A stretch of DNA of 64,000 bases, from contig BCHH01000002.1 of NCBI GenBank assembly GCA_001599595.1, positions 1,278,390-1,342,389 of the forward strand. Direction: 5' to 3'. This stretch comes from Beverwykella pulmonaria. Taxonomy: Eukaryota; Ascomycota; Dothideomycetes; Pleosporales; Melanommataceae. Shown here piece by piece: positions 1 through 64,000 of this stretch (positions within the stretch are counted from its first letter, which is position 1; each line of letters opens with the position of its first letter). The translations under genes were made by a program, and so were the position numbers. The notes under the pieces are model-generated. The model saw nothing but the letters and a program-made list of their open reading frames with translations, ran no database searches and had not been told where the DNA came from.

Positions 1-505
1 GTTTGGATAGGAGGTACTTGGTTGCACAATATCCCTAGCACTTTCACCTAGAAGTGAAAAGAGTGTGATTGAGATGAGCAGAAGCAAACAAGCTAGCAAC
101 GGGTTTGAAATGTGACGGCTTTTTCAATTTCCAGAACGCAAGACAGTCTCACACCAGCGTTATTGTAGCGAATTTAGTACCATCATCCATCCCGTCTGGT
201 CTCCCAAGAGTCTCGTCACCGAAAACAAATTTTCTCACTTACTGATATCATTGTTCGTCATCTAGAGCGATGATGAGTGTTTAGTACTTGCGTCTATCCT
301 TCTCATTACCCCATGTCAATATGATTGCAGAAAGAGACAATTTCGACACCGTCCCGTCACTAGTGGTGTCGAAAATGCAAGACGGACCGAAAGGACGGTT
401 CGTCCTTGTCTTCATTCGTAGGTGTCGTTCGAACGGCAGCTTCTCCCAATCTGATTAATTTTCTTCAGAAAGGAAAAGAGGTGCCACTGTTGATCTCAGC
501 GTCAG
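1..505. other. no gene recognised
   Basis: I see no supported gene here. The stretch lies downstream of the eroded HET gene, which is on the minus strand, and may be its old 3' flank. Confidence 0.4.
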
Positions 506-1815
506 CTATCCGGATTTCACTTCACCGTAGGGGTTCTCGCCCTTCAGTTCCACGTGATAGTCCATGACAGTGGCAAGGTCAACCCAGCTCAAAGCAGTAT
601 CAAGTCCGAGATTTTTAAGTGGACCATCAATTGATGCACAAGACCATGAACGGACACGGTATTCCCGAGGGGATTCCGTATTCTTTCGCCCCATCGCCTG
701 TCAGATGAAGCGTTCAATCATCTCCGAGTGTCACAGACCTGCGGCATACTTATCACCTGTTTATTCCTTGATATTTCTTGTAGTTTCAGCGAGCGCAGGA
801 AGTTTGCCTGAGCCTTTGGTAAACTTTATAGGGTAGTACAACCATAGCATGCGGTACCACAGAGGTGTTGCTCGATATCGTCTGTGTTCTATACGATCTT
901 GGTCGCCATCTGATGGTTGTAGATTCTTGCATACATTTGAGTCTTCGTGGAGGCTGTGGTGGCGACCTTCAACTCAGAAATTATTCTCGCTGTAGACATG
1001 GCTATAGTATTCAAAGAACATCTGCATGATCGCAAATTGTAAAATCCGGGATCCAAGAAATCTTTTTTGAAATGTCCAACCCCGTTAAGAAAGTGGTTCT
1101 TCTGCTAGAACACAGTAGTAGTCATTCGCTTGGGGGCAGCCTCTTTGTGATGCCATGAAGCCCTGCGCTTCACCGCGCAGCCTTCGTGGAGTATTGAATG
1201 CCAAGGTAGCTGAGCAGTGAGCGTTGGATAAGCATGCCCTGGGAGTCATCCTTTGATCCGGTGGCTGCTATTATCAAGTAGACATTTACCTAGATGGGTG
1301 CTATCTTCGCCGACTGTCACTCTTAGTCAGGACAGTCATCCTGGTGTATATTACTTTAAACTTAATTCATTTTCGTGACCAAGGCGTATCTCTTTTGTTT
1401 TTCAAGGAAAGTATGAGATGGAAAAGCGACCAATCAGTTCCGTTCAGGACATGTTGGTCCTTTGAGCTCTTGCCAGAAGTTCTTGATAATATTGTACTTA
1501 CCACAATGAATCAATCCATAGGTACGGTATAACCAGCCGGCGAGTCGAGACCACGGCATTCTAGAAGGTCTCCGAGAGGCCCGCAGCTGATATACATGTC
1601 TATGCGTCACAGCATTGGAGCAAGTGGCTTTGAAGTGGTGTTGAACTCCCCACACTTGGGCTCAAAGCGATGGACTTACCTGGAATTTTGCCTGTTTCGT
1701 ACAATTTAATAATACGTGGATCTAAACTGCCGTCGACGTCTCGCACCCTCAAGGGCAATTCTGCCTCATTGACCACGCATCTCTTGCTCCCGTGCTTGAT
1801 AATTACATTCACGTA
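506..1815 (-). pseudogene. eroded HET-domain (heterokaryon incompatibility) gene
   Basis: Minus-strand translation shows the landmarks of a HET-domain protein in the right order but in shifting frames. Near 1,815-1,620 there is a segment ending in DPRIIKLYETGKIPGK then IALS and GSSTPLQ, matching the usual entry into the HET core (YIALSHCWG). Near 1,580-1,500 another frame reads SETF-stop-NAVV...IPYLWIDSL, the second HET core motif. Near 840-506 one frame reads KLPALA...TGDKYAAGL-stop-HSEM...YRVRSWSCASIDG, the usual C-terminal block. That last frame holds three in-frame stops: 761-763 (TAA), 731-733 and 701-703 (TGA, both where Trp is expected). No intact frame joins the blocks, so this is a relic. 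HET proteins trigger incompatibility cell death in Pezizomycotina; this copy should be non-functional. The family assignment rests on motif memory, not a database search. Confidence 0.75.
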
Positions 1816-1869
1816 CTTATTTCAACGCTATGGTAAGCGTAGTTTCTGGAGCCGAATCCTTCTCAATAA

Positions 1870-2540
1870 CTCGGCCGAAGATAATAGGGCTCCACCCAAG
1901 CAGCCTTCTTTAGGCTAGCTCGTATAGCTAGTCTGTGCATCATTATGTATACGCCTGGTTGTTCATCAAGTCAAAAAGGCTCAGTTAGATCGAATCATTA
2001 CCAACGCGACAAGCAACTATGCTGAGAGTAGTAAAAAGAAAAGGAACATCGAACATGGGTCGTAAATTATGAGTGCAAATCTGATCTCTGAGTTCAAGAC
2101 AGCCTGGGTGGGAATGTCTGGTGGTCTGTGCGTGTTGCTTGTAAAGACTTTGATAATTTCTTCGCACACTATTGTGGCGGGGCATCTTACTTTGCTGATA
2201 CAATTTATGTTCCATGAACAAATCACACATCACGAAGTTGAAATTGCTCTGCTTACCATATCGCCTCTCGTCGCTTATTTTTAGTTTGGGTTTGTCAGTG
2301 CCAAGATGTGGTTGTGCATCGAGGCTGAGCTTACTCGGCTCCCACTTCCCACGCCATACTGTGGCTGGTTTTGGAATACTGTACGAGTTCGACTCTTTGT
2401 AACTCAAACAGAAGGAGGCGCTGTATGTTTTGCCCAGAAATTTTCAGCTATTATGTTAGAATTGTTCAGCCATTGTGCTGATGAACAGAGCCTCAATAAT
2501 AGACTTGAATATTTGATATTGACTCTGACTTAGAGCTTCT
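1870..2540. other. intergenic, no gene recognised
   Basis: Several short open frames overlap on both strands, but none has recognisable domains or splice structure. The stretch separates the HET relic from the secreted-protein gene. Confidence 0.4.
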
Positions 2541-2545
2541 GAAGG

Positions 2546-2551
2546 TATAAA
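2546..2551 (+). promoter_or_regulatory. TATA box of the small secreted protein gene
   Basis: TATAAA lies about 175 bases upstream of the ATG at 2722. The related gene at 25.5-25.9 kb has a TATAAAA at a similar distance, which suggests a shared promoter layout. Confidence 0.4.
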
Positions 2552-2721
2552 GAGAACCGTTGTCGCAGCAGGAAAGATATCATCACAACAGTTCATAAGT
2601 TCTTCAGTACTACAAAACAACACTTGCAATCCTCCATCACCTCCGAACAATCAAAACTACTTCATATCTATCTACCTACCAACTCCACAACAACCAAACC
2701 AAACCAACAACCATAATCAAA

Positions 2722-3132
2722 ATGTACTCTCTCACTGCCCTCACCTTCGGCCTCATTGCTGCCGCTGCCGCCTCCGCAATCCCCACTCCCCAGGCCCCAG
2801 TCTTTGCAAACCTGACCTTCTCCCTTACAAACGACATCACTGGCGCCAATGCCCAGGCCACTCTACCCGGAAATGGCATCGACGTTCCTTTTGAGGACCT
2901 GTTCTTTGGCACCTCCGTCGCTCCCGACAACCAGATTTTTGCAACCAGCATCCAGTTCGTCGCTCTTCCCCCGAATGTCTTCTCGGCTTGTGTATTCGCG
3001 ATCGATGGAAGGGTCGTGGTGATCAATGACAAGAAGACTTTCGGCGACATCGATGGAAACCCGTATGCGGCCATTCCGCAGAGGCTAAACGGGCTTACTA
3101 TCAACTGCCAGACTGATGGACTTGTCGTGTAA
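2722..3132 (+). CDS. small secreted protein, paralogue of the 25.5-kb gene
   Basis: An intronless 136-residue protein. Residues 1-18 form a signal peptide (hydrophobic core ending in Ala-Ala-Ser-Ala), followed by a mature domain of about 115 residues. The mature part has two Cys (in SACVF and INCQ), which could form one disulfide. It shares the pattern NDxTGANAxATxP, then DLFxGTxV, then ATSxQ, with the minus-strand gene at 25539-25934, including both Cys positions, so the two are paralogues. The pyrimidine/adenine-rich leader and the AATCAAAATG start context look genuine. No known fold or function is recognised. Small size, secretion and duplication fit an effector-like or surface protein, which is inference only. 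Its neighbours are two eroded genes, so it is an intact gene in a decaying region. Confidence 0.8.
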   Translation: MYSLTALTFGLIAAAAASAIPTPQAPVFANLTFSLTNDITGANAQATLPGNGIDVPFEDLFFGTSVAPDNQIFATSIQFVALPPNVFSACVFAIDGRVVVINDKKTFGDIDGNPYAAIPQRLNGLTINCQTDGLVV

Positions 3133-3139
3133 GAGGTCA

Positions 3140-3780
3140 GACTTTTGTGATTAGCATTAGTGTTGGAGTTTTTTTTACATTCTATTTGTTTTAAGGTTTA
3201 GTCTTTGTTTATGCATAGCGCTTTGGAGTATATTAGGACATTCTTTTAGCATTCCCTATATGGATATCATGTCCAGTCATTACTTAATAGATAGTATTCA
3301 TAATCCTATTCGATTTTAGAAATATTTGATTCTTGCGACGGTTGAAAATAGTTGAAATTGCTTTCTTCTAACTTTGAGCCATCAATTTTCCGATTTCTTC
3401 GTTGGCGCGACACATCACTTCGTACGAGGCATTTAGACGGCGAAATAAGACGCCGTTCTGTTAGTATTGCAAATGGCGCTCTCCTATGAGATAAACTACT
3501 CATTCACTAGCGCACCGCTAATCTAACTCACTGACTATGTACTCATGGTGCTTGGCTTCAGTGGGGAGGGATCGGGTATGTATCATATACGCCTTGCATG
3601 GCAACCGTTTCAAATCAAATCAATTGCTTTCATCAATCTCGAACCTGATGCAGCGCAAGATCAAAGGCTGCCTGCTGTCTATATAACTAGACGAGCTTAC
3701 TCCAATAGTCACTAGTCTCCTAAGCAATATTAATGCCAACATTCATATACTTCGCTCACTATGCGTCGTGTTAGCTGCAG
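3140..3780. other. intergenic, no gene recognised
   Basis: It holds the 3' flank of the secreted-protein gene and AT-rich sequence. Nothing codes convincingly. Confidence 0.4.
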
Positions 3781-3784
3781 TATT

Positions 3785-4800
3785 CTAGTACTTCGCCTTC
3801 GGATCTAGGCCTTGCATCCTCAGCAGTGGCGGCGCTGGCTTCACAGTAGCCTGTTGCTTGAATGTAAACATGATAGACTTATCCCCTCCACTAGAGATAA
3901 ATTATGCAGCAGGCCAATTCGTCCCGTTAGGAATAGCAAGACGATAGGACTCTGAAAAAGATGATGATGGGATTGATTCGTTTGGCTTCCTCGATGGTAC
4001 CTGGTATAGCGGATCTGTCTTCGGAACTAAACTCTAAGGGGTTGAGCTTGAAGCCAAAAGAGCCACACATTAGCGCTATGTGATGCTGTTTGGTATGGAG
4101 GAGACGTGACAGCTTATTGCCGAGGGTGGTAGACGAGTGAGGTACCTATTTGAACGTCTAAAGTCTGATGCTGTGGCCAGCAGTGAAACAGGTCCGCATC
4201 GAAACAGCCGCCGCCAAAAGCGAAACCTTCCATATGATGTTGGGGTAGGTGGTAGTTAGATTATTGATCGAGCGATAGAGGTCGACGATTTGGTTGTAGT
4301 TTTCTAAAAGATGTGACATTTTGTAGATGCCACGGTTATTGTCTAGGGGTTGTCAGTAACGCTCAGACCTACTACCACAGCCTATAGACTTACACCATTT
4401 GATGGATTCTATGTTGGCCGAATCAATTATGTTCGACACGATTCTAATTATGAACTCCTGCCTCTGGCATCCCTATGCTGAGCACGAGCTGATATCTAGT
4501 GAGAGTGCGAGGGTACCTTCCTAGATGCAAGATCCAATCCGGGTGTTTGCGGGAGAGCATGGAGTTGGGATTTACAATTTGCAGTTCAACCTAGATTCCA
4601 AACTGCAGAGGGGTCGGAAATAAGAACCATGTAGTTTTTGATCTGCTAAACATATTGACATAGACTATCCAGGAACTTAGTGAGATTTGGAGTCCGGTCA
4701 CCAAGACTTAGCGTATCATTGCTGCGACGGTACTCCGTTCCGAATAAGGCATCGTCTATTACAAAACTTTGTATGCGGAGTTCTTCTGCTTCTCCCGTGA
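3785..4800 (-). pseudogene. eroded GH36-type alpha-galactosidase gene
   Basis: Minus-strand blocks in several frames follow the order of a GH36 alpha-galactosidase. Near 4,790-4,690: FVIDDALFGTEY, then LGDRTPN (family VLDDGWFG...LGDWxPN). Near 4,450-4,395: FIIRIVSNIIDSANIE then IKW. Near 4,317-4,230: HLLENYNQIVDLY...YPNIIW. After a one-base frame slip near 4,226: GFAFGGGCFDADLFH, matching the GGGRFD segment around the acid/base region. Then GTSLVYHP, a stop, and SFGFKLNPLEFSSEDRSAIP, the usual C-terminal barrel segment. Near 3,880-3,785: TNWPAA, a stop, then KPAPPLLRMQGLDPKAKY. Stops and frameshifts throughout, plus loss of the usual DDGW, show a dead gene. The enzyme would have removed terminal alpha-galactose from plant oligosaccharides. 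The minus-strand open stretch at 4,759-4,971 overlaps its 5' side but I do not recognise it. Confidence 0.75.
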
Positions 4801-5484
4801 TGTTAACAAATGATGGCTAATTAATGTTAAAATAAAGACTTTCCCAGGAGTTGAGTAGGATTGGACGAGTGTAGTTGGATCGGGAGAGATGGCTTCGATA
4901 CAGATCATTGAAGGATCGCAACATTTCTCCAACACCTGCAGAAGAGATGTAAAGGTCTCACCTAACTGCAAGGACTAACTAGTGTGAAGTCGATTCAATC
5001 CGAGCAGAACTTGGATGAAGTTGTGCGAGAACCTTTCTGCGGTGGCTTGAAAGCTATCTGTGTAAAGAAAGTTGAACCCCTAAGCCTTTTCAGTGCTTTT
5101 GGTATCATTTGGAGACACGAGAGCAAAGAGGAGATTACGAAGATGGGAGAAGTAACTCTCGGTGCCTCCGAATGTGGACTCCCCAAAGTCAACCTTTCTC
5201 TTCACCCGATTGAACTCGTGCATACAGTCACGATGGACCTCAATCATATTTAAATCGAGATTGGAGAAATTTGTACTAAAGCTTGCCGCCCTTTTAATGA
5301 CAATTTGACTCGAGCTATTCTTCGAAATCCTAGAAGCTTCGCGCAATCGCATTGTATTTGGGAAAGATAGAGTAGGATGACACAGCGGAAACATCCGACA
5401 TTCAATTGCCCTATTAAATACAAATAGAAGGAAGATTTATACTTTCTACGCAGAAACCAACAGCGGCGAGCATCCATACCATTA

Positions 5485-5730
5485 TTAGGTCACTAAAAGA
5501 TATAAATCTTGTCGCTTAGTCAATCCCAATCGAAAGTCCGGTGCCTTCGGTAAATATTGTTCCTGAGTATACACAAATGCTTTGTCCCTCTGAGCTTCAG
5601 CAAGGGCGGTTAAACTTTCAGATACTCCCCGATGGATGAGCCAGCATATTGAACAATTCTCGGCTGTTGCTTTGAGCTCGTCAATTGATTGATTATGTGG
5701 CAGGCCTAATGGTTGGCTAAATTCCCCCAC
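5485..5730 (-). pseudogene. fragment resembling the N-terminus of a HET-domain protein
   Basis: An 81-codon open frame contains IDELKATAENCSICWLI, which resembles the region before the HET core (L..SA..GC.IC.LI). A following segment ends before any HET core appears. No HET core follows directly downstream on the minus strand. The strand is the same as that of the HET relic at 506-1815, so this may be the displaced N-terminus of that gene or a separate dead copy. The assignment rests on one short motif. Confidence 0.45.
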
Positions 5731-5734
5731 ATTC

Positions 5735-6525
5735 TTGTCTTCTCCAGCCTTGTTCGCTTTCCCTCATTGAGTATCATTAAAAATTGTCAATCATTTCCAA
5801 GGCATGCTGCAACTGTTATGGTGAGCTGGGAGCGATGGTAGATCTGCAGAGCCCACCGCAGCACACAAGGAGCACAAGCCCATGATGGAACAGGCCCGCA
5901 ACCGGCTAATGTAGGCGAAGGATGATCGAGAACACGCAGTGATGAGATGAATGAATGACAAAGTCTGTCGTGTTAATTTGGCCATGAGAGCCAAATGAGT
6001 GGCGTCGGTTGAAGTATTTCGAATAGAGTTGGATAGAATGAGGGTTGGGATGAGACGATGCATGTGCAGGTAAGAAGTTCGCGCTAATCTACTTCTACTC
6101 TAGACCCAATTGTACGGTCGGACTAAGGGACTACGGGAACGTCTCCACCTGGGCATTCCCCATTTTCCTCCTTCCCCTCCACATCCGCATCGCGAGCTTC
6201 TGCAACCGAGCACGTTCCTGGAATATGCCCAGGCGCGTTCGCGCCAACTGGCTACGCTTGGGGCCGCAAACTCTCGTCTCACATCAGCTCGTTCCTGAAA
6301 ATACCGGGGTACATCTCACACTGATTAGCAATAGATTGCACCTTGCGGGAAACTACTCTGTTTATCCCCAGATTGCTCAGCAGATCTAATATGGAGTACT
6401 TCCAGAAATGAATGTGGTTCCTGAATGGCGGGCCTGTCTTCCCTGAGATGTGTATAAGTATTGTGGGCCTGGTCGTCGGAGAAACTTTGCACGCTCTCGC
6501 TCTCTCAGGATATCTGCCAAAGATT
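5735..6525. other. intergenic, upstream region of the aldose epimerase gene
   Basis: Short open frames occur on both strands (for example 5791-6063 minus and 6110-6298 plus) without recognisable features. The last few hundred bases should hold the promoter of the gene starting at 6530. Confidence 0.4.
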
Positions 6526-6529
6526 CAAG

Positions 6530-7973
6530 ATGAAGTACTCATTCTGTCTGTTTGCTGCTTCGGTTTTGGCGGCTGTTCCGCCCCCGGATGCCGATGGAAG
6601 ATACACGCTAGAAGCGCCAGGAATTCGAGCACAGGTACTTGGCATTTTCCCATGTTTCAAGTCTGCTCTATGTCGAAAACTTTACACTTAATTGAACATC
6701 ATCCAAATTTCTTTTTCGTTGGTTAAATAGCTTAGAGCGCTCATATGCCTCCTCGAATCAATCCCCTTTAACTAATCGCTTGGCAGTTCATTCCTTATGC
6801 CGCTACTCTGACTAACCTGTTCGTCAAAGGTAAGAGAATGTTTCTCCTGCGTATTGAAATTTCTGACACGTGAACAGACAAGAATGGCGTCGAGCGTGAC
6901 ATCGTGTTGGGCTACGACAATGCGTCCTACTATCGTATGTTCTGATCATTCACAGGGATCTTCTTTTCTGACAAAAACACAGCCGTGGATCCCGGACACC
7001 CCGTCTACAATGCCATTCCCGGACGATACGTGAACCGCATCGGCAACGGCACATTCAAGATTGACAACATCACCTACAACACCGTGAAGAACGATGGGCC
7101 CAACACTCTCCACAGTGGGCCCAACAACTGGAGTTACCGGGTATGGAACATAACCGACGTGACCAAGACGTCCATTACGTACTCCATCTACGACCCTGCA
7201 AACTCCACCAACATGCCAGGTCGCGTGGAAGCCGTTGTCACGTACTCGCTCTCCAAGAATAAATGGAATATCGTCATGGACGCGATTTCGCCCGAGGCGA
7301 AGACGCCCCTCATGCTCACGCAGCACACGTACTTCCAGCTTGATGCGTTCGCCAACCCAGAGAACAGGACGATTTGGAACCACACTATTCACATGCCCCA
7401 GGCCCGCCGCGTAATGAAGATTGACGGCGATGCCTTGCCCACAGGGACCATTGCTGACATTCCCAAAGGCGCCATCGACGATTTCTGGTCCCAGCCCCGA
7501 AAGCTTGGATTCGCTGCCAATCAAACCGGATTCGAAGGTCACTGTGGAGGTCAGGGCGCTTGCCATGGATATAACACCAATTGGGCATTCGACAAGAAGA
7601 AGCCTACGGATATCGCTGTTACGCTTAGCAGCGAGTGGAGCGGTATCAAGGCTGACCTTCGCACCGACCAGGAGGCTATCGTTTTGTATACTTGCAACTG
7701 GAATGATGGAAAGACCGAGTTCAAGAGCACGCAAGGTGTCAAGGGCCAGGATAAGTTCATTCCTAGGGATGGCTGCATTGCTATTGAGGCTCAGGATTAC
7801 GTCGATGGAATCAACCAGTAAGTCTTCCTTTGAATTGAGTATGAATCATACGGAAGTTAATGTGGTTATTTAGCCCTGAGTGGGGTCGCTTGGACAAGCA
7901 GATTTTTGGTCCCGGACAGAAGTACCATTGGGAGTCCTCCTGGACTTTCGGCCTGATTGACGAGAAATACTAG
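6530..7973 (+). CDS. secreted aldose 1-epimerase (galactose mutarotase family)
   Basis: Five exons: 6530-6634, 6787-6829, 6878-6934, 6983-7817 and 7874-7973. They sum to 1,140 bases, giving 379 residues. The enzyme interconverts alpha and beta anomers of aldoses such as galactose or glucose. The start gives MKYSFCLFAASVLAAVP, a short signal peptide, so an extracellular or wall location is likely. Family landmarks in order: NAIPGRYVNRIGNG, NTLHSGPNNW (usual NxLHGG), LTQHTYFQLD with the catalytic His (usual NHTYFNL), and IAIEAQDYVDGIN with the catalytic Glu, followed by HPEW across the last intron. All introns have GT-AG borders and are 48-152 bases long. Several N-glycosylation sequons occur in the mature part. 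The eroded alpha-galactosidase upstream could once have supplied its galactose, which is speculative. Confidence 0.92.
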
Positions 7974-7984
7974 GTAGACTCGGA

Positions 7985-8400
7985 AATCCTTGGGTAGTCG
8001 GGAGACGTGATGTTGGACAAAAGACGACATAATAGTAGCTGTTGATTCTCCAGAATTTGAAGAGCAGCCTAAATTTACACGTCACCAGTCTTCTGCTGTA
8101 GTGCTTTTCCCGTCACAGGTCCATCTGATCTAGATTGGCATTGACCGGTTTGCTACAGAGTTGAGCATCCAGATCATCCCATCAAGAATAACCGGAACAC
8201 ATAAAGCCACAGTATACGTGAATAAAAGCACTCTTCTACTATTATGACAGTATACCCAGCCTCGTAAAGTTGACTATCGTTCCAACAACTCGGGCCCGTT
8301 CCACATACCATACCATTGGAAATGTGCTCAGCACGCAAGGCCCGCATTTTGGAACCCGGATACTTGACACATTCACGAAACAAGCTTTGTATTAAAGTGC
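7985..8400. other. 3' flank of the aldose epimerase gene, no gene recognised
   Basis: No coding signal is supported in this stretch. An open frame at 8174-8383 (minus) shows no known motif. Confidence 0.35.
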
Positions 8401-8830
8401 CCTGCCCGGATCCATTCAGGTCTCGGCCGTTGGAGATAAGGTACTCTAGCGCGCAGAAACCTTGATAGAGATCATAATGCCAGTGGAATTTTATGAAGAT
8501 GACGATGACGATGCTGCACCTTTTGATATTGCTGGGGAATATTGGAAAAGGAAATTGATAGCTAACTGTAGTCTAGTTTCATGAAAGCACAGTCGAGGTA
8601 AATCTCCATGATAATTCCAGAGACGCAGTAATTGTGCGACCACCGGTCGTGGTAGAGCTTGAATGGGAATGGAGTCTAAAGGATGTTTCCTATGTTCTTG
8701 ACATGCAGGAACCTTTTCACCAATGGAACACCTTTGTTGGAAGCAAGTGTAGCGATAACGATGCTGAAAAATCGGGTCGCCCTGGGTTATCGTAGTCTGG
8801 ATCCTACTCTATTCCTCGAAGATACGAGCT
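8400..8830 (-). pseudogene. possible relic of an aminoglycoside-phosphotransferase-like gene
   Basis: Minus-strand reading near 8,680-8,580 gives KLYHDRWSHNYCVSGII, then after a frame slip WRFTSTVLS. This resembles the YHDDLS..NILV...G(I)IDWE(F/C)TS segment of fungal APH-type kinases, which carries the catalytic Asp and metal-binding Asn and Asp. Here the Asn-Ile-Leu-Val part is altered and stops follow at once. No intact frame exists. The identification rests on one motif and is weak. Confidence 0.3.
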
Positions 8831-10312
8831 TGTGAAAGATTTTTTGTCCATGGACATGGGAAAGAGAGCCTGAACTAATGTGGATTGAAGTTGGCTCATC
8901 ATTTCAATCACATCAACGGCAAGTGAAACGCGTTGTTATGTTCAGCAATAATTTCTGCCTAATATTTTATGAAATCATGAATGATTGGATGGAAAAGGAG
9001 TGGGAATGAGTGTCAATTTTAACAAGGAGTTGGTGCACCCAAAGTTTTGCGTCGTCGAACAAGTGTTTCGTTGCATCGTCCAGGTCTGTACGAAGAGCTT
9101 CGATGAAAATTATTTACAGAAATGATCGCCATAGAGAGCGTTCAGACATTGCGCTAGGTAGGCAAACTTTTGGTAAACACACATTCAGTCCAAGCGTTTT
9201 TTGGTTGTGCAGTGGGAAAAAGTAGCGTCGTACACATGGTGGCCGTAAAGTCTTATTTGCTAGTGTTGACGAGAATCGAACATCCATAAAAGTCACTCGG
9301 CATCTCCGTGTCGTTGTATAAACAATTCTGCGTCTTCTTCGTATGTAATATACTGAGTTAAGTTACTTTCAGAAGCACAGAAGCACGCATCTCATCCTGA
9401 GAAGGCCGTCATGGATAGCTATCCAATGCAGAACGTAGTAGAAAACAGCTGCTCTTCCTTCGGGACAGCAAGAAAAATTCTTCCTTAAATCTCACCCAGG
9501 GTTTTCGGGCGGTTTACTAGCGCATACTTGAGCATTTGACGCTCACATTTGACACGTTACAGTTTGTCTAACTCAACCAACATGTCTTGCGACCATACAC
9601 TAGCAATTACTGGGTACGCCACCTCGAATCCAAATTCATCGCATCTAAAACTAGAAGCACCTTAGGACTCCTACATTGCATGACTGCCTAGCGATCACGA
9701 CTCAATTGTCCGCCTACTTAAGAGCCTCTGATTTGACTCTATATTCCAGACAATACACTACGCACACTGGACACACACTTTACATGCTTCATATACCTTA
9801 TACGCTTCCTACACAAATATACTTTGCGATTTCTGAAGGAACCATTTGTTTCAAGAGCCCCTCCCTTTGGCTCTTCCCTCTGTTCAATTGGAAGGGTGAC
9901 TGGTAGGTGGAGGACCTTTCTTGTAACTGGTCCTCACATTCGGGGCTGTACTTCAAAACTGTCTTGCCTTGTAAGTGGAATGGGACTTGGGATGTAGAGA
10001 ACCTCTTCGGTGGGATATGGCGGGTATGGCGACCCGCGGTAAAATACTTCAAATATTCGCGAGTGGCTGGTTTGTCTTCTCGTTTTTGAATCCCCTCGCT
10101 AGAGCCAAAACTGTAAGCCTCAATGCTTTATTTCTAATAGAGGCGGTTCCATTTCATCGACCCAAGCAGAGTTCAACTGCTGCTATATCGGAAGCTGTCA
10201 ATTGAAAGGTTTGGCCCCAGATGACATTCAGGTAGGATAAACTATCTCAGTATCGAACCTTCAGGTATGAACATTGTATCCTAGCCAGCAGTTTCAGGAG
10301 CTGATCCTGCTC
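8830..10312. other. intergenic, no gene recognised
   Basis: About 1.5 kb without a supported gene. Open frames at 9676-9906, 9907-10089 and 10274-10579 show no domain. The end is the 3' flank of the kinase-ankyrin gene. Confidence 0.4.
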
Positions 10313-13300
10313 CTACAGTTGACTGCTCGGCTTGCCACCTCGCTCCCGCAAAAAGGCGATGACATCATCCGTCCTCTTCTGAAAATCTCTCCATTGCTTA
10401 TGGTCACCGGCCAAGCGATGCATCTCCATCATCTCTCTTGGAAAGAATGCCGAGCCTTGAATAGCTTTGATCCAGTTCCGCCGAGTGGCGCTATCAAGAG
10501 GAGTTGGTCCCTTCGGAGGCCTGAAAGTGAATGGCATGGCCGATTGAGGAGGATGTTTAGCTGTCAAAGAACTCGGTAATAGGACTGGCGGAGTGTCTGG
10601 TAAGTCCAGAGCCGGAAGGTTGGGAATGAGCTGGTTGAGTGGTATAAAAGTCACCTGTGCATTGACATCAGCACCTGATTTCAGCAGAAATTCGCACAGG
10701 CGCTTGTTGCCATGCGTTGCAGCGTGGTGTAAGAGCGTTGACCCTCCGAAATCCCTAGTCCGGACCGCTTCATTTAGAGCGCCATGGCTCCCAGGTAGCG
10801 ATTGGAGAGCCTTCTCAATCTTCCTCACCTTCTTCTCTGCGATAGCGTCGCTCCTGTCAAGTTCGCTTTGGTTGCATAGAATAGTGAGGCATGCATGCAA
10901 ACCACTGGATCCCTGCTCTGCTGCTAGCAAACCAATGCCTCCCGCGTCGAGATCTAGCCCGGATGATCGTGGTATCGTGGCGAGCAGTATATCTTGGCGT
11001 CGTTCCAAGATTTCGCTCATGACCCGAAGAGCAAGGAGAGAATTGGTATCCCCAACCGCTATCGCAAGAGCATCCCAAACATTTCCTATGCCGTTATCAA
11101 GGAACACCTTAACAGCCTCAAGCCGAAGATCACTAGCGGCAATAACTAGCGGATCGCTGCAAATCACCGAACCTCCAGGCCAGGCCGTACTGCTTTTGGC
11201 GCTTCTGTCAGCCCCATGAGCAAGTAAGCACTCCACCAAGTCCGCTATTTCGTGCTCAGTCCGACCTCGGGAATGACTCAGAAGTTCAAAAAATGTGGAT
11301 TCCGGCTGAACCAAAGGTGGCGCAGATCCAAAATGAGGCCAAGGAGGTGCGAAGGTCGTCTTGAGGCTTCCGATGTATCTGAAAAGCATTCGAACCATTT
11401 CGATGGAACTGGAACTGATAGCTAAAGACAGAAATGACTCCATGCTCACATGGAATGTGACGTAGTTGCTTGTTCCAAAATCCCGGTACCGACAAACGCC
11501 GTAATCAGTGCCGGGCTTGAAACATTTCTCTGCAATGATGTCCTTGACAATGCCAACGACATCTTCTTGGAAAAGCTGAATGTCCAAGCACTCGAGGATC
11601 ACTAGAGTTTTGTCGATTGAATGGCGCTTCCAAATGTCCAATTCCAATATTGACTGCACAAAATCTTTTCTGGGCGAAGCCCCATGAAGCAGGAGCCGAA
11701 GAGGTGTGTTGAGCAGTGAGCCGAGAAATGGCACTATCTCGTCAAAGTCTGGCTGTTGGCGGTTAAATCTTTCAAGTAAGGTTGTAGAGAGCATCATCTC
11801 AATGATGCCAAGCGAGCGATTGTTGAAAGCAACCCACCAGGCCGGGAAGTTTGGTGAGTTTGGTTGCCCGCGGAACGGATCAGCACCTCTCGCCAGCAAA
11901 GTATAGACGGCATCAGCATTGTCAACGACTGTTGCCCAAACCAGTGGCGTTCCCGAGAGACTGAAGTAATAGTCTGAGGAAATGAACTGCTGGAGAGAAT
12001 CCATACTGTCCGAAGGGACGTTCAAGTCTGCACCAGATTCGCAGAGGAATTCGAGAACTTGGGTGGAAGCAGATCCGAGTATGGCGTAATGGAGAGGGGT
12101 AGCCTTCAAATTAGATTGAATGTTCACTGAGATCATGTTCGGATCGAGGATTCGAATGGCTTCTAGTGACCCGCTGATGGCTGCGTAGTGAAGCGGTGTT
12201 TCGCCGTGGGAGTTTGTGACGTTGGTTTCAGCGCCTTGGGATATGACCATTTTAACCAATCGACCGTTGCCCGTCAAAGCCGCCTTGTGTAGAGATGTCA
12301 CGCCGTCCCTCTTTGTGAAGAACTCGAAAATCTCATCCAAGGTTTTCGTAGTAGCCTGATCCGAATTCAGCCAATTCACCCCATGTTTTTGTATGTTGCG
12401 CATCCAACGGTCCCCCAATCGCTGTCGAGCTGCAATGACCTGGTCGTCTACAATTTGTAGCACGGCAGGATTGGTTCTTGCCAGGCTTTTTCTTGCCAGA
12501 AAGGAGCCCCTCCGTACTCCCTCTTTGAGCCAAAGATCAACTTCAGTGGGACATGGCATCCCACAATGGCTGAAGCAAGGCTGGCACATTTGCTGTGCTT
12601 TTTTGTTTCCAGCCTTTGCGGCTTGATAGACGAGCTCGGCAGCATACTGTATGTTTGAGTTCGGAGCGAACCCCTGATAATAAGAAATAGCGAGGCCCAG
12701 TCGGAGCTGAGCTTTGCGTTGATCTGAATCATCGAGTTCGCCCATGACGCGAAGCATCTCCATATATATCACTTGACGGAATGGGAGCGGGCAAGTGCTG
12801 AGTCTGAACATTTGCCACGGAAGCTTTCATGATATGATTAGTTTTGGTTTAGTCCCTGTGTGCCCTTCAGATACTAACCCACGGCGAGTCGAGGTAAAAG
12901 TCCCCATGCTTCAGCAGCCTTGGAGTGATGCCATTTGGTACGTCGCAGACTCTAATGGAAGTTAGATTGAAACCGTCCGGCAGGAGGGAATAATTGGCTT
13001 ACTTGAACAAACCACCACGGTCTTCTAACGCTGCAATTATCTCGTTGAAATTGGTAGCACGACTCTTCGGCTCCCCTTGCAGAGTCCATTGAAAAATTTG
13101 ACTAATTGTGTGCATATCCACATCAGCAGGGTGACATCCTTCGAGACTCTGCCTTGCAAGTTGGTAAACCATCTCTCCCTGGTCGGCCTGTTTGAATGAG
13201 TCAAAGTCGTCAGCAGAAAGTTCCGCCCTCGGCTCATTTGGCTGCTGCGAGCTGGTATGGTGCAAGACGATTCGCTGCTTTCTCTTGACAAGCACTTCCC

Positions 13301-14364
13301 AAGGTCTGGTTCCATTGAGCATCACACTCCAAACCAGCAATCCGTAGGAGTATATGTCGACTCCGCGAAGGGCCGATGCATCGAGTAGACTCCCACCTTT
13401 TTGATTTGGCGCCCTCCACCCTGACGTGCCCTTGGTGATGCGTCGTAATCCTCGCTTCTGTATGCCATCACTGACTTCAATTAACGATGAACCTGTTCCT
13501 CGATTAGCCGAAACGCCTCTGTTGTCGATACTCATAAGAGACAAGTACTGACCGAAATCTGATATTTTCGCAAGATAGGCTCCCTTATGTTTTGGATCTT
13601 TGCAAAGTAATACATTTCTATGCGGTTAATAATTAAGGAAATGGGTAGTACAGTGTCAGAACATACTCCGGTTTTACGTCCCCATGGATCACGCCGCAAT
13701 CATGGAGAAACTGAAGTCCTCGCGCGATATCCAGACAGATGTCCTTCTTTGTATCTGCTGTGAGAGCAAGCCTCTCCGGATCTTGAAAGTCTGCCAAGGT
13801 GCCGAAGTCCCCATAATCCATCACAACACTAGGTAAGGTAAGATTGAAATCATCTTGAAAATCCCAGCGCGTCTGCAACAAGCTGATGATGTTTGGATGA
13901 TCGTGGATAGGCTGATGTCGAAGGATCTTCATCTCCAGCATCGCCGCGCGAAGACGATGAATGTCTGAGTCTTTCAGGTTAGTCTGGTCGTCAGAATAGA
14001 AGATTTGCTGTTTCAGGACGACGAAAGTTGGCTTCGGATCTCTCTCTGGTTCTCCAAGAGCAGCTATGAGATGCTCCCCAGCGGCATATGGAATGCGCCG
14101 GACAATGTAGGTCCCGCCCTCCCCCAAGAAATGGCCATGAGCTGGCGGTAGTCTTCGACCAACACGGGACGAGGTTCGACGAAAATTCGTGTATTCGCAG
14201 GCTGTCAAGAAATCGACATCGATGAGGCCAAGAAAATCGTTGAACGGATCATCGCCCGGGCTTTCCGAGAAGGCTGTTCGTGTCACGTCTACATAGTTGG
14301 ACCAAGAAGACATGTCTGTCAGGCTTGGGTTGCAAAAAATCGAAACCTTGACGTAGACTGGCAC
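10313..14364 (-). CDS. Ser/Thr protein kinase with Sel1-like and ankyrin repeats
   Basis: Four exons: 14364-13667, 13617-13003, 12951-12879 and 12823-10313. They sum to 3,897 bases, giving 1,298 residues from the first ATG; a start at 14313 (MSSWSNY) is also possible. The kinase domain covers about residues 75-440, with glycine loop GEGGTYIV (81-88), Lys118 (VVLK), a helix-C Glu near 144, HGDVKPEN (227-234) and DFG (253-255). The VKPE/N and DFG region is joined across intron 1. A VDIYSYGLLVW segment marks subdomain IX. All catalytic residues are present, so activity is predicted. A Sel1-like segment follows at about 490-530. Ankyrin repeats lie at about 640-780 (TSLHKAALTGN, ETPLHYAAISG, ATPLHYAILG) and 1165-1200 (TLLHHAATHGN). 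No membrane segment or signal peptide is seen. It is divergent from the HeLo-pseudokinase gene, with 337 bases between start codons, which suggests co-regulation and a signalling link. The substrate is unknown. Confidence 0.88.
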
Positions 14365-14701
14365 GCCTTTTGATTAAAGAAAGCTTTTTAGACAGTTGCA
14401 GCTTGGATATTGTGAGAGCATGGTTATCGGAGATCATGACTGATCGTCTGGTGATGAGCGTACAGGATCAGCTAGCTTCCCGCATGCGCCTCTTGCCGAA
14501 CCAATGAGGCCGGCGATAATTCATATATGATCTGATTTGTGTCATGTCTGTGGCAAGAGGACACAAGGTGATTGGATTTCAATTTTTGGCGTGACTGATA
14601 TGAGCGCCTAAGCAGTTCAAAATTAATGCGCAGCGAGGCCTCTCTTAATTCTCTCACTCTGTTTGCTGCGGGATCTGCAACTCTTCGACAAGACAGCAGC
14701 A
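14365..14701. promoter_or_regulatory. shared bidirectional promoter region of the kinase-ankyrin / HeLo pair
   Basis: The 337 bases between the two divergent start codons must hold both promoters and 5' leaders. I see no clear TATA box or repeated operator. The short distance compared with the other intergenic regions here is the main sign of joint control. Confidence 0.5.
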
Positions 14702-16435
14702 ATGGCGCTTTCGACTACCTCCGCGATTGCTAGCCTGGAAGGTTTCTGCGGTCTGGTTAGAGATGCTGCTGCCGTCTTCCAGTACTGCCGACGCATCGTT
14801 GAATCGATGGCGAATATGGGAAAAGACGCCCAGTACCTGGAAGACCAGGTCTACATCGAGCATACGCGATTTGTGATCTGGCAGACTCTTCACGATTTGG
14901 TCGATACCAACACTGTCCCACTATCGAGCCAATTTCGCATCCCAGAGGTTCGTGACGGTGTGCAAAGAATCCTTGCCCGGATCCAGGCTCTGAAAGAAAA
15001 AATTGAGGAGTTGGCAAAACCCTTCGGCCTCGAGTTTGACAAGACAGATTTGGACAAGACAAACAAGAAGGAGTCGACGAAGGTGGTGCGATATGTGCGG
15101 ACGAATACGTCGCTACGATCAGAAACCGTTGCCACGGAGATTGATCGGAAATCGACCGAGCAAGATAGAATAAAAAAGAAAAATACATACTGGAGAAAGG
15201 CGATTTGGGCTGTCAAAGATTTCAGACATCTCCAAGAGCTTATCAACACCCTGTCAACGTACAACGACCAACTGGCAAAGTTCACGCAGCCAATGGCGCT
15301 CGGCGTTGCTCATGAGGCTCTCATCAAGCTACTACCAATGCCGACTCGCAATGACAGCCTTGAATCGCGTATCGCATCGATAGAAACGTACAAGGACGTT
15401 TCCTCTGCCTCGCTTGCCATGAAGCAAGAGATTGATGCGCAAGTTGCAGCGTGGAAGGCAGATGCAGCCGACGCAGATGTGGGGAGCCGCAAGCTTCCAA
15501 CTTGCCAAGTTCATGGCTGGCAATCGACTATCGCGGAGATTTGGGACCGCAAGGTTGTCGATTTTGACCTTGGGAACGGAGAAAAGAAATGGGGAATCAT
15601 TGAATGGAAGAGTTACAATCCAGCCAAGATCTCGACATCATATATCTCCAGGCGGGCTGATGGCATTGTGAGCACGCTCCAGGCGTCGCCAGAAGGATCT
15701 GCTGTACTTCGGGCAGCGGGATGGATCGAAGACAGCAGTCAGGAAGGGACGAGGACCCGCCTGGCGCTACTGTATGAGTTGCCACCCCAATTCTCAAGCA
15801 GGGAAAGGAAGCCCACGATTCGGACTCTCAGGCAGATGCTGTCTTCGAACAAAGCAACCCGAGGCCACCGCCTGGGAAAGCACGCCAAACCCCCCCTTGG
15901 CCAGCGCTTCAAGCTTGCGGCGCAAATTGCAGAGGCGCTCGGTGCAATTCACAATTGTGGTTGGCTGCACAAAGGCATGCGACCGGAGAATATTGTCTTC
16001 CTATGTCAGCAAGAAAATGACGTTGAAAATCCTCACATACTCGGTTGGGCCTATTCTCGGCGCAACGCCTCTGGGGAGCAGACAGATGCCGCTTTAAAAG
16101 AGATGGAGGACATCAGGCTGTACCAACACCCTGCATACATTGAGAATGAGGAAGAGCAGTATTGTGAGGCATTTGACCACTATCAGTTTGGCTGCCTTCT
16201 GGTCGAGATCGCCTGGTGGAAGCTGCTTGCAGATGTGAAAGAGAAAATCGCACCAAACTTGGAAGGGGAAGACTGGAGCGATAAGTTGATTGAACATGCT
16301 CAAGACTTGAAACAGGATATGGGAGAAATATATAGCTCGGCCATGGAATCACTTCTGAGAGGATTAGATCCCGATGATTCTCCTGCCGAATTCTGGTTCG
16401 ATATTGTCTGGAAGCTGCGACAATGTACTGCATAG
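14702..16435 (+). CDS. HeLo-domain protein with a C-terminal pseudokinase (MLKL-like architecture)
   Basis: An intronless protein of 577 residues. An upstream in-frame ATG at 14663 adds 13 residues, but 14702 (CAGCAATGG context) places the HeLo domain right at the N-terminus. Residues about 5-210 match the HeLo / prion-inhibition domain: LEGFCGLVRDAAAVFQYC, then a helix with DAQYLEDQVYIEHTRFVIW, the usual L..KL..E..RL..W pattern of HET-S. A basic helical linker follows. Residues about 285-560 look like a kinase fold, but the catalytic loop reads LHKGMRPENI (H423-N430, no catalytic Asp) and DFG is replaced by LGW (447-449), so it should be inactive. HeLo domains permeabilise membranes in fungal cell death when activated. 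A kinase-fold regulator in cis and an active kinase encoded next door suggest phosphorylation control, which is inference. No C-terminal amyloid motif of the HET-s type is obvious. Confidence 0.85.
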   Translation: MALSTTSAIASLEGFCGLVRDAAAVFQYCRRIVESMANMGKDAQYLEDQVYIEHTRFVIWQTLHDLVDTNTVPLSSQFRIPEVRDGVQRILARIQALKEKIEELAKPFGLEFDKTDLDKTNKKESTKVVRYVRTNTSLRSETVATEIDRKSTEQDRIKKKNTYWRKAIWAVKDFRHLQELINTLSTYNDQLAKFTQPMALGVAHEALIKLLPMPTRNDSLESRIASIETYKDVSSASLAMKQEIDAQVAAWKADAADADVGSRKLPTCQVHGWQSTIAEIWDRKVVDFDLGNGEKKWGIIEWKSYNPAKISTSYISRRADGIVSTLQASPEGSAVLRAAGWIEDSSQEGTRTRLALLYELPPQFSSRERKPTIRTLRQMLSSNKATRGHRLGKHAKPPLGQRFKLAAQIAEALGAIHNCGWLHKGMRPENIVFLCQQENDVENPHILGWAYSRRNASGEQTDAALKEMEDIRLYQHPAYIENEEEQYCEAFDHYQFGCLLVEIAWWKLLADVKEKIAPNLEGEDWSDKLIEHAQDLKQDMGEIYSSAMESLLRGLDPDDSPAEFWFDIVWKLRQCTA

Positions 16436-16439
16436 TATA

Positions 16440-17105
16440 TCTGTCGGTATACCCGCCTGTGAAATGGGAAGGTATCTTGGACGCTGTTAATCGACTGCCC
16501 GTGGGTTTCGCGGAGCGCTAGTCCACGGCGGTGCAAGAGCGCAGGTACGGTAGAAAGAGTATGGATTGCTTGTGACCACGAATCTTCTACGTAGCAAGGG
16601 CTAGCAGCGACGTCGAAGTCCACTACTAGCTTGCCAGTTGTAGGTTTAGATTCTCGGGTTCGTCCTCCTTCTAAATTGTCGGGGCCATATATTTATGCCT
16701 GTGCGGATCTCGCTTAATCCACACAGTCCCCCTTCTGAGTCATTGTTATCTACAGTGCAATCCACCGTAATACCAACAATATCAGCTGGTGGGAAAATCA
16801 TTTTCATTGGTATTTTGAACCGAGATCAGAAATGCTCGAAGGGTGCCAACTTACAGGCCGCACTTGCCCCGTCGAAGCTTCGAACTTTACACATATCTTT
16901 TCTTACGCCAGACAGGATCTTCATCGCACTTCGGTATAGCATTTATTTGTCGAGCTGCGATGGCTCTCTCTTTCCTCGGTCCTGCATATCAAAGCAACAA
17001 ACCATCACCGAGTCTGCAGCCGCTTGGAAATAAACGATTTTCTCATCTGAATTCGAATCAGCGCATCGAGCTTATACGGAAAACACGTCAATTACCCTTG
17101 CGAAC
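16440..17105. other. intergenic, no gene recognised
   Basis: Open frames at 16695-17033 and 16843-17133 overlap in two frames and show no known domain. The stretch leads into the retroelement-like fragment. Confidence 0.35.
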
Positions 17106-17107
17106 GC

Positions 17108-17460
17108 GTGGGGGTGCGCAGGTACGACGCTGATGAGCGACATGCAGCAGGCCGAGCCTCCAGCGGTGGAGTGGAACCCGGAGAGAAACAAACATATCGC
17201 ATATATACATCCAGGAGTACGTCACCTGACCGAGAAGGGACGGGGGAGGCAGAGACCAGCAAAGGGCCGGAAAACGAGAGACATAAGCTTAAAATCGTCG
17301 TTAAGCTCGCCAAGAGGCTCGAGAAGGTCAAAAACGCGAATTTAATAGCGAGCTTGTCACTACCATCGCGAGGGCGACGAACGACATTGCAACCAAACTC
17401 GAAGGCCTGAGTAACTCGATCCAGGCCGGGGTGCACGCCGGCCCGTCCCGGCACTGCGGC
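17108..17460 (+). mobile_element. possible degraded gag/ORF1-like retroelement fragment
   Basis: Plus-strand frames give a lysine-rich helical segment (HKLKIVVKLAKRLEKVKNAN), and after a frame slip a stretch reading TIARATNDIATKLEGLSNSIQ. A coiled-coil character, a basic composition and a broken frame fit the N-terminal protein of a fungal LINE or another retroelement. No zinc knuckle or reverse transcriptase is present, so the class is uncertain. Confidence 0.3.
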
Positions 17461-17605
17461 CAGCTAGCTACGCAGCTTTCCATCTGTCCTAGGATAACGC
17501 TACGTCTCGAGGAAGGATCGTAGTGGGAAGGGGCTAAAGGAGCCTTGCAGCCTTGAGGCAGCAAGGCTCCGAATTCTCCTTAGGAGGACGAGTGCCCGCG
17601 AGGAT

Positions 17606-17640
17606 CTCTTTTTTTCTTTTCTTTTCTTTTCTTCTCCTTC
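17606..17640. repeat. pyrimidine tract (TTTTC)n
   Basis: A run of T with regular C interruptions, about 35 bases, next to the retroelement-like fragment. It may be the remnant of a tail or a simple repeat. Confidence 0.6.
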
Positions 17641-17644
17641 TCTA

Positions 17645-18355
17645 ACTTTGATGTATTTTAGACTTCTTCACTGATTGTCTTCTCAATTGACTCCTTCGGT
17701 GCTACCTGCCAGCTTGCTTTAAGTGCCACGTAGTGCCCGTCACATCTGCAACTGCTTCTAACTTCTTAGTGCCGTTGATGCTGACTGCCAAGAGGTAGAC
17801 AAAATGCTTGAGAGCCTCTAAGTTATCGACGGTAGCGCGCGGGCGCTCCTCTCTAACGAAGCTGCGTTGACCGTTAGCGTGTGGAGACTGCCACCTTAAA
17901 TGTGTACTGACCGATCCTATTCGTCTAGTTTCTGTTAATAGAGCCTGAGTGTCTCATCCTCCAGTTTTTTGGACAATCCGCTCCCTATTAACGGAGGGAG
18001 GTAGTTCGGCGCCTCGTTTCTCCTTCGCTCGCCGGATGAAATCGTTATTAGGCTTTGCCATTATGAATGAATAGGGTAGAGAAGGAATACACATAGAAAA
18101 ACGGTGAGAAGATGGAAGATGGGAGATGGAAGACAGGAGATGGGGAGAATGGATGAGAGAGGCGGAGAGGCGGGAGCGCGGCGTTACCTCGCAGCGTTCG
18201 ACATTAACTTCCAGATCAGGCATCGAGGCCGCTTTCCCGCTTTGCCTCCCGATCGCACCCCAAGGTCTCTCAATATTTGACAAATGCATCAAACAACTTC
18301 GTTTTCTCTAATATACCTGCACACCCACGATACGAATAGACTGCCAGCAACCAAC
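17645..18355. other. intergenic, upstream of the alpha/beta hydrolase gene
   Basis: No gene is recognised. The last 100 bases before 18360 are rich in CAAC/ACCA motifs typical of a fungal 5' leader. Confidence 0.4.
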
Positions 18356-18359
18356 CAAA

Positions 18360-19651
18360 ATGGAAACACTCAAATTCATTTGCGACATCCGGTTCCATCA
18401 CAGTTTCGACTTCTTGCCAAACTTAGAGACAGGGCGGGTCAAGCCGTACCGAGTATCGTATGCCGACTATGGGGACCAGAACAGCGATGCCGTGGTCTTG
18501 TTCTGTGGAGCGCTAATGGGAACGCGATTCTGCTATTCACCTCTCGATCAACTGGCGAAGGCGTACAACGTCAGAATCATACATCCCGATAGACCTGGCA
18601 TCGGCGGCAGTGACCCGGTGAAGCTGCACGAACGAATCCCAATGTGGCTTGGTCAGTGAATACACTCGGCCGTTCTAAACGCTCGCTGGCGTTCAATGCT
18701 CATACAATTACAGAAGTGGTACCGGCGCTTCTCTCTCGCCTCAAGATATCGCACGTATCCCTGGCAAGTCATAGTGGCGGCGATATTTACCTTCTGAATA
18801 CGATACTCACGTACCCACACCTTTTGCATCCCGTAAGTCCGTACATCTGCTTTTTTGCGCCATGGGTCCACCACTCCCATTCGAAAGTCACGCAGCTAAG
18901 AGCAGCGGAACTCCTCCCCACGCCACTGATAGGACAATTCGCGCCTGTCATTCGTTTCGTCAACAACAATGTCGTGCCACTAGCTGGTTTGAGCAGCGGT
19001 TTCCTCTACGGACTCAAGGATACACTTCATCATCATCCTATAACGGCGCCTGCCCCGGTCTCACTTACACCGAACAGCCCCAAAAAGCCGTCTCGCACCG
19101 CCTCGATTGCGTCTCGTGATGGATCCGCCGGCCCGGAACTTGACGACCCGAAGGTTGTGGAGGAGCTGCGGCGGCTGATCACTACATATCTCTTCGCGGA
19201 ATCAATCGATGGAATCTCTGCTGATGCACAGATCTTCCTGAAGAAGCCGCATGCCATGCCATGGGGCTCACCGAGTATACCCTGGTCAGACATCGACGCT
19301 GCTGTGTCACTTCTCTCCAACATGATCATGGGACGCGAGTCAGCGGAAGGAAGCAGCAGGAAATGGGCCATCGATGCTTTTCATGCGGAGAACGACGAGA
19401 TGGTGGGCGAGAAAGGCCGACTTTGGTTCGATGAGTGCTGGACGCCGGCTCGCACTTCAATTGCTAGCACCTGCAGCATGAAAACGATTACGCCCGATGC
19501 TGGTGAGAAAATGAGCAATAGGAAGTTCGATTATCAGAGCGCTGTGGTAGCTGGAAGCGACCACAACTATCTCATGGATCCTGTCTACCGAGCTTCAGAG
19601 GTCTGGATACAGAAAGTACGGGCGGCTTTTCCGCTCCCTGAAGAAGGTTGA
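18360..19651 (+). CDS. alpha/beta hydrolase-fold protein
   Basis: Two exons: 18360-18651 and 18714-19651, with one 62-base GT-AG intron. The product has 409 residues. The start is set by ATG in the context CCAAAATGG. The N-terminal half has strand-turn motifs typical of the fold: VVLFCGALMG, then HPDRPGIGGSD (the usual DxRGxGxSD). The nucleophile elbow is LASHSGGD, with Ser in S-H-S-G-G. Near the C-terminus GSDHNYLMDP carries the likely catalytic His. A long insert between the elbow and the C-terminus is rich in Ser and Pro and forms a lid-like region. No signal peptide is seen, so it is probably intracellular. The substrate is unknown; a lipid or ester is possible. There is no clear functional link to its neighbours. 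Confidence 0.85.
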
Positions 19652-19654
19652 AGT

Positions 19655-21325
19655 CCAGCAGAATGCAAACACAACTCTGCTCCAACCACCTACCCATATC
19701 GTCTGTATTTTGCCTATGCTAATCATTCCGGACTTTCGAAAGGATGAGGAAGACGCCGAATGAACTTCCGCACTCACCGTATCCAGGCCAGAAATTAAAA
19801 AGAGGCACCCCTTTGCAGCCCTCATGTGTAGGGCGAAACGAGTCGTCCATAGATTCGCGCTGAGGAGAGGCACCTCTGGGACTAAACACAGCAACTGATC
19901 TTGTTTATTCTGACAACGCCGGATGACAACTCTTGTCCTTCGGTGTTCTCTTCCACATAGGCTTAGGGACAACCTCGTGCTCAAAGTGGTAAGCGACGAG
20001 GACGGTCATAGAGGAGCGGCCCCAATTGCACAAAGACATTCTTAAACCTAGATATATTCTTTGAAAAAAAAATAAAAAATATCAACTCACTTGACCGTGT
20101 ACTTCTTTATCGACGGTTAGCTTCTGCACTTTGTCTGCAGTAAGACGCTAGTCCCGACCTAGCGCTAACAGCCGTTAGCGTTCATCGGTATTGCTCAATG
20201 TGGAGCCTGCCAGATGCATTTCGAGAACTTACGTATGCGCTACGTGGGTGCGGTTGAGCTGGCGCAGAGAAGACGGCATGTGTAGCTTCTGTGTTTGAGT
20301 GCTAGAAAAGTCTCGAAGGTCGGCAATCGCAAGTTCAGGCGCCTCATCTTTCGAGGAACAGCCTCGCGGCGGGGGATCCACCTGGCACTGTGTGCGGCGG
20401 TCCCCGGATCCCGTAATCTGACTCTTGCCGTGCCTCTAGTTGGTATATATATATATATATACACTTGCTTAAACGCTCTGTTGTGACTCAAATTGTCTTA
20501 AAAGCTGCAGGCTACACTCACGGCTCTGTAATTCTCTCTATACGAAGTTAAATTTGTTGAAATGTCGGCTGCGCGGCATCGGATCATCGAGCATGGAACA
20601 CGATCAATCTCCACAAGCGAAGCCCAGCAGCAACGCGGCCTGTCAGCAGCTGTTATCGATAAGACCCTGAAAGCCCGTTGCAATCGGATCCGCTCAGGGG
20701 TGCATTCGGCACCGTAAGATGCAGATGTGCGGTGGGGGGTGTGGGGAATGCTGCAATGCCCCCTTTGCACTGCGTCTTGGTGGCACGTTTGGTGGAAGAC
20801 GAGCAAACAGAGTTGCGGCCATGAGCTGATTTATTTGGGTGGAGGCACGGAGAGACTTTGGTGGAGGCACGGAGACAGCGAATGGAGTTGGAGGCGAGGC
20901 GTGGCAGCTAGGCCGTGAATGGCCAGACGGGGGTCCGCTAGGTGTTTCACAAAATCGCCCTGTGGCGGTGACGGAACCGTTCCTGCATGTTGGCGGCCGG
21001 GATGGCGCTGCTTGTCCCAGAAGCCCGACCTCAAAAAAGTCCGTCCCTTAAATTCTCTGCTCCCTTACGCACGACGCTCCTTCTCCGTGCAGTGCTGCGC
21101 CCTTTGTACACTCTCTTTTCCTCTCTGTTCCCTTCTTATTGTCCCCGAACAGACGGCAGGCCTGCGTTCAATTGCTGTCACTAGCTCAAACACAAAAACC
21201 ACTCGTGCTCGACGCACCCTTACATTCTAGCCGTCTCAGATTCCTCCCCCCCCCGGCTGCATTCCGACACCCACCCTTACCGGCACATTTGGCAACCGTG
21301 ACGACACCTTGGAGACCGGCCCTTT
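19655..21325. other. intergenic, promoter and leader of the MscS gene
   Basis: About 1.7 kb without a supported gene. It holds a TA microsatellite at 20443-20462 and a C-rich leader just before 21326, including a run of C at about 21247. Short frames on both strands show no domain. Confidence 0.4.
20443..20462. repeat. (TA)n microsatellite
   Basis: About ten TA units, seen directly. Confidence 0.9.
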
Positions 21326-24148
21326 ATGTCGGGCCATCCCCAGAAGTCGCCTTCGTTTCGTCACTCGCGACAGGGCTTTCAGCCGTTGAGCAACAGCCCT
21401 CCCGACAACATGGGCAACAACACCACCGATATTCCCCTCCAGACGGTCGTCAGCCACACGCCCTCCACCATGCCCGAGCAGCAATCAGAGAAGTCGGGCT
21501 TGTTCCACAGAGGCCGTGGACGGAGGCGGGTGCAGAAGGCAGACTCCAAGGGAGAAGCTCATCCTGGCGATGATGCGGATGAGGAGAAGACGGCGCTCAA
21601 TCGCATGGGCAGAATTTACACCAAAATCCTCAATTTCAGCATTGTCACTCGCTACATGATCTACGTCGCCCCGCTGGCCCTCATCCTCGCGATCCCCATC
21701 ATCCTGGCCTCCACGGTCTGGAGTGGGAAGAACGCGAATGGCTCCCCCAAGCACACAATCGGGGGCGCCGACGAGAAAAAGTTCTGGATATGGATCGAAA
21801 TCGTCTGGCTCAGCTTCTGGGCGTGCAAGGTGATCGCGCACTTTCTCCCCAAAATCTTCAAATTCTTGGTGGGCGTCGTGAGTCCTGGTGTACAGAAATA
21901 CGCACTGCTCCTCGCCGCCGTGGAGAAGCCTTTGTCGGTTGTATTCTGGATGATTGTCAACCAAGTCACATTCCCGGTGGTACGTTGATCGTTTTGCCTC
22001 GTAATGAATACTACTAACACAGTCTAGCTGGTTCGAACAGACCGTGCATGGCGTGACAAGATGGCTTCTGTTCTCCTTGCTGGCTTGATTTGCACGTGCA
22101 TCATCCTCGCAGAACGCGTTCTTATCCAGTTGATCAGCATCAGCTATCACCGAAAACAATTCGATTCGAAAATCAAAGACTCCAAACGGAACATCCACCT
22201 CCTGGGTCTTCTCTACGATGCCTCCAGAGCCTTGTTCCCCTCGTACTGCGAGGAATTTGCTGAAGAGGACTACATCATCCAGGACTCCCTTCAACTCAAC
22301 TTGGGCTTGGGTAGTAAGACGGCTACTATGAAGCATGGCCGCTCGGGATCCGGTACCCCCATGCGACTTCTCCAGGACGTGGGCCGATTTGGAGATAAAG
22401 TCACATCAGCTTTCGGCACTGTCGCCCAAGAAATCACCGGCAAGAAGGTCTTCGACCCAAATTCTGCCCATTCCATTGTTTTGGAAGCCTTGGAGAAGAA
22501 CCGGTCTGCCGAAGCATTGGCCCGACGTATCTGGCTCTCGTTCGTCGTTGAAGGAAAAGATTCTCTCTTCCAGGAAGACTTGATTGAAGTCATGGGCCCT
22601 GGTCGTCAAAAGGAGGCCGAGGAATGCTTCGCGTCTCTCGACAAAGACGGAAATGGCGACGTCAGTCTCGAGGAAATGATCCTCACGGTGACCGAGATGG
22701 GACGCGAGCGCAAGTCTATTGCCACCAGCATGCACGATGTCGACCAGGCGATCAACGCGCTTGATGGGCTTCTGTTCACCATCGTGTTCATTATCTGCAT
22801 TTTTGTCTTCATTGCTTTCCTCAGTCCCAGCTTCGTTGGTACCCTGACCACATCTGCTACCGCACTCCTCTCCTTGTCTTTCGTTTTCGCTGCCACTTGC
22901 CAGGAAGTTCTTGGATCCTGCATCTTCCTTTTTGTCAAACACCCTTACGATATTGGTGATCGTGTCGATGTCGCTACGGATCAGCTCACTGTTGAGCACA
23001 TCTCACTTTTGTACACCGTCTTCAAGCGCGTTAACAACGGCAAGATGGTCCAGACTCCCAACATCGTTCTCAACAACTTGTGGGTCGAGAACATCACTCG
23101 TAGCAAAGCCATGAGAGAGCAGGTGGTTCTCAATGTCAACTACGACACGTCCTTCGAAGATATCAACGTTCTCAAGCAGGAATTGCTTACTTTTGTTCGC
23201 GATCCTGCGAACAGCCGCGACTTCCATTCCGATCTCGAAGTTGAGGTCGTTGGAATCGCAGAGATGAATAAGCTGGAACTTCGAGTCGACATTCGGCATA
23301 AAAGCAACTGGTCCAACGAAGCTCTGCGCTCAGCCCGGAAATCGAAGTTCATGTGCGCTCTGGTCCTGGCTCTCCGCAAGATCCCAATTTACAGCCCTGG
23401 AGGTGGAGACGCTGCTCTGGGTGATGCCGGCAAGCCATCATGGTCCGTTGCTATCTCACCCGCTGATGCAATCGCGGCTCGGGAAAAGTACAACGCGGAC
23501 AAGGAAGCCAAGCGACTTTATCCTACCCCCAAGCCCGCCCCTAGCAGCGACAACGATAAGGACAACTCAACCAGCACCGACTACCTCGACATGAAGAGCG
23601 CAGAGGGAGAAGCTATCAACTCAATCAACAACCGCAAGCCTGGTGCAGATCCAATCCGAGACGAGACTTGGCACAACCGCGACGAGAACAACTGGAACAA
23701 CACGCGCGATGATACAACTCTCGGTCGCCCAAGCACCGACGCTCGCCCAGATCTTGATGAGATCCGCGGCTTGCTCCACCAACAGAGTACCCGAGGAAGG
23801 CGCAGGCAGCCAGAGCCCCGTCAAGGAATGCCGCCTATCCCAATTCCCATTGTGCCATCACCCCAAGTGAGCAACTTCGCAAACCAATATGCCCCACCAC
23901 CAATGCCGCGTACTCCTGTCTCTCCCAATTCAGTCTCAACGGGCCATATTGAGGAGTTCCAGTACCAGCAGATGATACCTCCTCCTCCGCGTTCTGCCAG
24001 TCGGGGCCAAGGTCCGCAGAGCCCAGACAACGCGTTCGCGGCGTCGATGCAGCGTCCTGTCCAGCCACCGCGGGTAACGCAGAGCCCAAACCCCAACAAC
24101 CCGTACAATAGGTCTCCATCCCCAGACTCACATCCGTACAAACCGTAA
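21326..24148 (+). CDS. EF-hand mechanosensitive ion channel, MscS family
   Basis: Two exons: 21326-21979 and 22028-24148, with a 48-base intron. The product has 924 residues, similar to the fungal Msy1/Msy2-type channels. Order of parts: a Ser/basic N-terminal tail; transmembrane helices near residues 110-220 (YMIYVAPLALILAIPIILA and others) and one around 225-250 after the intron; an EF-hand with DKDGNGDVSLEE at about 420; two helices before the pore (LLFTIVFIICIFVFIAFL and the VGTLTTSATALLSLSFVFA region); then the MscS signature FLFVKHPYDIGDRVDV and a cytosolic beta domain. The last 200 residues are disordered and rich in Pro, Asn and Ser. Family members sit in the ER or cortical membranes and release ions upon swelling, with Ca2+ binding by the EF-hand. 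This gene and the OSCA-type channel at 40.5-43.8 kb are two unrelated force-gated channel families in one window. Confidence 0.93.
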
Positions 24149-24149
24149 A

Positions 24150-24580
24150 CGAACGATAATGAATTTCCTTCACTCGTAGAAGGACGGGGGCATCACGGAT
24201 CTTTTCTTAATGTGTTTTACTAGATTTGGAGGGAAAAGGTAACAGCATACCATCACTAGGCTTGGCTTGGCTTCGTGCCGGGAGGACTGGCTCACAGGGT
24301 GCGAGACTCGGGTTCGTTTTCGATTCGTTTCCCCTTGTTAAGGGGTGAGAGCGAAAAGCTCTCGGTTTATATTGGGTTCTTCGCACGGACAGTGCATTGT
24401 GATTGGAGAATAGTTATGAGTTACCTGGGCAAAGAGCGGACCCTGATGTCTTGCGTTGTCTCTCATTAAAGGGCTCGTGGGCAACGACGAATGCAAAAGA
24501 TGATCCAAATCGATCCCACCTCGGTGAAAGTGACTAACAGGACTAAATACTAAGCTATATTTTGTGATGTACTTTCTGGT
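24150..24580. other. 3' flank of the MscS gene, no gene recognised
   Basis: No supported coding sequence. The stretch ends at an LTR-like repeat. Confidence 0.4.
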
Positions 24581-24581
24581 A

Positions 24582-24824
24582 TGTTGTGTCAATCTATGCA
24601 ATTATAGTCTGCTTTATTTCTTCTGTGAGGGGAACGCTGGCAAGGAATAGAACGAATAGATGGATCAAGAGTGAACAGGCTTGATTCATCAGAGTCGAGA
24701 CGAATCCTTGAGAATACTCGGGGAATTCGGAGAGAGTATACATATAAGGTGCGTCGCGTGACGTGACAAGTACATGGCCCGAGAGGCCTCCGAGGAGCCT
24801 CCACAAGAGGCCCTTCATCTAACA
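24582..24824. repeat. LTR-like dispersed repeat, copy A
   Basis: About 243 bases starting TGTTGTGTC and ending CATCTAACA, so with TG...CA ends as in LTRs. It shares blocks with 27584-27815: AGACGAATCCTTGAG, TACTC.GGG, the CGTGACAAGTA region and GGCCCGA.AGGCCT, in the same order and orientation. No matching 5-base target duplication is obvious at the ends chosen, so the borders are approximate. Solo LTR of a copia-like element is the best guess. Confidence 0.55.
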
Positions 24825-25079
24825 GATGTATCCCTCACTTGTAAGTAACGTAGTTGATAACGTATGGGATAAGCAAGCGGACCGGACAAGCGAGTGGGCC
24901 ACCTCATCAGCAAAACACGACTGTGAGGAAGGGTTGTCTGTATCGCACTAATAGGGTTGAGAGTAAGGTTTCGGAGTAGATCGGAGTGTATTGTAAGAGA
25001 GACGAATCGCTGCCAAGCCACATTGGCAGCGGGGGAACACTGATAGGCTAAATCACATGACACCTGAGCCATATTGCCT

Positions 25080-25235
25080 CCGTACAGGCCCGGTACCAGC
25101 CTTACAGTATGGGCAGGTCAGAACTGGCCTTACACCAACGAGGCTGCAAAAAAGCGTAGAAGTCGCAAAAAGAAGTCTATTCAGATGAAAGGGGCTCTAA
25201 CAAAGGCTCAGGGCTCTGAGATAGTCGCTCAATAG
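25080..25235 (+). mobile_element. C-terminal fragment of a pogo/Fot1-type transposase
   Basis: One plus-strand frame at about 25131-25233 reads TNEAAKKRRSRKKKSIQMKG then ALTKAQGSEIVAQ and a stop. This is the basic tail with the RK-rich and (G)GxLT pattern found at the end of fungal pogo-type transposases; the relic at 33.3-34.7 kb has the equivalent tail. Nothing of the catalytic core is seen upstream. Confidence 0.55.
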
Positions 25236-25239
25236 GAAG

Positions 25240-25535
25240 CCAGTGAGTAGAGCTTTAGCTTGGAGTTGCACGGCAAAAATCTGCAGTAATCAACTCATTA
25301 TAACCAGATGTAACATTATAGTCCGTAGCGCTAAGGTGTAGTACTTCATTTTACTCATCCAATTATATCCTAATAATATAATAAAGGAACAGTTATATAG
25401 AACGCACACACACTAAATCCCTAACCAACACCATTCGATCGTCCAAAAAATCAAAAAAAATAGTGAGCGAATCGCAAGAACAGAATACAAAGAAATCCAT
25501 TACCACTCCCCCATACTGCAACATTCCTTCACATT
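25240..25535. other. AT-rich 3' flank of the second secreted-protein gene
   Basis: AT-rich, no coding signal. Confidence 0.4.
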
Positions 25536-25538
25536 CCT

Positions 25539-25934
25539 TTAAGCCTGAGGACACTGGAAAGTAAATCCACCCAACCAAACAGGAATCGTCTTAGAGCTAT
25601 CGCCATCAAGATCTATAAAATTGTGTGCGCGGCCATCAAGTTGAAAGACCCAGTCTTGGATGTTGAGATTCCGCAGGGAGCATTTGGTAGTGTCGGTAAA
25701 TTTTGTGAGCTGGGCAGAGGTAGCCATGACCCCGTCTTTGCTGTCGACTGCAGTGCCGTGAAAAAGGTCTGAAATGGTGCGTGGGGTGCCGTCAGCGGGG
25801 ACTGTGGCTTCGGCATTTGCGCCGGTTTGGTCGTTGATGAGGTGGAGGGTGATTTGAGGGATGGGGGAAGGCATGGCGTTGATGCTAGAGGCGAGGGCGA
25901 GGAGAGTGGAGGCGATGGCGATAGCGGACTTCAT
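25539..25934 (-). CDS. small secreted protein, paralogue of the 2.7-kb gene
   Basis: An intronless 131-residue protein. Residues 1-20 are a signal peptide (MKSAIAIASTLLALASSINA). The mature part has NDQTGANAEATVPADG, DLFHGTAV and MATSAQL, the same pattern as the gene at 2722-3132. Cys in TKCSL and FQCPQ sit at the same places as the two Cys of the paralogue. Overall the two proteins look roughly one-third identical, so the duplication is not recent. A TATAAAA lies about 155 bases upstream of the ATG on the minus strand. LTR-like repeats flank the gene on both sides in direct orientation, which may explain how the copy moved. The function is unknown; an effector-like role is possible but unproven. 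Confidence 0.8.
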   Translation of the reverse strand: MKSAIAIASTLLALASSINAMPSPIPQITLHLINDQTGANAEATVPADGTPRTISDLFHGTAVDSKDGVMATSAQLTKFTDTTKCSLRNLNIQDWVFQLDGRAHNFIDLDGDSSKTIPVWLGGFTFQCPQA

Positions 25935-26087
25935 TTTTGTGATGGGGGATTTTAGTTAGGGTGATGTATTAATGTAAGCGTTGTAAGAAGAGAAGGTCTT
26001 GGAGTGGGAATTGAAGAGATAATTAGAATATTGTTCAGATTGTTGTTAATAATAATAGGAAGCCACCTAATCAAGAAGACAACGTCC

Positions 26088-26094
26088 TTTTATA
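26088..26094 (-). promoter_or_regulatory. TATA box of the 25.5-kb secreted-protein gene
   Basis: TATAAAA on the minus strand, about 155 bases before the ATG at 25934. The spacing is close to that of the paralogue. Confidence 0.45.
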
Positions 26095-26120
26095 CTTCAG
26101 ACATCATCAACAAGCAGCGT

Positions 26121-26154
26121 CTTCAGCTACCCCGATTCTTCAGCTACCCCGATT
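26121..26154. repeat. 17-base tandem duplication upstream of the secreted-protein gene
   Basis: The unit CTTCAGCTACCCCGATT occurs twice in a row, about 190-220 bases upstream of the ATG on the minus strand. It lies just outside the TATA box and could be a duplicated regulatory site. Confidence 0.7.
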
Positions 26155-26159
26155 CTTCA

Positions 26160-27395
26160 ACTCCGTCAAGTGGTTAGTGGACGGCTGTGAGATTCTATCT
26201 ATAAGAGTTGTTGTAACCCTGGGAAAGTTTTGGTGGTATGCTTCTGAGGCGTAGCCCTGTGGCGTCCTAGATGGCGAGATGAAGCTTATGCTTGGCATCG
26301 CTCACCCCAGTCAGAAAACCCGCCCACTATGCTCCATCGGGAAAATTTTCCAAAGACTCCACAAATAACTTTCAAGATTACGCCGTGAGGTAACGCTAAG
26401 GTTACAATCTCGTCGCCGAAACCAACACTTTCTGAGAATAGATGATAACGGTCAGCTACCCTGAGTCTTGACTGCCACAATTTGTGCCGCAAAATTTAAG
26501 TGGCTGTGCGCCGAAGGGCAGGAACAAAGTTATTTGACCCAGCACATACATTGAAAGAAGCGGTGACGTCAAAATTGCAAAGTCTATATATACACGACCT
26601 CTCATACGAGGAAATGACACATGAGTAACGAAGGTAGCAAGTGAACAGTCGGCTCTAACAACTCTGTACGCGTATAGCCCAACTGTGCTAGGGGTTAAAA
26701 GTTAGTTGCAATTTGTGGTAACAACAACCTAGGATACAGCTTGCTTTGCCAAGTGCAATACAGAGCCTCTTGGCTTGGCAAGAGCTGGTTGAATTGGCGG
26801 CCTACGCATGAGCTGAAGATGCTCTGCACATACTCTGGACCTGAGTAGCTTTACGAGTACAAAGATGGGCTAAGATGTTGTGCGACGCGGGGAACAAAGC
26901 TGATTGGACAAGTCCCGTCAACAGGTACAACACCGAAACCTTGCTCAGTTTCCACAATGCTGATTTTGTACAGCTACGCCGTGCTTCTATAGGACTATTT
27001 CGCCATAAATAGGTGAGCGATGCCATGATTAGATAATTCGCAACCTCACAAACTGGCTTCACCGCTAAAATATGTGTACGCTGCAAAGAAAGCGGACTGA
27101 GTTGCCAAATATTTCTTTTTGTGGCTATTGTAAGGGAAAGGAGAATATATATATATTGGAGAGGACACCTAATCATCCGAATATATACCTCCCTTTTGCA
27201 AATTCCTACTACACTCGCACTTGACAAGAATAATATGACTATTGAAGCCTTTCAATTAAAACAAGCTATTAATGATAATTTCACGATCGCTGGGGTGCTA
27301 GCTATGAGAAGTTGAACTCAAGGTGTAAATTCTGCGGCTCTCGCTTACCCCTGCTGGGACAAGACTTATGTCCTAGTACTGCATAAACAGATACA
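26160..27395. other. intergenic, repeat-derived in part, no gene recognised
   Basis: An open frame at 26802-27227 (minus) has hydrophobic stretches but no family signature. Tracts of AT repeats occur near 27145. I see no supported gene. Confidence 0.35.
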
Positions 27396-27398
27396 CTT

Positions 27399-27514
27399 TA
27401 ACAGATACATCTCATTTTAGTTCTCGAAATGCATGCAGCGGCGCTAGCCACCTTGATGGGACTGACGCGAAAACGATTATAGTAGATAACAAAGCAAACT
27501 CAAAGCTACCGTAA
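27399..27514. repeat. dispersed repeat of about 115 bases, copy 1
   Basis: It matches 40261-40378 in the same orientation at roughly 80 percent by eye. Shared blocks include ACAGATACATCTCATTT, AAATGCATGCAGCG, CGCGAAAACGAT and ATAACAAAGCAAACTC. Many differences are transitions. The nature of the repeat is unknown; it contains no coding frame. Confidence 0.75.
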
Positions 27515-27583
27515 CCTTTGCGCTTGGCATTCTGCACCTACCTAAACTTCAAGTAAGAAAGGCCAAATAGGCGTAGAATACTT

Positions 27584-27815
27584 TGTTGTTAGGGTCTAGG
27601 TCTGTGTAAGAGAAACACTAGCAGGGAACAGAGTGATCAGGTAAGTCAGGAATGAATAGGCTCGATTCATGGATATAGACAAGAGACGAATCCTTGAGTA
27701 TACTCAGGGGTTTGGAGTGAATATATATGTAGTGTGTCACGTGCCGTGACAAGTAAACACAACGGCCCGATAGGCCTTCAAGGGACCCTTCGGGAAATAG
27801 AAGCATCCTTCATAT
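27584..27815. repeat. LTR-like dispersed repeat, copy B
   Basis: It starts TGTTGTTAGG and shares ordered blocks with 24582-24824 (GACGAATCCTTGAG, TACTCAGGGG, CCGTGACAAGTA, GGCCCGATAGGCCT). The right border is unclear. The two copies are diverged and directly repeated 3.0 kb apart, around the 25.5-kb gene. Confidence 0.5.
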
Positions 27816-27922
27816 ATAAGTACGTTAATATACAAATATGATATATTTTTTAGCTATAAACTTAAGCTGATTCTAAAACGCGCTTGGAAAGCTAAGGAGT
27901 ACATACTTTCTAGAAACATTGC

Positions 27923-30900
27923 TTAAAATATATATGCATGGTGTGAGAACATGTGTGACATGCAAGTCCAACACACATTTGGTGGACATACAGTGACAGC
28001 GCACTCTTTGTACGATTTTGCCAATTGCTGAACTGCTACAGCGGTTAATGCCAATCTTGCGACCCAGTTTCCTCCAGTCCTGACCACAAAAACTCCATCT
28101 GGTGTGTCTATCAACTCGTCCCACGTATCTACGGCTGTTATATCCTGATTGGGATTCGAACTTTTTGAGTGATTGCACCACAGCCAACTGTCAAACTTGC
28201 GAAGCTTCACAGGTACGTTGGAGTCCCGCCCAAAGTATAGAAGCGGCAACGGGTCGATGTCGGCAATCCATTCCCCTTTGTCACATACGGATATTATTGA
28301 CTCCAGAGAAGATATCTGGTTATCGTGAGCTCCGCGTGAGCCATCGAACATTGGAATATGGTAATCCGTAAATGAAAGATGAACGGAGGTTCCCTTGAAG
28401 GACGGTGAGGAAGTGCCATCGAATGGTTGATACGTATCGACTCTCCAGCTGTTAGGGTCGAGTTCGCGGATCATCGGTTCCTGTGGTGGAAGTAGAAATG
28501 TGATTCCCGGTTTGCCCACATTTCCAAGAATCATCCGAATGCTACTTCCGCCCTTTCCTAGGGATGTATACGGATCTTCGATCGACTGATACGTCATTAG
28601 AAGCGAGCTCACGAATAGGATTCATCGTATGGTTTAGACTCACCTCCGAAGGAACGAATAGCGAATTGGTAGAGGAGAGAGCAATTACGTCGCTCAGTTG
28701 TTTGGGGTCCACGTTATGAATCCCAGACTCGAAGTAACAAAGTAGAGAAAGGTCTCGTCCGAGTTGATGACATGATCTCGACGTCGCCATTCCGACACTA
28801 GATATTTGAGCCCAATGAAGTTCGTTAAGCGGGCGGGTAAGAACACCAATGTGGATGCTTGCGTCGGGCAGTTCGTCGTAGAGCGTGGCGGCGTAAGTGA
28901 GAGCTATAAGCGTGCTCCACAGTAGATCCGACGTCGACATAACTTTTTCGTAGAACATATGTCGATACAGGGTGGTAGGACTGAAGAGATCGCTTTCTAT
29001 GCACCACATGAAATCGCTTATGGTGATCGTATCATCATATCGATTCGGAGAATCTCGCCGGGCGTACAGTCCTGCTTCTCCAGTATCACCAAGAAGGTAA
29101 TAGTAGCTGTTTTCATTCCCAATGCCTGGCGAGACAATCTGCACGCAATCCTCCCAGGATTTAAACAGTGTCTCTGCTCCGAAGGTGGTGACTTCCCCGT
29201 CTAGTACGACAGCATCATGTGAATGGAGTGGTAACCACCGATGGTGAACAGCTGAGCCTCCGAGATCTGTAACCACTGGCAAAGGAACAGCAGTTGCAAA
29301 AGAATACCCAGTAAAGAATGTGGGTGCTGACTGGTGTGCAGAGCTTCCCTCACCCTCACCCATGACCTTGCCCGCGTTCAAATTTCGGTCCTCGGTTCTG
29401 TCGATACTCGAAGTTTCTTGTTCAGTTAACGTCTTCGAGTATCTAGGGCGCTTCCTTAAACGTGCTGGCCATGGTCCATCTTTCGCAGAATTAAATTGGA
29501 TGACAGGGGTCTTAGAGATATCTGGGAATGTAGGGTGAATGCTATCGTTGAGAGCTACCGAGGTCACTGCTCGCCTCTTCATTTTGACAGACCCGATATT
29601 ATTCAACTGATCAGACACCCCCCTCTCCGAGTGCAAGTTTGCGTTCTTCAATGCGGGATCTCGGAAATTCCTATGCTTGTATCTGATGATGAAGTTATCC
29701 AATGGTGTACTGTCCTCACTCATCTGCACAGCTTTGTAGCGTAAAAATGCTATTCCAGCTTCCGAGTCCTCAAACAAGCCCATGAAGATCTCTGGCTGGA
29801 GGAGTTGAAAGAAATGTTTGATTTCTTTTAGCTTTGTGGTCTTTTTTTCTTCGTGGAAAAAGGCGTGAGCTCTTCTTCGACCGAGATGGATCAGTTTTCG
29901 GTGCAGGTCTTGATTACCAGTTGAAGCGTCCAGAAATTCCAAAGCACTGTTCTTGAGTATTTGAAGCAGCCTTTTCTCCGACACGGAACCTTGTGGCATG
30001 CTCGTTATGCAGTCCACGAGGGAGATAACAGCATTTGCAGCAAGCTCGCTCTGCGACTCAGTGACCCCCCATTCGGACAGTATGGCCGCAAATATAGCAA
30101 GGCAAAGTTGTGGGAACGTAATTCTGGATTCACTGCCCAGGGCCCTTTCGCTCCGGGCCGGCCGCCCGTAATGTCGGAGATGCGCTAAAGACAACGACCA
30201 GACGACGCCATTGCTGTCACTCATGACGTTGGGTTTCGCTGAGAGACTTAATGATAGAACACCCCCTCTGGCTATGAGAGGATCTTCCATTCTCACAGGA
30301 ACAATCTCGGATCCGAACACACTCATGTCAGGATAAAGATGCCAGGCGGACAAGCCAAGGAGAGCTGCACCATTGTGGACGGCTTGTGGCATGCCTGCAG
30401 TTAACTTTTCCATCGTTTCGATGGCTGTTGACCAGGCTGTGACATCACTTGAAAAGACTTTTGAGTCTCCACTTACTAGAAGATTAATATTCTTCAATAT
30501 GAGCTCGAGCTGCTTCTGCTCTCGTCGATGCACGACATCAGCTGTCCGCAACCAAGCTCTTGCACTACTATCCCAGGCAGCAACCTGTGAGCGAGGAATA
30601 TCTTGTCCCACTGCGGCTGCGAGTGAAAAATGAACGGCTTCTCCTTCCTCGACTCGCCGGGCAATTTCTCGTTTACGTTCGTTGATCAACTCTACCCAAA
30701 TCGCAGTGGCTTCGGGGGCAGTCCACATCCACGCGAGCATGCAAGCCAGCAAGTGAACGTGTATAGCCGACTTAGAAGAGGTTGCTGCAGCCCAGATAGA
30801 TGTTCCATCTATACCAGCGTAATCTTTGAAAAGTGTGCTAGCGAAAGGTTCTGAGATGCTTTTTGAGGCTTCTGCGATTTCCGATGCGCGTGTTCCATGG

Positions 30901-31154
30901 GCATCCAGCAGAGTTGGCGCTGCAGGGCAAACGCCTTCAAAGAGTGCGCCCAGCTGTCTTGCTGTAATATGGCTGGATCCATGTTCTGCGTTGTCTTTAC
31001 GTTTCATCGATAGAATATTTCCGAGTCCTTGATACTCCTTCGGTGCTTCGAATTTGATCAAGGTGAAGTCGAAATTGAGATTCGCTGCTGCAAGAGTTAT
31101 CTCACTGGTTGCGGAAGCCAGTGCCGCTTGGAGTTTGTTTATCGACATGTCCAA
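27923..31154 (-). CDS. large uncharacterised fungal protein, 1,057 aa
   Basis: Two exons: 31154-28644 and 28585-27923, joined by a 58-base GT-AG intron (phase 0, PSE/SIEDPY). The protein has no signal peptide. Its N-terminal 350 residues are mostly helical (ALASATSEITLAAANLNFDF, then TARQLGALFEG). A basic, disordered linker follows at about 500-600, then a C-terminal half with many aromatic residues (HHRWLPLHSHDAVVLDGE, ISDFMWCIESDLFS). The C-terminus has VCPPNVCWTC, a Cys-rich patch that could bind metal. I have the impression that this is a lineage-specific family repeated in many Pezizomycotina genomes without a known function. It is not a transposase or polymerase by any motif I can see. 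An intact 3-kb frame inside repeat-rich DNA argues for selection. Confidence 0.75.
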
Positions 31155-31159
31155 AATTG

Positions 31160-31555
31160 AGTGTCACATGGAGCATCGAAACTGACAGGCATATTAGCAA
31201 CTTCAACCGAAATTGGAGTGAAGAGATGTGTCCTCACGCGAATTGTTTTTCTCGAAAGCTGTTCACGGTAAAATCTAGCGGCACAAGGTCCAGGAAAGGG
31301 CTTGTTGTACTGAGTACAAAGCACAATCTTTACCAATTTGGTACATTTGTCGATCATTGCGATCCTTATTTAATCAGGTGCTCTAGGACCTCTCACAAAT
31401 CAATGAGTTCCTTCGAAGCTGGATCAGAATCGTCAGACCTTATTTCTGATATCACAGTATTAAATGACCATCTCGCTATCTGTACAATCTGGACAAATAA
31501 CATCTTTTCCACTAACTGACGCCCATCCACTCGTCAACCGCTTACTGTAGCGCAA
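31160..31555. other. intergenic between two minus-strand genes
   Basis: It holds the promoter of the 1,057-aa gene and the 3' flank of the beta-propeller gene. No other gene is seen. Confidence 0.4.
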
Positions 31556-31560
31556 CCACA

Positions 31561-32436
31561 TCAGAAGGCAGTCTCAGTCCACCAGATGGCCGTGTCGCCC
31601 TCATTTCCTTTCCAAGCAGCCATAAGGTAATTACCCAGGACAGCCACCGATGGTATGCGAGAAGACTTCATATTCGTCGGTAAGTTGTCCTGAGCACGAT
31701 CTCCCAATCCAAAATGTGTTCCATCACTGGTCGCCGTATAGTAGAGATTGCCATTGTTCCAGATGAAATACAATCTACCTTGAAATACAGCCAGCGAGGG
31801 CCCAGTCTTGGTTGCGATTGGAGACGGAAGGGCTTGCTGATTAGCCCAGGTACTACCGTCGGTGGTAGTGGAGAACCAGATCCTTTCATCAGTACCGCTA
31901 CCCTTCCATGCAGCGTACAGCTTGCCCTTAAACACGGCCAATGCTGGACCGACACTGCTTTTCATGATACTTGGCATCATCTTTTGTGCAGCCCAGCTTG
32001 TCCCATCGAAGCTGCTATACCATAGTGATTCAGCGTTGCCCATTCCCTTCCAGGCGGCATAAAGCTTGCCGTTGAAACTCGCGATAGCCGGACCGACACT
32101 AGACGCAGTGTTTGGTATCTTCTGCTGCGCTTCCCACGAGCTACCATCGTAGGTTGTGTACCAGAGTTGCTCGTCCGTTCCGCTACCCCTCCATGCTGCG
32201 TAAAGCTTGACGCCGTGAACGGCTAGCTTTGGAACCACAGCCGTTTCCGGGCCAGACAATACCTCTTGAGGATTCCAGTAGCAGCTGTCAAAAGTGGTAT
32301 GCCAGATGCGTTGATCACCGTTCGAACCCTTCCAGAGCATATGTACTTTGCCGTTGTAATTGGCGATGGTGGGACCGGTGTCGCTGGAAACTGGTGACGG
32401 TACCGTCCATTGCGGTTTAATCCAAGAGAGGCTCAT
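31561..32436 (-). CDS. tandem-repeat beta-propeller protein (sialidase/lectin-like)
   Basis: An intronless protein of 291 residues built from about six repeats of some 47 residues. The repeat pattern is VGPAIAxFNGKLYAAWKG, GxxDExLWYS, FDGxSWxxQ. Repeats start near residues 20, 68, 113, 160, 207 and 255. The pattern fits a six-bladed beta-propeller related to sialidase (BNR) or fucose-binding lectin folds. There is no signal peptide (MSLSWIKPQWTVPSP), so it is either cytosolic or exported without a leader. Sialidase catalytic residues are not obvious, so a carbohydrate-binding role is more likely than hydrolysis. Such repeats are common in bacterial proteins, and the absence of introns makes transfer from bacteria possible, though unproven. 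It lies between the unknown 1,057-aa gene and a transposon relic. Confidence 0.75.
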   Translation of the reverse strand: MSLSWIKPQWTVPSPVSSDTGPTIANYNGKVHMLWKGSNGDQRIWHTTFDSCYWNPQEVLSGPETAVVPKLAVHGVKLYAAWRGSGTDEQLWYTTYDGSSWEAQQKIPNTASSVGPAIASFNGKLYAAWKGMGNAESLWYSSFDGTSWAAQKMMPSIMKSSVGPALAVFKGKLYAAWKGSGTDERIWFSTTTDGSTWANQQALPSPIATKTGPSLAVFQGRLYFIWNNGNLYYTATSDGTHFGLGDRAQDNLPTNMKSSRIPSVAVLGNYLMAAWKGNEGDTAIWWTETAF

Positions 32437-32439
32437 AGC

Positions 32440-32855
32440 GATTAAATGCTGATAATTGAATGTCGCAGTTGTTTTGGTCGCCTTCTATTGAAAAGCGTCC
32501 CCTGTGGAGGAACTCCCTGTATTTATGTTTATACGTAAGGGGATGTTAATTCATCGGATGATATCTATATTTAATGTTAAGGCAAGATGCTCAACAATTT
32601 AGGTTGTGCTTCGGTTGTAAATGTCATGACATCTCAGGCCGAGTCTCACTCACCACGTCATTTCACTAAATTTATAGGCACCTCAAGTGTAGAGACGTTG
32701 ATTTGATCTTTTGAGATCTCGTGTGCAAGCAGCGCTTACGTTGCTTTTAGTGGGGGCAAGCCCTATGGGCAGATAGTTGCCGCCACATCTCTCACACGAT
32801 GCTCCATATCCTATCGGTGACCTGCAGCCCGGCCCTGTGCATTCAGGTTCGTATC
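32440..32855. other. intergenic, promoter side of the beta-propeller gene
   Basis: No gene is recognised. Confidence 0.4.
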
Positions 32856-32859
32856 ACCA

Positions 32860-33075
32860 TCAGAAGATTAACCACAGCTTCGTGCCGTTCTTGGCCGCCC
32901 AAGACAGCGGCGTCCGACCATGCCTATCTCTCGAGTTGATGTTGACCTGGCCGGTGTTAAGTAGCAGCTTAATGATGGCTTCGCGCCCAGTCCCAGCCGC
33001 CATCGACAACAGCGTCCGACCGTCCTCATCCTTCAAGTTGGCGCTGATGCTTGTGGCAATACTAAGTGGCTCCAT
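32860..33075 (-). pseudogene. ankyrin-repeat fragment
   Basis: A 71-codon frame contains about one and a half ankyrin repeats: DEDGRTLLSMAAGTGREAII followed by KLLLNTGQVNINSRDRHGRT and PLSWAAKNG. The DGRTPLSWAA.NGHEAVVKLLL form is typical of the C-terminal arrays of fungal NLR-like and related proteins. The frame then ends abruptly, and a minisatellite and transposon relic lie on its other side. It is a leftover of a larger gene rather than a complete protein. Confidence 0.65.
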
Positions 33076-33177
33076 GATTTAAAACAAGTTGTTGTCTGAA
33101 GAGTCCCAAATGAGTTGAAAACGGGGAGCTAGATGGAAATGGTGACAGCTGGAACACAGAAGGTAGGCCAGTGGCTG

Positions 33178-33302
33178 TGCAATGAGGTGCAATGAGGTGC
33201 AATAAGGTGAAGTGAGGCGCAATGAGGTGAGGTGCAATGAGGTGAGGTGCAATGAGGTGAGGTGCAATGAGGTGAGGTGAGGCGAGGTGAAGTGAAGTGA
33301 GG
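33178..33302. repeat. minisatellite, units of GAGGT/GCAAT
   Basis: Mixtures of GCAATGAGGT and GAGGT blocks repeat about every 10-15 bases. The minus-strand frame stays open through it, encoding Ser-Leu-His-Leu-Thr-like repeats, because the main unit is 15 bases. Confidence 0.85.
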
Positions 33303-33309
33303 GCAGTGA

Positions 33310-34700
33310 ATGTGCAGCTGCGTTACCACCTAAGCGCGCCCTACCTTGACGCATTTCGCCCTCAGGCTGCGCATCAACGTCCTTTTGAGCAATCATATTA
33401 GCGCCCTCTGCTATTATTAGGGTCCCTTGCTTCTGTATCCGCTCTCTTTTGTGCGCTCTACGCTTTGTTGCAGCTTTATTTGCCTTCTGAAGTTGGGCAG
33501 CTTGATCGCGCAGTAACACGCCTGAATATATCATCACCGTAACGCCGCGAGAAAGCTAGTCAAACGGTGCAAGAATTAAAGTAGGTGAACTATCTTGATG
33601 ATTTTTGATCTGATTGCGAATCAGATTTGATTGAGCGCCTAGTTTAGCTGCGTTGCTTGGTGTTTTTGACTCCCATTGGACAACCTCTGTAGCAGGAGAT
33701 GGCGTCTGTAGCCTAACATCAAGCTTTAATAGTACAGCCTCTGGATTGTGTGGTACTAGGCCTGCGCCCCGGAAGCTTGCGCAGATATTGTCCTTTGTAA
33801 TTGAATTGTAGAAGGCTGTTTTGAAGGCTAGTAGAAATTCTACCTTCATGTGGTTGATGTGGTTGCGCATTAAGCTCTTAATTTCGCGCCCTTCTTTAAT
33901 GGCGCAAAGTAGCCTATCTTAAGCGGCTGTAGCAGGCGCGACGCGTGCGATGGCATGCAGAGCGTAACAATATTGTTCTCCTTACAAATATCTTTGAATC
34001 CCTGTGACGTGTGGCTCTCATGGCCATCAAGAAGAAGTAGGCGATATACGCCTACTGTGCGATCTTTGGTGTGCTTGTCAAAGTGTTTTAGCCACTCAAA
34101 AATAATCTTGTTGGTTGTCCAGCCGTTGTTGCTCACTGATATAGGCCAGTCTAATGGCATATTGTCGTCTTCATACTAGGCTGAAAGATGGTACATGGCT
34201 GCAAGAATAATGAACGGTGGTGTGACGGTGCTCATGGACTGATGTGTACGGTGCTTCATGGACTGATGTGTGCGTTGCTATATGGACTGATGTGTACGGT
34301 GCTATATAGACTGATGTGTATGGCTGAATACGACTGTGGCGCTCAGCCTTTCAGCTGGATCGACGATCCACCTGAGTGCACGTGTATATAAAGCTTTATC
34401 CATAGACAATCAAGCTGCAGGCTTGATTGTTCTCGTCAATAGATCCGTTTGGTTTCTGCCCACCATGCCGACGTGACAGGTGGGATCGCTCATCCACAAG
34501 CATTAACACCCTGGATTACTGTGGCCCATTCACGATCGCCTGGCTGTAGAACTTTTGGCTGATTGCGTCTCTCAGAGCCTATAACGACCATTCCTGTTGA
34601 TATAATGCCCATCTGGAATCCAGTTTTGTCAAAGTTGTAGGTGTCTAAACGGCTATAGGCTAGTAGACTACGTTAGGTCTATGGCTGGTAGATCCGTGTC
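33310..34700 (-). mobile_element. pogo/Fot1-type DDE transposase relic
   Basis: Order on the minus strand: near 34,690-34,490, YNFDKTGFQMGI (first Asp of the DDE set), then QGVNACG, a stop and AIPP. A tandem-repeat insertion follows at 34,190-34,440. At 34,195-33,870: YHLSA-stop-YEDD, then SVSNNGWTTNKIIFEWLKHF and LLLDGHESH (second Asp), then MPSHASRLLQPLKIG (usual PPHSTHLLQPLDVG, with the third Asp changed to Lys). At 33,870-33,556: GLVPHNPEAVL. At 33,537-33,330: the tail KRRAHKRERIQKQGTL. The stop at 34176-34178 replaces the expected Trp by TGG to TAG. With stops, an insertion and a lost Asp the element is dead. I could not define the terminal repeats. Confidence 0.8.
34225..34319. repeat. 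24-base tandem repeat, four copies, inside the transposase relic
   Basis: The unit ACGGTGCT.ATGGACTGATGT (about 24 bases) occurs four times with small changes. It lies between two halves of the transposase that should be adjacent, so it came with, or grew inside, an insertion. Confidence 0.85.
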
Positions 34701-34810
34701 TGGTGGCTGGTGTCGAGCAAGCCTGAGTTTGTCAGTTGAGTGCCTAAGGCTGTAAGGAACAGGAAGATACGAACCGCGGGGCGTGGATTCGCCTTGAGGA
34801 GTCCTGAGGA

Positions 34811-35398
34811 CAGCGTGGTAATCCGTACGTACACCGTATATCCGTAGTATTTAAAGAAGCTGTACGATCCAAATTAGCACCTCTGTACGTACGTACGGCA
34901 TCTGTAGGATGAGACGAGCTTACGGATACAAATTTGCACCTCTGTACGTACGTACGGAGATCACCGTATACGCCGTATACGGTGTTTTAGTCTTAGCGCG
35001 AAATGTAGGCGCGAAGTTTGATAAGATGACTCTCTATAGCCTTGTTTTATAGCCAGTTTTTCTGTAGTTGGTATCGATAACGCTGGTGATGAGGAACAGG
35101 CTGTTTTCCAGGACGTTTCGAACCCGCTGAGTGGTAAGGCAACGCGCTGCTTGTGGAGGAAGAGGAGGCTTGCATCGCTAAACGCTATAGGACTACTCCA
35201 AAAACAAGTTTTTACAACACCAAACAATCGCCACGAAAACTCCAGCCTTATTTACGGTACCATATACGCGTAGAATCAAAAATCACCTACGGTACGCCCC
35301 ACAACCATACGTACTCAACTACCTGTGCGTACGTACGGTTTACAAAGCAGCCACGGTGCCGTAACTTACGACCGTACTACGTACTGATTACCACGCTG
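34811..35398. mobile_element. hAT-like non-autonomous element (MITE)
   Basis: The left end CAGCGTGGTAATCCGTACGTA and the right end, read in reverse complement, CAGCGTGGTAATCAGTACGTA form terminal inverted repeats of about 20 bases with one mismatch. The flanking 8 bases are CCTGAGGA (34803-34810) and CTTGAGGA (35399-35406), an 8-base target duplication with one C/T difference. CAG-type ends and 8-base duplications are hAT features. Inside, TGTACGTACGTACGG recurs as subterminal repeats. There is no transposase; the minus frame at 34961-35227 is not recognisable. Confidence 0.75.
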
Positions 35399-35409
35399 CT
35401 TGAGGAACG

Positions 35410-35780
35410 AGTTTCGAGGTGGAAATGGAATGAAGTTTCTGAGTGCATAGTTTTTGCATGGCTGGGAGAGAAGTTCACCTGAGCGGGCGTTGGTGTATTT
35501 CGACCTATTCCGCAACGAAATCATTGCCCATACTAGCAAGTTTTGGAAAGCTGGTATTAGTGTCGAGTTACATGTGTAACCTGCTTTGCCCCACGGATAT
35601 GAATGGTTTTCCCCCAGAGGAACCATCGGATCCGTAGCCTTGCTTCGCGCATCCAATCTATCAAATCGTTGAGAAAGTAGTGCGCGGCGATTCCGATTTA
35701 TTGAATGCAAACTACAACGGCTTGCATTGGTTCATGATGACATTATTCAAATTGTACAGCCCCTCTGAGAGATCTGATGT
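35410..35780. other. intergenic, no gene recognised
   Basis: It separates the MITE from the secreted-protein gene. Short frames only. Confidence 0.4.
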
Positions 35781-35784
35781 GTAA

Positions 35785-36983
35785 CTAATTTGCGAGCTTA
35801 ACCACAACTTCGATAAATCCCTTAACAAACGCATCAAGCTCCTTAGCTGAAATCAGGGAAGGAGTTGCCACTGGAAATTTCTTCAAATGCAGAGCTCGCT
35901 GCTCTATGAGTCCTGTCCTGTATGCCAGTGTAAGGGGATCATTTGTGATTAAAATATCTTTTGCCGTCGCTTGCGCGGTTGCGGAATTTGAGCCGAAACG
36001 ATTTTGGTAGAAGGTTTTGTAACGGGACAAATAGCCGCCAGTTGGGCTGTAGTACTTGTTGAAGATGTTGTAGATTGGCTCCTTGGGGTACTCCGTCATT
36101 ATTCTGGCGATGTTGAATGCGTCAACATCCTCGATCATGTCCTGGAGTTTGAAAGAGCTGTCCTTGGTCCCACTTGCGATGACATTGACCGCAAAGTCAT
36201 ATCCGTTGGGGTATGGATATATTTGAGCCCTCCAATCTACGTATGCAGTGATCAGATCTCCTCCCCAACCGCTGAAATCTCCTCTATGGCTCATTCCCCG
36301 GTTGAATGCGCCATCCAGAGACGCGCCAAGGTGGTTCAGTTCAATCTCGACGTTCGATCTTGGGTCTGCGAACGATTGCAGTCTCTCCACAGCTTTGCCA
36401 TTGGCATATTTGATCCAATCCTGGTCTATTCCATGAACCAAGACGGTCCACGCAACACTGTCATAGCCGTCCTCTCGAAGCCATCCTAAGACGAGTTCAT
36501 TTGGCGAGTCTGTAGCTTTTGGGTGCGTTTTCAGATAGTCCACTGTGGTGTTGTATACGTGGTGTAGATAGGAAACCATTGGATTCCAGATGCAACACTG
36601 TACATTTGTTCCTCCAGGGCAGCGATTCTGGACGTAGAATCCATCCGTGCAAGGATTGGCACCAGTATCGTAGCATTTGCCACTTTTTTTAGCGTAGACG
36701 GCAGAGCTATAGGAACACGGAGTCCTTATGCAACAGAGAACATTCGACGGATCTCTGGGGCATGCGCCGCTGATGGTAAAACCTAGTGAGAGTGGTGGTT
36801 ACTTCGAAGTTTTTTGCGTGCAAATAGGTCGCTACCTCACTCACCATTACCACAATTGCTCTTGAAACTACAAGAGCCTTCACCGGCAGTTCCGCGACAA
36901 CGGTCTCCGATGTTTGCAATAACAGGGCACAAAAGTGCTAGACCTATGGTAACAAGCCTGACAGTGTGTGACTTTCCAAGCAT
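35785..36983 (-). CDS. secreted protein with two Cys-rich modules and an uncharacterised C-terminal domain
   Basis: Two exons: 36983-36845 and 36782-35785, with a 62-base GT-AG intron; 378 residues. The start at 36983 gives a signal peptide (MLGKSHTVRLVTIGLALLCP, cleaved near residue 24). The mature N-terminus has GDRCRGTAGEGSC..., NCGNGFTISGACPRDPSNVL then CC, and a second module KCYDTGAN...NRCPGGTNVQCC. This CPxDPxxVxCC pattern recurs in fungal secreted proteins and should be disulfide-bonded. The last 260 residues have a mixed fold with NHLGASLDGAFNRG and GDFSGWGGDLITAYVDWR; I do not know the family's activity. It could be a wall-active enzyme or a surface protein. The join across the intron (GN/GF) restores the Cys spacing, which supports the gene model. 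Confidence 0.8.
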
Positions 36984-36989
36984 GCTTGT

Positions 36990-38690
36990 AAAAGGAGGTA
37001 ATGTAAAGTACTCAAGGTATGAAATAGCGCAATACCCTAGAATGAAAGTTGGCTTGCAGGTCAATATATAGCGCAAAAGAAATATGATGACCTTCTCAAA
37101 TCTGGGAAGTTCCTTCAAGCTGACAACACTTCATTGCTATGTCAGGCAAAGGTGGTGTTACAATGGAAAGGCGTAAGCGTACGATATGCGTATGAACGGC
37201 GAGCGGATTCAAGAATTAAGCCTATTGTAATGTTGCGAGCTTGTAGTGGCGCATGCATGATAACAAAAGAGAAGAGCTGAAAAAAGACTTGGCTACAAGA
37301 CAAGAAACATGTGGTCACAGATGATGCGAAGAACTTTCTCCAGCTACTTTGGAAGAAGGGACAAATAGCAGTATTCATGCACTTGTTGCTTTCGTATATT
37401 AGTTCTGCTCTTGTTAGCTAGCAAGGGAAACTGATATTTCATGCTAAAGTTAAACCTAGGTCAAATCGCCATGACTAGGCACAGATTTGCCCATTAGCAT
37501 CACCACAACAGATCAACAGAAACGAAAGCGTGGCCATTGCATTTGAACTGAATAAAAATTCCAAGCGCAAAAGCCCGTCCAGGTTCGGATGAGCATGAGC
37601 TCAAAGTACCAGACCATTACCTGTTCCGGTACGTCGCCACCCGCTTGGTCATGCTACTGTCATTCCACCTTTTCTTTGCGAAATTTGCAGAGCGCTTGCA
37701 GCTCTCAGGTTGAGTTGCATGCCCCGATCGGAGTTGACGCCCGTGCATCGAGCACAAGTTGAAGAACTGCAGCCAGCTGAACCAAACAGATCCGATCGAG
37801 CTAGACGGCATCATGGTTAGAGGAAGGAAAGCATTCGGCGACGTCGAGGTCGGCCCCGGGAGAGTACTGCTCGTAAGTCGGCGGAGCTTCTTCCGGCACG
37901 CATCTTGTTCGCACTCGTCGCTGGCGACATGATCATAGTCCCCGACTCCCCGGCGCAATAGACCAACGCCTTCACCGTAGACAGGAGATTTACGATGCGC
38001 CGCATAAAATTGTGCCTTCACCTTGTTTGTTATAGAAAGCCTAGAATGCTGATGGGTAACTGCCGAGTAGGAATACATGTCATGCCAAGAGTACAAGTTC
38101 GGCCAGCTAAGTCGCTACACAGTAACTGAGGCGTGCTCAGCTGAGGAGACCCCCAGTCTCTACTTAGTCATTCCCGCAAGTGCAAATCGAGGGCTGACAG
38201 CTGAGAATGAATCGATAAGCCTTGTCAAGCTTTGAAAATTGTGTCTGTTGGTTCTAGGCGCCTTGACGATACAGCTACGAGTCCAACACATCCACTGATA
38301 ATATGGGGATGGAGCATTTGTTTCTGTTCGCCAATTTTGCTGGTGGTGGCTCTGGTGAGCAGTACGGCGGGTGGAAATGATCTCTGCGGAAGTTTCCGTG
38401 TAGCCAGCTCCTTGATGCTGCTCAAATCCGGCGATATTTGAAATACGCTGACATTCCGATCAAGGAGAGGAGGTGTGAATATCTCTACTGCGCCACTCAG
38501 CTTTCAATTTATTGTTACTTGCGTATCCTTTCTTATCAATTCGCCAGTCTTGCGATGCTCACATTCGTTCCAAGAGCATTATAATATATACTCTCTTTCG
38601 AGCCCTCTCTTGTCAATCATCATGTGAGACTTCCGTGGAATCGCAATAACGAGGATGCTAATGTCAACAACAGGTATATTTCTCGTGCTA
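36990..38690. other. intergenic, no gene recognised
   Basis: About 1.7 kb. The longest frame (37617-38096 minus) has no domain, signal or splice structure. I see nothing else. Confidence 0.35.
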
Positions 38691-38693
38691 TCA

Positions 38694-39307
38694 TGATCGG
38701 TCTGCTGGAGGTACTTGTACCAATACTTGTTCCTCCCGCCTTTTGTTCTCCTTTCGGCACAGTCAACTGCCCAACGGTATTCCATCAGCACAATGAGCAT
38801 CAGATGATTGTGCGCCTCGCATTCCAATGCCCGAATGATCAAAAGTCTGATGGTGTTTGCTTCGAGCCCACATCGCTTGATAATTTTGGCCGGAATCATC
38901 GGGGAAAATGGCGCCGTTGGCTCGCCTGGTCATGGGCGTCAATTGAAGGCGAGTTAACGTTCTATATTCCAAGTACCAAATGGAGTCGTCCGCTCCAACA
39001 CACACTTTAGATTACATGCGATGAAGCAGTTCTAACCGACTACATATGCCGCTCCTACGAGTTTCTCAATGACAGAATTTCATGTCATTGCCCGATCCAA
39101 ATGGTAGAGCTCTCAGATAAAATAGCCGTTAAGAAGGACAAGGATTATCCTTTTGATCATCTCACTAAAAAGCCGAACGCAGCAGTGCATCATCCTACCT
39201 CTTACCAATATATCGGGCACGTAATGATTGATGATGAGGCAGCAATTACAAAATACATGACCAAAAAATTCCCGCTTTATGTTGCCATGCTTTTCAATCA
39301 CATCTAG
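38694..39307 (+). pseudogene. possible small secreted-protein gene, model unresolved
   Basis: ATG at 38694 opens a frame with a likely signal peptide (MIGLLEVLVPILVPPAFCSP) and then a segment with Cys (TVNCPTVF, AFQCPNDQ, GVCFEP). A second plus-strand block at 39011-39307, right after a TTTAG that could be an acceptor, reads ITCDEAVLTDYICRSYEFLN, then CHCPIQMVELSDK and on to a stop at 39305-39307. Both blocks are Cys-containing and could be two exons. None of the donor sites I tested gives an in-frame join without losing sequence, so the gene may be broken. The family is not recognised. Confidence 0.35.
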
Positions 39308-39309
39308 AG

Positions 39310-40260
39310 CCCCAACAGCAAGAAGCCACACGATCCTATTACATTCTACTTGAGCGTTCTGGAAGTTATAGCCTTTTTCCGACGATGTGGATATGCCGAA
39401 ATTCAACTGGGAGCATTCACTGAAGTGAAAAGACAAAGTATAGAGTTCGCAAGACAGGCCCTATTAGGATGCTTTCTTCGTAGCTGCCGAAAATGTAGTA
39501 AGCTTCTGTCTCTCGTTGCTTTCATGATATCTTAAGCAGTAGTGTTTTTTTAGGGCAGTGGTATGAGCCCACAATAAACTGCAGTAACAATTTGCAGATA
39601 ATTGCGTAAATTCCTTCATCCCGCTTGCATAGTATGGGTGTTATAGTATTCAACTTCCCCCCTGCTTCCCGCATACTATAAGGAAGCAACGAACGAATAG
39701 CATAGCACCATGGCTCTATCTGCTGTGCAGGCAAGTCTATTCTAATAGGACCAACATATGTGATTCAAGGCTCGCGTCTGGCCGTGGCTGATTGTCTCAC
39801 GAGCCAGACTCTGAGGGGTTTCGTAATTAGGGAGCTTGAATGTAGGTGTACGATTGTATTGAGATGTTGAGATAAATCCTTGAGGCTGACCCAGGAACGT
39901 CGAAAAGACTATACTGCCTCGGCAGAGTCACGGTTTGCAGCAGCACCGTGACAGGCACCTTCGAGCAAACCCGGCGGTTCTCACACGTAACGGAAAGGCT
40001 GAAAGATTTTGAAGTACAGCACAGCTTCATATCCTGTGCTTTCATGAGTTTAAAGCAATTGCGTTTGACCGTGTATGGAAAATTTCTAGGGAATGCTCTC
40101 CATTTATTATCTCCTCAGGTTTTTACAAACGTGACCTCCTCCGCTACCCCGATATATATCATAACATGCCTAGACTAAACCAAAAGACGAGGGCAATAAA
40201 GTAGACATAGGCAAACAGTTCGAGAGCACGCAAGTCAAGAGAGGTATAACATATATACAG
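39310..40260. other. intergenic, no gene recognised
   Basis: An open frame at 39350-39535 continues the same strand as the previous block but shows no domain. Confidence 0.35.
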
Positions 40261-40378
40261 TAACAGATACATCTCATTTCAATTCTCTAAATGCATGCAG
40301 CGCCGCCCGCCAACTGGGTGGGAATGCCGCGAAAACGATCATGGTATATAACAAAGCAAACTCGAAGCCGCTGTAGGA
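40261..40378. repeat. dispersed repeat of about 115 bases, copy 2
   Basis: Same repeat and orientation as 27399-27514. It sits about 150 bases downstream of the 3' end of the OSCA-type channel gene (minus strand). Confidence 0.75.
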
Positions 40379-40525
40379 CGAGATCTCTCGAATCCGTACA
40401 CGAAAGTGCTTTCAGTTCGCAAAGCACTGATATAACGCCATCTAAATGCCCAAGATCTGGATCCTGAGGTGGACATGCCTAGATCCCCCACCTAACCCAA
40501 AGAAATTCGTTTTTCTCCACCTCCT

Positions 40526-43500
40526 CTACTTCTTGAAGTAGTCCTGCCCCCCATCTTGATCAGGCGTATACGGCGTATACCTCTGCCCGGGGGTCTGACT
40601 CCCCATCGGTGCCGCTCCACCAAGCAGTCCAGTCTCATCCTTCAACTGATAGGGATTATTCTGGTACGTGATTCCCGTACTCTGATTAGTCTCTATCCTC
40701 CCGAGTCCAAGTCCCCGGTCCGGACTCGGGCTGAACTCGCGTGCGAGGTTCGAAGGTGTGGTGTGGTATCCAGCCGGGTAAGTGACGCCTGGCGCCTCGT
40801 CGCCCGCGAACTGTCTTTCAGAGTCCCTGGACGTCGAGCGGCCGCGCACGCTGCCTGTAGGTGTATCAGGGCGGCTGATGAGGCTATGGCCGTAGACGGA
40901 GCCTTCGCCGCCGTGGTCGTCGCTGAACTCGGGGCGGTTCTTGAAGTTCTCGAAGTCCATGTTGCCTTCTGATACGAACTCAAAAGGACTGGTTGTGTCT
41001 GCTACCTTGCCGGGAGTTTCCTTACTCATCCTCTTCATGTAAACGTCGCTGTAGCCGGTTGTGCCACCGAGATCGCCGTCAAGCCTTCCACGGTACAGTT
41101 CGCTCAAGAGATGCTTGCTCTTTTCGTGCACCATAGGCACTGTGAGCTTCTGATACAGAGCTGGATGACCGAACCTTGTCGCGACTCGGTCTCGTCGGCG
41201 TGACTCCTTGTCGATGGGTGCGGGCGCTTCGGCACCCTTGCCCATATCGCCTTTCGTGTAGTATTTAATCGAGCTATCGAACGCGTTCTTGCAGTAGAAC
41301 TTGAATGCTAGGAGCAGAAGCGGGAGAGGGATCATGGCTGCCAGCATCATCTTGCGCGGCTCTTCTCCGCCGCGTGCACCGACCATGAGGGCTACGATGC
41401 AGTTGGAAAGAAATGCGGCGACGAGGAATCGGTTGAAGATGACGCGCCAGTAGAGACCTCCTGACTCGTTCTTGGTGCAAAACACGTACCTGGAGCTGTC
41501 AGCAATGCCTTCATATAGTCTGTCTGTGAAGGAACTAGGATCTAGCGAGGGATAACCCCGCAAGCAAAACCAGCAAAGAGCCAGAGGACTAGACCACCTA
41601 GCACAGTCCTGCTGTCTGCCACAGGTGATTTTGCCATGCTAGCAAATAATTCGCCAGGATATTCCTCACTAGAAACTAACCCCGTCATAAGGAGAATACA
41701 TAGGAACACTTACAATAAGAGATACTTCTTCATGGACGCATCGATACTGAAGTAAAACGCCGTAACAACCAGCGTAATCGGCTGCAGAGATGCAAAGCAG
41801 AGAGCCACAGTCGAATAGAAAAGAAAGTAGTTGTAGTAACTCGCATAATCGAATGGCGGAGGAGCCGTCCGTTTGATGAGCTCACGAGGTGTAGGGTTCA
41901 TGAACTTTCGAGAGAAGGAGCCCCATGCGAGATTGGCAAATTGAGACAGATCGATAGCGGCACCAAGATTACGTTGCACGAGCCTAGGTGTTTGTTAATT
42001 CTGCAGTCTGTGAGAGGGGAAGGGTGCGGATGTCGAACGTACCATGTAACCCAAAAAGGGGAAATATCGCAAAGAGCTTGCATGACGGAAGTGAACGGAT
42101 CGATCGCGTGAATGATCTGCATAAGGGACAATTTGTTCCCATCAGCCGCTTTCGTGTTGCTTAGGCTGATAGCTGTCGTGACCATTCTGAAGGCAGCAGC
42201 GAAGAGCGAGAAGATGAAGAGATTATTAAACACAAAGAACGCGTAGAGCTGATGAATGACGTGCCGCTCCCGTGAAGTTTTTGTCAGGTCGCCAGCTTTT
42301 ATAGAGAGCTGACGGAAGATGATGGGCAGGAAGTAGTAGAAAAGTGAGGTCAGTGCTGGTGCAGCAATACCCTGAACAATAGCCCAGAACTTTGGATTCT
42401 TTGCCATGATAGTGCCAAATTCAGGCCATAGAAAGGCCACATTTTGGAGCTTGGCCAGGAAGACAGCGATGAGAGCGTTGGGAATGAAGTAGAGCACGGT
42501 CAGCAAAGTGATCCACAGATTGTTGATGAAACGTCTCCACCGTCGCGTTTTGGCGTCCAATGGCAAATTCTTCCATATAATGTCTTTCGGTTTTGGAGCC
42601 AAGTTAATGGTGGTGCCCATTGGGTTCTTGTTCTTTGCCGTATACGCAACGCTATGCGCGGACTCGAGGGTTTCGTACGATGCAAATCCATACGGCATCG
42701 CATCTCGCTTATCGACCGTCTCGCGGACTTCTTTGATCTTGGCCTCCAAGCGCTCGATTCTGGCCGTCAGATAGTTAATGGCATCGACTTTTTCCTCGGT
42801 GTATTCGGGATCCTTCTTGGATGGCTTGCAGAGAGGTCGTGTGGCAGGAAGCTTGTTCGGATTCTTGAGATACTTGGCAAGCACCTTCTCTAGGTCCATG
42901 ACGGCTTTCTCGTGCTGCTCGATGAGATCGGGGATGTCCTTGACGTTACGGCCAATGGACGCCCGAGGAACGTCGGGCGTGGTTCGCAGGCTATCGACGA
43001 CGTCCAAGAGACCTTGATCGCTGCGAAGACTCCTCTTGACGTCAGTGATCATCAACGTCCTAGAGTGAAGGCTGTTCTGGTAATCTGGGCTGTCCAGGTA
43101 CTTCCTCCGCAGCCCATGTACGGCACGATAGGTCCACCACAAGAACACGCATATAATGACATCGAATAGATAAGCCACGCCAATGAAAGACCAGAATATC
43201 TGGCCGGAGAGGTCCCTCGGTGTCATAAGAAAGATTGCGCCTGACTTGGCGATTGCAGTTTGACCGGCAGCCGCCTGTTCCTTCTTCTGCTGTGCCTTGG
43301 AGTTGACCACGTTGATGGGTACCAAAATGGATACGCCTGCCACGGCAAGCACGGCAAACAGGTTGCGACACATTCTCGCAACGCGCAGGAAGATGGTCGC
43401 GTCCAGCCCGATTTTCTCGACATATTCGTCCTCGTTGGTTTGGAAGACGGGCTTGTACCATGCAAATACGCTCTTGCCCAGCGCGGGCGGCCGGTGTTTC

Positions 43501-43774
43501 TCATCGGTATGACGCAGGCGAGGAGCGTATACAATAGCATTAAAGGGTCGTAGGAGGCAGAATGCGAGGAATATGGCGGAGGTGATCGCGAGCGACGTGA
43601 GCACGGCAATGATGATGGCGTCTTCGGCAAGCTACCCTGTGTCAGTGCATGTGTGGATGCGCGCAACCGATACACAATTACCTGCTGGCCAAAGGGGTCT
43701 TTCATAAGCTCCAAGAACTTTTGCTCAATGCTCTCATCCCGCGAGAGCAGAACTTTCACTAGTCTTGACGCCAT
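40526..43774 (-). CDS. calcium-permeable stress-gated channel, OSCA/TMEM63 (CSC1/RSN1) family
   Basis: Four exons: 43774-43682, 43631-42043, 41983-41714 and 41489-40526. They sum to 2,916 bases, giving 971 residues. The N-terminal helix at about residues 35-60 (LTSLAITSAIFLAFCLL) is followed by FNAIVYAPRLR, typical of the family. Two more helices follow (MCRNLFAVLAVAGVSILVPI and GQIFWSFIGVAYLFDVIICV). A cytosolic RNA-recognition-like domain covers about 195-370 and ends in WKNLPLDAKTRRWRRFI. The pore-forming 7-helix domain follows (about 375-730), with YFLPIIFRQLSIKAGDLT and MKKYLLLYVFCTKNESGGLYW spanning exons 3 and 4. The tail is disordered, rich in Gly, Pro, Thr and Tyr. Members conduct cations upon hyperosmotic or mechanical stress at the plasma membrane. 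Intron 3 is long (224 bases) for this genome. A 21-base tandem array lies just upstream of the start. Confidence 0.92.
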
Positions 43775-43812
43775 AGTTGCGAGTGTGTGGCTAGGAAAAT
43801 AGCGAGTGGTGT

Positions 43813-43903
43813 GAAACGTGCGATGGTGTCGAGGAAACGTGCGATGGTGTCGAGGAAACGTGCGATGGTGTCGAGGAAACGTGCGATGGTGTCGAGGAAA
43901 CGG
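43813..43903. repeat. 21-base tandem array upstream of the channel gene
   Basis: The unit GAAACGTGCGATGGTGTCGAG occurs four times without change and then in part (GAAACGG). It starts 39 bases before the ATG at 43774 (minus strand), so it lies in the 5' leader or core promoter. Perfect identity suggests recent expansion or conversion. Confidence 0.9.
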
Positions 43904-43909
43904 GCAGTC

Positions 43910-45730
43910 GAGGCCGTGCAACGCGTGTGCGTAATGGTGGTCGAAAAATGGGGGGTTATTCAGTTCATGACCCGCCTGAGAGTTGGCTGTTTAGTCAATA
44001 AACAGCAAAAGTCTCCGTGGTGAAAAATTAGGATAGAGAAACAGAGAGGAAACAAGGAAACAAGGCAGCGACAAAGAGCGACAGACAGGAGTGCTTTGTG
44101 GGTGGGCTCCTCTCAAAGACAGATGTGGAGGATTGTCGAGATTGTCGTCCGTTGGGACCGGAAGACGCATCCACTGAATGACGCGCACGGGCATATCCCG
44201 GCAACCCTGTCGCGCGCAAGGGGTTTTGCCTCCATGTCCGCATCTGATTCGTTATCATCCGCCCAGCCGAGGCGCCGGTTGACGCCGTTGGGGGAAGCCC
44301 GCGTCAAAAGACCCTTTGACAGCGGTATTTTTGGCCCAGCGCTAGAGCCTCTCCAGACCCTTACAAAGCTGTCAAAGATGTTGCCACGCTATCGAAAAGG
44401 CAAGATCGCTGGAGGCGGGTGTGCATGCGCCGCTTGATCCTCTCCACCTTTGCTGCAACGTCGTATTCTCTCCCTTGCCTCATTCGAGAGCCCAGACTTC
44501 CAGTCATGCGCGGCCAACATCCCGACCGATCCGTCATCTCTCCATTTTCATTCCTTCCCCCACATTGGGTTTCAGATACAAGCTCGGCGTCAAAAACCAC
44601 CGTGCAAACAACATACCGCAAAATTACTGGAGCGAGTTCATGCGCGCGTCGTGATTGGGTGGCGTCTGTCTGTGTTCGCACGCCAGCCTTTGAAACGGCG
44701 TCAGCCTCATCACCTCGGCCTTTTCATTTGCTGGGGCGGCGGTTGCACAGCTAAAGATGAATCTTAAGACCCGGAGTACAGGAGTCAGGCTCAGGCCGAA
44801 ATCTTCCGTGAGACCTCAGTACAATAATCGGACTGGTGTCGCGTGCGCAGAATGGACCGGGCAGCTGTGAATTGTCAATAGTGTCATGGCCCCACTCCCC
44901 CCTTCTCGACATCTGGTGATTCTATCACAGGAGTACCCTTTGCGAGAACTTGTCAGGTTCAGATTCAACTGTGGTAAGAACAATTTGGATCGCACAATCG
45001 CACAATCGCTCCGACACAGTCAGCTTCCGCCGCACCCAGTGATCGTCTAGTCCGCTCCGAGGATCCACGTCCGACATCAGACTCCGCTCTTGCTGCTCCG
45101 TAGCAACACGATTTCGTGTCGCGCGAATTCGCAACTTCCGTATCACTGCAAAGTCCGTTAGCAACAGAGCCACGCCGCAGAAAAATAGTAGACGTCATTT
45201 AGATCACAGAATATGGCTCAGATATTGGGGTTGTTGCACATCGAGCCCCGCAGACCGATTCCAGGTTCTCTAGTACAAAGTATCAGTTGAGACCGCGCTC
45301 ATGGGTGATTAGGCCGTGAGCCGCCTCGAGTCATCTCGGCCAACAAGGTGAAGTAGAAGAAAAGGTGGTCACTTACTTTGTATATCCAAATAGTAGTCAG
45401 TAGAACACTGCGAAACCTGTTATGGAGATAAGAAGCGAACGGTTTAGTGTACGAAATATTGTTGATGTGAGGTCAGTAAGGTCAGTGAGGTCAGTGAGGT
45501 CAATGTTGAGGGCGGCAAGACTTGCAATGGAAAACTGTAAGACTGCCCCGGTTCCGCCGTTTGCAATGCCACGCTGCCACTACGTACGTAGGGTTAGTTC
45601 TGTTGTTAGTACAACCAAGCTAGCACTTGCGTATGGCCTGTCATCATACAGGGAAAGAGAGGTAACCAAAACTTTTCTCTACCAATATGTCATCCGGTCA
45701 TGATATGAAGACCCGCCAGTATTCCAGCGT
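43910..45730. other. intergenic, no gene recognised
   Basis: About 1.8 kb between two minus-strand genes. Plus frames at 44096-44437 and 44419-44767 overlap in three frames and have no domain. A 9-base tandem repeat sits at 45467-45502. Confidence 0.4.
45467..45502. repeat. 9-base tandem repeat, four copies
   Basis: GTGAGGTCA occurs four times in a row, once as GTAAGGTCA. Confidence 0.8.
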
Positions 45731-45733
45731 CCC

Positions 45734-47659
45734 TTAACCAGACCCGAAACTCTTGACAATCTCAGCAACTTTGCGGGCAAGATCATCGGCTTCAGCCTTC
45801 GTCGCAGCTTCAGCATACACGCGAACGGCGTCCTCGGTTCCGCTCGCGCGGGCAAATGAGCGTCCCTGCCGGACTTTTTGGACCTCTTGGTCGATCTTGG
45901 CTTGAATCCCATCTGGCTTGACGAGGCGGCGCTCAGCGTCGGTGGTCTGGAAGATCTTTCTATCATTGACGACGACCTTGAGAAGGCGGTTGGGCAGGTC
46001 GTTGTATGTAGAGAGCCACTCCTGTGGGCCCCAGTTCTTATGTGCGAGCACAACCTCCACCAGCATGAAATCCGAGAGTGCGTCGCCGACCGCTTGGTTG
46101 ATCAAGTTGATGCAAGCGCGTAGAATGTCCAGAGCCTCCTTTTGAGCAGTCGACTTAGGTTCGTGTTTAGCAATAGTCTCCAGGGTGTCAAGTGAGAAAA
46201 TGGCAGTTCCATGCCCGTTGGCTTCGAAGTAGACGCCAATATCGAGCTTCTCTGCAGCGTGATGAAGGTACTTGACACCGGTGGGGGTACAGTCGACCTT
46301 GAGCTTAAGGTGCTGCTCAACGTAGTTGGTTGCGGCGCCGTTTGCGTACGCGGTTTGTACGACACCGATCTTGATGGAATCTGCCAACCCAGATTGCCGA
46401 ACAAGATCTCCGAGGAATGATGCCACGAGCGTGGCAATACGGTCACCATCGAGGAGGTGGAACATATTGTTAGCATCTTTGAAGTAGAAGACGACTCGAT
46501 CCGCGTCGCCGTCTAGGGAGCAGCAACGGTCGTTGGGTCCCACTTTCGATGAGGGAGGGGCTCGCTGATTTGTCTTGACATAGTCGGCACCGCACTAGAA
46601 AACCAAGATCAGTACAGAAGCATAACCATAGCCATGGGAAATCCTACGTCGACGTTCAAAGCCTCTGGCTTAATAACATTGTCATTGACCACGAAGATCT
46701 CCAATGCCTCCTCCTTAGATGGAAGGTGTTTGATCAATTCTGTCAGCTTCGGGCCACCGACACCGTTGGCGCAGTCAACCGTCAAGCTTCCGTTCGGCTT
46801 TTTTCCATGGAGAGCAGTCTTGAACGCAGCTGCAAATTTCTCGTAATAGCCGTCTTCCGTCGGCGTTCCATACGAGTCCTTGGTTCCTTCCGTGTTGAGG
46901 CATCGAACCATGTAGTGGAGCTGCGGCGTCGTTAAGAAGCCATAGTCCTTGTGCTCAGCACCAGCCCCCTTCAGCCCATCGAGAACACAGCCTAGGAGCC
47001 GAGCTCCCGAGGCTCTCGTGTCTCTCGCAACAACAACACGAGCAGGAGCATCAAGATCGATCTTGTACTTGGTCGCAATCTCGTGGTAGAATTTGGAGGC
47101 GTCCTCGGGAGTAGCCTTGTTCGCCATCTCGGTGCTGAGGACTTCCCACTCCTCCTATTATATATATGTTAGGGAAATGCCTAGTTTGACTTGAATCAGG
47201 GTTAGAGAGCGCGGTTGGGCCATACTTGTAGCATGTTTCCCTGTCTTTGAGTTAGCTCTGACCCTGAATCCTCGGGGTGGGGGGGCTGTAAACGCACCAG
47301 CGGTTCCACAAGCTTTACACCATTGTCCTCTGGGGGGTTGTGCGAGGCTGTGATCATGACCCCAATCCATTTTCCTTTGAGTGCGCGAGATCTGAGGGCT
47401 GCAATGAGACCACAGCGGGTCATCACTGAGTCGAGGACCTCACTATTGCGGTCAGCTGTGCCGCATTCGTGGATTCGGTCGAATTTGAGGCAGCCGCAGG
47501 GTTGGATTCTTACGCTTTGGTGCGGAACTAGACATCTCAATTAGCTCTATAACTAAAATAAAGGCAAGTGCATCTACTCACACCAGCAGTACCATACTGG
47601 TATACAAGACCCTCAGGAGCGGGGTGCTTCTGTACCGCTTCAGCAATTAAGTCGGCCAT
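45734..47659 (-). CDS. PCM1: phosphoacetylglucosamine mutase
   Basis: Six exons: 47659-47582, 47527-47514, 47442-47298, 47240-47226, 47154-46648 and 46594-45734. They sum to 1,620 bases, giving 539 residues, the normal family length. The enzyme converts N-acetylglucosamine 6-phosphate to the 1-phosphate for UDP-GlcNAc, hence chitin, N-glycans and GPI anchors, in the cytosol. Landmarks: QYGTAGFRTKA; the phosphoserine loop MITASHNPPEDNG with Ser64; the metal loop SLDGDADRV; the sugar-binding FEANGHGT; and the phosphate-binding RASGTEDAVRVY near the C-terminus. Exons 2 and 4 are micro-exons of 14 and 15 bases. They supply FRTK plus part of a codon, and GNMLQ, both needed for the conserved sequence, which supports the model. 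The gene should be essential. It precedes NST1 on the same strand with about 690 bases between. Confidence 0.95.
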
Positions 47660-47664
47660 GTTGA

Positions 47665-48345
47665 CAAATGGTTCGCGTGATCTGCAATTGGAGCTGGGGG
47701 GTAGCAAAGGTAGATGGAATAGGAAATCAAGATATCGAGAAGTATTGTTGAGTGTTGGAAGACGACGAGAGCTGAGGAAAGAAACTCAGCTCGTGGCAAG
47801 AGAAGAGGTGGTGTTGTGGCTGCACGAGCAGAGCCTCACCCCTCCACACTAACGTAGGGCTGAGGTGAGCGCTTTACCCCTTCCGACGACGCCACAGCTG
47901 ACGTACCTGTGTTTCGGTTGAACTTTTCTCTGCTTTTGGACTACCGGGGGGTTTTTTTTTGGCGTCAGCTATTTTATGGCTTTTGTGGTCTTTGCTAGAA
48001 CATGCAATGTGAGCTGCACGAAAATATGTAGAGTCGAGGAATGTTGGCTAACTGGGTGGTGTGATCCCTTCACCAATTGTGGGACCACGTTCCTCGTCAC
48101 AGTCTATCAATTCGTCACTCACAGCAGCACCATGGATGCAGCACCATGTATGAAGTTGTGCACTTCCCCTGAGAGGTATAATCTTTTTGAGACTATCTGC
48201 TCCACATAGAAGAGCTTACTTGCAGACTACCTAAAAAAGTGTCTCCAGAAACCAAAGAGTTGATAGAGTCCCAAGAAGTTTCGACGAGGGAACCCGCTTA
48301 TTAGCCATGCAAATAGGAAGGAAATATTGGAACATGGATGTTCGA
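47665..48345. other. intergenic between PCM1 start and NST1 stop
   Basis: Holds the PCM1 promoter and the NST1 3' flank. There is a G run and T run near 47947-47960. No gene is recognised. Confidence 0.45.
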
Positions 48346-48348
48346 CGC

Positions 48349-51300
48349 TCAGAAGCCCTGAGGACCCAGACCAGGAAATGGCCTGCCGAACGCACCGCCA
48401 ACCGGCACGCTATGTCCTGGAACAGGACTGCCAATCTCGCCCAATGTTGGAGCAGGCGGTGCATGTGTTTCAACAAACTTAATGTGAGAGATGCGGCCGG
48501 AATTCGGAGGAACCTCCTTATACTCGAGAGAACCTCCGCCATTAACCATGTCGCCGAAGATATCGCAGGCTTCCTTGATCTCTTCCATCGAAATGTTGCC
48601 CTCGTTGGGTATACGAGTTGCATCTACCTGCTGTTGTACCTCGGAAGCATCCACATAGCCGTCCTGAGCAGATAGCCGGCTTGACAGAGTCTTGCACGCA
48701 GAACACACCAAACGTCGGATCCACACAATGCGCTGCTCACCAGGCCGTGGACCTCCGATCATGGCAAACGGGTTGTTGAACATGCCCGAAGTAGGTGAGT
48801 TCCCCCAACCAGGTGCTCCCGACATAGCGAACGGCAGAGGCGGTGTTCCCCAAACACTTCCCGCGTTACTCGAGCCTCCAAAAGGCGCATACGAGTCTGC
48901 TCGAGGCTGTCCTGGTGCGTCCGGAAACCCGAATCCCATTGGCAACCCCCTCAATGAATTGTGCGTCTGCAGGCTCATGCGGCGAGTTCCTTCTTGGTAT
49001 TCTTGCAGGTCGTCCGCATCGTCCAGAAGTGCCTTGCTACCGAGATGGTCTGCAAGCTCGTCCACATCTGAGCCCTGTGTTCGCTTCATTTCATGAGGCT
49101 TGACACTAGAAGGCCGCTGAATGGGTGCCGGCCGTTGAATAGGCTGGGCTTGGGGAGCAGCAATCGGGCTGTCTACGTTTGGCTTATCAAATGAACCAGA
49201 GGCCTGTCGAGAATGAGAGGGCATCCCCATGCCGAATCCTGGTATCTGATTAGGTCCGCCAAATGGCATAGCGTTGTACCCTGGTGGCCCATCCATTGGG
49301 AACCCACGTCCCATTGGCATTGCGTTGGGCGCGTGCATACCGGGTGGCGGAAATGGCCGGAAGTTCTGTGATCCAGGAGGTGGGAACATAGGCATGTTGT
49401 GACCAGTGCCGTGCCGTGGACCGCCCATCATGCCAGGTAGCATCGAGCCATTGCCATGAAATCCGTTCATTCCATTCATTCCGTTCAAGCCTGGTGGCAG
49501 ATTGCTGATGCCCATCCCAGGAGGTCCTTGCATGCCAGGTGGAGGTCCCAATGGAGGCATTGGAGACATGGGTTGAGCATGGTGGATCGGCGGAGGCTGC
49601 TGCGAAGATGGCGGCTTTGTTAGAATCGATTTCGGCACTATAGGGTTGTGTATTTGTGATGCAGGAGATGTCGACTTGCTAGCTCCAAGAGCAACTTGGG
49701 GGGTCTTCGGAGACGATCCATGTGAACCCTGGTGAGAACTCTGGCGTGGGCGGCCGGGAGTCGGTGCCTTTGGAATGGCCGGGGTCACATGAGGTGAAGG
49801 AAATCCACTAGATGATGTCTGCTTCAATAATCCCGGGGGGAGCGCGGGTGCCAGCGGTTGAGACGCCTTTTTTGCAGTCGAAACCACATTCTGCGCAGCA
49901 GCCGCAGCCTGCTCTTCCTTGCGAGTGCGTTCCTTTTCTGCCTTTGCCTTGGCTTCTCGGTCCCGGCGATCCTTTTCTTCCTGAGCTTTCTTCTCGCGAG
50001 CCTCCTTTTCCTTGGCCTCACGCTCCTCGCGTTCTTTCCGCTTCGCCTCCTCTCGTGCCTTCTTCTCCTGAGCTTTGTGCTCCCGGGCTTTTCGTTCCGC
50101 CTCCTGTTGTCGGTCGCGCTCCTCTTGCTGTCGCTTTAAGCGTTCGAATTCTTTCCGTTGTCTCTCTTCATCTTGGGCCTTGCGCTCTGCCTCTTTCTTC
50201 TTGCGTTGCTCCTCCTTCTTCTTTCGCTGTTCCTCCAACCGCTTCTCCTCGGCAGCCTTGAGTTCAGCCTCCTTAGCAGCCAATTCGGCATCCTTCCGCG
50301 CCTTCTCTTCTGCTTTGGCCTGTTTCTGCTTGTCTTTCTTCTCTTTGCGTTTCTGGGCCTCTTTCGCCTTCTTGGCCTCCTTCTGCTCTTTCTTGTCGTC
50401 CTCCTCTGCTAGTTCCTCAAGGAGTCTCTGCTGGCGTTCCGCGGCGACCTTTTCTCGATACGCTTGGAGAACTCGCTGCTCAAACATGCGGGCCGCAAAT
50501 ATCTGAAACATCCTCCTCCCTTCCTCCATCCGCTGTTCCTCCGTCATGGTGTCCTGCATCTAAATTAGTTACTCGAACAGGAAACGGTGCATAGTTACGC
50601 ACATCTTCATCCTCCTCATCCTCCTCGTAATCCCCATCCTCATAACCCTCCTCTTCATCCTCCTCGTCGTCATATTCTTCCTCTTCCTGCTGCGGCGGAG
50701 GTCCGTGGCTGTGGGAGTTGTGAGATCGATACATGCTTGGGTGAGCCTGGTATTGGGCTTCTTCCTCTCGTTGCATCCGCCGCTCCGCAAGCTGTTCCAT
50801 CATTTCGATAAATTTCTTGCCATCGTTTTTCAATAGATCGTCAGCAACGGTTAAGATTCCGCCTGGACATGGTTAGCGTTTCCGTGAAGGCTTAGCAATA
50901 AGCGCGCATGTCACCTTTCACTTGAAGACTACTTCCGAACTGTAGGAAATCTGCTTCCGGGGGCGGTGGTAAGCTACGGTCCTCAGAGCTGTAATCTTCT
51001 TCAGATGATATCTCACTATTCGAGAAGTCTTGGTCTCCGTCGTCTTCGTCGCCCTGGGAGAGGTCGTCGGCCTCATCGTAGCGGCCGGGCGGAGGATGTG
51101 TTGTCATCATAGGGCGGGTGTGCGATGCGCTGGAGGGCCCATGAGCATAGTTGATCGGCGGAAGGATAGGTCCCACGTCCTGCTGGTGGTTCGCGTACTG
51201 TTCGAGCTCCTCGTAGTAGGCATCGTACAGCACCTCGAGCTCCTCTTCGATGGCGGTTCGCTTCCGTCCACACACCGTGCAACTACACGAGTGTTTCTGC

Positions 51301-51935
51301 TGTTCCTTCATCTTGCGCAGAACCGCCTCCTTTTCTATCTTGACGAGCGATTTGCGTTCATCTTCGCCGAGAGACAGCCAGAACTCGCGGATGCGCTCCC
51401 GCTCTTCTTGGGTCGAAGTATTCCATATGCGGTCCTTCTTCGGGTTGGGCTTGTGAGGCGCATCGAGGGCGGCCGAAGGCGGGGGCACCGAGTGAGGGTG
51501 CGATGCCATGGGCGCGTGATAGGCAGGCTGCGCTGCGGGAGCACCTTTCTTTTTCTTCTTGGACTTCTTGCCATCGCCGGCGCCGACCGGGGGTCCGGTG
51601 TAGCCCGTGGGGTAGTGGCCGTTGGTTCCATATGCCTGCTCGTACGTGTCCCCCTCTTCCTCCGAGTAGTAGTCGCCCTCGTCGTCATATTGGGCATGAT
51701 CATGCTCGGGGTCTGCGTATTGCGGTGCAGGCTGCCGGGAGGCGTGCTGGGGCGGTAGGCCGTTCTTTACGGGCATGGTATGCTGCTTCTCGTTCTCGGC
51801 GGCCTGTTTCGCAGCTTGCTTCTCTCGTCGCTTCTGCTTCTTGCGGTTGATGGCGCCGGGGCCTGTAGGGTGAGTGCCGACCAGGCCATTGAGCGGGGCC
51901 GTTGGTGCGGCGGGACCTTTTGTGCCTTGAGCCAT
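48349..51935 (-). CDS. NST1: stress response protein NST1
   Basis: Three exons: 51935-50915, 50862-50603 and 50559-48349. They sum to 3,492 bases, giving 1,163 residues. The N-terminus has [17 protein letters not shown] and a basic patch [10 protein letters not shown] conserved block (about 170-240) reads [40 protein letters not shown] and then [19 protein letters not shown], the NST1 signature with a Cys motif. An acidic stretch follows (about 390-430). A very long charged coiled coil of Glu/Lys/Arg/Ala covers about 470-670. The C-terminal third is low in complexity, rich in Gly, Pro and Met. In yeast, Nst1 negatively affects salt tolerance. The antisense frames over the coiled coil are composition artefacts. 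The gene diverges from RHO2, with about 960 bases between starts. Confidence 0.95.
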
Positions 51936-51939
51936 GGAA

Positions 51940-52890
51940 CCGGGCAGCTGAAAATATGCCGTGCTAAGGTGTTATGAGAAGGCGTTGTTATTGAGAGGAG
52001 GGGGGGGGGGGGGAGACGGCACAGGTGTAGCCCCTCCGAAGGCCTGCAACGTACGGTGAATGACGGTCGGGGGGAACAATCTCCGCACGGGCCGGGCAGA
52101 GGCTGCAGGAGAGAATGGGCTCAGCGTCGGGAGCTTCGATCGGGCCGTGGATGCAACAGCTCGGGGGGGCTCGCCGTTGGGGTGGGTAGTGGTTGTTGAT
52201 GTTCGATGTCTGCGGAATCAGGTGCTAGCGTCGTTTGCAGGTTGCGGAAGAACCGTGCGCTCTGCACTCGCCTTCTTGCACAGCCTCATCCAGTCAGACC
52301 AGGGTTCCATCGACCACTTTCGCACGCTGCCTCTTCAACCCAAGCTTGAACCTCCGTCACCACCACTACCACCACCACCCCACCCCCCCGTCGCCGTCGC
52401 TCCACCCGCCCGCGCCTGGCCTGTGCCTGCGTCTGCCCGCGATTATTAAAAGCCGCTGACCCTCGCGTCTTCTCTCGCCACGACAGCCATCGTCACTCAG
52501 CGCCGCTCCTCCCACCCCTCGTACACGCCGCTTTCCGCCGACGCAGCCTCGCCCTCCTCCCTCCTCCCCGACACTCGCTTTCCCATTGCCCGCGTTGTGA
52601 AGGCGATTCTCTTGGACGACTCCCTGTCTCACTTCCACGACCATTCTCCTCCCGCTTCCTCCGACGCCTGTCGCAAGACCTTTCGTCAAAGATTGAGACA
52701 TTCCTGAGTCGCAGGCCATTGAGACGAGCAGCTGCAATTGCTTCCTAGGGCCTCCAATACAACACAGACGAACGCAGGCCGCCTCTTCCCCCGCGAGCAC
52801 TTCATTCGTCTCGTACGCTTGCGAGTCTGTTTCAGCAGCGTTACCAGTTCTCGCGTTCAGCAATTCCTGCTCTCGGCGCCCAGCCCTTTC
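51940..52890. promoter_or_regulatory. divergent NST1/RHO2 intergenic region
   Basis: It should hold both promoters and long 5' leaders. A run of 14 G at 52000-52013 and C/T-rich tracts (52340-52700) are visible, typical of fungal leaders. No intervening gene is recognised. Confidence 0.5.
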
Positions 52891-52896
52891 CGCAAC

Positions 52897-53998
52897 ATGG
52901 CACAGAATAACGGCGAGCCTGTGATGCGAAGGTGTGTAGACATTTCATCATCCACTCTCCGTTTCCCGATTCAGCGGTTGCGAGCTCTCACCATGACCAC
53001 TGCTTCCTATTTCGTCCTCCGCACAAGCCTACACTTGCACTGCCTCACTTTTTTTGGTTACCAATTTTTTCCCCTGTCGCTCTGTGCATTCCCAAAAGAA
53101 CGCATACCAAATAGTCCGCAACTATCATCATCCCGGCCCTGCGCGATAACTTACATTGATGCTCCCGATCCGAGCACCACCCCGGCTAAAAATAGGCCAC
53201 CCTACAAGGGTCCATGTCCACTTTTTATCGTGTCGCGCTCCTTCTCTCCCTTTCCGTCCACCATGTTCCTGCCAAATGGTTCCGGCCCGAGGTCACCTCA
53301 GGTTTCAATGGTTACTAGACGAGTTTGGCTATGCTTTCCGACTGTGTACACATGCTGATCTGAGCGACAATAGGAAGTTAGTTATTATTGGCGACGGAGC
53401 TTGTGGAAAGACCAGTCTCCTGAGCGTCTTTACTTTAGGATACTTCCCGACAGTACGTTACCCTGCCCTGCAGCACCATCCTCCATGCGGCATTCTGACA
53501 CCCTTCTAGCGTTACGTGCCGACAGTGTTCGAGAATTACGTCACGGACTGCAGAGTGGACGGCAAGTCGGTGCAGCTGGCGTTATGGGATACAGCAGGAC
53601 AAGAAGACTACGAACGATTACGACCACTCGCATACGCCAAGGCCCATGTGATCCTCATTGGCTTCTCCGTCGATTCTCCCGACTCGCTAGAAAATGTCAA
53701 GCACAAGTGGGCTGAAGAGGCCCGAGAACGGTGTCAAGGCATCCCGATCATATTGGTTGGCTTGAAGAAAGATCTCCGCGATGATCCTGTCGCCCAGGAA
53801 GAAATGCGAAAGAGGTCCCTGAGATTCACGACGCCGAAAGCTGGAAGCGACATGAAGGACATGATAGGCGCAAGAAAGTACCTGGAGTGCTCCTCGCTGA
53901 CGGGCGACGGCGTAGACGATGTTTTTGAAGCTGCCACCCGCGCCGCCCTCTTGTCTGTAGACAAGAAGGAGGGAGGTGGCTGCTGCGTCATTTTGTGA
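52897..53998 (+). CDS. rho2: Rho-family small GTPase, Rho2 type
   Basis: Three exons: 52897-52931, 53374-53452 and 53510-53998; 200 residues. Intron 1 is long (442 bases) and lies right after the start region. P-loop GDGACGKT (residues 18-25); effector loop [12 protein letters not shown]; switch [24 protein letters not shown] at the guanine-base motif (usual TKxD-like); ECSSLTG; C-terminal GGGCCVIL, a CAAX box for geranylgeranylation (CVIL) with an extra Cys that could be palmitoylated. The sequence [12 protein letters not shown] and the KHKW...ERC segment fit the Rho2 subfamily better than Rho1, Rho3, Rho4 or Cdc42. In fission yeast Rho2 feeds the cell-wall integrity pathway and alpha-glucan synthesis at the plasma membrane. 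It acts as a switch between GTP and GDP states. Confidence 0.95.
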
Positions 53999-54004
53999 GC
54001 GACC

Positions 54005-54695
54005 TTCTTGTTCATTCTACAGCATTGGGTGGTGTTACACAGGCGTTCTATCCATCATCGGACTGCTTTGCTGTGCTGGGCGTTGCTAAGCGTCTGCTTT
54101 CCCTCTGCATAGCTGCTTCGACATTGCCACTTCTCGTCTTTCTGTCAACAAAATAGCCATTTGGAGATGGACTAGTTGAAAGTGAGGCAGACAGATCTTC
54201 GTGTTCTAATGGATATATGGAGGTTGGAGCTTGAGAACAGGCAGACACGATATCAGACTACCTAATTATGACGATGATGATTGTCATCTTACGCTCATTA
54301 TTATCCCTGGATTTGTTTTATTGGCCTTTCGGACCTGGCGGGGTGTAGGATTATACTCGGCCAACAGACATGGTGAAAACGGAGGTTATGTTAGACCGTT
54401 AATATTATCTGATGCCACGTCTTTGGATGCGATGTTGCAATACTATAATTCTTGAGGCGGAACCTCTTGCGCTTCTTTGATATTGTCTTCACAAAGGTTA
54501 AAGGCAACGTTGGCAGATTGAGCAAGACTTGCGTCGGTAGCACAATCCTTTTAACCCATGACCAGAGTTGCTTGTGGGACCGTTTTCCAAAACATCTGTT
54601 TGCTTTGTACAATACAATTCGCACCGCAGTGCAAGATTCTTCCGGTTTTTATACCCCCTATCTTATGATGCACATCTCGCATCTCCCATGTCGCA
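54005..54695. other. convergent intergenic region between RHO2 and mL40
   Basis: Holds the 3' ends of two converging genes. No other coding signal is seen. Confidence 0.45.
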
Positions 54696-54698
54696 CCC

Positions 54699-55394
54699 TC
54701 ACCTCGTCCACGCATGATTCCACCCCTCTCTTGCCGGAAAATCCGTCTGCACCCTAGCATACTCAATCGGCACGCTTCCCCAAACGCCCCTCTTCAACAT
54801 TGCGCCTCGATACAAACGCCCCACCTCCTTCCCCTTCACGCCCAGCCTCCCTGCATCCGGCCCTTGCCCTCCTCCCTCCTCTTCAGAAACGCGATTCCCA
54901 TTGTCGTCTAAAAGGCGGAGGTGTTCGCATGCTGCGCGCATGCTCTCGTATTGCCGTTCTAGAGAGCGCTCTTTGGCCCAGCGCCGTTTTCGAAGGAAGA
55001 GCAGCCATGCACGATGGATTGTCCAGTGGCGCAGGTATCGGAGCCGCGAGAAGTGGAGGGGGCGGGGCGTAAGGGGATGGTTGAGGTGGTAGCGGATTTG
55101 TGCTGAGGGAGTGTTAGTGGTTGTTTTTGAAAAGGACAAGGGGAGGGGAGCGGTAGGAGACGCACTTATTCGTGGATCGATGACATTCTTTGGGGCTCGT
55201 TTTTGCAGGTGGGTGGTTGTGGAGAAGGATGATTTGGAGGCCGTTGAAACTGCGAGTACGGCACTTCGCGATTGCGGTTGTGTGGATCGTTGGAGGGTGT
55301 TGGGTATGTAGTTTTTGCAGGTGTTGAGGGGCCGGAACACGGGGTGGAAGGCGGAGATTTTCATTATGGCGGAAGTTTCGGGAGAGGAGCGCAA
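54699..55394 (-). CDS. MRPL28: mitochondrial large-subunit ribosomal protein mL40
   Basis: Two exons: 55394-55166 and 55102-54699; 210 residues. A start at 55364 (MKISAFHP) is also possible. The N-terminal 65 residues are rich in Ser, Thr, Arg and Gln without acids, a mitochondrial presequence. The core reads IDPRI/TQIRYHLNHPLTPRPL, then RLRYLRHWTIHRAW and LERQYESMRAACEHLR; the end PIEYARVQTDFPAREGWNH and WTR matches the family. The 63-base intron is a multiple of three without stops, so an unspliced reading would insert 21 residues in the middle of the conserved DPRITxIRYHL segment. The conserved sequence supports splicing. The protein is a structural part of the mitoribosome. Confidence 0.9.
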   Translation of the reverse strand: MRSSPETSAIMKISAFHPVFRPLNTCKNYIPNTLQRSTQPQSRSAVLAVSTASKSSFSTTTHLQKRAPKNVIDPRISASPTAPLPLSFSKTTTNTPSAQIRYHLNHPLTPRPLHFSRLRYLRHWTIHRAWLLFLRKRRWAKERSLERQYESMRAACEHLRLLDDNGNRVSEEEGGGQGPDAGRLGVKGKEVGRLYRGAMLKRGVWGSVPIEYARVQTDFPAREGWNHAWTR

Positions 55395-55399
55395 TTGCT

Positions 55400-56110
55400 G
55401 TTGAGTAGTGTTGAGATGGTCGTGGTTCTGAGAATGTACAAGATTTCGCGATCGCCAAGATCAAGGTTTGGCGCTAGTGAGACCTCTCCAACTTCCTGGG
55501 TTGACCAACAAACATCGCTCTCACGTTTTACATTCTTTGTGATACTGATCATGCCGCCCTAGACAGATTGGTATAGCAAACATCGATATCATCTTCTTAT
55601 CTGGCTCGTTCATTTTTTGTGTCCCACCAACGCCGTCCTTCACAATTCGTTTTAGCACTATCAATGGGCCTGGGTAACAGTTGTTTGAGATTTCTACTAT
55701 TATAAACTCAGTTTTGAGATTGTTTATATCTGCTGTGTAGAGAATTCACAATTCCCTATAACCTGGTGGAGATAAGATATTCTGACCTCTCTGCGCTATC
55801 TGGTTACACATTACACTTAGCCAGGGCTATGATGAAACTAGATATAATTAATATCTATGGGATGGAAGATTGATGGCAAGATATAACCCTTGATCTTACT
55901 TCTCCTCTTCTTTACCTACAATAAACCTTCGAAACATCAACTCCTGCTTCAACATCTTGCAATGTCATTACAGGCAAGCTCGGGTTTTTTATACTGCTTG
56001 TTGCCTTTGATTTCCTTAATTCTGAAGGCTGTATACCTCAACGTCCACTGGCCATTCTATGCTTCCTCTACATGCCCGAAATTGGAAATAGCAAACGACA
56101 GGGTCAGTCC
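55400..56110. other. intergenic, AT-rich, no gene recognised
   Basis: The first part is the mL40 promoter side. The rest is AT-rich and leads to the TIR element. No gene is supported. Confidence 0.4.
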
Positions 56111-57371
56111 AACCTAACGTCCCTCCATGCGTGGCGGAAAACCACCCGTGCCGGAAAATATGAGGGGTACTTTGACTTCAAGCGACAATAACTCTGCGCA
56201 CACGTCAAGCTTCATTAAAATTATATATGAATGGTGTGTCATAGTTGCTTTTAAATATTTAGGACCTGTCTAACTTATAAATTACATTCGCATCAAAGAC
56301 TTCTCACCTAGTTCGCTCAGAGCCTTCATTTATGGCGAAACAATCTCCATTCGCTAGAGCATCGCCATTAGGCTTTTACTACTCACAGCGCACATATAAC
56401 AGCCTTATCTAAGCGTCAGAGCCTTATTCTGATAATAAGAAGTTATCATCAGCTTTGTGCCTATTGTCGCGCGCAAATTCATGCAAGGTCGACACCCTGA
56501 TCGGTACCTCCGATCAAAGTCATTGCCAAATACAATTAGTGCAGAGCAACCCGCCTAACATAATCAATCATCACGGTATACTTGTGGCTGTGCATAATCA
56601 TGGCAAGCGGGCCGACCTCTGCCCGCGGCTTTGCGGTCCAACTCACCCTTTGGCCAAGCTTCCAGTCAACTCCATGAGAACACCTACAGAATCGCCACCC
56701 TCACAACCCTATGGCCGGAGCGGGTCGGCCATCTTCCCTGGAAGTGGTGGCGATATTCAATATCGCTCCATTTTCATTACCGTCATATATCATTCCAAAG
56801 AGGACTTATCCAACTCCTCCTGTTTATTTGCGCATAGCTTCGGTTTGACACCATGTAACCTACAAAGTCCTTGTACCTACGTTCTATCCAAATTTAAACC
56901 TCAACTTCATTGAGTATGTATAATTGAGTGTTGTGTCTGTAGGTGCATGTCTCTCGCTCCTAAAGCTTACACGTTCCATACTGTTGAAAGGATGAGTAGC
57001 GGTCCAATCATGCTCGAGTAATTGGGTGATCTAGCCTAAGTACTTTCTGATAGCCAGGGCACGCCTTCCAATAGAGCGGTAGAGAATCTTTATAGCGGTG
57101 CAGGTGTTACAACAAGTAGGCAAGTCAGTAGACGCTCATCAGAGTGTCCGGATGCTCTTTTCCCAACACCATATCTTTCGTTGCATCTTCTCCGCCCCTC
57201 CGTATTTCCCCTGCCCGCTGAAATCCCCCAATCACGAAGTAATTAATATAACAGTTGATGTACCCAGAGAAGGTGAGAAGTATTGTTGTCCGGATTGATA
57301 TCTTTGCCATAAATAAACTGTTTCTCAGATTAGTAACTCGTTTACAGAAGGCTGCGCTCCTTAGATACCTC

Positions 57372-57701
57372 TTATAAATTCGCGGCTACTGCGACTGAAA
57401 GGCGCACGATTGCTATAGTTTCTACCCCCACAGTAAGTGCCAGCCAAAATGTGGTTCTTCGAAGGCCAAATATCCGCTTATGTACTGTTCCTTGGTGTCC
57501 ATGAGGGTTGATGCCAACGACCGAGGTTGTTGTATTGTGATCTGGACCAAATGCGAGCATTTCGATATCCTGCCTATTGTCTCGTTCTAGTCCAGGGGTA
57601 GTATTGTGAGTTACGTTTGCCATTGGCTCTAGCCCAGGGGGGGCATTGCATATTCGGTTTGCGACTGGCTCGAGAATAGGAGTTGTAGTGCGCTCCTCCA
57701 T
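57372..57701 (-). pseudogene. truncated gene for a single-pass membrane protein
   Basis: A 109-codon frame: a Pro/Thr/Asn-rich N-terminus with PPGLEPMA and TTPGLERD repeats, then KRIFGLRRTTFWLALTVGVE and a hydrophobic helix to the end. The KxIFGLRRTTFWL block followed by a membrane helix is, in my memory, the start of fungal membrane proteins that continue with a Ser/Thr stalk and a lectin-like (fucose-binding) beta-propeller. Here the frame stops right after the helix, and no propeller follows downstream. It sits inside the TIR element, so it may be a captured and truncated host gene. Confidence 0.45.
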
Positions 57702-58327
57702 AGTGCTTTATCGCTTTTAGGAGAATAAGAAAGAGCGAGGAGCATAGTTTAGTAGAAACCTATAATTTAGCTATCACATGCGATCAACGGCTCATGTAAA
57801 TTTTAACCAATTGCCTCGAATATTACTGGCCCCATACCCATCTAGCTTGCGTGTCAATCGTGGCTGGACGCCGCGGATGTAGACAATGAGGGGCCGTGGC
57901 GTGATATTTAACAAATCAAGCAGAAGGCAGCTGAGACTGTTAATCCGTTGACTAAGGAAACAATGGTTAGGCGATGATCGAAGGGCTCGCAGTGTACTGT
58001 GGTAAGCATGCGTCGTGATGAGGTGTAATGTTATAGTGGCGTGTCATCAACCGTTGCTACCACAAGCAGGGAGGATGGCCAACTCGCACTGGCTATGACC
58101 TTGTAAGGTGGCGAATTCTGAAGGTGTTTTCAGAGAGTTGAGTTAGTTAACTGGAGGCATGGCCAAGGTTCTCAGCATCACAGCGAGGTTCTATGGCTCG
58201 ATAAAATTGTTCATGAGTGTTATAGAGTGGTAAGAGTTTGATGGTGGTGCTGAGGGAAGGAACTCTATCACGTTATACCGCATAACCTAGAATAAGTAGT
58301 TACAACTAAGCTCAAGAAGAAAGTTAG

Positions 58328-58907
58328 TCCTCTAATTAGATGGCTGTTGGTGGGGCCGTTTATTGAGGGGCTATTTACCTTGGCATCAAAATCGCCTAGG
58401 CCTTTGCAGATAGCCGTACACACTTCTTCGTGTACTTACCTAGGGCTGTAAATTCCTCTACCTCTCATTCCTCACCACGTCTACAGTCTTCCCAGCATCA
58501 AGTTGCGCCTCTATATTAGTTCAACTACCCTCTCAAATCCAGCCAAAGTGTGGTCTAAGTGTCTCCTCTCCACCCAATTTTGTAAGAGAGAGCGCTACGC
58601 GTATTCCATATACCGCAAGGGCATCAGGGTCAGATGGTTGGCGACGGACGATTTGATAGAGCTTGAACGCTTCAAAGAATTGACTGTTTGGGAAGTCTTT
58701 AGTGGCGACTACAGTGTGTCAGTGACTAGTATATTAGTAGCGACAGTAATAAACGGCCCCAGGAACTTACAGACAAGCTCACAGTCCCCTGTAGTAGCCA
58801 TGGCTAACGCAAAAACACAGTTACACGCAGTGTAGATGCATTGACGTTGATTCCCCGCGATTACAAAGCATTAATCGGCCCCACCAACAGCCACTTAATT
58901 GGAGGAC
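58328..58907. mobile_element. 580-base TIR element (MITE) nested in the larger element
   Basis: The left end GTCCTCTAATTAGATGG... and the right end in reverse complement GTCCTCCAATTAAGTGG... both go on with CTGTTGGTGGGGCCG, so the inverted repeats are about 32 bases. TA flanks each end (58326-58327 and 58908-58909). The frame at 58503-58835 inside has no transposase features. Confidence 0.7.
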
Positions 58908-59180
58908 TAATGTTAAGGGCGGGTCCCGGATCCTATGGCGCTGCCACGCAACAGGTAGGAGCTGAGTTCTTTCTAGGTGGTGAAGGGTGAGAGGGATGAA
59001 TACAAAGTAAATGTCGAAGCAAGGAAGGGGTGATGTGATAGACAATAAGTTTCTAACAAGCGAGAGGCTTCACTGTGAGCGGCGTCAATGTCGGAATAGA
59101 TGTATACAGCGGATACATTTCAAGATTGAGTATGAAGACCCTCTAGGAGATTTGTGAAGTTTATATATTCGTCTGGGATT

Positions 59181-59204
59181 GTGGATCTGTGATCACAGAT
59201 CCAC
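59181..59204. repeat. 24-base perfect palindrome
   Basis: GTGGATCTGTGA followed by its exact reverse complement. It lies inside the TIR element between the nested MITE and the right end. Confidence 0.85.
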
Positions 59205-60299
59205 TAATCCATCGTGATTCGCTGGTCCGAAGGTACTAGCCGATGGCGCAGTCAGTCTCATGACCTTCCATCAGATCGCTCATCGCGCTACTATTGCGGA
59301 CAGTATAACTTGTCGTTAGTAGTTCCTGGGTTGTGCTTGTAACAATTTGGTAGTCGTCCTGGGCTATGTTCATAACAGCCAACCTTCTTCATTGAGCCTA
59401 GTTGTAACCACTTATTCCTGATTATGCGGTAGAAGGAGGCTCTCCGCAAATCAGGCGTGAAGGCGACGATGCAAACGTGATTTATAGGTGAGAGGCGCCC
59501 TGGATCTTTGAAAATAGCCACATTGCATTATTTATACTTAATTTTAGTGAAGCTCAACGTGTGCGCAGAGTTATAGTCGCTTGAAGTCAAAGTACCCGTC
59601 ATATTTTCCGGCACGGTGGGTTTTCCGCCACGCATGGAGAGGCGTTACTTCCTTTCTATTCTTGTATCAACACTAGGATGAAAGAACAACAAATGACCTA
59701 TACGCTGTTAAATGCTTGCCAAGGTAGTTAATGCAGATAACTCCTTGCGCAGGGCACTTGTCCCTTAAAAAGCAAGGATGGACGCTGGCAATGCAGGTGT
59801 CCTATTTACTGCCCTCTCTCTCCTCTCTGTATTAATCCTCTAGTTGAGCTCCTTTTCTATCTTTTTAGCAGTGGTTATCTTCGGCCCTCTTACGCTTGCT
59901 AGCCTTCTCATTAACGTTAGAACCAGCGCCTTCTTAGCCTTCCTTGTAATCTCCACGGCCTCATCTTCGTCACTACCTTACTACTAGCTAAATTGCTGTC
60001 CTCGCTAACCTTACTATGTTCCACCTCAACCACTACAGTAGAAATTATCGCGATGAGCTTAAAGCACCAGAGAACCTTTCCACTGCCAACCATCCTAATC
60101 AATACCCTCTCTGCGGCAGCAAAGTCAGTGTTATTAAGAATCTTGCCCTCTATCTCTATCTTGCCATATGTGGCGGTAACCGTCGTTACCATCACACACA
60201 CGCTCGTCGTATGAGTGTCCCTGAGCTATGTAGCCGACCCCTAAGAAGCCTCAGGGTCGACGTCCTCTATATACAACATCCCTTCGACAGCTTCTTCTA

Positions 60300-60998
60300 C
60301 GCCATGCTACAGAGAACGCTGAGCAGAGAGAGAAGTCTCGTGAGCAGATTGCCCATGAGCTAGGGATCAACGTTTGCCAGCGCTCACTGATCAAGACCTT
60401 TGAGAAGGAGTTATACTATCGCCGGAAAGCTATAGAGAAGCCTCCTCACACCTGAGCATATGCATGATCGCTTCATGTAGGCGAGGGACCACGTATTCTG
60501 GACTGATAAGCAATGGGCCTCTGTCTCTTGGAGTAATGAGTTGTCAGTTCGGGCAGGGCGAGGTCATGGCCAGGTGTACGTTACTCGACGAGCTGAGGAA
60601 ATATTTCTACCTGCCAGTTGTATCCCCAAATTCAAGAAATACTCAGCCTGGATGGTCTGGTCAATTATCTCACCTACAATAAAAGACCCTCTATTCTTTA
60701 TTGAGAAGAACTGGAACAAGAAGCATACGCTAGGCTCTAAAGGCTACATTAACCACATGCTGCCTTATGTCCTAGTTCACCAAAACGCGTATAGAGAATC
60801 TACAGGGAAGGAGGGCATCTTCATGGAAGATAACGCCTCAATCCACAACTCAAAGGCTACGCAAGCTACAGAGAGAGCTCTTGGAATCACGCGTATGTGG
60901 TGGGCTGCCAACTCACCAGCCCTGTTAGACTGCAGAAGCGCAACCAACAAACTGCAGCGGAGATTCAACAGTTCCCATGGGAAAAGCGGGAGAAATTG
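60300..60998 (+). mobile_element. Tc1/mariner-type transposase relic
   Basis: The first frame at about 60300-60450 reads REKSREQIAHELGINVCQRS then LIKTFEKELYYRRKAIEKP, a helix-turn-helix DNA-binding segment. A frameshift near 60440 leads to TPEHMHDRFM-stop-ARDHVFWTDKQW (first Asp). The stop at 60478-60480 is TAG where Trp is expected. IPKFKKYSAWMVW follows, then GIFMEDNASIHNS (second Asp), then ITRMWWAANSPALLD, where the usual NSPDLNPIEN with the last acidic residue is lost. It is therefore inactive. It lies just outside the TIR element; whether it once mobilised it is unknown. Confidence 0.75.
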
Positions 60999-61014
60999 AC
61001 TATGGATGACGATT

Positions 61015-61530
61015 AAAGGATATCAAATCGATGAGGGAGCGTTGCTGGGCAGTGATTTTTGCAGGTGGTGGCTATACCAAGTGGTAAATGGAGTCGTTGT
61101 TGAATGGACTTTGCTAGCTAGCTTGGTGTTAGCAAGGTGAGCGGAGCAAAGCATGTTTTGCACGGTGTACACAGCGCGCGGGGATAGTAGGGTGGGCAAG
61201 TAACTGTTCGTTGATTAAATTGCCTGCTCTTCTACATACGAGGGGAGAGGGGCCACATATTGTTCGCGCTCGGTCCCAGCGCACTGGCCACATCACGTGG
61301 TCACACCACGTGATATCAACCTCTGTAATATACAACACCACTGTTCGGACAGTCGTAGTAATATACTATACGTAGGAAAATAACAAGACGTAAGCACTAT
61401 TGTAACCGCCACTCGCGTCTGTCCGTACGGGAGGGCACCTTGTATCTGCGAATGGTGTCCTAGGTAGCTCGTTCCTGGCGCTGGAAATGCTAACTGCTGT
61501 ACTCCTGTTCCTGAGCAGCTCCAGCACGTC
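61015..61530. other. intergenic, LTR-like features, no gene recognised
   Basis: Contains a 9-base inverted repeat with 5-base loop at 61292-61314 (ATCACGTGG/CCACGTGAT), giving two CACGTG-type sites, and TGTAATATAC repeats at about 61323 and 61357. These recall fungal gypsy LTRs, but I cannot define borders. Confidence 0.3.
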
Positions 61531-61536
61531 ACCAGC

Positions 61537-63099
61537 CTATTGACAAATACCCAGTCTCTCCAGATACGTCAGAATAGGATGCATCTGCGGATTTCCGAAT
61601 AGCATGCTCTGGAGACTGCCTTCATTCCCCTCTTCTGGCACATTCCAGAATCGCGTTGTGCCCGGGCTATCGCGTTTTCGAATAAGCAACAGCTTTCCTG
61701 CATTCTTCAATTCCATTTCTGGCAACTGGCAAACCGGGCTTTGTTTGCCTCTTCCATCGAGACTGATTCCCGCCAACTGAGGCATTAGAGATGAATCTGG
61801 CATCGTTGACAGAGGTGATGATTTTGGAGGTCCGACAGAAACGTACACTCTTAACAGCGCATCAATATATTTCTCATCGGCACGCGGTATTAGGTCTCCC
61901 TCATTGATGATTGCATAGAAAGCTGTATGATTAAATGTATACTTTCCTCTGATTTCCCCTCTTCCTAACTCCGATGGTGAGGACGCTAATAGTTGGGATG
62001 GGGAAGGAATCGGTGGTGATATGACTGGAGGAGCACCAAATGTGATGAGATGTATGGCGGAAAGCTTTGAAGACAGGGCCTGAAGAGAAGATGGTGATGT
62101 GACCTTGGCCATCATATGGGCATAGAGAATACTGGCTACAGCTCCGCCTGCAGAGTGACCAGTAAATAGAAGCTGAGGAGAAATTGGCATGTTTGAAAGA
62201 AAAGGATGAAGGAGGAGCTTTAAAATGGAGTCCGGGAGGTGAGTGCCAGATTGTTGAGCAGATTGGAGAAAGCCATTGTGGACTTTGTATGGCTTCCCAT
62301 CAACATTTTGGCCCTTGAGTTGTCATTAAACTGAATATTGGAATAAAAAAGAATTGTAGACTCACAAGGAAATCTGTATTCACGGTCTTATTGCCTCCAT
62401 GGTTAAAATTTACGGTCCAGTCTCGAATTGAAGCCGTGCCGCGAATGGCTACGACAATGAACGGGGTTAGATGACCGTCGCCATTGAGGTCTCCGTTGAA
62501 GAGTCGGATATCCGTCGCTTTGACAGTACCAAAGAGAGCATCGGGAGAGAGGCTAATGATCGGACCTGCTGGAGTAAAGTGATCCGGTGAGGAGTGCTTT
62601 GGTGCTCCAGGAGCAGCATAGACCAGTTTTGAGCTGATCGCTGCCAGATCAATGAGGCCGCGGTGGGAATTGGAGCTAGCAAAGTTAGTCTGGAATGGAA
62701 AGTATTGGAGATTGAAGAAAGGTATTACATTGAAGCTTCTGTGAGCAATGCGCCATCACCATAAGATGAATTGGAAAATTTCCCGGCCTTTTCAATCCAT
62801 CGGCTCATCGATACAACATCCGGGGGCATAGAGTCTACTTGTGAATTAGCGTCTGACCTGAACAAATGTTCCAGTTCTTTACCATCCAGATCCAGCGTTT
62901 CAACATAATCGTGTAATTTTACCGAAGCGGCTTGCAGATTCTTTGACGTTGCGGCCGAATTGTCGGACTGTGATATCTCTCCGACAATAGCAGACGTGTT
63001 AGTTACAGTCGCGCCAGTCACAAGCGACGTTTTGTTCCTCGAAAAGCGATTGAAAATGCGAAACTTGGAACGATGTTCTTTGGGAGCCATCTCAGCCAT
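61537..63099 (-). CDS. class 3 (fungal) lipase family protein
   Basis: Three exons: 63099-62729, 62675-62366 and 62313-61537. They sum to 1,458 bases, giving 485 residues from ATG 63099 (MAEMAPKEH). The first 110 residues are basic, then Ser/Thr-rich, with no signal peptide. SNSHRGLIDLAAISSKLVYA begins the core. VVAIRGTASIRDWTVNFN carries the oxyanion RGT and the conserved DW. LLFTGHSAGGAVASILYAH is the nucleophile elbow (Ser in GHSAGG). YAIINEGDLIPRADEKYI contains the likely catalytic Asp, and the C-terminal MHPILTYLE the likely His. The enzyme would cleave triacylglycerol or a related ester; the lack of a leader suggests an intracellular role, for example on lipid droplets. Both introns have GT-AG borders and are 52-54 bases. 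Confidence 0.88.
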
Positions 63100-63111
63100 G
63101 GTGCGGTACAC

Positions 63112-64000
63112 TATTGAGCTTGGTTGATGCTTGTCATGGGTTTAAGACGGAAGTGCGGAGGCAGTGTTGGCTGTGTCCAGATCTTCTAGCCTTGGTCTTT
63201 GTCCAGTCCGAAAATAGAATCTCGCCGCCGTTAGCTGAAAACTGACCGTAGCCCCTTGGCAGAATAAACTGGGGACTACTCTCAGAATTGATATCTGACG
63301 TTGCTGTCGATATTTGTTCTGATTCGTCTCAACTCGCCCGCACGGATCTCGAGGCATTAAAACCAAAACCCATCAGCTGAAACACTCGCGCCTAAGTCGG
63401 TCCAGATGGAAGCCCGCAGTCAGCACAAGAAACAAGGCCATGAAAGGTTTTATACGCATGACGAAATCAAGTCGCATTAAGAAGATCGATGCCCAGTCGA
63501 CTATCACGCGGGATGGTAATCAAAGGAGTGATGAGCGAGGAGGCTGTCGAGGAGGGATATCGTGTGCTGCCGCGCGACCAAGTGGCCAGGAGCCAGGCAG
63601 ATAGGAAGGTCACATTCCGAGCAAATTTTTCTTCCCTTCCACTGCCAGTTCAGGCCTCGTTAAGTGCTCGAGAATTAGGACAGGTAATAAATCAATTATC
63701 AGTGATTATTTGTGATTATTTGGCTGGTAATCGAGGCAGTGCGCGAGGGGTTGCTAGGCCTTAGATGGGTTGCTCTGGGCCTACACCACACTTTTGTACT
63801 TACTTTTCTCTCTCTTGTTTAATTACTGCTCTGCAGTAAATTAGAAGCCTTTCTTTGCAATTATGAGTGATTAATTGATGCCAAGGTTGATCGACATCTT
63901 AGCTATTATATAAGGCAAGGCTCTTGCCTTTTGCTGTAAAGTGGCTTGCCAAGGAGGATGTAAACTTTTACACACCTCTGGGGTGTGGGAAGTTCTGGCA
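63112..64000. other. upstream of the lipase gene, no gene recognised
   Basis: A frame at 63489-63764 has no domain. The last 250 bases are AT-rich. Confidence 0.4.

Follow-up and report, generated by a model that had tools for sequence, protein, structure and literature searches.

A divergent kinase-ankyrin and HeLo-pseudokinase pair

The window, that is the whole 64,000-nucleotide stretch of Beverwykella pulmonaria DNA that was analysed, contains a confirmed head-to-head pair of genes, which we call KANK (kinase-ankyrin) and HPK (HeLo-pseudokinase) (Table 1). KANK was spliced manually from an ATG at 14313 to a stop at 10313, its splice sites being predicted from the continuity of frame and motifs rather than from transcripts. 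The preliminary description of the locus had counted from a GTG located 17 codons upstream of this ATG, which is why the catalytic residues K118 and D229 become K101 and D212 and why the distance between the starts is 388 b rather than 337 b; the residues themselves and the divergent orientation stand. The stretch separating the genes is presumably a shared divergent promoter.

Table 1. Position of the two genes and their features in the window (b, bases; aa, amino acids).
Feature	Position	Strand	Basis
KANK, kinase-ankyrin gene, 1281 aa	10313..14313	minus	open spliced frame, 3 GT-AG introns, Pfam
KANK exons	14313-13667, 13617-13003, 12951-12879, 12823-10313	minus	manual splicing
KANK GT-AG introns	13666-13618, 13002-12952, 12878-12824	minus	manual splicing
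KANK protein kinase domain, aa 122-404	13053..13950	minus	Pfam PF00069 (Pkinase), E 3.7e-21
KANK first ankyrin block, aa 617-714	12017..12310	minus	PF12796
KANK C-terminal ankyrin repeat, aa 1139-1168	10655..10744	minus	PF00023
Gap between KANK and HPK start codons, 388 b	14314..14701		start codons
HPK, HeLo-pseudokinase gene, 577 aa	14702..16435	plus	single exon, one open frame; Pfam; AlphaFold2 model
HPK HeLo domain, aa 18-198	14753..15295	plus	PF14479, E 1e-17; helical in AlphaFold2 model
HPK pseudokinase domain DUF7580, aa 363-550	15788..16351	plus	Pfam profile match
HPK WLHKG, aa 421-425, HxD position (H-K-G 423-425), Gly for Asp	15962..15976	plus	alignment
HPK LGW, aa 447-449, DFG position, Asp gone	16040..16048	plus	alignment
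HPK Thr461, pseudo-activation segment	16082..16084	plus	alignment column, Thr or Ser in 13/13

KANK is apparently an active kinase, as first described: K101, the HGDVKPEN motif starting at aa 210 (D212) and the DFG at aa 236 are all present. The ankyrin repeats, also described at the outset, score above the Pfam cut-off; Pfam gave no match at E <= 0.1 to the Sel1-like repeats reported with them. In HPK, the profile search bore out the HeLo domain (65.1 bits for PF14479, the curated cut-off being 23.2), and the AlphaFold2 model places a kinase fold at approximately aa 257-577. This fold matches DUF7580 with 33.0 bits (cut-off 27) and the general Pkinase profile with 28.2 bits, under the cut-off of 31.7. 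When HPK was aligned with 12 relatives, no Asp was present at the HxD or the DFG position in any of the 13 rows, in agreement with the loss of both originally read from the sequence, while Gly425 and the beta-3 Lys303 were each conserved in 13/13. HPK thus combines a DUF7580 match above cut-off with loss of the catalytic Asp residues. Thr461 is a candidate phospho-acceptor, judging from its alignment column. In a PDB sequence search, HPK matched only kinases, and weakly (best E 0.033).

The other Pfam-matched genes of the window are ordinary. Among 20 further frames scanned (of 27 frames of at least 190 aa), the matches were to an aldose epimerase, a mechanosensitive channel, an RSN1-type channel, AMG1, NST1, a lipase and DUF6242.

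Kinase-pseudokinase modules in this genome and in other fungi

The pair is not alone in this genome: elsewhere too, a kinase, in most cases bearing ankyrin, TPR or WD40 repeats, adjoins a DUF7580-type pseudokinase. Genome-wide, we collected 15 HGD[IVM]KP kinase motifs (the reversed pattern, used as a control, gave 0) and 29 DUF7580 pseudokinase places. Seven of the 15 motifs lie within 6 kb of a DUF7580 place, against 0.12 expected (binomial P 1.3e-11), and the association persists when the window pair is left out (6/14, P 8e-10) or when, in addition, the related kinases of L019, L021, L028 and L030 are collapsed to one (3/11, P 8e-5), but these P values overstate independence because the co-occurrence is partly due to module copying (L012/L013 and the L019-L021-L028-L030 set), and the distance limits were chosen after the pattern had been seen (4/15 motifs qualify at 4 kb, 5/15 at 5 kb and 7/15 at 8 kb). 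Modules L012 and L013 are copies of each other, L013 carrying in-frame stops.

In all, 11 kinase/pseudokinase modules were recognised. Eight are divergent, where one in four would be expected (P 0.0012), and in six of these eight the starts are 208-639 b apart. Repeats are found in 8/11 partner kinases and are missing in the other three (L020, L021, L029). The pairing of an active kinase with a pseudokinase, first proposed for the window, recurs across the set: Asp is kept at HxD and at DFG in 15/15 kinases each (the 11 partners and four fusion kinases), whereas the pseudokinases of the genome have it at DFG in 0/15 and at HxD in 2 of the 14 aligning there, these counts leaving out three of eight control kinases (ctl1, ctl4, ctl6) and the L029 pseudokinase, whose motif columns were unaligned. 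Departures occur among the partner kinases: the DFG reads DFN, DFS or DLG in three of the 11, the Asp being retained, and the catalytic-loop Asn is gone in L020. Most pseudokinases located beside kinases have a HeLo or HeLo-like part attached, and one is followed by a subtilase. Larger clusters also exist, namely a fusion, a kinase and a HeLo-pseudokinase on C18, and a kinase, a pseudokinase-subtilase and a further frame on C6. The stretch L029:121-1077 may, judging from resemblance, be a fungal gasdermin, but Pfam and PDB sequence searches lent this no support.

Pairing is not general to the DUF7580 family, since no listed kinase (the kinase list being a lower bound) lies within 14 kb of 14 DUF7580 places; at four further pseudokinase loci that were read (L010, L014, L023, L025), the stretch contains no kinase. 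In the pairs of the window, of L020 and of L027/L031, no mirroring between the branching of kinase and pseudokinase was seen. At the L024/L030 pair, a 157-aa frame separates the two genes. Motif places away from DUF7580 were examined at C1:3407380 and at three of seven others, one stretch being partly masked: they comprise two kinases (L032), a kinase-TPR gene (L034) and a kinase next to a HET frame (L035), and at C1:3407380 (L033), which is counted in the 15, there is no kinase frame among frames of at least 170 aa.

In other genomes, a 93% relative of HPK (P0001) and an 89% relative of the last KANK exon (P0109) come from the same source, both on contigs of 29,199 b. HPK also has relatives in Amniculicola (P0003, 78% over 59% of the query) and Lojkania (P0004, 48%). 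The expectation that the two genes recur as neighbours is supported within the B. pulmonaria genome, but a KANK orthologue was not found in the protein search for either P0003 or P0004. The viral contig collection contained no relatives. Forty-six loci with bacterial titles matched only query residues 27-447, before the pseudokinase, and were not used as relatives.

Kinase and pseudokinase also occur within one chain. Among homologues of the L024 fusion, a kinase is followed by a pseudokinase in 83 of the 86 tested (of 95), and such fusions are found across several classes of Pezizomycotina. In 47 aligned fusions, the kinase keeps the catalytic Asp at both HxD and DFG (47/47) and the pseudokinase has it in 3/47 at HxD and 0/47 at DFG. 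The helical bundle of the fusions, 54 columns of which match HeLo (probability 71.6%), is internal to the chain, which precludes the simple release of an N-terminal membrane helix in these proteins.

Comparison with known systems

RIPK4 and ANKK1 consist of a kinase domain with ankyrin repeats, and KANK has this RIP kinase combination, a likeness of architecture only. Taken together, the two genes resemble RIPK3-MLKL in that an active kinase is matched with a partner with a helical domain at its N-terminus and a pseudokinase at its C-terminus; HPK has this MLKL-type architecture without implying common descent. The differences are that HPK carries a HeLo domain and not the MLKL 4HB, and that KANK bears ankyrin repeats. 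Foldseek matches of the HPK model include the MLKL pseudokinase (4m67, rank 11) and full-length MLKL (4btf, rank 14), both outranked by the JAK1 and MerTK kinases, and 4btf aligned over 568 columns with an rmsd of 18.3, which limits the likeness to domain order. The VIA-align comparison spans only aa ~253-577 and hardly covers the HeLo part, so the absence of HET-S and the MLKL 4HB from its matches is uninformative. A necroptosis-like death of fungi has been tied to MLKL via the helical domain and to RIPKs via RHIM-like amyloids (PMC12881547).

The features of two-gene sensor/effector systems, namely adjoining genes, a repeat-bearing partner and a HeLo-type effector domain, are all present in KANK/HPK. 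In this respect, the pair resembles het-S/nwd2 and gasdermin/protease, in which a repeat-bearing sensor and a membrane-attacking effector are encoded by neighbouring fungal genes (PMC10197012, PMC12881547). However, the presumed sensor is a kinase, neither KANK nor HPK has a Pfam match to NACHT or NB-ARC, which places the pair outside the fungal NLRs, and the presumed link runs from kinase to pseudokinase, where those systems use amyloid templating or proteolysis. HELL proteins that carry a kinase or a pseudokinase domain are also known; the passage describing them mentions no neighbouring kinase.

The closest published arrangement is in Aspergillus nidulans, where the divergence of the pseudokinase gene pskA (AN7985) from ffkA (AN7986) was noted in passing in 2015 (PMC4557415), FfkA being a kinase with ankyrin repeats (PMC3591445). 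What the two pairs share, a kinase-ankyrin gene transcribed away from a pseudokinase gene, is known for A. nidulans from published descriptions. The preliminary description knew of no fungal pair of exactly this form; a divergent pair of this kind is already in print, but the main text of the 2015 report contains no occurrence of HeLo. The ffkA deletion is viable with no phenotype listed, and the pskA deletion has none of the slt phenotypes tested, as far as these reports describe them. Among the papers listed by the literature searches, from which subscription titles were mostly absent, none was seen to report for fungi that a kinase acts on a killer of the pseudokinase type.

A sensor kinase controlling a pseudokinase-gated killer?

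We propose, with moderate confidence, that KANK and HPK form a two-gene signalling module in which a sensor kinase controls a pseudokinase-gated killer, following a RIPK-MLKL-like logic. KANK would be sensor and switch, and HPK receiver and effector. A trigger may be sensed through the ankyrin repeats of KANK, which would then engage the HPK pseudokinase domain, the simplest means being phosphorylation of the pseudo-activation segment, in which Thr461 is a candidate site. The HeLo helical domain would thereby be released and oligomerise, and the oligomers would permeabilise the membrane, leading to the death of the hyphal compartment. The proposal builds on the gene structures and domains, the active/inactive split, the recurrent adjacency with its excess of divergent pairs, and the fusions. 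It is weakened by the pseudokinase loci that lack a kinase, by the failure to find KANK orthologues for P0003 and P0004, by the partner kinases with no repeats or with altered motifs, by the internal position of the helical bundle in the fusions and by the lack of phenotypes in the A. nidulans deletions.

A rather unlikely alternative is that the module has a stress or developmental output and not death, the HeLo-like helices acting to tether the protein to the membrane or to oligomerise it. The precedent is A. nidulans SltB, a fungal pseudokinase like HPK but joined to a protease domain, which signals to a transcription factor and acts in cation tolerance (PMC4557415). L023, which matches both DUF7580 (E 2e-7) and HeLo (E 2.4e-5), may be its counterpart, and HeLo-bearing pseudokinases may consequently not all be killers. 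Against such an output, the HeLo match of HPK is strong and near the N-terminus, and the copying of L012/L013, together with the in-frame stops of L013, is a turnover that would be more typical of conflict genes than of a core stress pathway.

The roles could also be reversed, the pseudokinase mimicking a kinase targeted by a pathogen or virus and the kinase being a guardee or inhibitor, whose loss of activity would free HeLo. In plants, pseudokinases are involved in immune recognition (ZED1), and a tight divergent pairing suits an inhibitor and its effector as well as an activator and its effector. Both catalytic Asp are kept in the 11 partner kinases and in 47/47 fusion kinases, a conservation to be expected if their activity matters, but an inhibitory kinase predicts likewise; on balance we find this arrangement improbable. 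Finally, both families might simply accumulate in regions rich in immunity genes, so that neighbours would have only a loose functional connection. Larger clusters do occupy two of the places (C18, C6), and among six HeLo loci with no matched pseudokinase a kinase lies in the stretch at L017 and, at L015, ~5.3 kb away. Yet the Pfam-matched neighbours of the window pair are ordinary, the short distances between starts recur in most divergent pairs and the two domains are fused in several classes, which together make coincidence highly improbable.

Tentatively, filamentous ascomycetes could use a general immune or self-destruct currency of modular repeat-bearing sensor kinases and neighbouring pseudokinases that gate interchangeable killers. 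The sensor kinases would be NLR-like, with the kinase replacing the NACHT core, and each dedicated to one pseudokinase; the killers might include a HeLo pore former and a subtilase, perhaps acting on a gasdermin, and one kinase also has a HET-domain frame beside it. Were this true, RIPK-MLKL would represent a single instance of a much broader design. The recurring kinase/HeLo-pseudokinase pair now makes the defining step of mammalian necroptosis directly testable in fungi, and A. nidulans, in which ffkA and pskA have already been deleted, provides a ready test bed. It would also suggest a role for the ankyrin-bearing kinases of filamentous fungi.

The gene pair in the window and its relatives

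Gene structures and Pfam domains bear out the preliminary description, which placed a kinase gene and a HeLo-pseudokinase gene next to each other in the window (C2:1278390-1342389; assembly of 45.6 Mb in 31 contigs). The kinase protein, KANK, matches PF00069 (E 3.7e-21) and carries the ankyrin repeats ascribed to it, but the Sel1-like repeats also claimed were not recovered by the Pfam search. In the pseudokinase protein, HPK, the profile search finds the expected HeLo similarity (PF14479, E 1e-17) together with DUF7580 (E 6.5e-8), the kinase match falling under the cut-off. Between the two starts lie 388 b, and not the 337 bases first given.

Relatives of both proteins occur in other genomes: P0001 (93% to HPK) and P0109 (89% to KANK, 832 aa, covering the last exon) share a common source, each lies on a contig of 29,199 b, and the two are very likely encoded on one and the same contig. 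The close HPK relatives with names come from Amniculicola and Lojkania, both Pleosporales, which makes it very probable that the fungus of the window belongs in or near this order. That no KANK orthologue for them appears among 13 matches counts against pairing; the gene could be absent from those fungi, wrongly annotated or evolving faster.

Features read in the window and in stretches elsewhere in the genome (C, contig; L, stretch; positions after a comma are within the stretch)
Feature	Position	Strand or arrangement	Content	Gap
KANK	window, ATG 14313, stop 10313	minus	3 GT-AG introns, 1281 aa
HPK	window, 14702-16435	plus	single open frame, 577 aa
Window module		divergent	KANK, HPK	388 b
L012		divergent	kinase-ankyrin, pseudokinase	488 b (one end an open-frame start, not ATG)
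L013	C9:1347000-1356999, 3504-5402 (pseudokinase)	divergent (pseudokinase minus)	kinase-ankyrin, HeLo-pseudokinase with in-frame stops	1518 b
L020		divergent	kinase, pseudokinase, apparently decayed	208 b
L026		divergent	kinase-WD40, pseudokinase	637 b (one end an open-frame start, not ATG)
L029	C6:2056500-2066499, 1213-4449 (DUF7580 gene)	divergent (DUF7580 gene minus)	HGDVKPEN kinase, gene whose frames match DUF7580 and subtilase (PF00082)	349 b
L021		divergent	fusion, HGDIKP kinase	639 b
L024/L030		divergent	fusion, kinase-TPR	2703 b, holding a frame of 157 aa
L022/L019		tandem	fusion, kinase-TPR, HeLo-pseudokinase
L028		convergent	fusion, kinase-TPR
L027/L031		tandem	kinase, ankyrin frames, pseudokinase
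L029 small frame	121-1077	plus	neighbour of the module
L015	C4:1202500-1212499	minus	single 1565-aa frame, HeLo and ankyrin repeats
L023	C3:2706500-2716499, 3475-7893	plus	1473-aa frame, HeLo (E 2.4e-5), DUF7580, long C-terminal part
L035	C2:3673800-3681799, 3799-6135	plus	HGDIKPEN kinase frame, HET frame (PF06985, E 3.3e-29) close behind
L032	C1:3045200-3053199	plus; minus	HGDIKPNN kinase gene; near it, another kinase-like N-terminal frame

Kinase-pseudokinase modules across the genome

The pattern of pairs in the genome is stronger than the preliminary description could know. Whole-genome searches with HeLo, DUF7580, KANK relatives and two DNA patterns gave 15 HeLo places, 29 DUF7580 places, at least 164 places for HxDxKxxN (15 with the reversed pattern, among the matches listed) and 15 for HGD[IVM]KP (reversed control, 0). 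A DUF7580 place lies within 6 kb of 7 of these last 15 (0.12 expected, P 1.3e-11), with 4, 5 and 7 at limits of 4, 5 and 8 kb, all limits having been picked after the data were seen. With the window pair removed, 6/14 remain paired (P 8e-10), and merging the related kinases of L019, L021, L028 and L030 into one as well leaves 3/11 (P 8e-5).

Twenty 10-kb stretches, picked non-randomly from HeLo places and from DUF7580 places that overlapped HeLo, lay in long frames or scored weakly, were read, followed by three more and then four around unpaired motif places; L029 was included owing to its place on the motif list. Eleven modules emerged, eight of them divergent (P 0.0012 against 1/4 expected). 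Repeat frames accompany eight partner kinases (ankyrin in four, TPR in three, WD40 in one) and were not detected in those of L020, L021 and L029. The kinase-ankyrin gene of L013 looks less damaged than its pseudokinase neighbour, whose stops could have arisen by repeat-induced point mutation, among other routes. The small frame of L029 may resemble a fungal gasdermin, a likeness that drew no support from Pfam or a PDB sequence search.

Other loci lack the pairing. The pseudokinase has no kinase in the stretches L010, L014, L023 and L025, the genome's kinase list placing a convergent one ~4 kb downstream of L010; of the 29 DUF7580 places, the 14 outside the stretches read, most of them with high scores, have no kinase within 14 kb on that list, which is a lower bound. 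Of the six HeLo places with no matched pseudokinase (L009, L011, L015, L016, L017, L018), only L017 includes a kinase in what was read, and the list puts one about 5.3 kb off L015. From these loci pairing seems, on small numbers, to follow this kind of pseudokinase and not HeLo or DUF7580 as such. In L035 the kinase and HET frames are perhaps one gene; no pseudokinase was seen in the L032 stretch.

Catalytic residues, trees and fusions

The partners divide into active and inactive forms. All 15 kinases (11 partner, 4 fusion) keep Asp at both HxD and DFG, three reading DFN, DFS and DLG, and the L020 kinase has lost the catalytic-loop Asn. Among 16 pseudokinases, Asp is kept in none of the 15 that align at DFG and in 2 of the 14 that align at HxD (the L022 fusion and L023). 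L012 and L013 are neighbours in both the kinase and pseudokinase trees (support 0.999 and 0.994). The branching order of the four related kinases matches that of the four fusions, but on nodes with support down to 0.052 and 0.115; the pairs of the window, L020 and L027/L031 show no mirrored branching.

Two domains fused in one chain are classic evidence of joint working, and in these fusions a single chain unites the two domains that the gene pair has on separate proteins. The L024 fusion frame matched 95 proteins, of which 86 (P0014-P0099) formed the test set, nine weaker matches being excluded; in 83/86 our own profiles place a kinase ahead of a pseudokinase. Lindgomyces, Curvularia, Nemania, Beauveria, Fusarium, Drechslerella (Orbiliomycetes) and Bacidia (Lecanoromycetes) are among the sources with names. 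In 47 aligned fusions the kinase has Asp at HxD and at DFG every time, the pseudokinase in 3 and 0, respectively. An AlphaFold2 model of P0014 (pLDDT 85.3, pTM 0.80) has a kinase fold at ~128-425, a helical bundle at 436-594 and a second kinase fold at ~611-920, limits read from secondary structure. The inter-kinase stretch partially matches the HeLo profile (54 columns, probability 71.6%), against at most 0.2% for 20 column-shuffled controls and 1.5% for a kinase profile.

Relation to known systems

The Aspergillus nidulans pseudokinase PskA is described as akin to SltB, its gene being divergently transcribed to AN7986, ffkA (PMC4557415, whose main text contains no occurrence of HeLo); FfkA is given as a kinase with ankyrin repeats whose deletion is viable (PMC3591445). 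Among the literature matches listed, with subscription papers and preprints mostly outside, none ties a neighbouring kinase to a HeLo-pseudokinase. We propose that the window pair would resemble RIPK-MLKL in its working, a likeness that need not mean membership of that family, and on this predicted function we place it among the fungal sensor/effector gene pairs as a variant form. L023 is possibly the counterpart of SltB, in which case SltB would be a relative of the HeLo-pseudokinases.
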